A DNA stretch of 41,071 bases, from contig JAUZQZ010000044.1 in the NCBI GenBank assembly GCA_030950745.1, positions 1 through 41,071 of the forward strand, written 5' to 3'. This document shows, piece by piece, positions 1-41,071 of this stretch. This stretch comes from Mariprofundaceae bacterium. Lineage in GTDB: Bacteria > Pseudomonadota > Zetaproteobacteria > Mariprofundales > Mariprofundaceae. Position 1 is the stretch's first letter. Every line of letters begins with the position of its first letter. The notes beneath the pieces were generated by a model, which saw only the letters and a list, made by a program, of their open reading frames with translations, did not search any database and was not told the origin of the DNA. The position numbers and the translations under genes are program-made.

Positions 1-1
1 G

Positions 2-1036
2 ATCCTGGTGGATGGCCGGGAGTTTGTAGCTGGCCGCCGCACCGGTATTGGCCGGTTTCTGGAAGGGCTTTTGCTGGCACTCCATGCCGCTCGCCCGGAT
101 TGGCGCGTGACGGTTGCCATGCGCAAGGACTGTGCCTTGCCGACATCGTTGCGGGACAAGGTGAGCGAACTATATGTTCCCCACGCTGTGGAATTGTTCT
201 GGCCGCAGCTGGCGCGTGGTTACCATCTGTTCTTAAGCCCGTATCCCAAACTGCCGTGGCGAAAGATGCCCTGCCCGGCCATTCATACAGTACACGATGT
301 GTTGTATCTGACGCATCCTGCGTATCGGGGGAACCGTCTGCGCGTATGGGCGGCCAAGGCGCGTCTGGCGCATGCGCTGAAACGGGCTGCGCTCACGTGG
401 TTTGATTCCAAAGCCTCACGCGAGGCATGCCGGACACTGTTCGGAGATTTACCAAACGAAACGGTACGTTGCCCGGCCGTGGATGGGATGTTTACGCCGC
501 AGACGGTGAAGGGTTCAGGCGAGCCTTATTTTCTTTTTGTGGGCAACGGCTTGCCGCACAAGAATGTGTCCCTGTTGCTGCAAGCGATAAGCGGCGTGCC
601 GTCCCGGATGGTGTGTGTCGGCGTTCGTAATACGGATATGTGGTTGGCGCAATGCAGTGATGCCGTGAAACAGAAAGTCGAGTTTCTGCAGGGTGTGGAT
701 GATGAAACATTGCTGGCATTATACAGAGGCGCTGTTGCCTTGCTGCTGCCTTCAACGGCTGAAGGTTACGGCTATCCTCCACTGGAAGCGATGGCCTGCG
801 GTGCGCCCGCGATTGTTTCGGATATCCCGGTGTTGTGTGAGACGACAGGTGGCGCGGCCATGACGTGCCCGGCGGATGATGTGGCCGCATGGCGACAGGG
901 CATGCAGGCCATGTTGGATGAAAATACGCGAAAGACATGGTCGAACAAGGGTCTTGAGTGGGTTGGTCATCTGCGTGCACCCGAAGGCTGGCAGTGCCAC
1001 ATTGAAGATATGGAAAGCCTTGTGGGGCAAATCTAA
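2..1036 (+). CDS. GT4-family glycosyltransferase (5' end cut by window)
   Basis: This is a retaining GT-B glycosyltransferase that would add a nucleotide-activated sugar to a surface polysaccharide or lipid-linked precursor in the cytoplasm. The reading frame is open to the window edge, and the first readable residues are ILVDGREF followed by a Gly/Arg-rich TGIGRF segment, which is typical of the very N-terminus, so only a few residues are probably missing. A GTG at 8 is in frame but is probably internal. The C-terminal half carries the sugar-nucleotide signature E-G-Y-G-Y-P-P-L-E (the EX7E motif) followed by AMACG and VSD, and PYFLFVGNGLPHKN marks the start of the second Rossmann domain. The stop overlaps the start of the next gene (TAATG), so the two are translationally coupled. 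Donor and acceptor cannot be read from the sequence. Confidence 0.88.
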   Translation: MLVDGREFVAGRRTGIGRFLEGLLLALHAARPDWRVTVAMRKDCALPTSLRDKVSELYVPHAVELFWPQLARGYHLFLSPYPKLPWRKMPCPAIHTVHDVLYLTHPAYRGNRLRVWAAKARLAHALKRAALTWFDSKASREACRTLFGDLPNETVRCPAVDGMFTPQTVKGSGEPYFLFVGNGLPHKNVSLLLQAISGVPSRMVCVGVRNTDMWLAQCSDAVKQKVEFLQGVDDETLLALYRGAVALLLPSTAEGYGYPPLEAMACGAPAIVSDIPVLCETTGGAAMTCPADDVAAWRQGMQAMLDENTRKTWSNKGLEWVGHLRAPEGWQCHIEDMESLVGQI

Positions 1037-2916
1037 TGTGTGGTTTTGTGGCGATTCTGGGCAAGAAAGGCAAGGGTGAACTGGAGCGGATGGCCCGTGC
1101 CGTGGAGAAGCGGGGGCCGGACGATAGCGGGAGCTTTGACGGCGATATGTTTTCCGCGATTCATCATCGTTTATCCATTATCGGACCGGATGCACGGGGT
1201 CGTCAGCCCATGACGGTGGATGATGTCACCGTTGTGTTTAATGGCTGTATCTACAATTACCGGGAACTGCGCAAACAACTGGAAGGTGACGGCATCACCT
1301 TTGCCTCGGATACGGATACGGAGGTGCTGCCGCATCTTTACCGGCGGTTTGGCGCTGGCATGTTTTCGTTACTGAACGGTATGTTTTCCATTCTGTTATG
1401 GGATGCGCGCGAGAAGCTACTGGTTGCAGCGCGCGATCCCTTTGGTGAAAAGCCTTTGTTTATCTGTGAGCAGGATGGGCGGGTTGGTTTTGCATCCATG
1501 TTATCCGCGTTTGAGCAGGGGGACTGGGCGCTGACTCCGGATATCGCCGCAGTCCATGAAGTACTTTGCCGCATGCGCATCACCGCGCCGAGGACCATGT
1601 ACAGAGAGGTGCGTCAGCTACCTGCCGGTACTTATCTTTACACCAAATCCGGTGAGGAACTTGTGCCCCGCCGCTATGTGTTTCTTCCGGAACCGGACCA
1701 ACCCCTGGATATGACGCCCGCTGAAACGGAGGGCGAGGCGGAGCGCCTGCTTGATGACGCATTCTTATTGCGTACGATTTCGGATAAACCCATGGGTGTG
1801 TTTTTATCCGGAGGCGTGGATTCCTCATTGATTGCCGAATCACTGGCGCGGCAATTACCCGAAACGTTGCACACCTTTTCTGTCCGTTTTTCCGATGGTG
1901 CGGCGGATTACGATGAAAGCGCTCATGCAGCGGTGGTAGCGAAGCATATCGATAGCGAGCATATGGTGCTGGATGTCCGTGCGGAGGCGCATGAGGCGTT
2001 GCACGATCTGGCGGAGGCATTCGATCAACCCGTGACGAATTCGGCGGCATTACCTATGTATTTAATTGCACGCGAGGCCAAAGCGCATGTGGATGTAGCG
2101 TTATCCGGTGTAGGTGGGGATGAATTGTTTGGCGGCTATCCACGTTATCTTGGCATGGCCTGGCATGACCGACTGCGGCATATGCCGGGACGTGGCCTGA
2201 TGTTGGCGGCATTGCAGCGGTTGGGCGAAGGGAATAGTAGCCGGAATTTATGCGGCCGTTTGCGGCGTTTTGTACAGGGTCTGGATAGCCCGGCGTCAGA
2301 GGCATATCTCAACTGGACTGCAGCAAGCCATGCTGGATGGCCGGAAATGTTCACCGTGCCAAGCACCGATGAGGCACAGGCAACATGGCAAACATCCGAA
2401 TCGGTTTATGGCGGGCTGGAGGGGCTCTTGTCCCGATATGGGCCCGTGAATGGCAGTATGGCCTGGGATATGCTGACCTATCTTCCCGATGATTTACTGG
2501 CAGTGGGAGATCGCATGAGTATGGCGCACGCACTGGAATTGCGCAGTCCATTTCTGGATATGCGGCTGGTTAATTTAGCGTTAATGCTGCCGGTTTCCCG
2601 GAAGGTTGCGGGGCTTCCCTGGCAGGAAGGGTTGAAACTGTTGCTCAAACAGATTGCCCGGAAGCGTTTGCCCGCCGGAATCGTGGATCGTCCCAAGCAG
2701 GGATTCATGGCACCGGTGAAGCATTGGTTGCACGGGTCGCTGGATAAGAAGATGCAGGATTTATGTAATCATTCACCATTGGGTGGTCTGGTGAAGCAGA
2801 GCTATGTGCGGCAGGAATGGGCCAGACACCAGGCTGGCGAAGACCGTTCCGATATACTGTGGGGTTTGTTGCTGGTGGATGAGTGGATACGGCAAAAGGG
2901 GTGGTCATTCCGGTGA
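1036..2916 (+). CDS. asnB: Asparagine synthase (glutamine-hydrolysing), AsnB type
   Basis: The 626-residue protein starts MCGF, so after Met removal Cys2 is the N-terminal nucleophile of a class II glutamine amidotransferase domain (about residues 2-200). It is followed by an ATP-pyrophosphatase synthetase domain with the P-loop-like SGGVDSS motif and a second signature, LSGVGGDELFGGYPRY. The family uses glutamine and ATP to amidate a carboxylate, classically aspartate. In polysaccharide clusters AsnB homologues often amidate sugar acids or act in exopolysaccharide assembly, so the substrate here may not be aspartate; that is inference from context. The length fits the exosortase/EPS-associated AsnB group (about 600-640 residues). 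The start overlaps the stop of the upstream glycosyltransferase, and the stop overlaps the next start (GTGA). Confidence 0.92.
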   Translation: MCGFVAILGKKGKGELERMARAVEKRGPDDSGSFDGDMFSAIHHRLSIIGPDARGRQPMTVDDVTVVFNGCIYNYRELRKQLEGDGITFASDTDTEVLPHLYRRFGAGMFSLLNGMFSILLWDAREKLLVAARDPFGEKPLFICEQDGRVGFASMLSAFEQGDWALTPDIAAVHEVLCRMRITAPRTMYREVRQLPAGTYLYTKSGEELVPRRYVFLPEPDQPLDMTPAETEGEAERLLDDAFLLRTISDKPMGVFLSGGVDSSLIAESLARQLPETLHTFSVRFSDGAADYDESAHAAVVAKHIDSEHMVLDVRAEAHEALHDLAEAFDQPVTNSAALPMYLIAREAKAHVDVALSGVGGDELFGGYPRYLGMAWHDRLRHMPGRGLMLAALQRLGEGNSSRNLCGRLRRFVQGLDSPASEAYLNWTAASHAGWPEMFTVPSTDEAQATWQTSESVYGGLEGLLSRYGPVNGSMAWDMLTYLPDDLLAVGDRMSMAHALELRSPFLDMRLVNLALMLPVSRKVAGLPWQEGLKLLLKQIARKRLPAGIVDRPKQGFMAPVKHWLHGSLDKKMQDLCNHSPLGGLVKQSYVRQEWARHQAGEDRSDILWGLLLVDEWIRQKGWSFR

Positions 2917-4082
2917 GAGTCTTGCTGGTGGCGGATGTGTCCGCCGAAAAGTTGCTGGGCGGTGCTGAACGTATGTTGACACAGCATGTGCGTGCGCTGG
3001 CTGAAACCTTTGACCTGACGGTACTGACACGTCAACCCGCGCCGGGTGCGTTGTTGGCCATCGAAGTGGCTGCCGGGGTGACGGAATATCGGCTCCCCTT
3101 CTCGGGCGATCGTGGTCTTGCAGGGCTGAGGCAATTGATACGGGGCGCAAAAGACTGGTGGAAACAGCATCAGGGTGAGTTTGATGTGGTGGTGGCCGAA
3201 CAACCGTTTGTGATGTGGGCGTTATTGCGGACGGGATGCGACCTGCCTCGCTTGCAAGTGTGTTACGCCTTTGCTTTTGAAGAGTATGTCACGCGTCATG
3301 GCTTAAACTGGAATATCAGGCATAAAATGATTGCTGCGGCGATGCGCAAGCTGGAGGGGACGCTTTATAATCATGCCCGTGGGCTGCTGGTGCTGAGCGA
3401 ATACACGCGCCGGCGGTTGGCCGAGTGTTTCCAACCGGGCGCCAACCATATCGAGGTTGTATACGGTGGTGTGGATGCGCCGGTGCTGGCTAGCCGGGAA
3501 GAACGGAAGCAAATGAGGCAACAGCTCGGATGGCAGGGGCCGGTGGTGGTCACGCTGCGCAATCTGGTGCCACGTACCGGTATAGATATGCTGGTGCAGG
3601 CAGCGGCCATGTTGCGTTATGAGATGCCGGATTTGCGATGGTGTGTGATGGGTGCGGGGGTGTTGCTGGAGCCGCTGAAATGGCTGGCGGAACAACTGGA
3701 TGTGGCGGATCGTATCGAATTTACCGGTTATTTGCCTGAAGATGAGGTGGCATTGCGCATGCGGTCGGCGGACGCATTTATGTTACCTACCAGGTCCCTT
3801 GAGGGTTTCGGGCTTGTTACAGTTGAGGCCAATGCCAATGGACTTCCAGTGGTGGCAACACCCGCAGGCGCTAATTCTGAGGTGGCAGGTTCAATCCCGG
3901 ACAACATTCTGGCTGATGCGATAACACCGGAAGCGCTGGCGGAGGCGACCCGCTTGTTGTTTGAACGGCATGCGGATCACATGGAGCGGGCAGCGCGGCT
4001 GCATGCGCATATCCATGCGCACTTTAATTGGCCGGCGCATGATGAGGTATTGCTGCGCACACTTAGACGCTTAGCCTCTTAG
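2913..4082 (+). CDS. GT4-family glycosyltransferase
   Basis: This 389-residue GT-B enzyme probably transfers a sugar in the surface-glycan pathway. I chose the GTG at 2913, which overlaps the asnB stop as GTGA, because the protein then begins VRVLLVADVSAEKLLGGAERM, the usual GT4 N-terminal strand plus a Gly-Gly-Ala-Glu donor loop; an in-frame GTG at 2883 would add ten unlikely residues. A purine-rich AAAAGGGG lies about 10 bases upstream. The C-terminal domain contains VVVTLRNLVPRTGIDMLVQA and the nucleotide-sugar signature RSLEGFGLVTVEA with its EX7E glutamates. No transmembrane segment is evident. Acceptor and donor are unknown. Confidence 0.9.
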   Translation: MRVLLVADVSAEKLLGGAERMLTQHVRALAETFDLTVLTRQPAPGALLAIEVAAGVTEYRLPFSGDRGLAGLRQLIRGAKDWWKQHQGEFDVVVAEQPFVMWALLRTGCDLPRLQVCYAFAFEEYVTRHGLNWNIRHKMIAAAMRKLEGTLYNHARGLLVLSEYTRRRLAECFQPGANHIEVVYGGVDAPVLASREERKQMRQQLGWQGPVVVTLRNLVPRTGIDMLVQAAAMLRYEMPDLRWCVMGAGVLLEPLKWLAEQLDVADRIEFTGYLPEDEVALRMRSADAFMLPTRSLEGFGLVTVEANANGLPVVATPAGANSEVAGSIPDNILADAITPEALAEATRLLFERHADHMERAARLHAHIHAHFNWPAHDEVLLRTLRRLAS

Positions 4083-4117
4083 CCATAAAATCTCATGCAA
4101 AATACGCAAAATATTTT

Positions 4118-4308
4118 ACCACAAAGACACAAAGGCACGAAGAATAAAGAAAAACAGGATCGATGGATTCACAGGTTATGTTCATCATACGTTGGCAGCC
4201 AAGGTGTAGGGCAGGGGTTCATCCCCTGCCATGCTATGCCAACAAGGCAGCCCACAAGGGGCTGCCCTACATTATTTGTTTTCCTTTGTGCTTTCGTGTC
4301 TTTGTGGT
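4118..4308. repeat. MITE-like palindromic repeat with nested hairpins
   Basis: This is a non-coding element filling the gap between two glycosyltransferase genes. Imperfect 25-bp terminal inverted repeats lie at 4118-4142 and 4284-4308; the outermost 13 bases (ACCACAAAGACAC) match exactly and the inner part differs at four positions. Inside is a second pair, GTAGGGCAG (4206-4214) and CTGCCCTAC (4262-4270). This encloses two perfect 8-bp hairpins, GGCAGGGG/CCCCTGCC at 4210-4230 and GGCAGCCC/GGGCTGCC at 4246-4266. ACCACAAAGACAC-type repeats are common dispersed elements in many bacterial genomes (recalled, not checked). There is no transposase in or near it. The open frame across it (4095-4355) has no coding character. 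Confidence 0.82.
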
Positions 4309-4354
4309 TCAAACCTGTTTGGTTCCGTCTACGCTGGGTTAGGGCAATCGTTTG

Positions 4355-5488
4355 ATGCGGATTCTACATATCATTACACGCATGGATGGCGGCGGATCGG
4401 CGGTCAATACGCTGCTTTCAGCCACTGCACAGCAGCAGGCCGGACACCAGACTTGCCTGGCCTTTGGTTCTTCCGGGGAGTCGGAGATGTCGGAAACAGA
4501 AAGAGAACAACTCGCCGGACGCATGCAGACGTTTTGTGAAGCGGGTGGAGAAACTGTTGTTCTTCCATCATTGGTACGTCAACCCGGATGGGCCGATTTC
4601 GCTGCATATTGGCAAATGCGTCAATTGATTGCCCGTGGTTTTGATGTAGTGCATACACATACCTCCAAGGCCGGAACATTGGGACGCCTTGCGGCATGGG
4701 GGCGTGCCAGAGTGGTGGTGCATACGCCACACGGCCATATTTTTCATGGATATTTCGGAAAGTTGAAAACAAGTTTGTTTATCGGGATCGAACGATTTCT
4801 TGTAGCCATTTCCCAGGCCCTGATTGCGCTTACACAAGCGGAGCGCGATGATCATCTGGCGTTGGGTGTTGGACGGATAGAACAGTGGCGGGTCATTCCC
4901 AGTGGCGTAGATGTGAAAGAAATACAAAGGCGCATCATGGTATGGCGGGAAGACCATCCTGATGTGCAGCAGTGGGATGCCGTTAGCGTAGGCAGGTTGG
5001 TGCCGGTCAAAGGCATGGAACGGCTCATTCGGGCATGGGTGCGAGTCTGTGAAATGAAACCCGATGCACGACTGGCCGTTGTCGGCGATGGTGAAGAAAG
5101 AGAGAAACTGGAAAAGATGTGTGATGAATCAGGCATTGCGAACAATGTCTACTTTGCGGGCTGGAGTGATCCCGTTCCCTATTTTGCGGCAAGCCGCTGT
5201 TTTGCATTGTTATCGCACAATGAAGGAATGGGGCGTGTGGTCGTTGAGGCTATGGCTGCCGGGTTGCCCTGTGTGGTGTCCGATGTGTGTGGTTTGAAGG
5301 AACTGGTAACAAGTGATTGTGGTGTGGCAATGGATGCAGAAGATACGAATGCCGTCGCGGCTGCCTTACTGTATGACTGGCCTGATGATATGCATATAGC
5401 CTGTGTGGAACGTGCTGAAGCGTATTCAGTAGACGTCATGGTGCAGGCGCTACAAGACTTATACGATGGGTTGCTGAACGGTGCGTAA
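4355..5488 (+). CDS. GT4-family glycosyltransferase
   Basis: This 377-residue GT-B glycosyltransferase starts at the ATG at 4355, giving MRILHIITRMDGGGSAVNT, a classic N-terminal strand and Gly-rich loop; a TTG three bases earlier is less likely. The N-terminal half has VVHTHTSKAGTLGRLAAW and HTPHGHIFHGYFG, typical of capsule and O-antigen GT4 enzymes related to the EpsD/Cps group. The C-terminal half has VSVGRLVPVKGMERLI and the signature HNEGMGRVVVEAMAAG (EX7E). It is the first gene after the palindromic repeat at 4118-4308, so either transcription reads through the repeat or a promoter lies within it; I see no clear promoter. The stop lies eight bases inside the following gene. Confidence 0.9.
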   Translation: MRILHIITRMDGGGSAVNTLLSATAQQQAGHQTCLAFGSSGESEMSETEREQLAGRMQTFCEAGGETVVLPSLVRQPGWADFAAYWQMRQLIARGFDVVHTHTSKAGTLGRLAAWGRARVVVHTPHGHIFHGYFGKLKTSLFIGIERFLVAISQALIALTQAERDDHLALGVGRIEQWRVIPSGVDVKEIQRRIMVWREDHPDVQQWDAVSVGRLVPVKGMERLIRAWVRVCEMKPDARLAVVGDGEEREKLEKMCDESGIANNVYFAGWSDPVPYFAASRCFALLSHNEGMGRVVVEAMAAGLPCVVSDVCGLKELVTSDCGVAMDAEDTNAVAAALLYDWPDDMHIACVERAEAYSVDVMVQALQDLYDGLLNGA

Positions 5489-6926
5489 CTTTGTTCTGGC
5501 CAGTATGTTGCTGTTTCTCCCATGCCAGGCATGGGCGGTGCCGGTGCGTGTGCTGATGGATGTACGCAGTACGCATTCAGATGGCGCGCACGACATGAAT
5601 ACGCTTGCATCAATGGCGGAGAAGCGCGGTGTTGATGTGCTGGTATTTGGCGAACATGATCGTTCCAGTATCCGTTTTGGCATAGCTCCGATATCGCGGA
5701 TTCTGGGTTATTCCATGGAGCGTCCATCCTTGTACACCACGGGTCTGACACCCTTTTTTGCCGATCTTGCGCGTGTGCGCGGGGCATATCCCGACATGAC
5801 ATTCATGGCGGCGACGGAATCCATACCTGGTTATTACTGGTCGGGGATTCCATTTCGCGATCTTACCTTACACAATGCCGAACGCCATATCATCGCACTG
5901 GGGATTGAGCGTCCGGAGCAGGTTGAAGCACTACCCAGTTATACGCTCAGTCATATTCACGGCCCGTTCAAGATCTCAATGGCCTTTTGGTGGATACTGA
6001 TTGGCAGCGTATTAATCATGTTGCTCAGGCGGCGCAAGCGGGCGGTGGCATTGCTTCTTTTTGCCGCATTCGTGGCCTTTTTATCAACATGGCTGTTGAA
6101 ACCCAAGGTGGATGCTGATGCAGATTTCATCAAGACGGCACAAGCGAACGGGCTGTTTGTTATTTGGGCGCATCCGGGCACGCTGTCCGGCGTGCGTTCC
6201 GGGCCCATGGGTGTGAAGCTGGACACGCCGCCATACAGTCGGCGTGTGTTTCACAATCCCACGGCGGGCGGGTTCGCTGCTGTTTATGGCGATACGGATA
6301 CGAATACCGAGCCGGGAGGGCTATGGGACCAGTATATGATGAATTATATGTTGGGACTGTATGATGCACCGATCTGGGGCGTGGCTGCGGGAGATTTTCA
6401 TAAACAGGGTGAAGCGGGTGAATATCTGGGTAATTTTCCCATGGATATGTGGGTGGATGAGCGGGATCCGGCGGCTATCCTTGCGGCGATGCGCAAGGGG
6501 CATATGGTGGCGTGGGGCATGCCAAAAGACCGGAATCTGCGGGTAAAATCACTATTCCTTGAGGATGCAACGGGGCATCGTTTGCTACCGGGTGACGAGA
6601 TAACTGCGTCCGGTCAGGTTGTCCTGCATTGCTCGCTGGAAGAACGTCCGGAGAAATGCGGGGACACAACTCTTATTTCCGCCGTCACTGATAAAGTTAA
6701 GCAATGTTGTGGAAATAAAGATTGTGTCCCCGCATTTCTCCAGCTTCTACGCGCCCAGATTATTGTGGATGGCCATGTTCTGATCCAGCCGCTGTTGGGA
6801 CTTGGCCAACCGTTGCTGGAAACGTTACAACTGCCTCCGGGCGCACATGTCATCCGATTGCGCATCCCGGCACAACACGGCATCCGCATGGAGGCCAATC
6901 CATTTCTGGTTCGGGTGCCGGGATGA
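5481..6926 (+). CDS. PHP-like metallohydrolase with internal membrane hairpin
   Basis: The protein has 481 residues and a GTG start overlapping the previous gene by eight bases. Residues 1-20 form a signal peptide (MRNF, hydrophobic core, AWA before VPV). The rest shows PHP-domain landmarks in order: THSDG near residue 33, FGEHD, ATESIPGYY, FVIWAHPG and GVAAGDFHK. The family hydrolyses phosphoesters using a metal cluster. The usual first HxH motif reads R-S-T-H here, so a metal ligand may be missing. The domain is split near residues 165-205 by two hydrophobic segments around a basic RRRKR loop, which suggests membrane anchoring with the catalytic parts outside the cytoplasm. A 92-bp palindromic repeat is translated in frame at about residues 390-420. 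The substrate is unknown; glycan context suggests a sugar phosphoester (inference). Confidence 0.7.
   Translation: MRNFVLASMLLFLPCQAWAVPVRVLMDVRSTHSDGAHDMNTLASMAEKRGVDVLVFGEHDRSSIRFGIAPISRILGYSMERPSLYTTGLTPFFADLARVRGAYPDMTFMAATESIPGYYWSGIPFRDLTLHNAERHIIALGIERPEQVEALPSYTLSHIHGPFKISMAFWWILIGSVLIMLLRRRKRAVALLLFAAFVAFLSTWLLKPKVDADADFIKTAQANGLFVIWAHPGTLSGVRSGPMGVKLDTPPYSRRVFHNPTAGGFAAVYGDTDTNTEPGGLWDQYMMNYMLGLYDAPIWGVAAGDFHKQGEAGEYLGNFPMDMWVDERDPAAILAAMRKGHMVAWGMPKDRNLRVKSLFLEDATGHRLLPGDEITASGQVVLHCSLEERPEKCGDTTLISAVTDKVKQCCGNKDCVPAFLQLLRAQIIVDGHVLIQPLLGLGQPLLETLQLPPGAHVIRLRIPAQHGIRMEANPFLVRVPG
6650..6741. repeat. 92-bp palindromic repeat inside a coding sequence
   Basis: Arms of 31 bases at 6650-6680 and 6711-6741 are reverse complements except at two positions, separated by 30 bases. 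Each arm begins GGAGAAATGCGGGGACACAA and ends TTATTTCC. The element lies wholly inside the PHP-like gene and is translated without a stop (from about ERPEKCGDTT to CVPAFLQ), adding a Cys-rich insert that does not look like part of the fold. Similar AAATGCGGGGACACAAT palindromes are known to me as dispersed REP-like elements in various genomes; that recollection was not checked. There is no transposase in the window. Confidence 0.85.
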
Positions 6927-7618
6927 AGTTGATTACAATTCACCAACCCAACTTCCTGCCGTGGCCGGGGTTCTTCCACAAGTGGATGTTGGCCGATGCC
7001 ATGGTGTTGCTGGATACGGTACAATATGAGAAAAATGAGTGGCAGAACCGCAACCGTATCAAGACGGCGTCCGGTGCGCAGTGGATCACGGTGCCGGTGA
7101 ATTACCGTTATCCTCAGAAAATCAAGGAAGTGACGATTGCTGACCGACGCTGGGTGCGCAAAGTTTGCAGCAGTATTGAACAATCCTATGCAAAGGCACC
7201 CTGTTTTGAAGCATACTGGCCATCAGTTCGGGAAGTATTAAACCAACCTTTCGTGCGGTTGAAGGATTTAAATGTGGCGCTTATTCGCCTGGTCGGGGAT
7301 GCCGTGGGATGCACTTCTCCTTTGCTTCTGGCGTCTGAGCTTGAGGTGCATCATGCAGACCCAACGGAACGTCTGATTGAAATATGTTCGGGTATGGATG
7401 GTGATGCATACCTGTCCGGACAGGAAGGGCGAACGTATTTACAGCGGGAGCAGTTTGCCCAATCGGGGCTGACATTGTACTTTCAGCAAATTGAGATGCT
7501 GGAATATCCGCAACTGCATGGTGATTTTGTACCATATTTATCCGTGCTGGATATGTTGTTTAATACCGGGGCTGATGCTGGGGAAATTATTCGTGGAATG
7601 GGAGGAATGGTGCGATGA
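6923..7618 (+). CDS. WbqC-family protein
   Basis: This 231-residue protein starts at ATG 6923, overlapping the stop of the PHP-like gene (ATGA). A longer open frame upstream runs through the palindrome and is not used. The N-terminus reads MKLITIHQPNFLPWPGFFHKW, the hallmark HQPxxLPWxGFF of WbqC-like proteins. NEWQNRNRIKT and WITVPV follow, also typical. WbqC proteins occur in O-antigen and glycolipid clusters and are thought to modify sugars, possibly as acyl- or aminoacyl-type transferases, but their chemistry is not established. The gene is coupled by ATGA to the PIG-L gene downstream and sits two genes from a DegT aminotransferase, suggesting work on an amino sugar. Confidence 0.9.
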   Translation: MKLITIHQPNFLPWPGFFHKWMLADAMVLLDTVQYEKNEWQNRNRIKTASGAQWITVPVNYRYPQKIKEVTIADRRWVRKVCSSIEQSYAKAPCFEAYWPSVREVLNQPFVRLKDLNVALIRLVGDAVGCTSPLLLASELEVHHADPTERLIEICSGMDGDAYLSGQEGRTYLQREQFAQSGLTLYFQQIEMLEYPQLHGDFVPYLSVLDMLFNTGADAGEIIRGMGGMVR

Positions 7619-8226
7619 ACAGAATTCTGGCGCTGGCGCCGCATCCGGACGATATAGAAATCGGTTGTGGTGGAACACTGGCAGCTTATGCCGGGCAAGG
7701 TGCCGAAATACACCTGTTTGTGGCCACGGATGGTGGCAAGGGCGGCGACGGAGCAGCGCGCAAATCTGAACAGGAAGAAGCTGCGAAAATTCTCGGCATC
7801 AAGGCGGTGCATTGGGGTGGCTTTGAAGACACAAAATTACCGGCGGAAGATACGCTGATTCACGCCATTGAGGACAAGGTACAGGAAATCAAGCCATTGA
7901 TTGTGCTGGTCAATCATCATGAGGATACACATCAGGATCACCGGACGCTGGCACGGGCAGCACACTCGGCGACCCGCTATGTACCCAGTGTTCTGGCTTA
8001 TGAAACACCGACCAGCAGCAATTTTTCACCCACGGTCTTTATGGACATTCATGACACATTATCCGATAAGCTCAAGGCACTGGATGCACATGCTTCTCAG
8101 GTTGAGAGAACGAATATTCAGGGTCTGAATATTGTTGAAATCGCACTTGCGACAGCACATTTTCGTGGTGTGCAAGGTAAAATCTCCTGTGCGGAGGCTT
8201 TCATGCCCATCCGTATCCAGTTATAG
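7615..8226 (+). CDS. PIG-L (LmbE)-family N-deacetylase
   Basis: This 203-residue zinc-dependent deacetylase probably removes an acetyl group from an N-acetylated sugar. Residues 9-20 read PHPDDIEIGCGG, with His10, Asp12 and Asp13 the family's metal and catalytic residues. HQDHRTLARAA near residue 105 supplies the third metal histidine in the usual HxxDH context. The family normally acts on GlcNAc-containing lipids or glycans, such as GlcNAc-PI, mycothiol and bacillithiol precursors, or on polysaccharide units. Here the setting between WbqC and DegT points to a surface-glycan amino sugar. The start overlaps the wbqC-like stop (ATGA). There is no signal peptide, so the enzyme is cytoplasmic. 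Confidence 0.93.
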   Translation: MNRILALAPHPDDIEIGCGGTLAAYAGQGAEIHLFVATDGGKGGDGAARKSEQEEAAKILGIKAVHWGGFEDTKLPAEDTLIHAIEDKVQEIKPLIVLVNHHEDTHQDHRTLARAAHSATRYVPSVLAYETPTSSNFSPTVFMDIHDTLSDKLKALDAHASQVERTNIQGLNIVEIALATAHFRGVQGKISCAEAFMPIRIQL

Positions 8227-8240
8227 CACCCATCACATCC

Positions 8241-9281
8241 ATGATTCCTCATTCGAGGCCTGTATTTGGGACCGCATTTGCCGATGCGGTGCAACAGGTC
8301 GTGAAAAGCGGCCAGCTTGCCACCGGAAAAGTGTGCGCAGCGCTGGAGGCCGAGGTTGCCGGGCTGATTGGCGTCAGGTATGCCGTCACGGTGGATTCCG
8401 GGACCAGCGCCCTGATGCTGGCGCTATATGCATTAAAGGCAAAGCGTAAAGTCAGGCGTGTTGGCATTCCCGCCTATGCTTGCCGAGCCGTTTTGCATGC
8501 GGTTCGGGCGGTGGATGCCGAACCTGTATGTATGGATTGTAATGATGATTTAAGGTTGGATGCCGAAAAGGCAAGGGATATGGCCGAATCACTGGACGCA
8601 GTCATTCTGGTGCATCCGTTCGGGATGATTGAGTCGATGGTAAAGGAATCGTGGTGCTGTCCGGTTATTGAAGATATTGCCCAGTCAGCGGGTGGCCGTA
8701 TGGATGGACAAACGGGTGAAGATGGCCGCATGGTGGGCAACTTCGGGGATGTTTCCATCGCATCCTTTTATGCCACCAAACCCTGGGGTGGCGCTTGTGG
8801 CGGCATGGTCATGAGTTCTGATGCAGACATGTGTGAACGGGTGCGTCACATGCGTTGCGCAGACACTGCGGGCATCACGCTGCCGTATGCCGGAAATCAT
8901 CAGCTTTCCGACATCCACGCCGCGCTGGCCCGCGTACGCCTATCGCAGTCAAATCAGGAGCGTGAATACCGTATGCGGCAGGCAGTAGCCTATGATGAAT
9001 GGTTTATGGGAATAAAGTCATATCCGGTCAAGCGTGAAGTATCGTGCAATCATTATCGTTATATCGTGCGTGTGGATGATGCCTCAGGCGTGATCGAGGC
9101 TCTGCACAGTCACGGTGTAGGAGCGGCACGTCCGGTGGAGGAACCGCTTTCCAGGTTGGTTGGGCAGCGTTGCCAAGGCGCGGAAGCTGCATGGCAACAA
9201 TGCGTTTCTTTGCCCTTGCTTACCGATATGAGTGAGGATGAGCTGGATTGTATGAGAAAGGCGATTGCCGCATGTATGTAG
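8241..9281 (+). CDS. DegT/DnrJ/EryC1-family PLP-dependent sugar aminotransferase
   Basis: The protein has 346 residues. Known members convert a keto-sugar nucleotide to an amino sugar with glutamate as amino donor, or act as PLP-dependent dehydratases. Visible features are the N-terminal SGQLATGK, the cofactor segment DSGTSALMLAL near residue 52, VIEDIAQSAGG with Asp145 expected to contact the pyridine nitrogen, and SFYATKPWGGACGGMV with Lys180 as the Schiff-base lysine. The lysine context ATKPWGG departs slightly from the usual PTKxLGAxGDGG. It follows the PIG-L gene after 14 bases; no strong Shine-Dalgarno is visible before ATG 8241, so coupling to upstream translation is likely. The exact sugar is not determined. 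Confidence 0.9.
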   Translation: MIPHSRPVFGTAFADAVQQVVKSGQLATGKVCAALEAEVAGLIGVRYAVTVDSGTSALMLALYALKAKRKVRRVGIPAYACRAVLHAVRAVDAEPVCMDCNDDLRLDAEKARDMAESLDAVILVHPFGMIESMVKESWCCPVIEDIAQSAGGRMDGQTGEDGRMVGNFGDVSIASFYATKPWGGACGGMVMSSDADMCERVRHMRCADTAGITLPYAGNHQLSDIHAALARVRLSQSNQEREYRMRQAVAYDEWFMGIKSYPVKREVSCNHYRYIVRVDDASGVIEALHSHGVGAARPVEEPLSRLVGQRCQGAEAAWQQCVSLPLLTDMSEDELDCMRKAIAACM

Positions 9282-10405
9282 TGTTTGACCATGTACTGAG
9301 CCGTGTGCTGGGGTTGACAGGGGGTCTCCTGCTTTCCCTCCCCTGGTTCCACCTTGGTTCGCTTGGTCAGGGGATCAAGATTTCGCTGGCGTCACTGTTG
9401 TTGACTTATGCCGCGATGCCGGTGGTAATTCATTTGGCCAGACGCATGGGTGCGGTGGATCATCCGGATGCGCGGCGGGTTCATCGGGAGCCGACTCCCA
9501 GAATCGGTGGATTGGCGGTATTTGTCTCCGTGAACCTGACGCTACTGCTGAATTTCAATTATTCCCTGGCGTTGAAGGGCGTGTGTATTTCAGCTGTCCT
9601 CGTTGCCCTGTTGTCTTTATGGGACGATGTGCGCGAATTGCCGGCAAGCGTCAAGCTGGCCGGGCAATTGGCGGCGCTGCTTGTGTTGACCGTATTCGGC
9701 GTGCATGTGGAGTTCGCGCCGGATGTGTGGTGGGGAGATATGGCTGAATATGCCGTGACTGCGCTGTGGGTGATTGGTATCACCAATGCTTTCAATTTTC
9801 TGGATGGAATCAACGGTCTGGCAGCTTCGCTCGCGGTTTCGGTTTGTCTTTTGATGGGATTGCTGGCGTGGAACACAGGTCAGGGGTTTATGTTGCTGCT
9901 GTGTCTGGCTGTTGCCGGGGCATCCGCCGGATTTCTGCCGGATAATGCACGGTACAAAGGTCCGGCACGCATATTTTTGGGTGACGTGGGTAGCACCTAC
10001 CTTGGCTGGATGATGGCCTGTATCGCGGTAATGGGAGATTGGTCGAGCGAGGGTCCAATCAAGGCATATTCAGCTCCGATTCTGATATTTTCAGTGATGA
10101 TCTTTGACATGATCTACACCACGGTTGCACGTATTCATCGCGGTGACGTCAAGAATCTGCATGACTGGGTTACTTACGTAGGACGCGATCATTTGCATCA
10201 TCGTTTGATGTATCTGGGGCTGTCGCAGAAACATGTCGTATGGGCTATCGCGGGGCTGTCCATGGTCACGGGGCTTGCGGCGCTATCTCTGGTTGAGGCA
10301 AACAAACAAGTCATCTGGTTGCTGCTTGGTCAGAGCATGGTGATTTATATGTTGCTCAGTTTTATTATGGTGTTGGCCGCCCAGCGTGTGGAAGAGGGTG
10401 AATAG
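9272..10405 (+). CDS. Polyprenyl-phosphate sugar-1-phosphate transferase (WecA/MraY superfamily)
   Basis: This 377-residue polytopic inner-membrane enzyme transfers a HexNAc-1-phosphate from a UDP-sugar to undecaprenyl phosphate, starting lipid-linked glycan assembly. Family motifs in order are DHPDARRVHREPTPRIGG (cytoplasmic loop 1), the Asp-Asp of WDDVRELP, NAFNFLDGINGLA, FLGDVGSTYLG, and the WecA-type histidine motif DHLHHRL near residue 310. About ten hydrophobic segments are visible. I chose the ATG at 9272, which overlaps the aminotransferase stop by ten bases; the frame also allows a TTG at 9248. It is more WecA-like than MraY-like because of the HLHH motif and because no peptidoglycan genes are nearby. 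It closes the polysaccharide cluster. Confidence 0.92.
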   Translation: MYVVFDHVLSRVLGLTGGLLLSLPWFHLGSLGQGIKISLASLLLTYAAMPVVIHLARRMGAVDHPDARRVHREPTPRIGGLAVFVSVNLTLLLNFNYSLALKGVCISAVLVALLSLWDDVRELPASVKLAGQLAALLVLTVFGVHVEFAPDVWWGDMAEYAVTALWVIGITNAFNFLDGINGLAASLAVSVCLLMGLLAWNTGQGFMLLLCLAVAGASAGFLPDNARYKGPARIFLGDVGSTYLGWMMACIAVMGDWSSEGPIKAYSAPILIFSVMIFDMIYTTVARIHRGDVKNLHDWVTYVGRDHLHHRLMYLGLSQKHVVWAIAGLSMVTGLAALSLVEANKQVIWLLLGQSMVIYMLLSFIMVLAAQRVEEGE

Positions 10406-11105
10406 GAAGGCGTTATTACAACGCTGGGGAGCATTGCATTTCGAGCTTGATCAGGCGAATGTGCGCTTGCTGGCGGTATCCAAATATGCGTCAGATGAAT
10501 CGGTGCGTTGCCTGGTGGATGCGGGCCAGATGGATTTTGGAGAATCCCGGCCACAGAACTTACGCGACCGGGCGGAACGGTTTCCTGATGTAAACTGGCA
10601 TATGATTGGACCGTTGCAGAAAAACAAGGCCAAATATATCGGCCGGTACGCCTTCATGTGGCATAGTGTGGAAGATATCGAGACGGCACAGGCTGTTGCA
10701 GCGCATGTACGTGGTAGAAGGCTTCCGGTCATGCTGCAAGTCAATGTGGCTGGAACACCGCATCAACATGGCGTGGAAATTGGACAGGCCGGGGCTATTT
10801 TTGAACAACTGATGAACATACCTTCACTGGAAATACGTGGTCTAATGTGCATGGCGCCTAAAGATAGCGATGGACGGGCATGCTTCCGGGCATTGTGCCA
10901 CTTGCGGGATAAGCTTTCTGGTGGAAGCCTGCGCCCGCTCCGATATACGGACGACCTGAAATTATGTATGGGCATGAGTGGCGATTATCGTATTGCCATT
11001 GAGGAAGGCTCGGATATGGTACGATTGGGTTCCACCTTGTTCGGTTTGGGAAATAATGATTTCATCAAGAATGGAATAAAGGAAGATATGGATGCAAAAC
11101 CTTAA
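10398..11105 (+). CDS. yggS: YggS-family PLP homeostasis protein
   Basis: This protein of about 235 residues has the single-domain alanine-racemase-like TIM barrel. The family binds PLP and maintains cofactor and amino-acid homeostasis with no known turnover. AVSKYAS near residue 27 provides the PLP lysine. WHMIGPLQKNKAKY, QVNVAGTPHQHG (normally N..xExxKxG), RGLMCMAP and LCMGMSGDYRIAIEEGSDMVRLGSTLFG are the family's ordered motifs. I favour GTG 10398, preceded by GAAGAGG, over GTG 10386. It overlaps the WecA-like stop and the proC start. The order yggS-proC-yggT-yggU is a widespread proteobacterial arrangement, here transcribed with glycan genes on both sides. Confidence 0.93.
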   Translation: MNRKALLQRWGALHFELDQANVRLLAVSKYASDESVRCLVDAGQMDFGESRPQNLRDRAERFPDVNWHMIGPLQKNKAKYIGRYAFMWHSVEDIETAQAVAAHVRGRRLPVMLQVNVAGTPHQHGVEIGQAGAIFEQLMNIPSLEIRGLMCMAPKDSDGRACFRALCHLRDKLSGGSLRPLRYTDDLKLCMGMSGDYRIAIEEGSDMVRLGSTLFGLGNNDFIKNGIKEDMDAKP

Positions 11106-11961
11106 AATCAGCTTTATTGGTGGTGGCAACATGGCCGAGGCCCTGTTGGCCGGCCTTGTCCGGGCAGGACATGCGCCGGGACAGCTAATGGTGGCTGACG
11201 TCCGGGTTGAGCGTCTGGATGAGCTGAAGCAAGCCTACGGTGTGTGTGTGACGCAAAACAATGCCGAGGCAGCGATGGAAGCAGATGCACTTTTACTTGC
11301 AGTGAAGCCCCAACAAATGGATGTGGTGCTGAAAAGCATTGCAGGGAAAATTGGTAAAGGGACAACGGTAATCAGTATTGCGGCGGGCATCGGTATCAAG
11401 CATTTGCGCGAAGGTTTGGGGGATGAGGTTTGTCTGGTTCGCGTCATGCCCAACACCCCCTGCCTGGTAGGCGCGGGGATGTCCGTATTGTTCTGTGATG
11501 CGGGAAAAGATCATTGTGCCCGTGCCGAATACATTTTGGACTCTTCGGGGAAAACGGCATGGGTGGATGATGAAGATATGTTGCATGCTGTGACGGCAAT
11601 TTCCGGCAGCGGCCCGGCTTACTTTTTTCTACTGGCAGAATTGATGCAGGCTACGGCACATGCGTTGGGACTACCGAAGGAATTAAGCGGTGTGCTGGTG
11701 ACGCAAACAGCTCTGGGCGCAGGCCGGATGCTGGTAGAAAGTGGCAAGACGGCGGAAGAATTGCGGCAGCAGGTTACCAGCTCCGGTGGCACCACCCAGG
11801 CAGCGCTTGAAGCCATGTTCGAAGGCAATATGCCGGATGCGGTGCGTGCTGCGATTACTGCGGCCGCCAAACGCTCGAAGGCGATGGCCCTGCCCCTTAC
11901 ACACAAGCCATGTCACAGAACTCTTGCACACGGGCCAGATCAAGGCGCGGGGCACAGCTAA
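11092..11961 (+). CDS. proC: Pyrroline-5-carboxylate reductase with repeat-derived C-terminal tail
   Basis: ProC catalyses NAD(P)H reduction of pyrroline-5-carboxylate to proline, the last step of proline synthesis. The Rossmann motif ISFIGGGNMAEALLAG is at residues 6-21; VRVMPNTPCLVGAGM and the dimer/substrate segment AISGSGPAYFFLLAELM with SSGGTTQAALE are intact. The native domain appears to end near residue 265 (AAKRSKAM). The last 24 codons, starting ALPLTHK, and the stop codon lie inside the palindromic repeat that begins at 11887, so the original 3' end has been replaced or extended. The core enzyme looks functional. It overlaps yggS by 14 bases. Confidence 0.95.
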   Translation: MQNLKISFIGGGNMAEALLAGLVRAGHAPGQLMVADVRVERLDELKQAYGVCVTQNNAEAAMEADALLLAVKPQQMDVVLKSIAGKIGKGTTVISIAAGIGIKHLREGLGDEVCLVRVMPNTPCLVGAGMSVLFCDAGKDHCARAEYILDSSGKTAWVDDEDMLHAVTAISGSGPAYFFLLAELMQATAHALGLPKELSGVLVTQTALGAGRMLVESGKTAEELRQQVTSSGGTTQAALEAMFEGNMPDAVRAAITAAAKRSKAMALPLTHKPCHRTLAHGPDQGAGHS

Positions 11962-12020
11962 TGGTTGTTCCATTGGCAAGCGCCGCAACGCAGGTATGGC
12001 CCGTGTGTAAGGGGCAGGGC
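11887..12020. repeat. Structured palindromic element A (between proC and yggT)
   Basis: The outer arms GCCCTGCCCCTTACACAC (11887-11904) and its exact reverse complement (12003-12020) give a perfect 18-bp stem. A second pairing, CACACGGGCCA (11927-11937) with TGGCCCGTGTG (11997-12007), extends the right arm inward, so about 22 bases of the left side bulge out. Inside is a CAAGGCGC strand opposite GCGCCGCAACGCAGG, and at the tip a small hairpin AATGG/CCATT (11960-11974). The left arm encodes the last residues of ProC, and the right arm ends seven bases before yggT, so its AAGGGG may serve as that gene's ribosome-binding site. It shares its core with the units at 14210-14410. Confidence 0.85.
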
Positions 12021-12027
12021 TAGCCTG

Positions 12028-12327
12028 ATGTTTATGCTGGGTTATTTCCTACAGGCTTTGGCAGGGGTGGTGCATGTGTTGTTGATGGCGATTATGCTGG
12101 TGGTGATTGCGCGTGCTGTCCTGTCCTGGGTGTCACCCGATCCGTATAATCCCATTGTGCGTGTGATTATCCAGCTTTCTGAACCGCTGTTATATCCCAT
12201 CCGCAGAAGGTTACCGATTTTAGGAGGGCTGGACCTTTCACCGATGTTGTTAATTCTGGCGGCGGTCTTTCTGGATAATTTTCTGGTGCCAAGTTTGCAA
12301 CGCATTGCGCTGAACATGCTTTCGTGA
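12028..12327 (+). CDS. yggT: YggT-family membrane protein
   Basis: This 99-residue integral membrane protein has one YggT repeat of two hydrophobic segments. It begins MFMLGYFLQALAGVVHVLL and carries the family motif VLSWVSPDPYNPIVRVIIQLSEPLLYPIRRRLP, followed by a second membrane segment, LSPMLLILAAVFLDNFLV. YggT proteins are linked genetically to osmotic stress and cell-division or shape functions; the biochemical role is unresolved. The frame is open upstream to 11965 through the repeat, but ATG 12028 gives the conserved N-terminus. The stop overlaps the next gene's GTG start (GTGA). Confidence 0.93.
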   Translation: MFMLGYFLQALAGVVHVLLMAIMLVVIARAVLSWVSPDPYNPIVRVIIQLSEPLLYPIRRRLPILGGLDLSPMLLILAAVFLDNFLVPSLQRIALNMLS

Positions 12328-12635
12328 GCGAAGTTGATACGGCCATTACGGTTGGGAAGGGGGGTGTCTATGTTAATGTACATGCTCAACCGGGTGTACG
12401 GAAACCCCGGCTACGCGGTATGCATGGCGATGCAATAAAAATTGCCGTACGCGAAGCTGCACAGGATGGGAAGGCTAATGCCGCTATTATCAATTTCATG
12501 GCCGAATTACTGGGTTGCACAAGACAGAATGTAGAGGTGGCGTCCGGCCATACATCACGGCAAAAACGACTGTTCGTCAGTGGCGATATACGGCCTATTA
12601 TTAACCGTTTGCACGAAATACTTAAAGATGCTTGA
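12324..12635 (+). CDS. yggU: DUF167 (YggU-family) protein
   Basis: This 103-residue cytoplasmic protein of unknown function belongs to the YggU/DUF167 family. Diagnostic segments are VYVNVHAQPGVRKPRLRGMHGDAIKIAVREAAQDGKANAAIINFMAELL (PG-x-K-x-x-I...ApPvdGkAN in the consensus) and VEVASGHTSRQKRLFVSG. The start GTG at 12324 overlaps the yggT stop, and the stop lies eight bases inside the next gene. The gene almost always accompanies yggS-proC-yggT, which supports the assignment; what the protein does is not known. Confidence 0.93.
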   Translation: MSEVDTAITVGKGGVYVNVHAQPGVRKPRLRGMHGDAIKIAVREAAQDGKANAAIINFMAELLGCTRQNVEVASGHTSRQKRLFVSGDIRPIINRLHEILKDA

Positions 12636-14274
12636 ACGTATGGCTGCGCGGCCAGTAACGTGGCTGTTGCTGCTTTGCGCCGTAAACTTTGCCTTTATGC
12701 TGGGCGGCCATTCTCTGTGGGACGTCGATGAGCCCAACAATGCCGTGTGCGCCCGTGAAATGCTTGCGGCGGGCAATTGGTGGGTGCCTGTATTCAATGG
12801 CGACCTGCGCTTTGATAAACCAATTTTACTCTACTGGCTAATGATGCCGTTGTTTCATGTGTTTGGCGTGCATGAGTGGACGGCACGCCTGCCATCGGTG
12901 ATGGCGATTAGTTCGTTGGTGCTGGTGGTCTTTTATTTTGGGCGGCGCATGGCAGATGTGCGCACGGGTCTGATTGCTGCACTGTTGCTGGTTAGCAGTC
13001 TGCATATCGTGGTGATTGCCCGGGCGGCCACGCCTGATCCGTTACTAATGCTGTGCATTGGTTTTGCGCTATCCGCTTTTCTCTGTTTTTACCTTGAGGA
13101 GATGGAAAATTATCGCCTGTTGATAGCTGCTTATGTAATGCTGGGGTTCGGCGTACTGGCCAAGGGGCCCGTAGCTATTCTGCTTCCGGCGCTGGTGATG
13201 CTGGTATTTCTTCTGATGATGGGACAGAGGGAAAACATCAGGAAGTTCCGGCCCGTTATCGGTTTATGTGTCATTCTGGCCGTGGCTCTGCCATGGTATA
13301 TCACGGTGGGTGTGCTGACCGACGGGGAGTGGCTGAAAGGGTTTTTGTTGCATCACAATATTGACCGGTTTACCGGGACCTTACAGGGGCACCGCGGGTT
13401 CCCCGGGTTTTACATCCTTACCTTCCTGGGTGGATGGTTTCCGTGGAGCGGTTTATTGGCGGCGGCGCTGGGTTTGGGTGCGTGGAAGCGCGCTACGTTG
13501 CAAAAGCAACCTGTTCGTCTGTTCCTGCTGTGCTGGATAGGGGTGTTTTTTATCTTTTTCACACTGGCCAGCACACGCCTTCCCAATTATATGTTACCTG
13601 CCTTTCCAGCGGCGGCTCTGATGATGGCTTTCTGGATTCGGGGCCATGAAGAACAGGCTGGCAACTGGCTGACTCGAGGGGCGCTGGCCTTATCTTTTTC
13701 TGTGATTGTGGGCGCAGGCATTGCATTGCAGATACAATGGCCCGGTGAATGGGTATATGCGCTGTGTTTTCTGCCACTTTTTATTGCCACATTTGCAAGC
13801 ATACGTCTGAAGCTGGAACGATCCATACCCATGATTGCTGCGGGGATGGCAGCCAGTGTCATTTTTCTCGCCGGATGGGGCCTGCCGGTTTTTGAGCATC
13901 ATAAAGTTACGCCTGAACTTGCCGCCGCCGCCAACCGTGCGGGATTTGACGGGAAGTCACTCGCGACCTTCCGCTATTTTCAACCATCATTGTTGTATTA
14001 TCATGGCGGCCGCCTGCCGATGCTGGCGAATATGCATGATGTGTCGGTATGGCTGATGCAGGGAAAAGCGGTGGTATTACCACAGGGAGCGTTGGCCGAG
14101 TTCCCTTCTGCTATCCTTCCTTATCTGGTTATTCATAAACGAAGTTTTGGTATGGTTGCCAGAAAATGGTTGTTGCTAGTGTCCTATCCCGTAAAAGAGC
14201 ATACCATCAGCGAGTCTGGACGGGATGTACGGCAAGGCGCGCGAATGCGGGACTGGCAGAGCCAGTTCAAATGA
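12628..14274 (+). CDS. ArnT/PMT-like GT-C glycosyltransferase (GT83-type)
   Basis: This polytopic inner-membrane transferase of about 548 residues moves a sugar from a polyprenyl-phosphate donor to a periplasmic acceptor such as lipid A, core or protein. After the first membrane segment comes the catalytic loop SLWDVDEPNNAVCAREML (acidic Asp34/Glu35 region), then FNGDLRFDKPILLYWL, both characteristic of the ArnT group. About ten further hydrophobic segments follow, then a small soluble C-terminal region. ATG 12628 gives the conserved start and overlaps yggU by eight bases. The last 32 codons (VLxxSYPVKEHTIS to the stop) lie inside the large repeat starting at 14178, so the tail is probably not native. 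The GT2 gene downstream could make the donor lipid. Confidence 0.85.
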   Translation: MLERMAARPVTWLLLLCAVNFAFMLGGHSLWDVDEPNNAVCAREMLAAGNWWVPVFNGDLRFDKPILLYWLMMPLFHVFGVHEWTARLPSVMAISSLVLVVFYFGRRMADVRTGLIAALLLVSSLHIVVIARAATPDPLLMLCIGFALSAFLCFYLEEMENYRLLIAAYVMLGFGVLAKGPVAILLPALVMLVFLLMMGQRENIRKFRPVIGLCVILAVALPWYITVGVLTDGEWLKGFLLHHNIDRFTGTLQGHRGFPGFYILTFLGGWFPWSGLLAAALGLGAWKRATLQKQPVRLFLLCWIGVFFIFFTLASTRLPNYMLPAFPAAALMMAFWIRGHEEQAGNWLTRGALALSFSVIVGAGIALQIQWPGEWVYALCFLPLFIATFASIRLKLERSIPMIAAGMAASVIFLAGWGLPVFEHHKVTPELAAAANRAGFDGKSLATFRYFQPSLLYYHGGRLPMLANMHDVSVWLMQGKAVVLPQGALAEFPSAILPYLVIHKRSFGMVARKWLLLVSYPVKEHTISESGRDVRQGARMRDWQSQFK

Positions 14275-14307
14275 GCGCAACGCAGGCGTACGCCCGTCCA
14301 GACTCGC
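14210..14307 (+). repeat. Element B, unit 1
   Basis: The stem GCGAGTCTGGACGGG (14210-14224) pairs exactly with 14293-14307. GTACG/CGTAC extends it inward after a small bulge. The conserved internal loop is GCAAG on the left and AACGCAGG on the right, then GCGC pairs with GCGC, and the tip carries a hairpin ACTGGC-aga-GCCAGT (14252-14266). The arrangement matches element A, although the stems differ in sequence. Confidence 0.8.
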
Positions 14308-14314
14308 CCGAAGG

Positions 14315-14410
14315 GAGCCACTCCAAGGAGTCAATGCGGCGTTGCGCCCCTTGCCAAGGGCGCACCATTGCCTGCGGGACGCGCCTTGCCTTGACTCCTT
14401 GGAGTGGCTC
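14315..14410 (-). repeat. Element B, unit 2 (inverted relative to unit 1)
   Basis: The 20-bp arms at 14315-14334 and 14391-14410 are perfect reverse complements (GAGCCACTCC... and its complement). Read on the minus strand, the unit has GGCAAG-GCGC on the left, GCGC-AACGCCGCA on the right, and a central GCGCCC...GGGGCGC hairpin. This is the same core as unit 1 and element A with unrelated stem sequences. Confidence 0.8.
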
Positions 14411-14472
14411 TGATGGCGTGCTCTTTTACGGGACAGGACACTCGTCAGTTTGAGACCTGTGGAGGGGTTAAC

Positions 14473-15441
14473 ATGGCCCGGGAATTAATTTCTATTGTCG
14501 TACCGGTGTACCGGGAGGAGGAAAACATCCCTCTTCTGGTTGAGGAGATCGCTCAGGCATTGGGTGATACTCCCTATGAACTGATCATAGTTGATGACGG
14601 ATCCGATGATGATACGTTTAACCGAATCGAGCAGGCATGCGCAAAGGATAACCATATTACGGGAATTCAGTTGCGCCGGAATTTCGGCCAGACCGCAGCC
14701 ATGAGTGCCGGATTTGAAGCTGTGCATGGTGAGTATATTGTGTACATGGACGGTGATTTACAGACGGACCCGAAAGATATTTCAAAACTTCTTGAACGGC
14801 TAAAGCAGGACAATCTGGATATGGTCAATGGCTGGCGTAAGGATCGCAAGGATGCAGGTCTTACGCGCAACCTGCCGTCGCGCGTTGCCAACGCTCTGAT
14901 ACGCCGATCCACCAAGGTCCGCATGCATGATTACGGTTGCCCGATGAAACTGATGCGGGTTGAAGTTGCCAGGAATCTCCATCTTTATGGGGAACAGCAT
15001 CGTTTTCTGCCGGCGATGGCGGCATTGTATGGTGCACACATTGGCGAGGAGGTGGTGACACACAGGCCAAGGCGCTTTGGTGAAAGCAAGTATGGGTTGG
15101 GGCGTACCATTCGCGTGCTGGTGGACCTGTTGCTGGTATTGTTCTTCCAACGATTTACTGACCGGCCATTGCAGCTCTTTGGCCCGGCAGGACTTCTGAG
15201 CTTTGTGGCGGGTGTTGGCATAGATCTGTGGCTGAGCATGAGCAAGCTGGTTTTCGGAACGGACCTGGCAGGTCGGCCTATGTTGCAGCTGGGTTCACTA
15301 CTGATTATCAGTGGTTTATTGCTGTTTGGCATTGGCCTGATTCTGGAAATGCAGGCACGCACCTATTATGAATCCACAGGACGGCGGCATTATGCAATTC
15401 GGAAAAAGGTGGGTGCACAAAAGCAAGAAGACGTTTCCTGA
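14473..15441 (+). CDS. GT2 polyprenyl-phosphate glycosyltransferase (DPM/GtrB/ArnC-like)
   Basis: This 322-residue enzyme probably transfers a sugar from a nucleotide donor to undecaprenyl phosphate. The start at 14473 is preceded by a good Shine-Dalgarno (GGAGGGG near 14460) and lies just after the repeat element; the upstream in-frame extension runs through the repeat. The N-terminal GT-A domain has SIVVPVYREEENI, VDDGSDDDT (residues 40-48), the DxD-like YMDGDLQTDP near residue 93, and the GEQHRFLPAMAALYG segment typical of GtrB. Two C-terminal membrane segments lie near residues 230-255 and 270-295. With the upstream ArnT-like transferase and downstream UPF0104 protein it resembles a make-flip-transfer set for glycan decoration (inference). 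Confidence 0.92.
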   Translation: MARELISIVVPVYREEENIPLLVEEIAQALGDTPYELIIVDDGSDDDTFNRIEQACAKDNHITGIQLRRNFGQTAAMSAGFEAVHGEYIVYMDGDLQTDPKDISKLLERLKQDNLDMVNGWRKDRKDAGLTRNLPSRVANALIRRSTKVRMHDYGCPMKLMRVEVARNLHLYGEQHRFLPAMAALYGAHIGEEVVTHRPRRFGESKYGLGRTIRVLVDLLLVLFFQRFTDRPLQLFGPAGLLSFVAGVGIDLWLSMSKLVFGTDLAGRPMLQLGSLLIISGLLLFGIGLILEMQARTYYESTGRRHYAIRKKVGAQKQEDVS

Positions 15442-15458
15442 AGAGCCGCTGAAATTTT

Positions 15459-16361
15459 ATGGTAAAACTGGTAGTTAAAATAGGTATAAGCCTGCTATTG
15501 CTGGCGGGGTTGGTGCATTTCATTGATCTTGATGCTGTGTTGGAACGCTTGAAAAGTGTCAACATTCTATGGGTGGTGCTGGCCAGCTTTTTACTGATGG
15601 TTGGGCAGGTGTTGTCCGCCATACGCTGGACCTGGCTGGCACGTGGATTGGGCCTTACGGTGCAAATGTCACGCAAGATCGAATTGTATTTTCTGGGGAT
15701 GTTCCTGAGCCTGTTTTTACCTTCCATTGTCGGTGGCGATGTGGCGCGCGGCTATCTGTTGGCGCGTGGGCGGGAAGGTGCGGGCTGGGCCGCTGCTGCC
15801 AGTATCATTCTGGAACGGGTTAACGGAGTAGTGGCGATCAGTATTATTGCTACAATTTGTATGTTTGGGCTTGATTTGCCACCACGGTGGTGGATTGCAT
15901 GGCTGGGCGCGGTGTTTGTTCTGTGGGCCGGCATGCTAACGTATTCTTTTTGGCACCGAAGATTACCTCGATGGCTGGAGCACTGGCAATCGTTGCCAAT
16001 TGACCAGCCCGCCTTTTACCGTGCCTGGTGGAAAAGCCTTCCATTGTCCATTCTGTTTCAGACATTGGTGGTGGAAATCCATGTCATTCTGGGACATGCC
16101 GCCGGGCTGGAAATGTCCTGGCTAGCTTATGGGGTCATGGTTTGTCTGGTCGCGTTGGCTTCGGCCATTCCGATTTCCTTCAATGGGTTTGGTGTTCGGG
16201 AAGCAGGTTATGTGGGGTTGGCCGCATACTTTGGTGGCAGTGCGGACGCGGCAGCGGTTATGGCAGCATTGTGGGTGATAGTGCTGGCGGTTGCGGCTTT
16301 GCCGGGAGCCTGGATGTTATGGCGTTTGGGTGGAAGCAGTGCGATCAGGAGGGATATCTAG
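15459..16361 (+). CDS. UPF0104 / lysylphosphatidylglycerol synthase-type membrane protein
   Basis: This 300-residue polytopic protein has about eight hydrophobic segments and the UPF0104 (AglD/MprF flippase-like) landmarks SAIRWTWLARGLG, FLSLFLPSIVGGDVARGYLL and IPISFNGFGVREAGYVGLAAYFGG. MprF's homologous domain flips lysyl-lipid, and AglD-type proteins act in polyprenyl glycosylation, so a lipid-translocating or accessory role is plausible. It follows the GT2 gene by 17 bases and ends the rightward operon, facing the convergent cNMP-binding gene with only six bases between them; no terminator is visible there. Confidence 0.88.
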   Translation: MVKLVVKIGISLLLLAGLVHFIDLDAVLERLKSVNILWVVLASFLLMVGQVLSAIRWTWLARGLGLTVQMSRKIELYFLGMFLSLFLPSIVGGDVARGYLLARGREGAGWAAAASIILERVNGVVAISIIATICMFGLDLPPRWWIAWLGAVFVLWAGMLTYSFWHRRLPRWLEHWQSLPIDQPAFYRAWWKSLPLSILFQTLVVEIHVILGHAAGLEMSWLAYGVMVCLVALASAIPISFNGFGVREAGYVGLAAYFGGSADAAAVMAALWVIVLAVAALPGAWMLWRLGGSSAIRRDI

Positions 16362-16367
16362 CCTGAA

Positions 16368-17252
16368 CTAAAGCGGATTCTCCTTCAGCCTCTGAATGGT
16401 GTATTCCGCGCGTTTATCAATAAAAGCACCTATAGTTTTGAATGTGGCAGGATGTCGGCTTTCCAGGATACGCATTGCATCCTTATCCAGTTTTAGCATA
16501 TCCACATCACTGGCGGCAACAGCGGAATAGGCCAGGGATTTTCCATGATTTTGTGCCAGTTCGCCAAGCATGTCGGCATCTCTCCGCATTTCCAGCAACA
16601 CCTCGGCCTTGGCTCGGTTGAGATAACGAATTTCAACCTCACCCGATAAAATGATGTAAATACCTTTGGGTGTTTCGCCTTGGGAGAAAATGCGATCACC
16701 ACGTTTGGCGAAACGGGTGGGAAGTTCCTTGGCCAGAGCCGCACGCACATCGTCCGGCAATTTTTCAAATACCGGATGGCTGAAAAAGAAGCTGTCCAGC
16801 ATTCGGTGGGAAAGCAATCGTGAGAGGTGTTTCCTGAAGTTGCAATCGGCTTCCAGTACCTGCTGGACCGCAGTCAGATCCACCCGGATAATACGGCTGG
16901 GTTCGGCGGTAAACACCGATGCATACCGGGATTTTCTCCGCAATGCACCGAATTCGCCATACACATCACCCGGATGCAGATATGCCAGTATCCTGAGTTG
17001 CCCACCAATCTGCCTGGCGATGGACAGTTTGCCCTTGCCTACAAAGTAGAGATCATGCGGTGTGTCTCCTTCGTGAAGCATTTCCACACCTTTGGATACG
17101 TGCATGATACGGCTGGCGCTGTTGAGAATACGTAAATTGATGGCGGACATACCTTCAAGGATGGGAAAGTCCTTTTTATTGAGCAATTCCATCTGTTCCT
17201 GTGGCGGGCGGATGCCCGACAGGTCAAGAAACTCATGGTTTTGTTCGCTCAT
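16368..17252 (-). CDS. Protein with two cyclic-nucleotide-binding domains
   Basis: This 294-residue soluble protein is built of two CAP_ED beta-barrels and lacks any visible DNA-binding or catalytic domain. The first barrel (about residues 30-150) has GVEMLHEGDTPHDLYFVGKGKLSI and the phosphate-binding cassette YGEFGALRRKSRYASV, with the expected glutamate and a nearby arginine. The second (about 160-285) has GDRIFSQGETPKGIYIILSGEVEI, but its cassette LGELAQNHGKSLAYSAV lacks the arginine, so it may not bind cyclic nucleotide. Such proteins may act as signal-dependent interaction modules; the target is unknown. It is 98 bases downstream of the M24 peptidase gene and is probably co-transcribed with it. 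Confidence 0.85.
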   Translation of the reverse strand: MSEQNHEFLDLSGIRPPQEQMELLNKKDFPILEGMSAINLRILNSASRIMHVSKGVEMLHEGDTPHDLYFVGKGKLSIARQIGGQLRILAYLHPGDVYGEFGALRRKSRYASVFTAEPSRIIRVDLTAVQQVLEADCNFRKHLSRLLSHRMLDSFFFSHPVFEKLPDDVRAALAKELPTRFAKRGDRIFSQGETPKGIYIILSGEVEIRYLNRAKAEVLLEMRRDADMLGELAQNHGKSLAYSAVAASDVDMLKLDKDAMRILESRHPATFKTIGAFIDKRAEYTIQRLKENPL

Positions 17253-17350
17253 ACTTCCTCCAGCAAGCTGTATGCCGGACTATAGAGCATAGATGGTGTC
17301 ATGCGCCAGTTCAGGTTTTTCTCCCAATATCACACGGGAGATAAATTGTG

Positions 17351-18484
17351 TCAGGGGATTTCCAGACGCCGTGGATGTCGTGTCATGTTTTCACACCCAT
17401 TTTTATTGACCACCACCATATCCTCCAGACGCACCCCCCCCAGTCCGGGATAATACAGGCCAGGTTCGATGGTGACGACATTTCCAGTATGCAATACATC
17501 ATTACGAACAGAAATCCGGGGCGATTCATGCACATCCAGTCCGACGCCATGACCTGTACCATGAAAAAAGCCGACCTGCCGTCCTCGTCTTGTCCCTGTG
17601 GAGAAACCGCATAATTCAAAATGCCGGGTAATGGCCTGATGAATCTTTGTCCCCTGTGCGCCGTCACGGACCATGGAGAGTCCGATATCCTGCCCTTCCC
17701 GTACCGTACGGTAGAGTTTACGCACATCATTGCTGGCTTTCCCTTTCACATAAGTGCGGGTCATGTCGCCCCAGTAGCCCGAGGTCAGCAGGCGGGGGAA
17801 AATGTCGATAATGACAGGTTGGTGTGCCTTCAAATAACCCCGACCGATTTGATGCGGGTCGGCGGCTTCGCGCCCGCAGGCCACAATGGTATGCGATGGA
17901 ATGGCGCCACGTGCAATTAGAAATGTTTCGATTTCACCACGAACATGGCCGGATTTTATTTTCCTGCCTGTTTCCGGGTGGCGCAGGATGAGATCGTTGC
18001 CGATGGATGACGCAGCCAGGAACTGTTCCGCGGCACGCATGGCCTGCCGGGTCAATCGTTCCACTTTTCTCAATTGCCCGATTTCATATTCAGATTTAAT
18101 AGCGCGTTCGGGGAACAGGGAGCCGGAACAGGGAACGATTTCAAAGCCCCATGCGCGCAGATGTTCGGCGTATATGAGAGGGAAATTTCCAGGAACGCTG
18201 ACAGAATGGATGCCATGTTCGTGCAAAAAAGCGGCGGCAGCAGCCTCCAGTTCTCCCTCCCATCTCAATTTCCGTGCTTTTTCACGCCACGGTGTATCCA
18301 GGTGAATATGCGTAAGTCTGGAATCCTTGCGGGCGCGATCCACTTCCAGAGGGGAGAGCAATCCATGCCATTGTTGATTCAAACCGATAACAATAAAAGC
18401 ATCGGGTACGAACAATCCGGAAGCATAAAGCATGTCCGCATCGTGTTCAGAAGCGGCAATCATCAATTTTGCACGTTGTGTCAT
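17351..18484 (-). CDS. M24-family metallopeptidase (Xaa-Pro aminopeptidase-like)
   Basis: This 377-residue cytoplasmic protein has a creatinase-type N-terminal domain (about 1-150) and a pita-bread M24 catalytic domain. Metal-ligand motifs are present in order: VIIDIFPRLLTSGYWGDMTRTY (two Asp), FFHGTGHGVGLDVHE (His), VVTIEPGLYYPG (Glu) and GVRLEDMVVV (Glu). The family cleaves N-terminal residues before proline, such as prolidase and Xaa-Pro aminopeptidase substrates; the exact specificity is uncertain. Its start overlaps the stop of the upstream YihY-like gene by four bases (ATGA), so the two are coupled. Confidence 0.92.
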   Translation of the reverse strand: MTQRAKLMIAASEHDADMLYASGLFVPDAFIVIGLNQQWHGLLSPLEVDRARKDSRLTHIHLDTPWREKARKLRWEGELEAAAAAFLHEHGIHSVSVPGNFPLIYAEHLRAWGFEIVPCSGSLFPERAIKSEYEIGQLRKVERLTRQAMRAAEQFLAASSIGNDLILRHPETGRKIKSGHVRGEIETFLIARGAIPSHTIVACGREAADPHQIGRGYLKAHQPVIIDIFPRLLTSGYWGDMTRTYVKGKASNDVRKLYRTVREGQDIGLSMVRDGAQGTKIHQAITRHFELCGFSTGTRRGRQVGFFHGTGHGVGLDVHESPRISVRNDVLHTGNVVTIEPGLYYPGLGGVRLEDMVVVNKNGCENMTRHPRRLEIP

Positions 18485-19785
18485 ACTGTATTCTCTGACT
18501 CTAACTTGATTAAATCGTGGATGCTGACCTTGGCCAGAGTATCCTTGCGTTCCCGTTCGAGACGCAGATAGAAGCCTGCCAGTGTGCGTCCAAGCGGCGT
18601 GTCACACCAGTCTTCCGGGATATACATCGCTTTGCCGGCGAGCGCATCGTAGATTTCGGTGAGGTAGAGGCGGGCTGCATCCATGCCGGGCACCCATGCT
18701 TCTTCGCCATTATCGCTGATGGCGCGCAGTAGTCCCTTTTTGCACAGTGTATCCAACCATTCCTGCAGGATATTGTCCGGCACGCCTGCTTCACGGGTCA
18801 GGGCATCCATATGCAGCATACGACCATTCTGTAATGCTTCCGCAGCACGGACCAGAATCAGGTGGGCGAAGAATTGTTGCACACCGGGTTGCATGAAGGC
18901 GACATTCTTTTTGTGGGATTGCTCGGGGTGTTGCAGGCAAAACACGATTTCCGAACCCATCAGTACCACCACCCAAACGAGATATAGCCAAATAAGAAAT
19001 ATCGGAAGGGTGCCCAGTGCCCCATACAGGCGCTCATAGTGGGCCAGTTCGGTGATGTAAAAGGCAAAGCCGTTTTTTGTCAGTTCGAATAATGCGCCGG
19101 CAATGAGTCCGCCACTGATAGCAAAGCGGAACGGAACGCGTGTATTGGGAAGCACCATATACAACGTGGCCATCGCCAGTGAGGACATCATCCATGGAAT
19201 GAGGAAGGGTGCTTTTTGCAGGGTGGCTGCATGGGCTGTGACATCACGCAGGACAGGAAGTGCGGCAAAATACGAAGTGATGGTGATGGATGCGCCGATC
19301 AGGACGGGGGCAAGCGTGAGCGTTGCCCAGAAGGCCATGAACTTGGATAGCCACGGCCGTGTTCGGGTGATGCGCCAGATATAATTAAAGGCTTCCTCCA
19401 CGGTGTTCAGCAGGGCCATAGACGTGACCAGAAGTCCGATAATGCCAAAGATGGAAAGGGCGGTGGTTTTGCTGGCAATGCCGCTCAGATAGCTCTCCAC
19501 CACTTCATGGCTGGTTGGCAACAGGTTACTGAGCAGCATATCACGGATTCTTCCGGCAACTACGTCGAACGCCTGGAAGCTGGTAAATACGGATACGCCA
19601 AGAGCGACCAGGGGCACAATGGCCAGCAGGGAAGCATAGGCAAGCGCGGAGGCACGCTGGATGCACTGGTCATGCACGAAACGCCCACCTACCCGGTGTA
19701 AAAAACGCAGCAAGCGCATGGTATGGCGCTTGAGTGCCGGCAGACTGGCGATATCCGCCACATCCATTTCCAGCAGGTGTGCCAC
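18481..19785 (-). CDS. YihY/UPF0761 (BrkB-type) membrane protein with C-terminal soluble domain
   Basis: This 434-residue inner-membrane protein begins with a short cytoplasmic N-terminus, then the YihY motif CIQRASALAYASLLAIVPLVALGVSVF, then five more hydrophobic segments including the family's LVTSMALLNTVEEAFNYIWRI and FLIWLYLVWVVVLMGSEIVF. The family was once annotated as ribonuclease BN, which was later shown to be wrong; its function is not established. About 140 residues after the last membrane segment form a soluble domain (LHMDALTREAGVPDNILQEWLDTLCKKGLLR) resembling a winged helix. Co-transcription with the M24 peptidase and cNMP-binding genes is likely. Confidence 0.88.
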   Translation of the reverse strand: MAHLLEMDVADIASLPALKRHTMRLLRFLHRVGGRFVHDQCIQRASALAYASLLAIVPLVALGVSVFTSFQAFDVVAGRIRDMLLSNLLPTSHEVVESYLSGIASKTTALSIFGIIGLLVTSMALLNTVEEAFNYIWRITRTRPWLSKFMAFWATLTLAPVLIGASITITSYFAALPVLRDVTAHAATLQKAPFLIPWMMSSLAMATLYMVLPNTRVPFRFAISGGLIAGALFELTKNGFAFYITELAHYERLYGALGTLPIFLIWLYLVWVVVLMGSEIVFCLQHPEQSHKKNVAFMQPGVQQFFAHLILVRAAEALQNGRMLHMDALTREAGVPDNILQEWLDTLCKKGLLRAISDNGEEAWVPGMDAARLYLTEIYDALAGKAMYIPEDWCDTPLGRTLAGFYLRLERERKDTLAKVSIHDLIKLESENTV

Positions 19786-19907
19786 CTGATGTTTTAATTT
19801 TGTATCCAGTGCTCCATCCCCTTTGAACTCAGGACAATGTTCGAATATTTACCTTGAGCCTGCTGAAATTAAAGTGTGGATGATTGATCCTTCCATATCA
19901 AGTGCTG

Positions 19908-19936
19908 TTGACACTCCCCATACAGGTTCGTAACGT
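19908..19936 (+). promoter_or_regulatory. Sigma-70-type promoter of tRNA-Asn
   Basis: A consensus -35 box TTGACA (19908-19913) is followed after 17 bases by TAACGT (19931-19936). This would start transcription near 19943, seven bases before the mature tRNA. Confidence 0.65.
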
Positions 19937-19949
19937 TCGCGCCTCTTAT

Positions 19950-20025
19950 TCCCCGGTAGCTCAGTTGGTAGAGCGGGTGACTGTTAATCACCTTGTCGCT
20001 GGTTCGAGTCCGGCCCGGGGAGCCA
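19950..20025 (+). tRNA. tRNA-Asn (anticodon GTT)
   Basis: This 76-base cloverleaf has the CCA encoded. The acceptor strand TCCCCGG pairs with CCGGGGA before discriminator G and CCA. The D-loop has AGCTCAGTTGGTAGAGC, the anticodon arm is GGTGA-CT-GTT-AA-TCACC, and the T-arm includes GGTTCGAGTCC. The anticodon GTT reads AAC and AAU, so it is asparagine. It stands alone between convergent-side genes with its own promoter and terminator. Confidence 0.97.
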
Positions 20026-20031
20026 GTAGGC

Positions 20032-20061
20032 ACAAGGGCTTGCGCTGATGCAGGCCCTTGT
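20032..20061 (+). terminator. Probable terminator after tRNA-Asn
   Basis: The stem ACAAGGGC (20032-20039) pairs with GCCCTTGT (20054-20061) around a 14-base loop and is followed by TCGTTT. The U-tract is weak. The rest of the gap to 20217 shows no gene or repeat that I recognise. Confidence 0.5.
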
Positions 20062-20217
20062 TCGTTTATGCAACTGTGCCCTAACTGCGCCGCACGCAGT
20101 CGTGGCAGGTCGGTCATCACCAAGCCTTCAACTCAGCCAAAAGTGGTGTACTTGGAAGTTGAATGCGCCCTTTAGCAAAGGACTCCCCATGGATGGTTGG
20201 TTTGGCTGGTTACACCA

Positions 20218-21261
20218 TCAGTACTTCTCCAGCCATTGCAGCGGTTCTTCGTGCAGGGCGGCCATTTGTTCTTTTAGGGACAGGAGATGCTCCTCCCAGT
20301 AGCGCTGGGTGTTGAACCACGGAAAGGCATCGCGAAACACCGGATCGTCACGGCGTTTGGCCAGCCAACCGGCATGATGCATGATGCGCAAGGCTCTGAG
20401 CGGTTCGATCAGGCGCAACTCGACGGTGTTGAAATCACTGAAAGCAGTATAGCCGTCCAGCAGGGTGTCCAGCGTTGCTTCCATCTGATCGCGCTCGCCG
20501 GAGTCGAACATCCACAAATCCTGTACGGCGGGCCCCATGCGTGCATCGTCAAAATCGAGGATACACGGGGTTCCCTCCGTGCCTTGTGAACCACCCTGCC
20601 AGAGAATATTTCCCGGATGGGCGTCGCCTTGCAGGCGGATATAGGCCGGATCAAGGGTCTCAAATACATCCTCGATGCTATTGAGCAAGTCCTCGCCGAT
20701 GAGCGCATAATTATCCTCCAGTTCGGATGGTAAAAGATGCTGCTCGAGCAGATAGTCATAGGCATTGTCGCCGAAGCTCTTCACATCGAGTTTTGGTCGT
20801 TTGGCAAAAGCGCGGCTGCGTCCTGCGGCATGCAGGCGACCGAAATAGCGACCGAGTTGTTCGATTTGGTTCCTGTTTTCCAAGTCGGGCGCACGTCCCG
20901 GCATGAACGGATAGAGCGCGAAGCGGTAGGATTGGAAGTGATGCAGCGTCTGTCCATCAATGATTAGCGGCGGTACGGCGGGAATGTCCAACTCCGCCAA
21001 ATCAAGCGTGAAATCGTGATCTTCGAGGATGGCAGCATCGCTCCAGCGGTGCGGACGGTAGAACTTGGCGACGACAGTTGGTTCATCTCCTTCCAGACCA
21101 ATCTGATAGACACGATTTTCGTAGGAATTCAGCGCCAGTTGGTGGCCGCTACAAGTAAAACCAAGGCTTTCCACTGCTTGCAACACCTGCTCCGGGCCGA
21201 GCCGGTAAAAGGCGTGCTCGTCCTCAGGTTGGGTTGCGGTGGGGATGGGTGGTTGCGGCAT
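20218..21261 (-). CDS. srkA: Stress response serine/threonine kinase SrkA (YihE/RdoA)
   Basis: This 347-residue kinase of the APH/choline-kinase fold corresponds to E. coli YihE/SrkA, which protects against stress-induced death. I chose ATG 21261 (MPQPPIPTATQ); the frame is open further but the added residues look non-coding. Family motifs are LNSYENRVYQIG, VVAKFYRPHRWS (ATP-binding lysine), the catalytic loop RLQGDAHPGNILW, ILDFDDARMGPAVQDLWM (metal-binding Asp), and the C-terminal HHAGWLAKRRDDPVF with WFNTQRYWEEHL. It is divergent from the large oxidoreductase gene with about 118 bases between the starts. Confidence 0.94.
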   Translation of the reverse strand: MPQPPIPTATQPEDEHAFYRLGPEQVLQAVESLGFTCSGHQLALNSYENRVYQIGLEGDEPTVVAKFYRPHRWSDAAILEDHDFTLDLAELDIPAVPPLIIDGQTLHHFQSYRFALYPFMPGRAPDLENRNQIEQLGRYFGRLHAAGRSRAFAKRPKLDVKSFGDNAYDYLLEQHLLPSELEDNYALIGEDLLNSIEDVFETLDPAYIRLQGDAHPGNILWQGGSQGTEGTPCILDFDDARMGPAVQDLWMFDSGERDQMEATLDTLLDGYTAFSDFNTVELRLIEPLRALRIMHHAGWLAKRRDDPVFRDAFPWFNTQRYWEEHLLSLKEQMAALHEEPLQWLEKY

Positions 21262-21379
21262 CGGGCAATCCTGTAGGTGTGGTCCGCCGTCCGCAAGTGG
21301 ATTCCTTTTACCGCTTATTTTATATTGGAACAGGCTACAGGTTGCCGGGGAACAGGCTTGGTAGCAGCATGAGTGCCCC

Positions 21380-24300
21380 ATGAAAACTGTCGCCAAAGTC
21401 ACCCTCACCCTCACTCATGGCTTATCCTTTGAGGATTTATATCGCCTGGAGGGCCTCAAACGTATCGATAGTATCTTTCTCACCGCGCTTGCGACCGGTG
21501 ATGAAGCCCTACACGCCCGGCTTTATGATGGCCGGGAGCACCCCGACTTGCTTGGCCCCAAGGAACATTCCGCCCTGCTTATGGACCTGGCCCCTCACCT
21601 TGAAACATTTCTTGCTGAACTGTTCGGCATCCGGACACAGGTGCTGGACCGAAAGAAGCAACAGTTGGCAAATGAACTGATTTCCACCTGCAAACGCAAG
21701 TTTATTCAGCGCGCCATCAAAGGTGTTCAGGTGGAGAATGATGAGGGCGAAGCACTCATCTCCGCCATGGAGGCTTTGTGCGGCGCGCCCTTTGACGAAC
21801 AACGTTATGCCAGCAGGGTGATCGAGTGGCTTAAGAATCCGAAGGATCATGCACATGCCCTGGAAACGGCAGCACGCTACGCCGCGTGGGCGGTACACAC
21901 CCGGGATGGTCGCGCACGCCATGCAGGTGGCGTGCTGTTTAAGCTGCCACATAGTCTTGATTTTATGCATTTGGTGTCCGTGGTTTCCGAAGAACATCAC
22001 GGCATAGACCAGATGCGTTTGCCCGGAGATATGTTGAAGCAGCGTCGGGGATTCAAGCTGACAGACCCTGGATGTGATCCGGCCTATGCCATGGATCAGG
22101 CGCATTACTGTATCTGGTGCCACAAACAGGATCGTGACTCCTGCTCCAAGGGTCTGAAAGAGAAGCGCTCCGATACTTTCGGCAAGAGTCCTCTGGGTGT
22201 GACGCTGACAGGTTGCCCCCTGGAAGAAAAGATTTCAGAAATGAACCTGCTCATGGCCGAAGGCTGCGCCATCGGCGCCCTGGCGGTGGTTGTGGTGGAT
22301 AACCCGATGGTCGCCGGAACCGGCCATCGTATTTGCAATGATTGCATGAAGGCATGCATTTATCAGCGCCAGGATCCGGTGGATATTCCCCAGATTGAAA
22401 CGCGAATGCTCAAGGACGTGTTGGAACTGCCCTGGGGCTTTGAAATTTACAGCCTGCTCACCCGCTGGAATCCCCTGAATATCGAGCGGCCACTGCCCCT
22501 GAAAGACAGCGGTTACAAGGTGCTGGTGGTCGGCCTTGGGCCAGCAGGCTATACGCTGGCGCATCACCTGATGAATGATGGTCACCAGATTGTGGCCATT
22601 GACGGATTGAAGATTGAGCCTTTGCCACCGGAGATTTGCGGTGTAACAACCGAGGGAGGGCGCGCACCGTTTCAGCCCATCCACGATGTCCACACCCTAC
22701 ACGAAGAACTGGACGAGCGCGTCATGGCCGGATTCGGCGGTGTGGCCGAATACGGCATTACCGTACGCTGGGACAAGAACTTCCTGAAAGTGATCCGTCT
22801 TCTACTTGAACGGCGCGAACATTTCGCCATGTTCGACGGCGTACGCTTTGGCGGCACGCTTACGGTCGAAGACGCCTTCGCCATGGGTTTTGATCATATC
22901 GCCTTGTGCATGGGTGCGGGCAAACCCACCTTCCTCTCCATCCCCAACGGTATGGCAAGAGGGGTGCGTAAGGCATCGGACTTTCTCATGGCCTTGCAAC
23001 TCACGGGTGCTGTCAGGGAATCATCGGTAGCCAATCTGCAGATTCGTTTGCCTGCGGTCGTGATCGGCGGCGGCCTGACGGCCGTGGATACCGCTACCGA
23101 GCTTCTGGCTTACTATCCGGTACAGGTGGAAAAGTTCCTTTCCCGCTATGAAACTCTGGTGCAGGAGCGCGGCGAAGATGCTGTACGCGCACCCTTCAGC
23201 GTAGAGGAAGCGCTGATCGCCGACGAATTCATGGCCCATGCCCGCGCCATCCGCGCCGAGCGTGCGCAGGCCGCTACCGAGGCAAGAGAGCCGGACATTC
23301 TCTCGCTGCTGGATCACTGGGGAGGGGTGAGCATCGTCTACCGCAGACGCCTGATTGACGCCCCCAGCTATATTCTTAACCACGAGGAGCTGACGCATGC
23401 GCTGGCGGAAGGCATTCGCTTCGCCGAATTGCTCTCACCGGTAGCCGTCGATATTGATGTCTACGGGCACGCTCAGCGCCTGCGCTTGTCCAAACGCGAG
23501 TTGAACCCGGAGGGCCATATCGAGGATGTGGGCGACGTGGTGCATCTGCCGGCGCGTGCCATCCTTATAGCCGCCGGCACACATCCGAATACAGCACTGG
23601 CCGAAGAGGATGCGGAACATGTCAAACTGGATGGCTATTTTTTCCAGGCGGTGGACATGAATGGCCAACCGGTTCAACCGGAACGTATCGCCAAGCCTGC
23701 TGAAGCGCAGATGCTGATGAACGTACGCGAGGACGGCAGCGCCATGAGTTTCTTTGGCGATCTGCATCCTTCCTTTGCCGGCAATGTCGTCAAGGCCATG
23801 GCCAGCGCCAGACGGGGACACAAGGTCGTCAGCCATGCCTTGGCCGGATGCAAACCCGGGCGTGTAGACGGAGAGGCACTGGTGGCCAGACTTAATGATC
23901 AATTGCGGCCACGAATACATGCAGTCCAGCGACTGGCACCAAATATTGTGGAGGTGGTGGTGCACGCGCCAAAGGCGGCATTGGCCTTCCAGCCTGGCCA
24001 GTTCTACCGTCTGCAAAACTATGAAACACTCGCGTCTCAAGTGAACGGAACCCGCCTGGCCATGGAAGGCCTGGCCCTGACCGGCGCCTCCGTGGATCTT
24101 GATCAGGGGCTGATTTCACTCATCGTAATGGAAATGGGCGGTTCCTCCGACCTGTGTGCTCAGCTCAAACCCGGCGAGCCGGTTGTTCTGATGGGGCCGA
24201 CCGGTAGTCCGACTGAAATTTGTGAGGGGGAAATGGTCCTTCTTGCTGGCGGGGGGCTGGGCAATGCTGTCCTCTTTTCCATCGGCCAGGCTTTTCGGAA

Positions 24301-24877
24301 AGCGGGTTCCAGAGTGCTCTACTTTGCCGGTTATAAAAAGATCATCGACCGCTACAAGGTAGAAGAAATCGAGGCCGCTGCTGATGTGGTGGTCTGGTGC
24401 TCGGATGAAGCTCCGGGGTTCACGCCCACACGGCCACAGGATACGAACTTCGTCGGCAATATCGTTGAAGCCATGGATGCCTATGCCAACGGCGGGATGG
24501 GTGAACCTTCCATTCCGCTGCTCGAGATCGACCGCCTCATTGCCATCGGCTCAGCAGGCATGATGGCGGCGGTTGCACGGGCGCGTCACGGTGTACTTAA
24601 GGGCATGCTTAAACCGGACCACGTGGCCATAGGCTCTATCAACTCGCCCATGCAATGCATGATGAAGGGTATTTGCGCCCAGTGTTTGCAAGTACACCGT
24701 GATCCGGAAACAGACGAAGAAACTATGGTTTTTTCCTGTGCCAACCAGGACCAGTTGCTGGACTGGGTAGATTTCTCCGTACTCATGGATCGCCTCGGAC
24801 AACAGTCGGTGCAGGAAAAACTTACGGTACAATGGATTGATCACTGTCTGGTCCAGCTCGGAATACGTAACGGGTAA
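21380..24877 (+). CDS. Single-chain NfnAB/SudAB-like flavin iron-sulfur oxidoreductase
   Basis: This 1165-residue soluble enzyme combines parts usually split between two subunits. About residues 1-230 form a helical N-terminal domain I do not recognise. Two Cys clusters follow, C244-x2-C247-x7-C255 and C319-x2-C322-x3-C326, plus C279 and C296, consistent with GltD-type [4Fe-4S] sites. Next is a GltD-like flavoprotein with FAD fold VVGLGPAG near 384 and a second nucleotide fold PAVVIGGGLTAVDTATEL. A ferredoxin-NADP reductase/PyrK-like module (about 860-1100) has FQPGQFYRLQNYE, LMGPTG and LLAGGGLGNAV, and the end has CMMKGICAQC plus a later Cys, resembling the PyrK [2Fe-2S] site. Electron transfer among NAD(P)H, ferredoxin or polysulfide is likely; whether it bifurcates electrons is inference. 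A four-codon ORF at 21369 overlaps its start. Confidence 0.82.
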   Translation: MKTVAKVTLTLTHGLSFEDLYRLEGLKRIDSIFLTALATGDEALHARLYDGREHPDLLGPKEHSALLMDLAPHLETFLAELFGIRTQVLDRKKQQLANELISTCKRKFIQRAIKGVQVENDEGEALISAMEALCGAPFDEQRYASRVIEWLKNPKDHAHALETAARYAAWAVHTRDGRARHAGGVLFKLPHSLDFMHLVSVVSEEHHGIDQMRLPGDMLKQRRGFKLTDPGCDPAYAMDQAHYCIWCHKQDRDSCSKGLKEKRSDTFGKSPLGVTLTGCPLEEKISEMNLLMAEGCAIGALAVVVVDNPMVAGTGHRICNDCMKACIYQRQDPVDIPQIETRMLKDVLELPWGFEIYSLLTRWNPLNIERPLPLKDSGYKVLVVGLGPAGYTLAHHLMNDGHQIVAIDGLKIEPLPPEICGVTTEGGRAPFQPIHDVHTLHEELDERVMAGFGGVAEYGITVRWDKNFLKVIRLLLERREHFAMFDGVRFGGTLTVEDAFAMGFDHIALCMGAGKPTFLSIPNGMARGVRKASDFLMALQLTGAVRESSVANLQIRLPAVVIGGGLTAVDTATELLAYYPVQVEKFLSRYETLVQERGEDAVRAPFSVEEALIADEFMAHARAIRAERAQAATEAREPDILSLLDHWGGVSIVYRRRLIDAPSYILNHEELTHALAEGIRFAELLSPVAVDIDVYGHAQRLRLSKRELNPEGHIEDVGDVVHLPARAILIAAGTHPNTALAEEDAEHVKLDGYFFQAVDMNGQPVQPERIAKPAEAQMLMNVREDGSAMSFFGDLHPSFAGNVVKAMASARRGHKVVSHALAGCKPGRVDGEALVARLNDQLRPRIHAVQRLAPNIVEVVVHAPKAALAFQPGQFYRLQNYETLASQVNGTRLAMEGLALTGASVDLDQGLISLIVMEMGGSSDLCAQLKPGEPVVLMGPTGSPTEICEGEMVLLAGGGLGNAVLFSIGQAFRKAGSRVLYFAGYKKIIDRYKVEEIEAAADVVVWCSDEAPGFTPTRPQDTNFVGNIVEAMDAYANGGMGEPSIPLLEIDRLIAIGSAGMMAAVARARHGVLKGMLKPDHVAIGSINSPMQCMMKGICAQCLQVHRDPETDEETMVFSCANQDQLLDWVDFSVLMDRLGQQSVQEKLTVQWIDHCLVQLGIRNG

Positions 24878-25018
24878 ATATACCTGCGGGATCAGTCCTG
24901 CAATTACACATTTTTCTCACGATTGAGACTCTTTGTGGCATCAAAATAACTACCGGGAACATCTGCACCTTATCGTACAGTCGCCGGCTCACCCGCCGAT
25001 TGTATCACGCCATGCGTT
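24878..25018. other. Intergenic gap with no recognised feature
   Basis: This 141-base gap separates the convergent ends of the large oxidoreductase and the nitrobindin-like gene. I see no convincing terminator hairpin, repeat or small gene; a short T-run (ATTTTTCTC near 24910) is the only notable motif. Confidence 0.4.
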
Positions 25019-25606
25019 TCACCCCGTTTTCGTCAGAGTATTTCGATCTGTATGATGAAAGATGTCATCCTGCTGATGAATTTTGAGCTGCGTATCCTCG
25101 TTGTAACTGAACCTTCCATCTTTATGAATATTAACCGTTAAATCATAGCGAACGGTCTTGAATGCCTGATTGAGGAATGGGTTGGACAGAATGCCGAAGG
25201 TCTCCGAACCATAAACCGCAGACATGCTCAGTTCCGTGGCATCAATCGATGCTATACCTCCGGCAAGAACGGTGACGCCCCGCGGCACCATGAAACAGCG
25301 CATCACCTGTTTGGCCTGCACGTCCCACAGCCAGTAGCCGGTTTCCTCGTGGAAAGCCTCATCCGCATCCAGCGGCCAGGCGGTGGTCGCGTAACGCAGG
25401 CCGTACAGCACCTGCGGGCCGTTAACCACCGGCCCCAGCGGTTCGAAGCTCAGGCGTTCACGGTATCTGGTTTCGACCGCTCCCGATTGTCCCGGCGCAA
25501 CATCCACACCTGTGTCACCTTCCCAGACACCGGCCAGCGGGGCAAGCGGCCCCAGCCTCACCAGAATATCATCATTAATTTCGGAAGATTGATCATGGTC
25601 GCTCAT
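25019..25606 (-). CDS. Nitrobindin-like heme-binding beta-barrel protein (DUF1794/THAP4-like)
   Basis: This 195-residue cytoplasmic protein has LGPLAPLAGVWEGDTGVD near the N-terminus, the G-x-W-x-G strand of the nitrobindin/FABP-like barrel. RYRERLSFEPLGPVVNGPQVLYGLRY, TGYWLWDV and a C-terminal HHTDRNTLTK follow; in nitrobindins a His in this last segment is the proximal heme ligand. The family binds ferric heme and reacts with NO or peroxynitrite in the members studied. It follows the di-heme peroxidase gene by 33 bases on the same strand, so it is probably in the same PerR-controlled unit. Heme binding here is inferred from the motifs. Confidence 0.78.
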   Translation of the reverse strand: MSDHDQSSEINDDILVRLGPLAPLAGVWEGDTGVDVAPGQSGAVETRYRERLSFEPLGPVVNGPQVLYGLRYATTAWPLDADEAFHEETGYWLWDVQAKQVMRCFMVPRGVTVLAGGIASIDATELSMSAVYGSETFGILSNPFLNQAFKTVRYDLTVNIHKDGRFSYNEDTQLKIHQQDDIFHHTDRNTLTKTG

Positions 25607-25639
25607 ATCTGTTCTCCTTTTGTTCCCATCGCCGGGGCA

Positions 25640-26674
25640 TCATGGCATATGACGTGGACGATGGATGCGATTCAGTTTCGGATCCGTCAGGCTCTTCATG
25701 AAAGCAATGAGATCGGATTTCTCTTTTTTGGTTAAATGCAGCGGTTCGATCAGATCATCCTGATGCGCATTTTTCGGATCGCCACCTTTATTGTAGTGGT
25801 CAATGACCTGCTCCATGGTGGAAAAAGCGCCGTCGTGCATGGAAAACAGGAAAGACGCCGAGTTGTAGAGCGTCGGGGTTTTGAATGCACCCTTGTCATC
25901 CTCGTCATGCGTGACGGCATATCTTCCCGTGTCCTCTTTCAACGGTCCCACTTGCGGCACGCCAATGTTGTGAAATGCATTGTCCGTCAATAAAGGCGGC
26001 GTATGACAGGCAGCGCACTGCGCCTTGTCGCGGAACAGATTAAAGCCGCGTTTCGCTGCCGGGGAAAGGGCCTTTTTATCACCGTCAACATAACGCTGGA
26101 AGGGCGAATGCCGGGCGATGAGCGTGCGTTCGTAAGCTGCGATGGCTTTGGCGATATTCTGCCGGGTGGCATCTTCACCGAATGCTTTATGGAAGCCTTT
26201 TTTGTATGCGGGGATGGCATTGAGCTTTTTGACAATCGCCGTAACGTCTCCACCCATTTCACCGGGGGCCGAGATGGGTCCCATGTGGCCGGGTAAGGCG
26301 CCAGTCTGTTCCTCAAGTGAGGCTGCCCGTCCGTCCCAGAACAACGACGTATAGTAAGCGGCATTGACCCATGATGGCGCCCACCGGCCAAGCTCGCCAC
26401 CCTGACCGAAGGAGCGTGGCGTATGTCCACCGCCGCCAGCGAATGGCAAATGGCAACCGGCACAACTGATGGAGTTGTTTTTGGACAGGCGGATGTCGAA
26501 GGCCAGTTGGTGACCAAGGGTGCTCTTTGCTTTGGACTGTGGATTATCAGCAGGCACGGGTACGGGTGGTAGTTTCCAATCGGCCAGATCTTCGGCATTT
26601 GCTTTGGAGAACGGCAACATACCCGCTACCAGGGTGAGGATGCACATGAACAAGGTGGGGGCTGCATATTTCAT
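25640..26674 (-). CDS. Periplasmic di-heme cytochrome c peroxidase (CcpA/MauG family)
   Basis: This 344-residue exported protein has a signal peptide (residues 1-27, cleavage after KANA) and two c-type heme motifs, CAGCH (71-75) and CAACH (220-224). Bacterial di-heme peroxidases reduce hydrogen peroxide with electrons from small cytochromes; MauG-type relatives oxidise protein residues. Typical segments are the tryptophan-bearing WAPSWVNAAYY and FWDGRAASLEEQTGALP, and GAFKTPTLYNSASFLFSMHDGAFSTMEQVIDHYNKGG near the end, which is more like the CcpA-like DUF-type peroxidases than E. coli Ccp. A good Shine-Dalgarno (AGGAG) precedes the ATG. It is transcribed divergently from the PerR-like gene across a shared operator. 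Confidence 0.92.
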   Translation of the reverse strand: MKYAAPTLFMCILTLVAGMLPFSKANAEDLADWKLPPVPVPADNPQSKAKSTLGHQLAFDIRLSKNNSISCAGCHLPFAGGGGHTPRSFGQGGELGRWAPSWVNAAYYTSLFWDGRAASLEEQTGALPGHMGPISAPGEMGGDVTAIVKKLNAIPAYKKGFHKAFGEDATRQNIAKAIAAYERTLIARHSPFQRYVDGDKKALSPAAKRGFNLFRDKAQCAACHTPPLLTDNAFHNIGVPQVGPLKEDTGRYAVTHDEDDKGAFKTPTLYNSASFLFSMHDGAFSTMEQVIDHYNKGGDPKNAHQDDLIEPLHLTKKEKSDLIAFMKSLTDPKLNRIHRPRHMP

Positions 26675-26711
26675 TTAATCTCCTAGATAGGATGGGTTCC
26701 TATTTGTCGTT

Positions 26712-26739
26712 ACCATAGATGCTTTTGTCTAGTTGTCAA
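26712..26739 (-). promoter_or_regulatory. Probable promoter of the di-heme peroxidase gene
   Basis: On the minus strand a consensus -35 TTGACA (26739-26734) and a -10-like TATGGT (26717-26712) are spaced by 16 bases. The predicted start is about 30 bases before the ATG at 26674. The PerR-type operator lies just upstream of this -35 box. Confidence 0.5.
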
Positions 26740-26761
26740 GGCATACTATTTAGTATAGAAT
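26733..26761 (+). promoter_or_regulatory. Promoter of the PerR-like gene, probably leaderless
   Basis: The -35 TTGTCA (26733-26738) and -10 TAGAAT (26756-26761) are 17 bases apart. The expected transcription start coincides with the ATG at 26769, and no Shine-Dalgarno is present before that ATG. The two -35 boxes of the divergent promoters share the TTGTCAA sequence. Confidence 0.55.
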
Positions 26762-26766
26762 ACTAA
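26743..26766. promoter_or_regulatory. Fur/PerR-type operator
   Basis: TTAGTAT-aga-ATACTAA (26750-26766) is a perfect 7-3-7 palindrome. An overlapping second palindrome, ATACTA-tt-TAGTAT (26743-26756), makes three alternating copies of the same hexamer. Fur-family boxes are often built this way. The site covers the -10 region of the PerR-like gene and lies upstream of the peroxidase -35, so autorepression and control of the peroxidase are likely. Confidence 0.72.
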
Positions 26767-26768
26767 CT

Positions 26769-27200
26769 ATGGATATCGCCCCCTGCTTTGATGACCCACA
26801 TGCGTTGTTGCGGGCGCATGGGCTTCGCGCCACGCCACAGCGCGTTGCTGTGACCCGATTGTTGTTGAAGCAGGCAATACACGCTACACCACGAGACGTT
26901 TATGTGGCGCTGAATACTGACTTTCCTTCCATGTCGCAGAATACCGTGTACCTGACGCTGGCGCATCTGGAGCAGGCCGGGTTGTTACGCCGCATGTACA
27001 TTGCAGGACGGACGGTATTCGATAGCAATATACAAATGCACGATCATGCCTGTTGCCACCATTGCGGTAGGATCGTGGATTTGCCACAGGCAGGCCAGAC
27101 AGATTCGCCCGGCGAATTAGGCAAATGGCAGGTGGAGGGGCAAAGCCGGTTGTGGACAGGGCTTTGCCCTGATTGCATCCAACCCCCGGCACTTCCCTAA
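26769..27200 (+). CDS. perR: Fur-family regulator, PerR type
   Basis: This 143-residue metal-dependent repressor has an N-terminal winged helix (LRATPQRVAVTRLL; recognition region SMSQNTVYLTLAHLEQAGLLRR) and a C-terminal dimer domain. Candidate regulatory-metal ligands are His38, Asp85, His91, His93 and Asp104, which sit almost exactly where Bacillus PerR has its Fe/Mn site. The structural zinc site is C96-x2-C99 with C133-x2-C136. In PerR, peroxide oxidises the metal-bound histidines and releases the operator. The divergent di-heme peroxidase and adjacent nitrobindin-like gene fit peroxide control. The stop overlaps that of the convergent TauE gene. The exact metal specificity is not provable from sequence. 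Confidence 0.85.
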   Translation: MDIAPCFDDPHALLRAHGLRATPQRVAVTRLLLKQAIHATPRDVYVALNTDFPSMSQNTVYLTLAHLEQAGLLRRMYIAGRTVFDSNIQMHDHACCHHCGRIVDLPQAGQTDSPGELGKWQVEGQSRLWTGLCPDCIQPPALP

Positions 27201-27943
27201 ATTACACTGAGTTGTGTCGCTTGCCACAACATCCAACTGCCCAGAAAACACAGCAATACCGCAAAAGCATGTTGTAATTTTTGAGTTGGGAGGCGTTTCA
27301 GCAAGATGCCACCCAACACTGCGCCCACAGCGGCAATGGCACTGATCGTGGCTGTCGATGCAATTGAAAAATGAAGATGCCCGATATAAGCCAGTGCGCC
27401 GGATGTTGCATTCAAGGTGATAAGCACCAGCGAGTGACCCACAGCAACAGGGAAATCCTTAATGCCGAGATAAATCAGTGCGGGAACCAATAAAAAACCT
27501 CCACCGACACCCAGGACCCCGGTCAAAATACCAATAACAAAGCCAACCAACAACGCGGGTATCCAGCGGAATATGCCAACCTTTGTTTCCAGCTTTACAC
27601 CTACAATCCACCATGCAACAAAAAAAATAAGAAATCCCAGAAGTAGCAACTGCGCCATCTCCGGCACATACAATCCGATCCGTGCGCCAATGGCTCCGCC
27701 TAGCACGCCTGAAACAGCAAGGCTGATCAGTATCCTGATTTGGATAAAACGCCAGACGCGCTGATGCATCGCAGCGGTAAACGAAACAAAGGCAACCACC
27801 CACAAACTCATGGCAATGGCTTCTTTCACACCAACATCCATCAGCGCCATGATGGCGGGTACGGTTGCCATGCCACCGCCCGCTCCGAACAGGCCCAGAA
27901 CCAGGCCGATACCGAGTGCGGCGGGAATCATGACTGGATTCAT
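27197..27943 (-). CDS. TauE/SafE-family (UPF0721) membrane exporter
   Basis: This 248-residue permease has about eight hydrophobic segments and the two internal repeats of the family, each with a Gly-rich signature: GLVLGLFGAGGGMATVPAIMAL and GILTGVLGVGGGFLLVPALIYL. Members move sulfite, sulfoacetate or other organosulfur anions, and one copy accompanies persulfide dioxygenase in BigR-type operons. Here it follows the persulfide dioxygenase gene by 77 bases, so export of sulfite or thiosulfate produced by that enzyme is a reasonable inference. No strong Shine-Dalgarno precedes ATG 27943; an ATG at 27931 is an alternative. Confidence 0.9.
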   Translation of the reverse strand: MNPVMIPAALGIGLVLGLFGAGGGMATVPAIMALMDVGVKEAIAMSLWVVAFVSFTAAMHQRVWRFIQIRILISLAVSGVLGGAIGARIGLYVPEMAQLLLLGFLIFFVAWWIVGVKLETKVGIFRWIPALLVGFVIGILTGVLGVGGGFLLVPALIYLGIKDFPVAVGHSLVLITLNATSGALAYIGHLHFSIASTATISAIAAVGAVLGGILLKRLPTQKLQHAFAVLLCFLGSWMLWQATQLSVI

Positions 27944-28020
27944 GGTAAACGTTATAGTCAGAGTTTCGCGGATGTAGCGTCATACGGGTTAAACCATGGG
28001 GCAAAGGGTAAGGGCATGAC

Positions 28021-28716
28021 TTATACCGTTTCCTGTTCCGGCTGCCCACACGCCAGATTGGCCGGAACAGCTTCATGAATCTTCTTCGGGTTCGGCAGAT
28101 TAAGATTGTTCATAAATTTGATAAAGTCTTCACGTCCGAGATTTATGCGCGGGTTGTATATTTTTTCTTCACCAATGGTGGATTGTGTCATTCCCCGGTA
28201 ATCGTGACAGGGACGAATCTGTGTGTCATCCGGCAGGGCATAAAGCTTGTGCGTGATTGAATCATACAATTTACCCGCATCGCCCTGCTGGAAATCACTA
28301 CGGCCACAGCCACGAATAAGCAGTGAATCACCTGTAAACACGATATTCTCACAAACAAAACTCAGGCAGGTATCGGTATGCCCGGGCGTTTCCAATACAT
28401 GAAGTTTATGGTTGCCAAAGGTGAGGATGTCACCCTCTTTCAGGTTCATATCAATGCAATCTACTTTACCATTTGCCGATACGCCGGTCTTGCAGCCGGT
28501 ACGTTCGCGTAAATCGCCCAGGCCTGTGATGTGATCGGCATGAACATGGGTGTCGATCGCATAGGTGAGTTTCAGGCCCAGTTCATCGAGTAATTTTATG
28601 TCGCGGTCAACCCGGGTTTTTACAGGGTCAATCAACACCGCTTCATGATTTTCTTCATCAGCGATCAGATAAGTATAAGTCCATGTTTCTTCATCAAACA
28701 GCTGACGAAACAGCAT
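28021..28716 (-). CDS. Persulfide dioxygenase (ETHE1/Blh-type metallo-beta-lactamase fold)
   Basis: This 231-residue non-heme iron enzyme would oxidise glutathione persulfide to sulfite and glutathione. The ATG at 28716 has a strong Shine-Dalgarno (AAGGAG) and gives the conserved start MLFRQLFDEETWTYTYLIA. The metal-binding motif THVHADH holds His57, His59, Asp61 and His62; PGHTDTCLSF, FTGDSLLIRGCGRSDFQQGD and PCHDYRG supply the remaining ligands and the arginine and aspartate typical of ETHE1. A glyoxalase II assignment is less likely because the iron-type ETHE1 signatures LLIRGCGRTDFQ are present. The gene lies between rhodanese and TauE in the ArsR-headed operon. Confidence 0.94.
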   Translation of the reverse strand: MLFRQLFDEETWTYTYLIADEENHEAVLIDPVKTRVDRDIKLLDELGLKLTYAIDTHVHADHITGLGDLRERTGCKTGVSANGKVDCIDMNLKEGDILTFGNHKLHVLETPGHTDTCLSFVCENIVFTGDSLLIRGCGRSDFQQGDAGKLYDSITHKLYALPDDTQIRPCHDYRGMTQSTIGEEKIYNPRINLGREDFIKFMNNLNLPNPKKIHEAVPANLACGQPEQETV

Positions 28717-28758
28717 GAGGGCTCTCCTTGTGACAGGCTGATCTATCATTTGTATTAT

Positions 28759-29172
28759 TTATTGTTGCACCGGGTAACCGGCTTTTTTCCATGCCATGAT
28801 GCCACCGGTGACATTCACAATATTGGAGAACCCGTATTTTGCAAGCAGCGTAGCAGCACGAGAGGAACGTTTACCGGAAGAGCAATAGACGTATACCGCT
28901 TTATATCTGGGGATTTCGTTTATGTGTGCGGCCAACTCCTGTAATGGTATCAGGTGTGCGCCACGAATATGCCCTGCGGCATATTCCTCCGGTGTGCGCA
29001 CATCGAGAAATATAAATGGAATTAATGAGTTACCACCCTGTTTCCAGTGCTCATAAGCATAGTTAACGGACGTGTTCTCGTAATTTACTGTTGTTTGTTT
29101 ACCGGTTTCATGGGCGCCGCCTATGGCCGGTATCGTGAAGCATAAAGCTATTATCCATATCCATTGTTTCAT
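28759..29172 (-). CDS. Exported rhodanese-like sulfurtransferase
   Basis: This 137-residue protein has a signal peptide (KQWIWIIALCFTIPAIGGA, residues 2-20) and one rhodanese domain. The active-site loop is Y-C-S-S-G-K-R-S-S with Cys97 as the persulfide carrier; DVRTPEEYAAGHIRGAHLIPL is the family's first signature. The start at 29172 is fixed by a strong AAGGAGA box; the frame is open further upstream without coding character. Acting in the periplasm, it could pass sulfane sulfur to or from thiols before efflux or oxidation (inference). It is 132 bases downstream of the DUF2892 gene. Confidence 0.92.
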   Translation of the reverse strand: MKQWIWIIALCFTIPAIGGAHETGKQTTVNYENTSVNYAYEHWKQGGNSLIPFIFLDVRTPEEYAAGHIRGAHLIPLQELAAHINEIPRYKAVYVYCSSGKRSSRAATLLAKYGFSNIVNVTGGIMAWKKAGYPVQQ

Positions 29173-29304
29173 TGCATATCTCCTTGATATGTTTTTTCCC
29201 ATGCTTGGACGGCTTGCACCCTGTTTCAGTGACTTTGTCACCCAAGCGTACCACTTTTGGTTGACAAGCACGGACAAGGGAAGGCCTTTTTTCGTCTGCC
29301 CCCG

Positions 29305-29535
29305 TCATTTGGTTCGGTCTTGCCCACAGCAGGGCTTCATGCCTGCCTTTGTCAATATCATTTCCATCAGGCACCAGCGGGTGATGCCGGACTGGAACAA
29401 ATTTGCACCGACAAACAGCGTAAACCACAGCCATGTCGGTTTAGCCAGTTGCACGCCGTTGTAGATCGAGGCGAGCACCACCGACAGCATGATAAAACTG
29501 CCGGCAATAATACGGATAGCGCGTTGAATCGTCAT
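29305..29535 (-). CDS. DUF2892 small membrane protein (YgaP-tail-like)
   Basis: This 76-residue protein has two hydrophobic segments, IRIIAGSFIMLSVVLASIY and WLWFTLFVGANLFQSGIT, and the DUF2892 motif FVGANLFQSGITRWCLMEMIL. The C-terminus has two adjacent cysteines (KPCCGQ). The same domain forms the membrane anchor of the rhodanese YgaP in E. coli, so here the membrane part and the rhodanese part may be encoded separately by neighbouring genes. The ATG overlaps the RND gene's stop (ATGA). Confidence 0.88.
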   Translation of the reverse strand: MTIQRAIRIIAGSFIMLSVVLASIYNGVQLAKPTWLWFTLFVGANLFQSGITRWCLMEMILTKAGMKPCCGQDRTK

Positions 29536-32500
29536 GATATTACTCCTTTCAGTTGAGATTTATCCTCTGGCGGATCAAGGGCTTCCGCAGTTAGCGGTTT
29601 ATCCTTCTGCCAGAGATAATAGACGAGGGGTATAATAAAAAGGGTCAGCACCGTTGCGGCCAGCGAGCCAAAGGCCATCGAAACGCCGAGACCGCCGAAA
29701 ACGGGATCGGTGATCATGATGGATGATCCGGCGATGATGGCCAGTGTGGTAAGCAGGATCGGGCGCGCCCGTACGGCGCCTGCTTCGAGTACGGCCGTTT
29801 TGACGTCAAAGCCCTGCCGCCGGTAATCAATAATGAAATCAATGAGCAGAGTGGAATTACGCACCACGATACCCGCCAGGGCAATCATACCGATCATGGA
29901 TGTGGCGGTGAACGGTTGTCCGGTCAACATATGACCGGGAAAGATACCAATGAGGGTCAGGGCCGTGGGTGCCATTACCAGCATGGGAAGAGCGAACTGG
30001 CCGTAATAGGCGACCAGCAACAAATAGATCAACACCAGCGCAACGATGAAGGCGGCACCCAAATCACGAAACACATCCAGAGTCAGCCGCATTTCACCAT
30101 TCCACAATAATGGATAGCCGAATGTGTCGTCGGGTTGGGTGTCGGTAAAGCGCATGCCACCGGTTTTCAGGCGTACGCCAGGAAGAAGTTCCTTGCCATC
30201 CAGATGCTTGTCCATATCCAGTAACGAATACACCTGTGATCCACGTTTGGGCTCGCCGCTGACATAGCTGACATTATGGCCATCCTTGGTAAACAGGGGG
30301 GCGGGAGCGATCGATTTTTGTAACGATGCAATGGCGGACAGCGAAACCGGACCGGCTTTGCCGCTCACATAAATCCGGTCCAGATCGGATGCGCGTATGC
30401 GCATGTTTCTCGGCATCCGCACCCGCAAATTGACCGGATGACGTTCCGTATCCACATGTACGGCACCAATATCGAAACCCGCCAGAAAATCATGCAAGGC
30501 CTGTGCGATTTCACCCGTTGAGACACCCAGACGCGCTGCCTTTTCCCGATTCAGACGCACAAGCACTTCCTGCTGCTTATAGCCAACGGAATCGTCAACA
30601 TCCGTCACATCCCAGGTATGTGCAAACACCTTTCGCACCTGTTTTGCCAACGCTTTTCTTTTGGCATCGTCCGGGCCATAGATTTCGGCCAGCAAGGTGG
30701 CGCGAACAGGCGGTCCCGGTGGATTCTCGACCAGTTTGATATTGGCTTTCGGGTATTGTTTGAATACGGGTTTTAACCAGTTGCGCAATTCCAGTACGAT
30801 TGCATCGGACTGGATGGATCGTTCTTCCTTGCGCACGAGATGAACGCGAATTTCGGCCAGTTGCGGCCCTTGCCGGAGAACAGCGCCCCGGAGCATGCCG
30901 TTAAAATCAATCGGCCCTGCCTGACCGACAAATGTTTCATAATCGGTCACCATTGGATGGCGGCGGATAACGCTGGCAACATCGCGTGCGACTGCATCCG
31001 TCACTGCCAGCGGCGTGCCCCTGGGCATGTCAATGGTGATATTAAATGTATTTTCGTTGCCTTTGGGCAGCATTGTTAATGCCACCGTGCCGGGTGTGGC
31101 CGGGCCATTGACACCCGACGGGCGCATGAATTGCCAGACGGGTTCCCACAAGGCAAAAACAAACAAGACGGCAACCACCACCCAGAACAGATGTCGGCGC
31201 CGGGGATTCTCAATCAACGGTGTGGCCAGACGCATATAGACGCGGTGCACCCGACTCTCCGTGGGTGCGGCTTTCTCCTGCATGGCTGGAGACGTATCCC
31301 TGAAAGGCATCCATCGCAGGGCAATCCATGGCGTGAACATATAGGCAATCACGAGGGATGCAGCCATGGCAACCGGCGTATTGAATGGAATCGGTCCCAT
31401 GTACGGACCCATCATGCCGGTCACGAAATGCATGGGAAGAAAGGCCAGGATGACCGCAATGGTGGCGATGATCGTGGGCTTTCCCGTTTCGTTGGTGGCG
31501 GCGATAATCAGGCGCGCCTTATCACGGAGACTGCCCGCGCTTTTGTGAAGGTGACGGTGGATGTTTTCCATGACGACAATGGCATCATCCACCAGTAAGC
31601 CAAGTGCCAGAATCAGGGCGAAAAGGGTAATGCGGTTGATGGTCTGGCCGGCCAGCAGGCCGATGGCCAGCACGATAAACAGAATCAGCGGTATATTGAG
31701 CGTAACAATAGCGGCTTCGCGCCAGCCCAGAAACAGCAGCATAATGATAACGATCGAGATGATGGCAACGCCCAGATGTTCAATCAACAGGTTGACGGCA
31801 TCATCGGCGCGCCTGCCGGAATCACGGGTGATGGTAACGCGGACATTATCGGGAATAAGTTCACCCTTGAGCGTGTCGAGTTTTTTCTCGATACGGCGGG
31901 TGACGGTTACGGCATTGGTTCCACGTTTTTTGGCCAGCGTAATGGAGGCAGCAGGCGCTTCCGGCTCTGCGTTAGCCGCTTTCCCGGAGGTGCGTCCCGC
32001 CGGACCGAAACCGATGCGATGTAGTGTGGTAACTTCGGATGGGCCATCGGAAATGGTGGCGATGTCACGCAGATAAACCGGCTTTCCATGCCAGTCGCCC
32101 ACAATCAGGCGGCCGACCTGATCCGCCGTTTTCAGATAGCCGTCCAGCCATACGCGCCGAACCTGATTGTCGCCCACCAAATCACCCTGAGGGCCGCCCG
32201 CGTTGGCGCTGGCGAGCACCCGGTGCAACTGATCCAGTGGAATGTGGTAGGCCGCAAGCCGGGCCGGGTCGAGTGCGATAAGAACCTCATGATTGCGGCC
32301 ACCGATAATGTTTGTCACGGAAACACCGGGAAGGGGTGCTAATTGTTCACGCACGCGCTCGGCCAGACGTTTGAGTGCTAAACCGTCCATCACCGGAGAA
32401 GAAAGCGTGATGACCGAGACGGGTACATCGTCCACATCCATGGGTTTGACGAGAGGTTGTGATGCGCCCGGTGGAATACGATCCAGATTGTGCATAATGC

Positions 32501-32870
32501 GGTCATAAAGCTTCACGAGGCTTTTTTCCTTATCCTGTCCAACCTTGAACATGACGGTTACAACACCCGTTGAATCCTTTGCCGTACCAAAGGTATGATC
32601 TACGCCCGTCATTCCGTGCAGAACGCGTTCAAGGGGGAGCACAATAAGATTACGCACCTCAGCGGGGCTGGCGCCCTGCATGCGCACGAACACATTGGCT
32701 GCGGGCACGTTAATCTGTGGATTCTCCTCACGCGGGGTGACGAACAGCGCGATGAAGCCGATAAGGAATATCAGCAGGCTGATGATGGGTGTCATAGCCG
32801 TATTTATCGCTGCTGCACCCAGACGTCCCGCAATGTTCAGGCGAAGGTGTTTGTTGTTCTCTGTAGACAT
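29532..32870 (-). CDS. RND efflux permease (AcrB/HAE1-like)
   Basis: This 1112-residue inner-membrane pump is the proton-driven component of a tripartite efflux system. There is an N-terminal membrane helix (TPIISLLIFLIGFIALF), a large periplasmic loop, five helices including ALGLLVDDAIVVMENIHRH with the paired aspartates of the proton relay in TM4, a second periplasmic loop (about 600-880), and a C-terminal helix bundle with AGIVVRNSTLLIDFIIDYRRQG. It is longer than AcrB by about 60 residues. The substrate is unknown; the metal-specific CusA methionine relay is not obvious. It is 15 bases after the MFP gene and coupled to the DUF2892 gene. Co-location with sulfur genes suggests efflux of a sulfur species or a thiol-reactive compound. 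Confidence 0.93.
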   Translation of the reverse strand: MSTENNKHLRLNIAGRLGAAAINTAMTPIISLLIFLIGFIALFVTPREENPQINVPAANVFVRMQGASPAEVRNLIVLPLERVLHGMTGVDHTFGTAKDSTGVVTVMFKVGQDKEKSLVKLYDRIMHNLDRIPPGASQPLVKPMDVDDVPVSVITLSSPVMDGLALKRLAERVREQLAPLPGVSVTNIIGGRNHEVLIALDPARLAAYHIPLDQLHRVLASANAGGPQGDLVGDNQVRRVWLDGYLKTADQVGRLIVGDWHGKPVYLRDIATISDGPSEVTTLHRIGFGPAGRTSGKAANAEPEAPAASITLAKKRGTNAVTVTRRIEKKLDTLKGELIPDNVRVTITRDSGRRADDAVNLLIEHLGVAIISIVIIMLLFLGWREAAIVTLNIPLILFIVLAIGLLAGQTINRITLFALILALGLLVDDAIVVMENIHRHLHKSAGSLRDKARLIIAATNETGKPTIIATIAVILAFLPMHFVTGMMGPYMGPIPFNTPVAMAASLVIAYMFTPWIALRWMPFRDTSPAMQEKAAPTESRVHRVYMRLATPLIENPRRRHLFWVVVAVLFVFALWEPVWQFMRPSGVNGPATPGTVALTMLPKGNENTFNITIDMPRGTPLAVTDAVARDVASVIRRHPMVTDYETFVGQAGPIDFNGMLRGAVLRQGPQLAEIRVHLVRKEERSIQSDAIVLELRNWLKPVFKQYPKANIKLVENPPGPPVRATLLAEIYGPDDAKRKALAKQVRKVFAHTWDVTDVDDSVGYKQQEVLVRLNREKAARLGVSTGEIAQALHDFLAGFDIGAVHVDTERHPVNLRVRMPRNMRIRASDLDRIYVSGKAGPVSLSAIASLQKSIAPAPLFTKDGHNVSYVSGEPKRGSQVYSLLDMDKHLDGKELLPGVRLKTGGMRFTDTQPDDTFGYPLLWNGEMRLTLDVFRDLGAAFIVALVLIYLLLVAYYGQFALPMLVMAPTALTLIGIFPGHMLTGQPFTATSMIGMIALAGIVVRNSTLLIDFIIDYRRQGFDVKTAVLEAGAVRARPILLTTLAIIAGSSIMITDPVFGGLGVSMAFGSLAATVLTLFIIPLVYYLWQKDKPLTAEALDPPEDKSQLKGVIS

Positions 32871-32885
32871 GCCTGTTAACCCGGG

Positions 32886-33935
32886 TTATTCATGAATCGG
32901 CGTGTTTGTGTTTTGGATGATCATGTTGGTCCGCAGGGAATGGCCGGTACTCCAGGCAATACGATTACCCGCGTACAATCCGGCAACGACCTCTATGCGA
33001 TCCTCATGCTTTGGCCCCATGCGAATTTGCCGGTAATGAATGACCCCGCGTTTATCCACCACATAGATACCGTTCAGACCGGAACGGTGAATCACCGCAC
33101 TTGCAGGAATCAGGATGGCATGGCGCATCCCCATACGGAACTTGACCTCGGCAAACATTCCGGCACGAAGATTGTGCGTGGAATCCAGTGAAATTTTGAT
33201 ATGAAATTGATGCGACAGGGGATCAGCGGCATTGACCAGTTGACGAATGTGACCGGTACGCATCTGATGCAGGGCCGGAATGGATATGTCCACCATATCT
33301 CCGGGCTGCAATACGCTTGCGGCCTTTCCGGACACATCAGTTTCAACCAGCAACTGACTGGGATCCTCGACCGTCAAAATAGGGGTTCCCGGCTTGGCCA
33401 TATCTCCCGTATTCATGGCTTTGTGTACGACGATACCATTGACCGGCGAAGTAATTTCGGCATAACGCAACTGGTTCTCTGCTTGCGTTACCCGTGACCG
33501 GGCGACTTTGAATCGCAGTCGCACCTTGTCAAACTGTTGTCTGCTCACTGCCTGTTCAGCCAGCAGTTCTCGGTACCGTTCCAGATTGGTTGATGCATCG
33601 GTAAAATCGGCACGCGCCTGCGCCAGCGATTGCTTTGCATTCACAGGGTCCACACGCACCAGGATCTGGTTCTTTTTGACCCGATCGCCTTCGCGTACAA
33701 GCAGCGAACGAATATAACCGGAAATCCGGGAAGATATGACGACCCGGTGGTCGCTGCTGATCACGCCACTGGTAATATAATATTCGGGCACGTCGGAGGC
33801 ATGCAGCGTGAGTGTTTGGGCGGTAACGGATGGGTGCGCTTCTTTCGCGGGCTGTGTTTCGTTTGCGGAACATGCGGCCAATGCGACGGATGATGAGATA
33901 AACAGCCATGCAGCGGCCATGCGTTGTGGTTTCAT
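32886..33935 (-). CDS. RND periplasmic adaptor (MFP) lipoprotein
   Basis: This 349-residue membrane-fusion protein has a lipoprotein signal (SSSVALAACSAN; lipobox LAAC with Cys22). The barrel and lipoyl half-motifs flank a helical hairpin: SGYIRSLLVREGDRVKKNQILVRVDP, then the hairpin (about residues 95-155), then YAEITSPVNGIVVHKAMNTGDMAKPGTPILTV. LRAGMFAEVKFRMGMRHAILIPASAVIHR is the usual C-terminal beta-barrel region. The start overlaps the tolC stop (ATGA). It bridges the RND pump and the outer-membrane channel. Confidence 0.94.
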   Translation of the reverse strand: MKPQRMAAAWLFISSSVALAACSANETQPAKEAHPSVTAQTLTLHASDVPEYYITSGVISSDHRVVISSRISGYIRSLLVREGDRVKKNQILVRVDPVNAKQSLAQARADFTDASTNLERYRELLAEQAVSRQQFDKVRLRFKVARSRVTQAENQLRYAEITSPVNGIVVHKAMNTGDMAKPGTPILTVEDPSQLLVETDVSGKAASVLQPGDMVDISIPALHQMRTGHIRQLVNAADPLSHQFHIKISLDSTHNLRAGMFAEVKFRMGMRHAILIPASAVIHRSGLNGIYVVDKRGVIHYRQIRMGPKHEDRIEVVAGLYAGNRIAWSTGHSLRTNMIIQNTNTPIHE

Positions 33936-35311
33936 CGAACGACCTCCGGTGTAAGCTGGCCTGCCGACGCCAGCAGACGCGCCTTGGCAATGATGAGCGC
34001 ATAACGGGCGCGAATGGCTTTCGCACGGGCCTGATCGGCACGGGATTGTGCATCCAGCACGTCACTGCTCCGCTCCAGACCCTGCTGTTCCCTTAATTTC
34101 CGGATACGCAGCGACTCTATGTTTTGCCGGAGCACCTGCTTGCTGGCCACAAGCCTGTTTTTTGCTTCCTGAAGACTGCGCCACGAGGTCAGCACTTTGT
34201 TGTGAATGGCTTGTGCGATGTCTTCCAGCTCCAGTTCCCGTGCCGTAGTTGTCGCACGAGCGGCATGCAGCCGGGCCCGATCCGTTCCGCCGGAGAACAG
34301 ATTAAACCGAACCTCCGCAGTAATGGTGGCATTTGCATTCTTTGGCGCGACCGTATCACTATTCCATTCTTCAGTAGCTTGCAGATTAACAGCGGGACGG
34401 AACGGCGCTCTGGCCACATCGGTATGCGCCCGTGCGGCATCCAGACGATGTTTTGCCGCCTGCAATTCCGGTTGGTTCCGGATTGCGGCTTCCAGCCATT
34501 CATCCCGGTCTTGATCGGGAAGCATCAACTCGACAGTGCCGCTGGTGGAAAGCGGCGTGCCGGGTGGCAGTCCCAGCAGGCGCTGCAACTGCTCCCGTGT
34601 CGATGCCACGGCATGAGAGGCTGATTCCAGGGAAACTCCGGCTTCGAGCATATGCGAACGAGCATCCATCACATCACTGGTAATAGCCAAACCACGGCGT
34701 TTCAGCGCCTGTGTATCCGCCAGATGATCGCGTGCGGCCGCAAGCGCCTGTTCCATTGCTTTGCGCTCCGCCTGTAATTCCCTGAGCCGGGAAAATGTTT
34801 CAATGACGTGCAGGATGGTCGTCTGCCGTTGCGCCATGTATTGCCATTCAGCACTTTTGGCGCTTGCGTCCCCGGCATGTTTCCCGGCCCACAAAGCACC
34901 CCCCTGATACACAGGGACGGTGATGGAAATATCCGTATGATAATTATTAATGGTGCCCGGGTTGTTCAGATTGGATAAGGTAAAATCCGAAGCAGTGAAA
35001 CGTTTTTGTAGTAATTTGCTTCCGAATACATTGATAGGGGAGTCGGTGCGTGATACGCCATAGGATGCATCAATTCTGGGCAGTAATCTGCCAAAGGCCG
35101 CTTCCGCAGTTGCCCGGACTCCATCACGTTGTTTTTCCGCAATCTGTAAACCACGGTTCCCTTCCAGCGCCATGATCACTGTATCCTTAACCGAAAGAGA
35201 ATTTGACGGGATGAGGGAGTCAGCATGGGCAGCGCTTGCTGCGGACAGCAGGGATATAATCACATAAATATAAAGTGATCTGTAAGGCCGGGAAAAGGTG
35301 CCGGTATTCAT
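33932..35311 (-). CDS. TolC-family outer-membrane efflux protein
   Basis: This protein of about 459 residues has an N-terminal signal peptide (YIYVIISLLSAASAAHA) after a short basic stretch. The ATG at 35311 follows a good ACAGGAGA box and overlaps the ArsR stop as ATGA; an in-frame ATG at 35344 is unlikely. Two OEP repeats are visible: VKDTVIMALEGNRGLQIAEKQRDGVRATAEAAFGRLLPRIDASYG in the first half, and AAIRNQPELQAAKHRLDAARAHTDVARAPFRPAVNLQ in the second, with long helices and coiled-coil heptads. It forms the trimeric exit duct for the MFP/RND pair. Confidence 0.93.
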   Translation of the reverse strand: MNTGTFSRPYRSLYIYVIISLLSAASAAHADSLIPSNSLSVKDTVIMALEGNRGLQIAEKQRDGVRATAEAAFGRLLPRIDASYGVSRTDSPINVFGSKLLQKRFTASDFTLSNLNNPGTINNYHTDISITVPVYQGGALWAGKHAGDASAKSAEWQYMAQRQTTILHVIETFSRLRELQAERKAMEQALAAARDHLADTQALKRRGLAITSDVMDARSHMLEAGVSLESASHAVASTREQLQRLLGLPPGTPLSTSGTVELMLPDQDRDEWLEAAIRNQPELQAAKHRLDAARAHTDVARAPFRPAVNLQATEEWNSDTVAPKNANATITAEVRFNLFSGGTDRARLHAARATTTARELELEDIAQAIHNKVLTSWRSLQEAKNRLVASKQVLRQNIESLRIRKLREQQGLERSSDVLDAQSRADQARAKAIRARYALIIAKARLLASAGQLTPEVVR

Positions 35312-35625
35312 GAATGGTCTCCTGTACCGCACATTTCGGGGCAATAGATATTTTTCAGGGAACCGACCAGATCCCCGAAGGCCGGGTTGGCGATACGGTA
35401 ATAAACCTGTTGCCCGCGTTTTTCATTGGTCACGATACCCATCAGCCGCATCTTGGTCAGATGCTGGGAGAGATTCGATTGCGAGGCACCCGTTGCCTCC
35501 ATCAATTCCTGTACGCACATTGGGCCACTCAGCAGATAACACAGCACGGAAAGCCGTATTTCGTGGGCGATTGCGCGTAGCCCTTCACTGGCGGCACGAA
35601 TTTTCTCTTCAGGTATAGCCTGCAT
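35308..35625 (-). CDS. ArsR-family regulator, persulfide-sensing BigR/SqrR type
   Basis: This 105-residue winged-helix repressor probably senses reactive sulfur. The DNA-binding segment is ELMEATGASQSNLSQHLTKMRLMGIV, followed by the wing EKRGQQVYYRI. Cys37 lies in the helix-2 start (GPMCVQELM) and Cys95 in the last helix (NIYCPEMC), the two places where BigR and SqrR have the cysteine pair that forms a di- or tetrasulfide link; Cys29 and Cys99 are extra. No ArsR/SmtB metal motif (CVC) is present. I chose ATG 35625, which matches the promoter and family length; a longer frame upstream is rejected. It is the first gene of the efflux and sulfur-detoxification operon. Confidence 0.85.
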   Translation of the reverse strand: MQAIPEEKIRAASEGLRAIAHEIRLSVLCYLLSGPMCVQELMEATGASQSNLSQHLTKMRLMGIVTNEKRGQQVYYRIANPAFGDLVGSLKNIYCPEMCGTGDHS

Positions 35626-35630
35626 AGGCG

Positions 35631-35660
35631 CAATATAGTAGTATATAAATATATTGTAAA
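35631..35660 (-). promoter_or_regulatory. Promoter and operator of the ArsR-headed operon
   Basis: On the minus strand, -35 TTTACA (35660-35655) and -10 TATATT (35637-35632) are separated by exactly 17 bases. The A of the ATG at 35625 falls seven bases after the -10, so the transcript is predicted to be leaderless; no Shine-Dalgarno is present. The inverted repeat CAATATA (35631-35637) and TATATTG (35650-35656), with a 12-base AT-rich spacer, covers the core promoter and is a likely autorepression site. Confidence 0.62.
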
Positions 35661-35770
35661 GTAATAATCTATTAACATGGGGTTGATCATCTGTTTCATG
35701 TGGAAGGTGGGCCTGGCCGGTTTTTTTTGCTGCATGCTTCGGTGTGCTGTTTAAGTTAGTATGCAGCGCT

Positions 35771-37420
35771 ATGAAGTCTGGAAAAAACGACATGCTGCAA
35801 GCACATTTTCAGGGTCGGAGACCGGCACTGCTCATCATTATGGATGGCTGGGGCATGGGTTTCGGTGGTCCGGAGGATGCCGTTGCACAGGCCGATACAC
35901 CCACGCTGGATAGCTTGTGGGAAACGTGCCCGCACACGCAGCTTTTAACCCATGGACCTTATGTTGGTTTGTCGTCAGCAAATGATCTGGGGGGTTCCGA
36001 AGTAGGACATTTAACCATGGGGGCCGGCAATATCCTCGATCAGGGTTCGACTCGCATCAATAAAGCCATCGCCGATGGCAGCTTCTACCAGTCGCCTGCA
36101 TTACAGAGGATTATGGAGCACTGCCTGCAAAAACAAAGTACGCTGCATCTCCTTGGCTTACTTTCCGATGGTAACGTGCACTCGCATCTGGAGCATTTCC
36201 TGGCGGTTATTCAACACGCACACGATCAGGGGATTACCAGCCTTTGTTTGCATGCATTATTTGATGGCCGCGATGTTGGCATCCAGACGGCAGATGTCTA
36301 TGTGGCCCGTGTTGAAGATGCGTTTTCCGCCATTAATCAGCAACCGGATCGTGATTACCGGATTGCTTCGGCTGGCGGGCGCGAAGTGATTACCATGGAT
36401 CGTGATCACGACTGGCGCAAGGTTGAAGCAGGTTGGCAGACACATGTACACGGTCAGTCAGAAAACAAGTTCCAGTCCGTCTCCGAAGCCATTAAATTTT
36501 TCCGCAGTCAAACACCGGGTCTGGTGGATCAGGATATGCAGGGATTCGTGATTGTGAATGAAGCCAACCATCCTGTGGGAGCAATGAAAGATCAGGATGC
36601 TGTCATCATAATGAATTTCCGTGGTGATCGCGCCATTGAGATTACGGAAGCCTTCTGTCTGGATGATTTCGACGGGTTTGACCGTGGGGAACGCCCCAGT
36701 GTGTTATTTGCGGGCATGATGGTGTATGACGAGGATCGCAACCTGCCTGCATTGCAGATCATGGGAGCAACCCGGGTGGACAATCCGTTCGGCAAGCGGA
36801 TTTTTGATTTAGGGATCAGACAGTTCCGCCTGACGGAAACTCAGAAATTTCCGCACGTTACTTTCTTCTTCAACGGCGGGCGGCGCGAACCGCTTGATCC
36901 GGCCATGGAGGAATACATCCTGATTCCTTCGGACAAGGGTATTTCGTTTGCTGATGCGCCTGCCATGAAGGCCTGCGAAATCGCGGACAGGGCCGTAGAA
37001 CTGATTGGCTCCGGCAAATATGGTTTTGGCCTGATTAATTTTGCCAATGCGGATATGGTGGGGCACTGTGGCCGGATTGGGCCGACTGTTGCGGCGGTGG
37101 AGGCAGTGGATACGGCAATCGGGCAAATTGTTGCCGCGCTTGAGGCATCCGGCGGGTGCGCCCTGATTACCGCCGATCATGGCAATGCCGAGGAAATGCT
37201 CGTGCATACAGATCATGGTGATGAAGCTTGCACCCGGCACTCCATCAATCCCGTACCCTGCATCCTCTTTGACCCCCGATACGACGGGACTTATCATTTA
37301 AGGCAGCCTCAATCCGGAGGTGATATCCATACGACCCCCGGGCTTTCGCATCTGGCGGCAACATTGTTTGTGATGCTTGGCCTGAATCCTCCCGAAGACA
37401 TGAATCCGCCATTGATATGA
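35771..37420 (+). CDS. gpmI: 2,3-bisphosphoglycerate-independent phosphoglycerate mutase (long variant)
   Basis: This 549-residue manganese enzyme interconverts 2- and 3-phosphoglycerate in glycolysis and gluconeogenesis. ATG 35771 (MKSGKND) or 35792 are candidate starts; the frame is open to 35744. Key motifs are LLIIMDGWG (metal Asp25), LGGSEVGHLTMGAG with the phospho-acceptor Ser76, FDGRDVG, MNFRGDRAIEIT, HVTFFFNGG and TADHGN. The motif usually reading MDRDxRWDR is MDRDHDWRKVEAGWQTHVHG here, and the length exceeds the usual 505-515 residues. Both features recall the iPGM subtype found in spirochaetes and Bacteroidetes (from memory). It is divergent from the ArsR operon and otherwise unlinked in function. 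Confidence 0.93.
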   Translation: MKSGKNDMLQAHFQGRRPALLIIMDGWGMGFGGPEDAVAQADTPTLDSLWETCPHTQLLTHGPYVGLSSANDLGGSEVGHLTMGAGNILDQGSTRINKAIADGSFYQSPALQRIMEHCLQKQSTLHLLGLLSDGNVHSHLEHFLAVIQHAHDQGITSLCLHALFDGRDVGIQTADVYVARVEDAFSAINQQPDRDYRIASAGGREVITMDRDHDWRKVEAGWQTHVHGQSENKFQSVSEAIKFFRSQTPGLVDQDMQGFVIVNEANHPVGAMKDQDAVIIMNFRGDRAIEITEAFCLDDFDGFDRGERPSVLFAGMMVYDEDRNLPALQIMGATRVDNPFGKRIFDLGIRQFRLTETQKFPHVTFFFNGGRREPLDPAMEEYILIPSDKGISFADAPAMKACEIADRAVELIGSGKYGFGLINFANADMVGHCGRIGPTVAAVEAVDTAIGQIVAALEASGGCALITADHGNAEEMLVHTDHGDEACTRHSINPVPCILFDPRYDGTYHLRQPQSGGDIHTTPGLSHLAATLFVMLGLNPPEDMNPPLI

Positions 37421-37517
37421 AACGGGATTGCTTCATCACTTTGCTCCCCGCAATGACTACAGGGAACTTTTTACGCTAAACTCATAGCATGCTTATCATA
37501 ATCGACAGGCGGAGAGG

Positions 37518-39656
37518 GTGAAGCCTTTTCGCACCGGAGATGTCTGGGGTGGACTTTCCGCTGCGGCACTTGTGTTACCGCAAGCCATGGCGTTCGGTAT
37601 CGCCCTGTGGCTCCCATATACACATGATCCGGCCACTGCGGCTCTTTCCGGTTTGATCGCTGCGGCATGCCTGTGCATTGCTTCCGGCCTGTTTTTTGGT
37701 ACGCAGGGTCTGGTCAGTTCCCCGACGGGGCCCACGCTGGTGTTACTTTCCGGAAGTATTGCAGTATTGAACTCAATGGGGATTTCAGGTGAACAGCTAG
37801 TCACGGCAACGTTGCTGACTGTGGCCATGGCCGGCGTCATTCAATTGCTGATTGGTGCCTTGAAATTGGGGTATCTGATCAAATTTATCCCTTATCCGGT
37901 GGTGTCGGGGTTCATGACGGGCACAGGTATTTTAATGGTGATGTCCCAGAGTCAGGCAGTGATGGGGGGTGATGTGGCCCTGACCATGCAGGAGGGGGCC
38001 TGGATTCCTGCCGCAACGGCAGGAGTAACATTGGCGGGGATGATCTGGCTGCCGCGCTGGATCGGGAAGATTCCCGGAACCGCATTGGGTTTGATTGCCG
38101 GTACATTGGCATTTCATATCTTTTCCATGATGCAGATCGGGTCTCGTCCGGCAGGGTGGGTAGTTGGAAATTTGCCACATATCTCCGGTATCCATTTTGG
38201 CCTTAATATATCTGCAATTCATCAGCTTCCCTGGTTATTGATGCTGGGTTCTGCCCTTGCGCTGGCGGTTCTGGCTTCGCTGGACACCTTGTTGACCAGT
38301 GTGGTGGCCGATGTATCCACGGGTGCACGACACAGTGCCCGGCGGGAACTGATGGGTCAGGGTGTGGGCCATTTGCTGGCCTCGGTTTTCGGAGGTATGG
38401 CGGGCGCAGGCACAACAGGGGCGACGCTGGTGGCCATTGAGAGCGGAGGCCGTTACTGGGCCGGGTTGGTAACGGGAACCAGTTTGATTGTCCTGCTTTT
38501 GTTCATGGGGCCGGTCGCATCCATTCTTCCGATCAGTGTCTTCGCCGGCATTATTCTGCATGTGGCGATATTCAGCATGTTTGATAAAGATATTATTTTA
38601 TGGCTCAAAACGCCGCAGGCCCGCATGGATGGAGTGATTGCCCTGGCCGTAACGACTGTGACGGTATCCTATGATTTGATGGTTGCCGTGGGCCTGGGTG
38701 TTGCACTGGCTGCGGTCGAGTTTATCCATGCCCAGATGCAGTCCGCTGTGGTGCATCGCAGATGGAGCCTGGATGACCGGAAGTCATTACGCCGACGACC
38801 GAAATGTGCCTGTGAGCCCTTGGGGAAGAATCCGGATGCGGTTGTCGGCTATGACCTCAAAGGAGTCCTCTTTTTTGGCACGACAGACCGCCTGTTTGAG
38901 ATGATGTCTGAAGATTTAAAACGGGCAACATACATTATTCTCGACATGCGACGCGTTAGTCAGGTGGATTTGACAGCCATTCGTTTGATTGAGCACATGT
39001 CCGGCATGATGCGCGAGCGTGGCGGGGAACTGATTTTAGCACACATTCCAAAGAGCATGGGGCTGGTCAAACGTGAAGGGCATCGGCATGAACGTATTGT
39101 GCCCTATCATGCTGATATCCATTTGCGCACGTTTGTGGATTCCGACAGCGCGCTGGAATATGCCGAAGATCAACTGCTTATGGCACTTGGCGAAGAAGAT
39201 GCACATGGCGTTCCGTGTGTCGAACTGGCTGATTCCGAACTTCTGGCAGGATTCGGAAAAGATGAAATTGCTTGTCTGGAACCTTTTTTTCATACCGTGG
39301 AGGTGCCTGCGGGCGATTATCTTTTCCACTGTGGTGATCCGGGGGAGGAACTCTTTGTTATCCTGTGCGGTGATGTGGAAATCCTGCTGCCATACAGCAA
39401 GCGGAGAAGGCTTCGTCTGGCCAAGTTCGGGCCTGGCATGGCCGTGGGTGAAATTGCCTTTCTGGAGCCCGGACCACGCGCGGCGGATGCGCGTGCAACC
39501 GAAGATTGTGAGCTGGTCATGCTGAAACACAGTGCGTTGAAACGGCTTTGCCACAAGCACCCCGATCTGGGAATGCGCCTGTTGTTATCCCTCGGGCATG
39601 ATCTAAGCCAGGATTTACGCCGTGCAGATGCAGAATTGAGACGGTTGGCTTCCTGA
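37518..39656 (+). CDS. SulP anion transporter fused to STAS and cyclic-nucleotide-binding domains
   Basis: This 712-residue inner-membrane protein has three parts. Residues 1-390 are a SulP transport domain that starts VWGGLSAAALVLPQAMAFGIA and includes VSSPTGPTLVLLSGS, FIPYPVVSGFMTGTGIL and SLDTLLTSVVADVSTGARHSARRELMGQGVGHLLASVFGGMAGAGTTG. Residues of about 440-550 are a STAS domain (ILDMRRVSQVDLTAIRLIEHM). Residues of about 585-705 are a cNMP-binding domain with an intact phosphate cassette, VGEIAFLEPGPRAAD. The likely substrates are sulfate, bicarbonate or a related anion, gated by cyclic nucleotide (inference). The GTG start at 37518 overlaps its GGAGAGGG Shine-Dalgarno closely. Its 3' end faces the convergent methyltransferase gene two bases away. 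Confidence 0.92.
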   Translation: MKPFRTGDVWGGLSAAALVLPQAMAFGIALWLPYTHDPATAALSGLIAAACLCIASGLFFGTQGLVSSPTGPTLVLLSGSIAVLNSMGISGEQLVTATLLTVAMAGVIQLLIGALKLGYLIKFIPYPVVSGFMTGTGILMVMSQSQAVMGGDVALTMQEGAWIPAATAGVTLAGMIWLPRWIGKIPGTALGLIAGTLAFHIFSMMQIGSRPAGWVVGNLPHISGIHFGLNISAIHQLPWLLMLGSALALAVLASLDTLLTSVVADVSTGARHSARRELMGQGVGHLLASVFGGMAGAGTTGATLVAIESGGRYWAGLVTGTSLIVLLLFMGPVASILPISVFAGIILHVAIFSMFDKDIILWLKTPQARMDGVIALAVTTVTVSYDLMVAVGLGVALAAVEFIHAQMQSAVVHRRWSLDDRKSLRRRPKCACEPLGKNPDAVVGYDLKGVLFFGTTDRLFEMMSEDLKRATYIILDMRRVSQVDLTAIRLIEHMSGMMRERGGELILAHIPKSMGLVKREGHRHERIVPYHADIHLRTFVDSDSALEYAEDQLLMALGEEDAHGVPCVELADSELLAGFGKDEIACLEPFFHTVEVPAGDYLFHCGDPGEELFVILCGDVEILLPYSKRRRLRLAKFGPGMAVGEIAFLEPGPRAADARATEDCELVMLKHSALKRLCHKHPDLGMRLLLSLGHDLSQDLRRADAELRRLAS

Positions 39657-39658
39657 TT

Positions 39659-40291
39659 CTACCGGCAAACGCGGCCTTTTGCAGTGACTGTCATCATGCC
39701 CCACAGCCAGCTGATTTTGTATCGCTCGACCCCGATATCATGAAACCCTGCCGTTGCAATCAGTGCTTCACATTCCTTTGCACCGTATGTTCTGAAATGG
39801 GCACGATTGAAGGCGCGCAGGTAAAGATCGCAGATACGGCAGGCGAGGTGATCACCACACCAGTCCGTGATCAGGAGCCTCCCTTCCGGTTTCAGGACAC
39901 GTGCAATCTCATCCAGTGCCATGGCCGGTTGCCGCCAGTAATGAAATGCGTTGCATGAAACCACAACATCGAAACTATCGTCGCGGAAAGGCAGCGATTC
40001 AGCCCATCCTTCCATGAAATCAATGCCATTCAGACACTTTCCGCGAGCCATACCCAGCATTTCCGGTGACGGGTCCATGCCTGCGATATGTGTATCCGGA
40101 AAGGTACTGATTACTTTTTCCAGCAGGAAGCCTGTACCGCAGCCGACATCCAGTAATCGCTGGCCCGGTTTCAGATGCAATCGCTTCATTGTTTCACGGG
40201 TCGTTGCCTCGACGTATGTGGACCACCGCACATCATAGTTCGGTGCAAGGCGGGCATATTCCCGTTGCGTGGAAGTATGTTTGATGCTCAT
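39659..40291 (-). CDS. Class I SAM-dependent methyltransferase (Methyltransf_11 type)
   Basis: This 210-residue cytoplasmic methyltransferase has motif I LLDVGCGTGFLLEKV (residues 46-60), the acidic ribose-binding loop MDPSPEMLGMARG, the motif around FMEGWAESLPFRDDSFDVVVSCNAFHYW, and LKPEGRLLITDWCGD. It resembles UbiE/BioC-like small-molecule methyltransferases. The substrate is not evident. The ATG overlaps the stop of the NHL-repeat gene upstream (ATGA), so they share a transcript. Confidence 0.9.
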   Translation of the reverse strand: MSIKHTSTQREYARLAPNYDVRWSTYVEATTRETMKRLHLKPGQRLLDVGCGTGFLLEKVISTFPDTHIAGMDPSPEMLGMARGKCLNGIDFMEGWAESLPFRDDSFDVVVSCNAFHYWRQPAMALDEIARVLKPEGRLLITDWCGDHLACRICDLYLRAFNRAHFRTYGAKECEALIATAGFHDIGVERYKISWLWGMMTVTAKGRVCR

Positions 40292-41071
40292 GTCCCGGAC
40301 CGGGCCAGAGCAGGAAAGTACTGGATACGGTTATTCCCCCACTCCGCAATATACACATTACCTTGTGAATCTACGGCCACGCCTGTGGGTCCGGAGAACT
40401 GCCCCGGTTTGCTGCCGCTTTCTCCCCATGCGGCAAGAAAATGCCCATTTCTATCAAAATGCTGGATGCGGTTGTTGTAGAAGTCGCCCACGAACAACGA
40501 TCCATCACGAGCGACGCTAATACCCGCCGCAACGCGGAAACGCCCGCCCCACAGGCCCAGTCCGCCAATGCTTTGCAGCCAGCGCCCATCAGTATCGAAC
40601 ACCTGTACCCGGTTGTTGTACGTATCGGATACATAAACCTTGTCCTCTGGTCCGATAGCGATGCGCGAGGGATAGGAAAATTTCCCCTTATCCATCTCCG
40701 GTAATAGAAAATTTATCGCTGAAAGAAAAACATTCACCTTGCCTTTTTTCCCCCATGATCGAATAAGATGTCCATCTGGCGTGTATTTCCGGACACGGTA
40801 ACGGTCTTCATCCACTACATAAACAAAGCCCTTGCTATCCACTGCCACGTCAGCCGCGACATCAAAGTCTCCAGGTCCATTCCCTTCTTTTCCCCAGGCA
40901 ATGAGTAGTTTTCCCTTGTTGTTGAAATGGAAGACTCGCCCCAAATTGAAATCCGTCACCCAGATGCTGCCGTCCGGAGCGATACTGATTCCGGACGGTT
41001 TCTCAAACAGCTTCCGGCCAAAGGCGAGTATAAATTTTCCGCCGGAATCGAATTTCTGTATCCGGCGATTG
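40288..41071 (-). CDS. NHL-repeat beta-propeller protein (N-terminus beyond window)
   Basis: The frame is open to the window edge, so the 5' end is missing; about 260 residues are visible. They consist of consecutive NHL repeats with the pattern P-x-G-(I/V)-(A/S)-(V/I)-x2-(D/E)-G-x-(I/V)-(Y/W)-V-x-(D/E)-x2-(N)-x-R-(I/V)-x2-(F). Examples are SGISIAPDGSIWVTD, RIAIGPEDKVYVSDTYNNRVQVFD and GVAVDSQGNVYIAEWGNNRIQYF. This makes at least five blades of a six-blade propeller. Such proteins bind ligands or partners or act as peptidylglycine-lyase-like or scaffold modules; the role here is unknown. The signal sequence, if any, is out of view. It overlaps the methyltransferase gene by four bases. Confidence 0.88.
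   Translation of the reverse strand, partial: NRRIQKFDSGGKFILAFGRKLFEKPSGISIAPDGSIWVTDFNLGRVFHFNNKGKLLIAWGKEGNGPGDFDVAADVAVDSKGFVYVVDEDRYRVRKYTPDGHLIRSWGKKGKVNVFLSAINFLLPEMDKGKFSYPSRIAIGPEDKVYVSDTYNNRVQVFDTDGRWLQSIGGLGLWGGRFRVAAGISVARDGSLFVGDFYNNRIQHFDRNGHFLAAWGESGSKPGQFSGPTGVAVDSQGNVYIAEWGNNRIQYFPALARSGT

Follow-up and report, generated by a model that had tools for sequence, protein, structure and literature searches.

What are the folded repeats that lie between genes of a Mariprofundaceae bacterium, and what preserves their shape while their sequence changes? The stretch of DNA considered here (the window) comprises 41,071 nucleotides. Within it, the core pattern CAAGGC-N38-42-AACG[CA]NG occurs exactly three times, at 11941-11993 and 14233-14285 on the plus strand and at 14337-14388 on the minus strand; the expectation is 0.055 per first-order shuffled window. 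Each of the three single units folds far better than its shuffles (z -7.2 to -8.8). An initial annotation had placed three structured units at these sites, and there they are. It had not recognised, however, the terminal inverted repeats with their transposon ends, nor the CTAG/TA target. The features concerned are the following.

11092-11961, plus strand: proC, with Pfam P5CR_dimer at residues 161-265; the frame terminates within element A, and its last ~24 codons are element-coded.
11887-12020, plus strand: element A, a one-arm derivative of a second (sister) subfamily, end type GCCCTGCCCYTTACACACAAG.
11917-12017, plus strand: arm of A (the initial annotation's element A), loop strands CAAGGC at 11941-11946 and AACGCAG at 11987-11993.
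12580-14274, plus strand: PMT_2-type glycosyltransferase gene, the reading frame of which extends ~32 codons into B.
14178-14442, plus strand: complete element B, in the order terminal repeat, arm 1, short linker hairpin, inverted arm 2, terminal repeat.
14178-14210, plus strand: left terminal inverted repeat of B; begins within CTAG (14176-14179) and has CAG at its inner end, before arm 1.
14210-14307, plus strand: arm 1 of B (formerly unit B1), loop strands CAAGGC at 14233-14238 and AACGCAG at 14279-14285.
14307-14315, no strand assigned: linker hairpin of B, CCCGAAGGG (CCCTTCGGG on the opposite strand), which separates the arms.
14315-14410, minus strand: inverted arm 2 of B (formerly unit B2), loop strands CAAGGC at 14383-14388 and AACGCCG at 14337-14343.
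14404-15441, plus strand: glycosyltransferase family 2 ORF downstream of B; the domain starts at residue 30 of the listed ORF.
14410-14442, minus strand: right terminal inverted repeat of B; its flank is TCG, where TAG was expected.

The units B1 and B2, initially taken for separate copies, are two inverted arms of one 265-bp element. Both are enclosed by an outer inverted repeat of 33 nt (14178-14210 / 14410-14442, 91% complementary). On either strand the 265 nt fold into a cloverleaf made up of the outer helix, the two arms and, between them, the short linker hairpin, with z -15.1 and -13.8 against shuffles for the two strands. A covariance model built on an alignment of 22 arms (R1) matches arm 1 at 14209-14308 on the plus strand (82.0 bits, E 1.7e-17) and arm 2 at 14313-14412 on the minus strand (97.9 bits, E 1.1e-21). 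The linker hairpin is also present in composites from many species. The own genome contains six full-length copies including B itself, the other five being 81-85% identical over the 265 bp. B is located between the two glycosyltransferase genes; the true start of the second one is likely the ATG at 14473, past the element.

Element A is located between proC and yggT. It has an outer inverted repeat of its own (25 nt, 11887-11911 / 11996-12020, 92% complementary), and its arm is recognised by R1 with 88.3 bits (E 3.7e-19). Its relatives L002-L004 contain both arms and the linker, and L003, for instance, is a complete form with a second arm and the same linker. Element A is a derivative that retained one arm. 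A side aspect is the C-terminal extension of genes by MITEs, as seen in proC (~24 residues from A) and the PMT_2 gene (~32 codons into B). The Rickettsia palindromic elements are also palindromic and can likewise become part of a reading frame by extension or fusion, the situation of A and proC. They insert in frame within genes (PMC10969869), whereas the present composites lie between genes and have transposon-type ends.

The first alignment of 22 arms comprised four main subfamilies and one further type. All follow one plan: an outer helix of 22 pairs, an internal loop CAAGGC / AACGC(A/C)G, a 7-bp helix, a second loop NCAG / CAA, another 7-bp helix and an apical loop. Two-sided changes were seen at 30 of the 36 pairs, and covariation amounted to 0.531, compared to 0.208 in shuffled and 0.06-0.17 in slid columns. 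A diverse set of 48 arms from many genera shows two-sided changes at 36/36 stem pairs, with 89.6% of the cells pairing and a covariation of 0.889 versus 0.233 shuffled (sd 0.011) and at most 0.181 slid. The loops, by contrast to the stems, hardly change. In the 48 arms, the left loop columns read C 48/48, A 39, A 47, G 47, G 46 and C 46, the right ones A 47, A 48, C 47, G 44, C 41, A or C, and G 48/48. Arm length is constant across genera. Conserved loops with compensating stems point to selection acting on a folded molecule, either RNA or single-stranded DNA. The initial annotation had argued in this sense from three units, and the covariation withstands 500 shuffles, the slid columns and the extension to 48 units. 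The GCGC/GCGC clamp also described there is in part correct: a helix is present, yet GCGC is but one reading of the first 7-bp helix (alignment columns 31-37 with 65-71), the sequence of which differs in every subfamily (GCGGTGC/GCGCCGC, GTGCAAG/CGAGTGC, GCGTCCC/GGGGCGC, GCGCTTT/AAAGCGC). Covariation had further been set against simple copying of a mobile repeat. The covariation is real, but the two are not alternatives: within a subfamily the stems are copied, with 81-85% identity of full copies over 265 bp, so the repeat moves. Between subfamilies and species, the base pairs of the stems have been replaced one by one.

The number of copies had been underestimated. In the own Zetaproteobacterial genome R1 yields 43 arm matches at E<=0.1, i.e., dozens instead of three, mostly as +/- pairs separated by a few bases; a few of the lowest-scoring matches are opposite-strand readings of an arm, and E-values from home-made covariance models are rough. 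R1 further matches 25 of 61 genomes, distant families of the phylum included, again in +/- pairs. A broader model, R2, finds the arms at E<=1e-5 in 120 of 399 sampled genomes (~30%) and in 57 of the 212 sampled genera of the phylum. This search of the genome and its relatives, as initially proposed, thus revealed covarying pairs, dozens of copies with different stems and a core that recurs outside the three units, in the own genome and in other genera; near-identical stems are seen within subfamilies only, not between them. The pattern of core plus linker is found in at least 107 named stretches, from hosts such as Ca. Thiodiazotropha, Thiohalomonas, Thioalkalivibrio, Thiococcus, Photobacterium, Paraglaciecola, Halothiobacillus, Sulfurimicrobium and Zetaproteobacteria. 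Plasmids of Azotobacter, Halomonas and Pseudomonas also carry family-related composites, and Pseudoalteromonas and Vibrio yield partial matches. In other phyla there are single, weaker MAG matches. The one in Sulfurimonas is upheld by the model (E 6e-10) and that in Desulfoluna marginally; the pattern matches in Nitrospirae and Phycisphaeraceae MAGs are not. The composite-centre pattern was not found in viral contigs, nor one IS5-type composite in E. coli genomes.

Derivatives of various kinds were also seen. A third subfamily of the own genome (L021 186-434, L022 266-514, L047-L049) has AT-rich ends CTAATACCTTCATAAATAAA and different arms. Internal-deletion derivatives with terminal repeats AGGGCTCAATCCCATAAATTCGTTACTCCTCAG have lost their arms mostly or wholly (L023 389-483, L030 305-500). 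The genome of Ca. Thiodiazotropha Th2 (G061) displays 148 matches to the IS5-type end TAGGGCCTGTTAACACTA when as many as 3 mismatches are allowed, and the end pairs are spaced about 250, 145, 80 and 40 bp. This pattern reads as a recent burst with graded internal deletions.

A complete element measures ~250-265 bp: terminal inverted repeats flank two facing arms of ~100 nt, with the 9-nt linker hairpin between them. Composites start at CTAG or a sequence close to it; their terminal helix mostly has 30-38 bp, and CAG precedes arm 1 in most. Elements can abut end to end with a common CTAG (e.g., L159). An empty site supports mobility. The joined flanks of an element in G033 align gap-free to the related species G018 (94% over 280 bases); at the G033/G018 junction, TTTTTAGTAAGCTGG faces TTTTTACTCAGCTGG, with no extra bases and two substitutions at the site. 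The element is absent also from other species of its genus. The pair of filled and empty site is consistent with insertion and TA duplication. At an element of G033 (L269, G033:C1:411942-412211) the repeat adjoins what by eye is a putative tRNA-Leu gene, downstream of the likely terminator of the preceding gene.

The ends point to candidate transposases. The B end CTAGTGTCCTGTCCCGTAAA (CTAG plus the outer 16 bp) agrees in 20/20 positions with the end of an IS630-family element from another species, on a Cupriavidus plasmid; the two ends of this IS element carry the 14-bp repeat, and it encodes a DDE_3 transposase. The end of the GGGCCTGTTAACAC subfamily (CTAGGGCCTGTTAACACTA) bounds ~0.8-kb elements annotated as IS5 family transposase, again outside the host genome, in plasmids of Enterobacter, Pseudomonas, Polaromonas and Variovorax. 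The IS match is limited to the outer ~15-20 bp; the inner part of the terminal helix is likewise complementary. Ends are shared with elements of two unrelated transposase families, IS630 and IS5. Additional end types, e.g., GGGAAGGTACGAATAAGTC, GAGCTCATTTCATAAAT and AATACCAATCC, were seen. What distinguishes the family is that conservation resides in the structured core, whereas the transposon ends change from one unrelated IS family to another.

A resident helper was searched for. When the own genome was scanned with the TIR for an autonomous element with matching ends, only solo ends at gene borders were found, and scans of a Thiodiazotropha genome yielded ~250-bp composite-sized pairs and shorter derivatives, no IS-sized pair. 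DDE_3 (IS630) has one sub-threshold match in the own genome (G000) and none in the copy-rich G046. DDE_Tnp_1 was rejected as universal helper, being absent from several element-rich genomes including G046. The REP-type Y1 transposase (RAYT), which the initial annotation had considered, is indeed present in G000 and others, where it might play a part, but is not required: it has no match in the arm-rich G011 nor in G052, and was rejected as universal helper as well. The missing helpers may have been lost, may lie in assembly gaps or may belong to another family. Solo B-type terminal repeats at or adjoining gene starts and stops (L207, L214; C129:2302, C140:25312) are perhaps remnants of excised or recombined elements; in L214 the TAG of CTAG serves as stop codon.

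Which strand folds can be read from the wobble pairs. With the arms read CAAGGC-first, G.T outnumbers A.C by 81 to 31 in the first set and by 138 to 30 in the 48 diverse arms, while slid controls are near parity; such counts can be tilted if G.U, but not A.C, is tolerated during detection and alignment, and the copies are not independent. With the register picked by Watson-Crick pairs only, the ratio is 91:21 for arm 1 and 76:21 for arm 2, i.e., about four to one each, and on opposite strands. The terminal helix, with 92:63, has only weak polarity. Double-stranded recognition or template-switch repair would treat G.T and A.C alike. The bias in the arms suggests that selection acts on each arm in its folded, single-stranded form, and on the terminal helix mainly as DNA. 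The folded single strand under selection is probably RNA. Since the arms point inwards, transcription entering from either flank would first encounter an arm in its selected orientation.

Taken together, we consider it fairly probable that A and B, members of a large family of non-autonomous MITEs, are moved in trans by IS-family DDE transposases, and that their arms are kept for a function as folded single strands, most likely as RNA. The IS630- or IS5-family DDE transposases would act in trans on the outer 15-20 bp of the ends. The arms would not be needed for movement, but would be maintained for what they do as folded single strands, most likely in the RNA of read-through transcription. 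Their inward-facing arrangement, by which the sense arm is met first from either side, would render this function independent of the direction of insertion.

The single strand could, of course, be DNA. The arms would then act as hairpins that a transposase or host factor recognises by their internal loops while the element transposes, comparable to attC sites or to the hairpins of IS200/IS605 and REP. The strand-specific wobble of each arm and the conserved loops fit the recognition of one folded strand, and REPINs are likewise inverted pairs with compensatory spacer changes (PMC3116915). The termini and the TA/CTAG target, however, are typical of double-strand DDE elements, a Y1 transposase is absent from the arm-rich G011 and from G052, and the same arms between unrelated IS ends make one dedicated transposase unlikely. 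We regard this reading as rather unlikely. As to attC, the integron site has R''/R' boxes RYYYAAC / GTTRRRY and extrahelical bases; the resemblance, noted by eye only, was dropped as unsupported, and the core GCGTTGCGC does not fit GTTRRRY. Resemblances to the K-turn and 4.5S RNA, also weighed by eye, were dropped as unsupported.

Could the arms be functionless? Quasi-palindrome correction is an established mutational process that yields covariation without selection. The elements are strong palindromes, and the interiors of MITEs could be kept perfect by inter-arm template switching in replication. Such switching should, however, erase G.T and A.C mismatches alike. Nor would it explain why, across genera, the asymmetric loops CAAGGC / AACGC(A/C)G hardly vary and arm length stays constant. 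Already strained by these facts, the explanation is improbable.

The gene context bears on the possible function of the arms. None of the 42 composites with two scorable neighbours lies inside an ORF; 31 sit between co-directional, 7 between divergent and 4 between convergent genes. Compared to the local baseline, gene orientation does not differ significantly (p = 0.12 tandem, 0.06 convergent). Several elements, such as L010, L011, L014, L067, L071, L145 and L172, fit between adjacent stop and start with less than ~10 nt to spare per side, so they are probably transcribed within operons. This argues against strong terminators and would allow a role in making insertion into operons harmless. 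That the arms are transcription terminators or insulators which shield the element or its neighbours from read-through is very improbable: the hairpins are very stable, with the sense arm first from either side, and terminator-like MITEs (SPRITE) are mentioned in a review (PMC10969869), but there is no U tract after the arms, no enrichment between convergent genes (4/42 versus 51/223 in the baseline), and the frequent placement between tightly spaced co-directional genes is one where termination would be polar.

To return to folded RNA arms in MITEs, their purpose might be to render an untranslated insertion within an operon harmless, a tentative suggestion that we hold weakly. Masking from Rho, an antitermination-like contact with RNA polymerase, or protection or processing of the mRNA could achieve this. 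A conceivable working analogue, for which no homology is claimed, is the put RNA of phage HK022: short stem-loops with unpaired bases that act on RNA polymerase without a dedicated protein and suppress intrinsic and Rho-dependent termination (PMC9378689). Unlike the arms, put is phage-encoded and consists of two stem-loops in ~70 nt. The tolerance of operons may also only reflect where insertions survive.

How do the elements relate to known ones? Prokaryotic MITEs are <500 bp, have no coding capacity, and show terminal inverted repeats, target duplication and IS-like ends (PMC10969869). Our elements are <500 bp, non-coding, repeated and bounded by terminal inverted repeats. Ends, target and empty site identify them as MITEs, of a new kind with a portable structured core. 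In size, lack of coding capacity, repeats and IS-type ends they resemble MITEPsy1, Correia/NEMIS and QMITE1/2 (PMC10969869); MITEPsy1 is IS5-like and targets CTAG or YTAA (PMC3189936). As far as described in that review, such MITEs are restricted to a species or genus and depend on one IS each (PMC10969869), whereas here one two-arm core occurs in 57/212 genera between the ends of at least two unrelated transposase families. Correia/NEMIS is an IS630-type MITE of 100-155 bp with TA duplication; B has an IS630-type end, but judged by that description the present family differs in length, in its two-arm interior and in having IS5-type members.

REPINs are inverted hairpin pairs with compensatory spacer changes (PMC3116915) and, together with RAYTs, share with our elements the two inverted units, the compensatory changes and the dispersal mainly outside genes. 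Their units, however, are 16-40 nt long as compared to ~100-nt arms, and our family has long terminal inverted repeats, a TA/CTAG target and no need for the Y1 transposase. Identity with REPINs or BIMEs, which consist of REP units of 20-40 nt and lack long terminal inverted repeats, was rejected in view of arms of ~100 nt, a terminal helix of mostly 30-38 bp and the absence of Y1 in G011 and G052. None of the 4227 covariance models of Rfam matches an element at gathering threshold or E<=1, in line with the initial annotation, which had recognised no named family; a tRNA gene at 19950-20022 is the sole Rfam match in the window. In the open-licence papers on structured MITEs no description was found, although a subscription paper or an ISfinder entry could exist. 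The MITE papers on Thiomargarita and Coxiella deal with other elements, as far as their accessible text allows to judge.

A bolder proposal makes the structured RNA module, and not a transposase, the inherited core. It would have been taken repeatedly between unrelated IS ends (IS630, IS5 and apparently others) and have spread through the Pseudomonadota and beyond, its two inward copies providing orientation-independent antitermination or Rho shielding that leaves operon insertions harmless. As a whole this is speculative and unlikely.

The findings suggest a widespread structured passenger with ends borrowed from unrelated transposons, undescribed in the open-licence literature searched. Some 30% of the sampled genomes of the phylum (120/399) carry this apparently unnamed repeat, with loops as conserved as those of known functional RNAs. 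The family is a candidate for Rfam and for IS annotation. If the arms are RNA, they would represent a large, testable class of mobile regulatory RNA within operons, with broad natural variants for the search of a loop ligand. If they are sites in single-stranded DNA, they would reveal that unrelated DDE elements have a step of their movement in common. In both cases the family is relevant to how tiny elements change transposase and to why insertions into operons survive.
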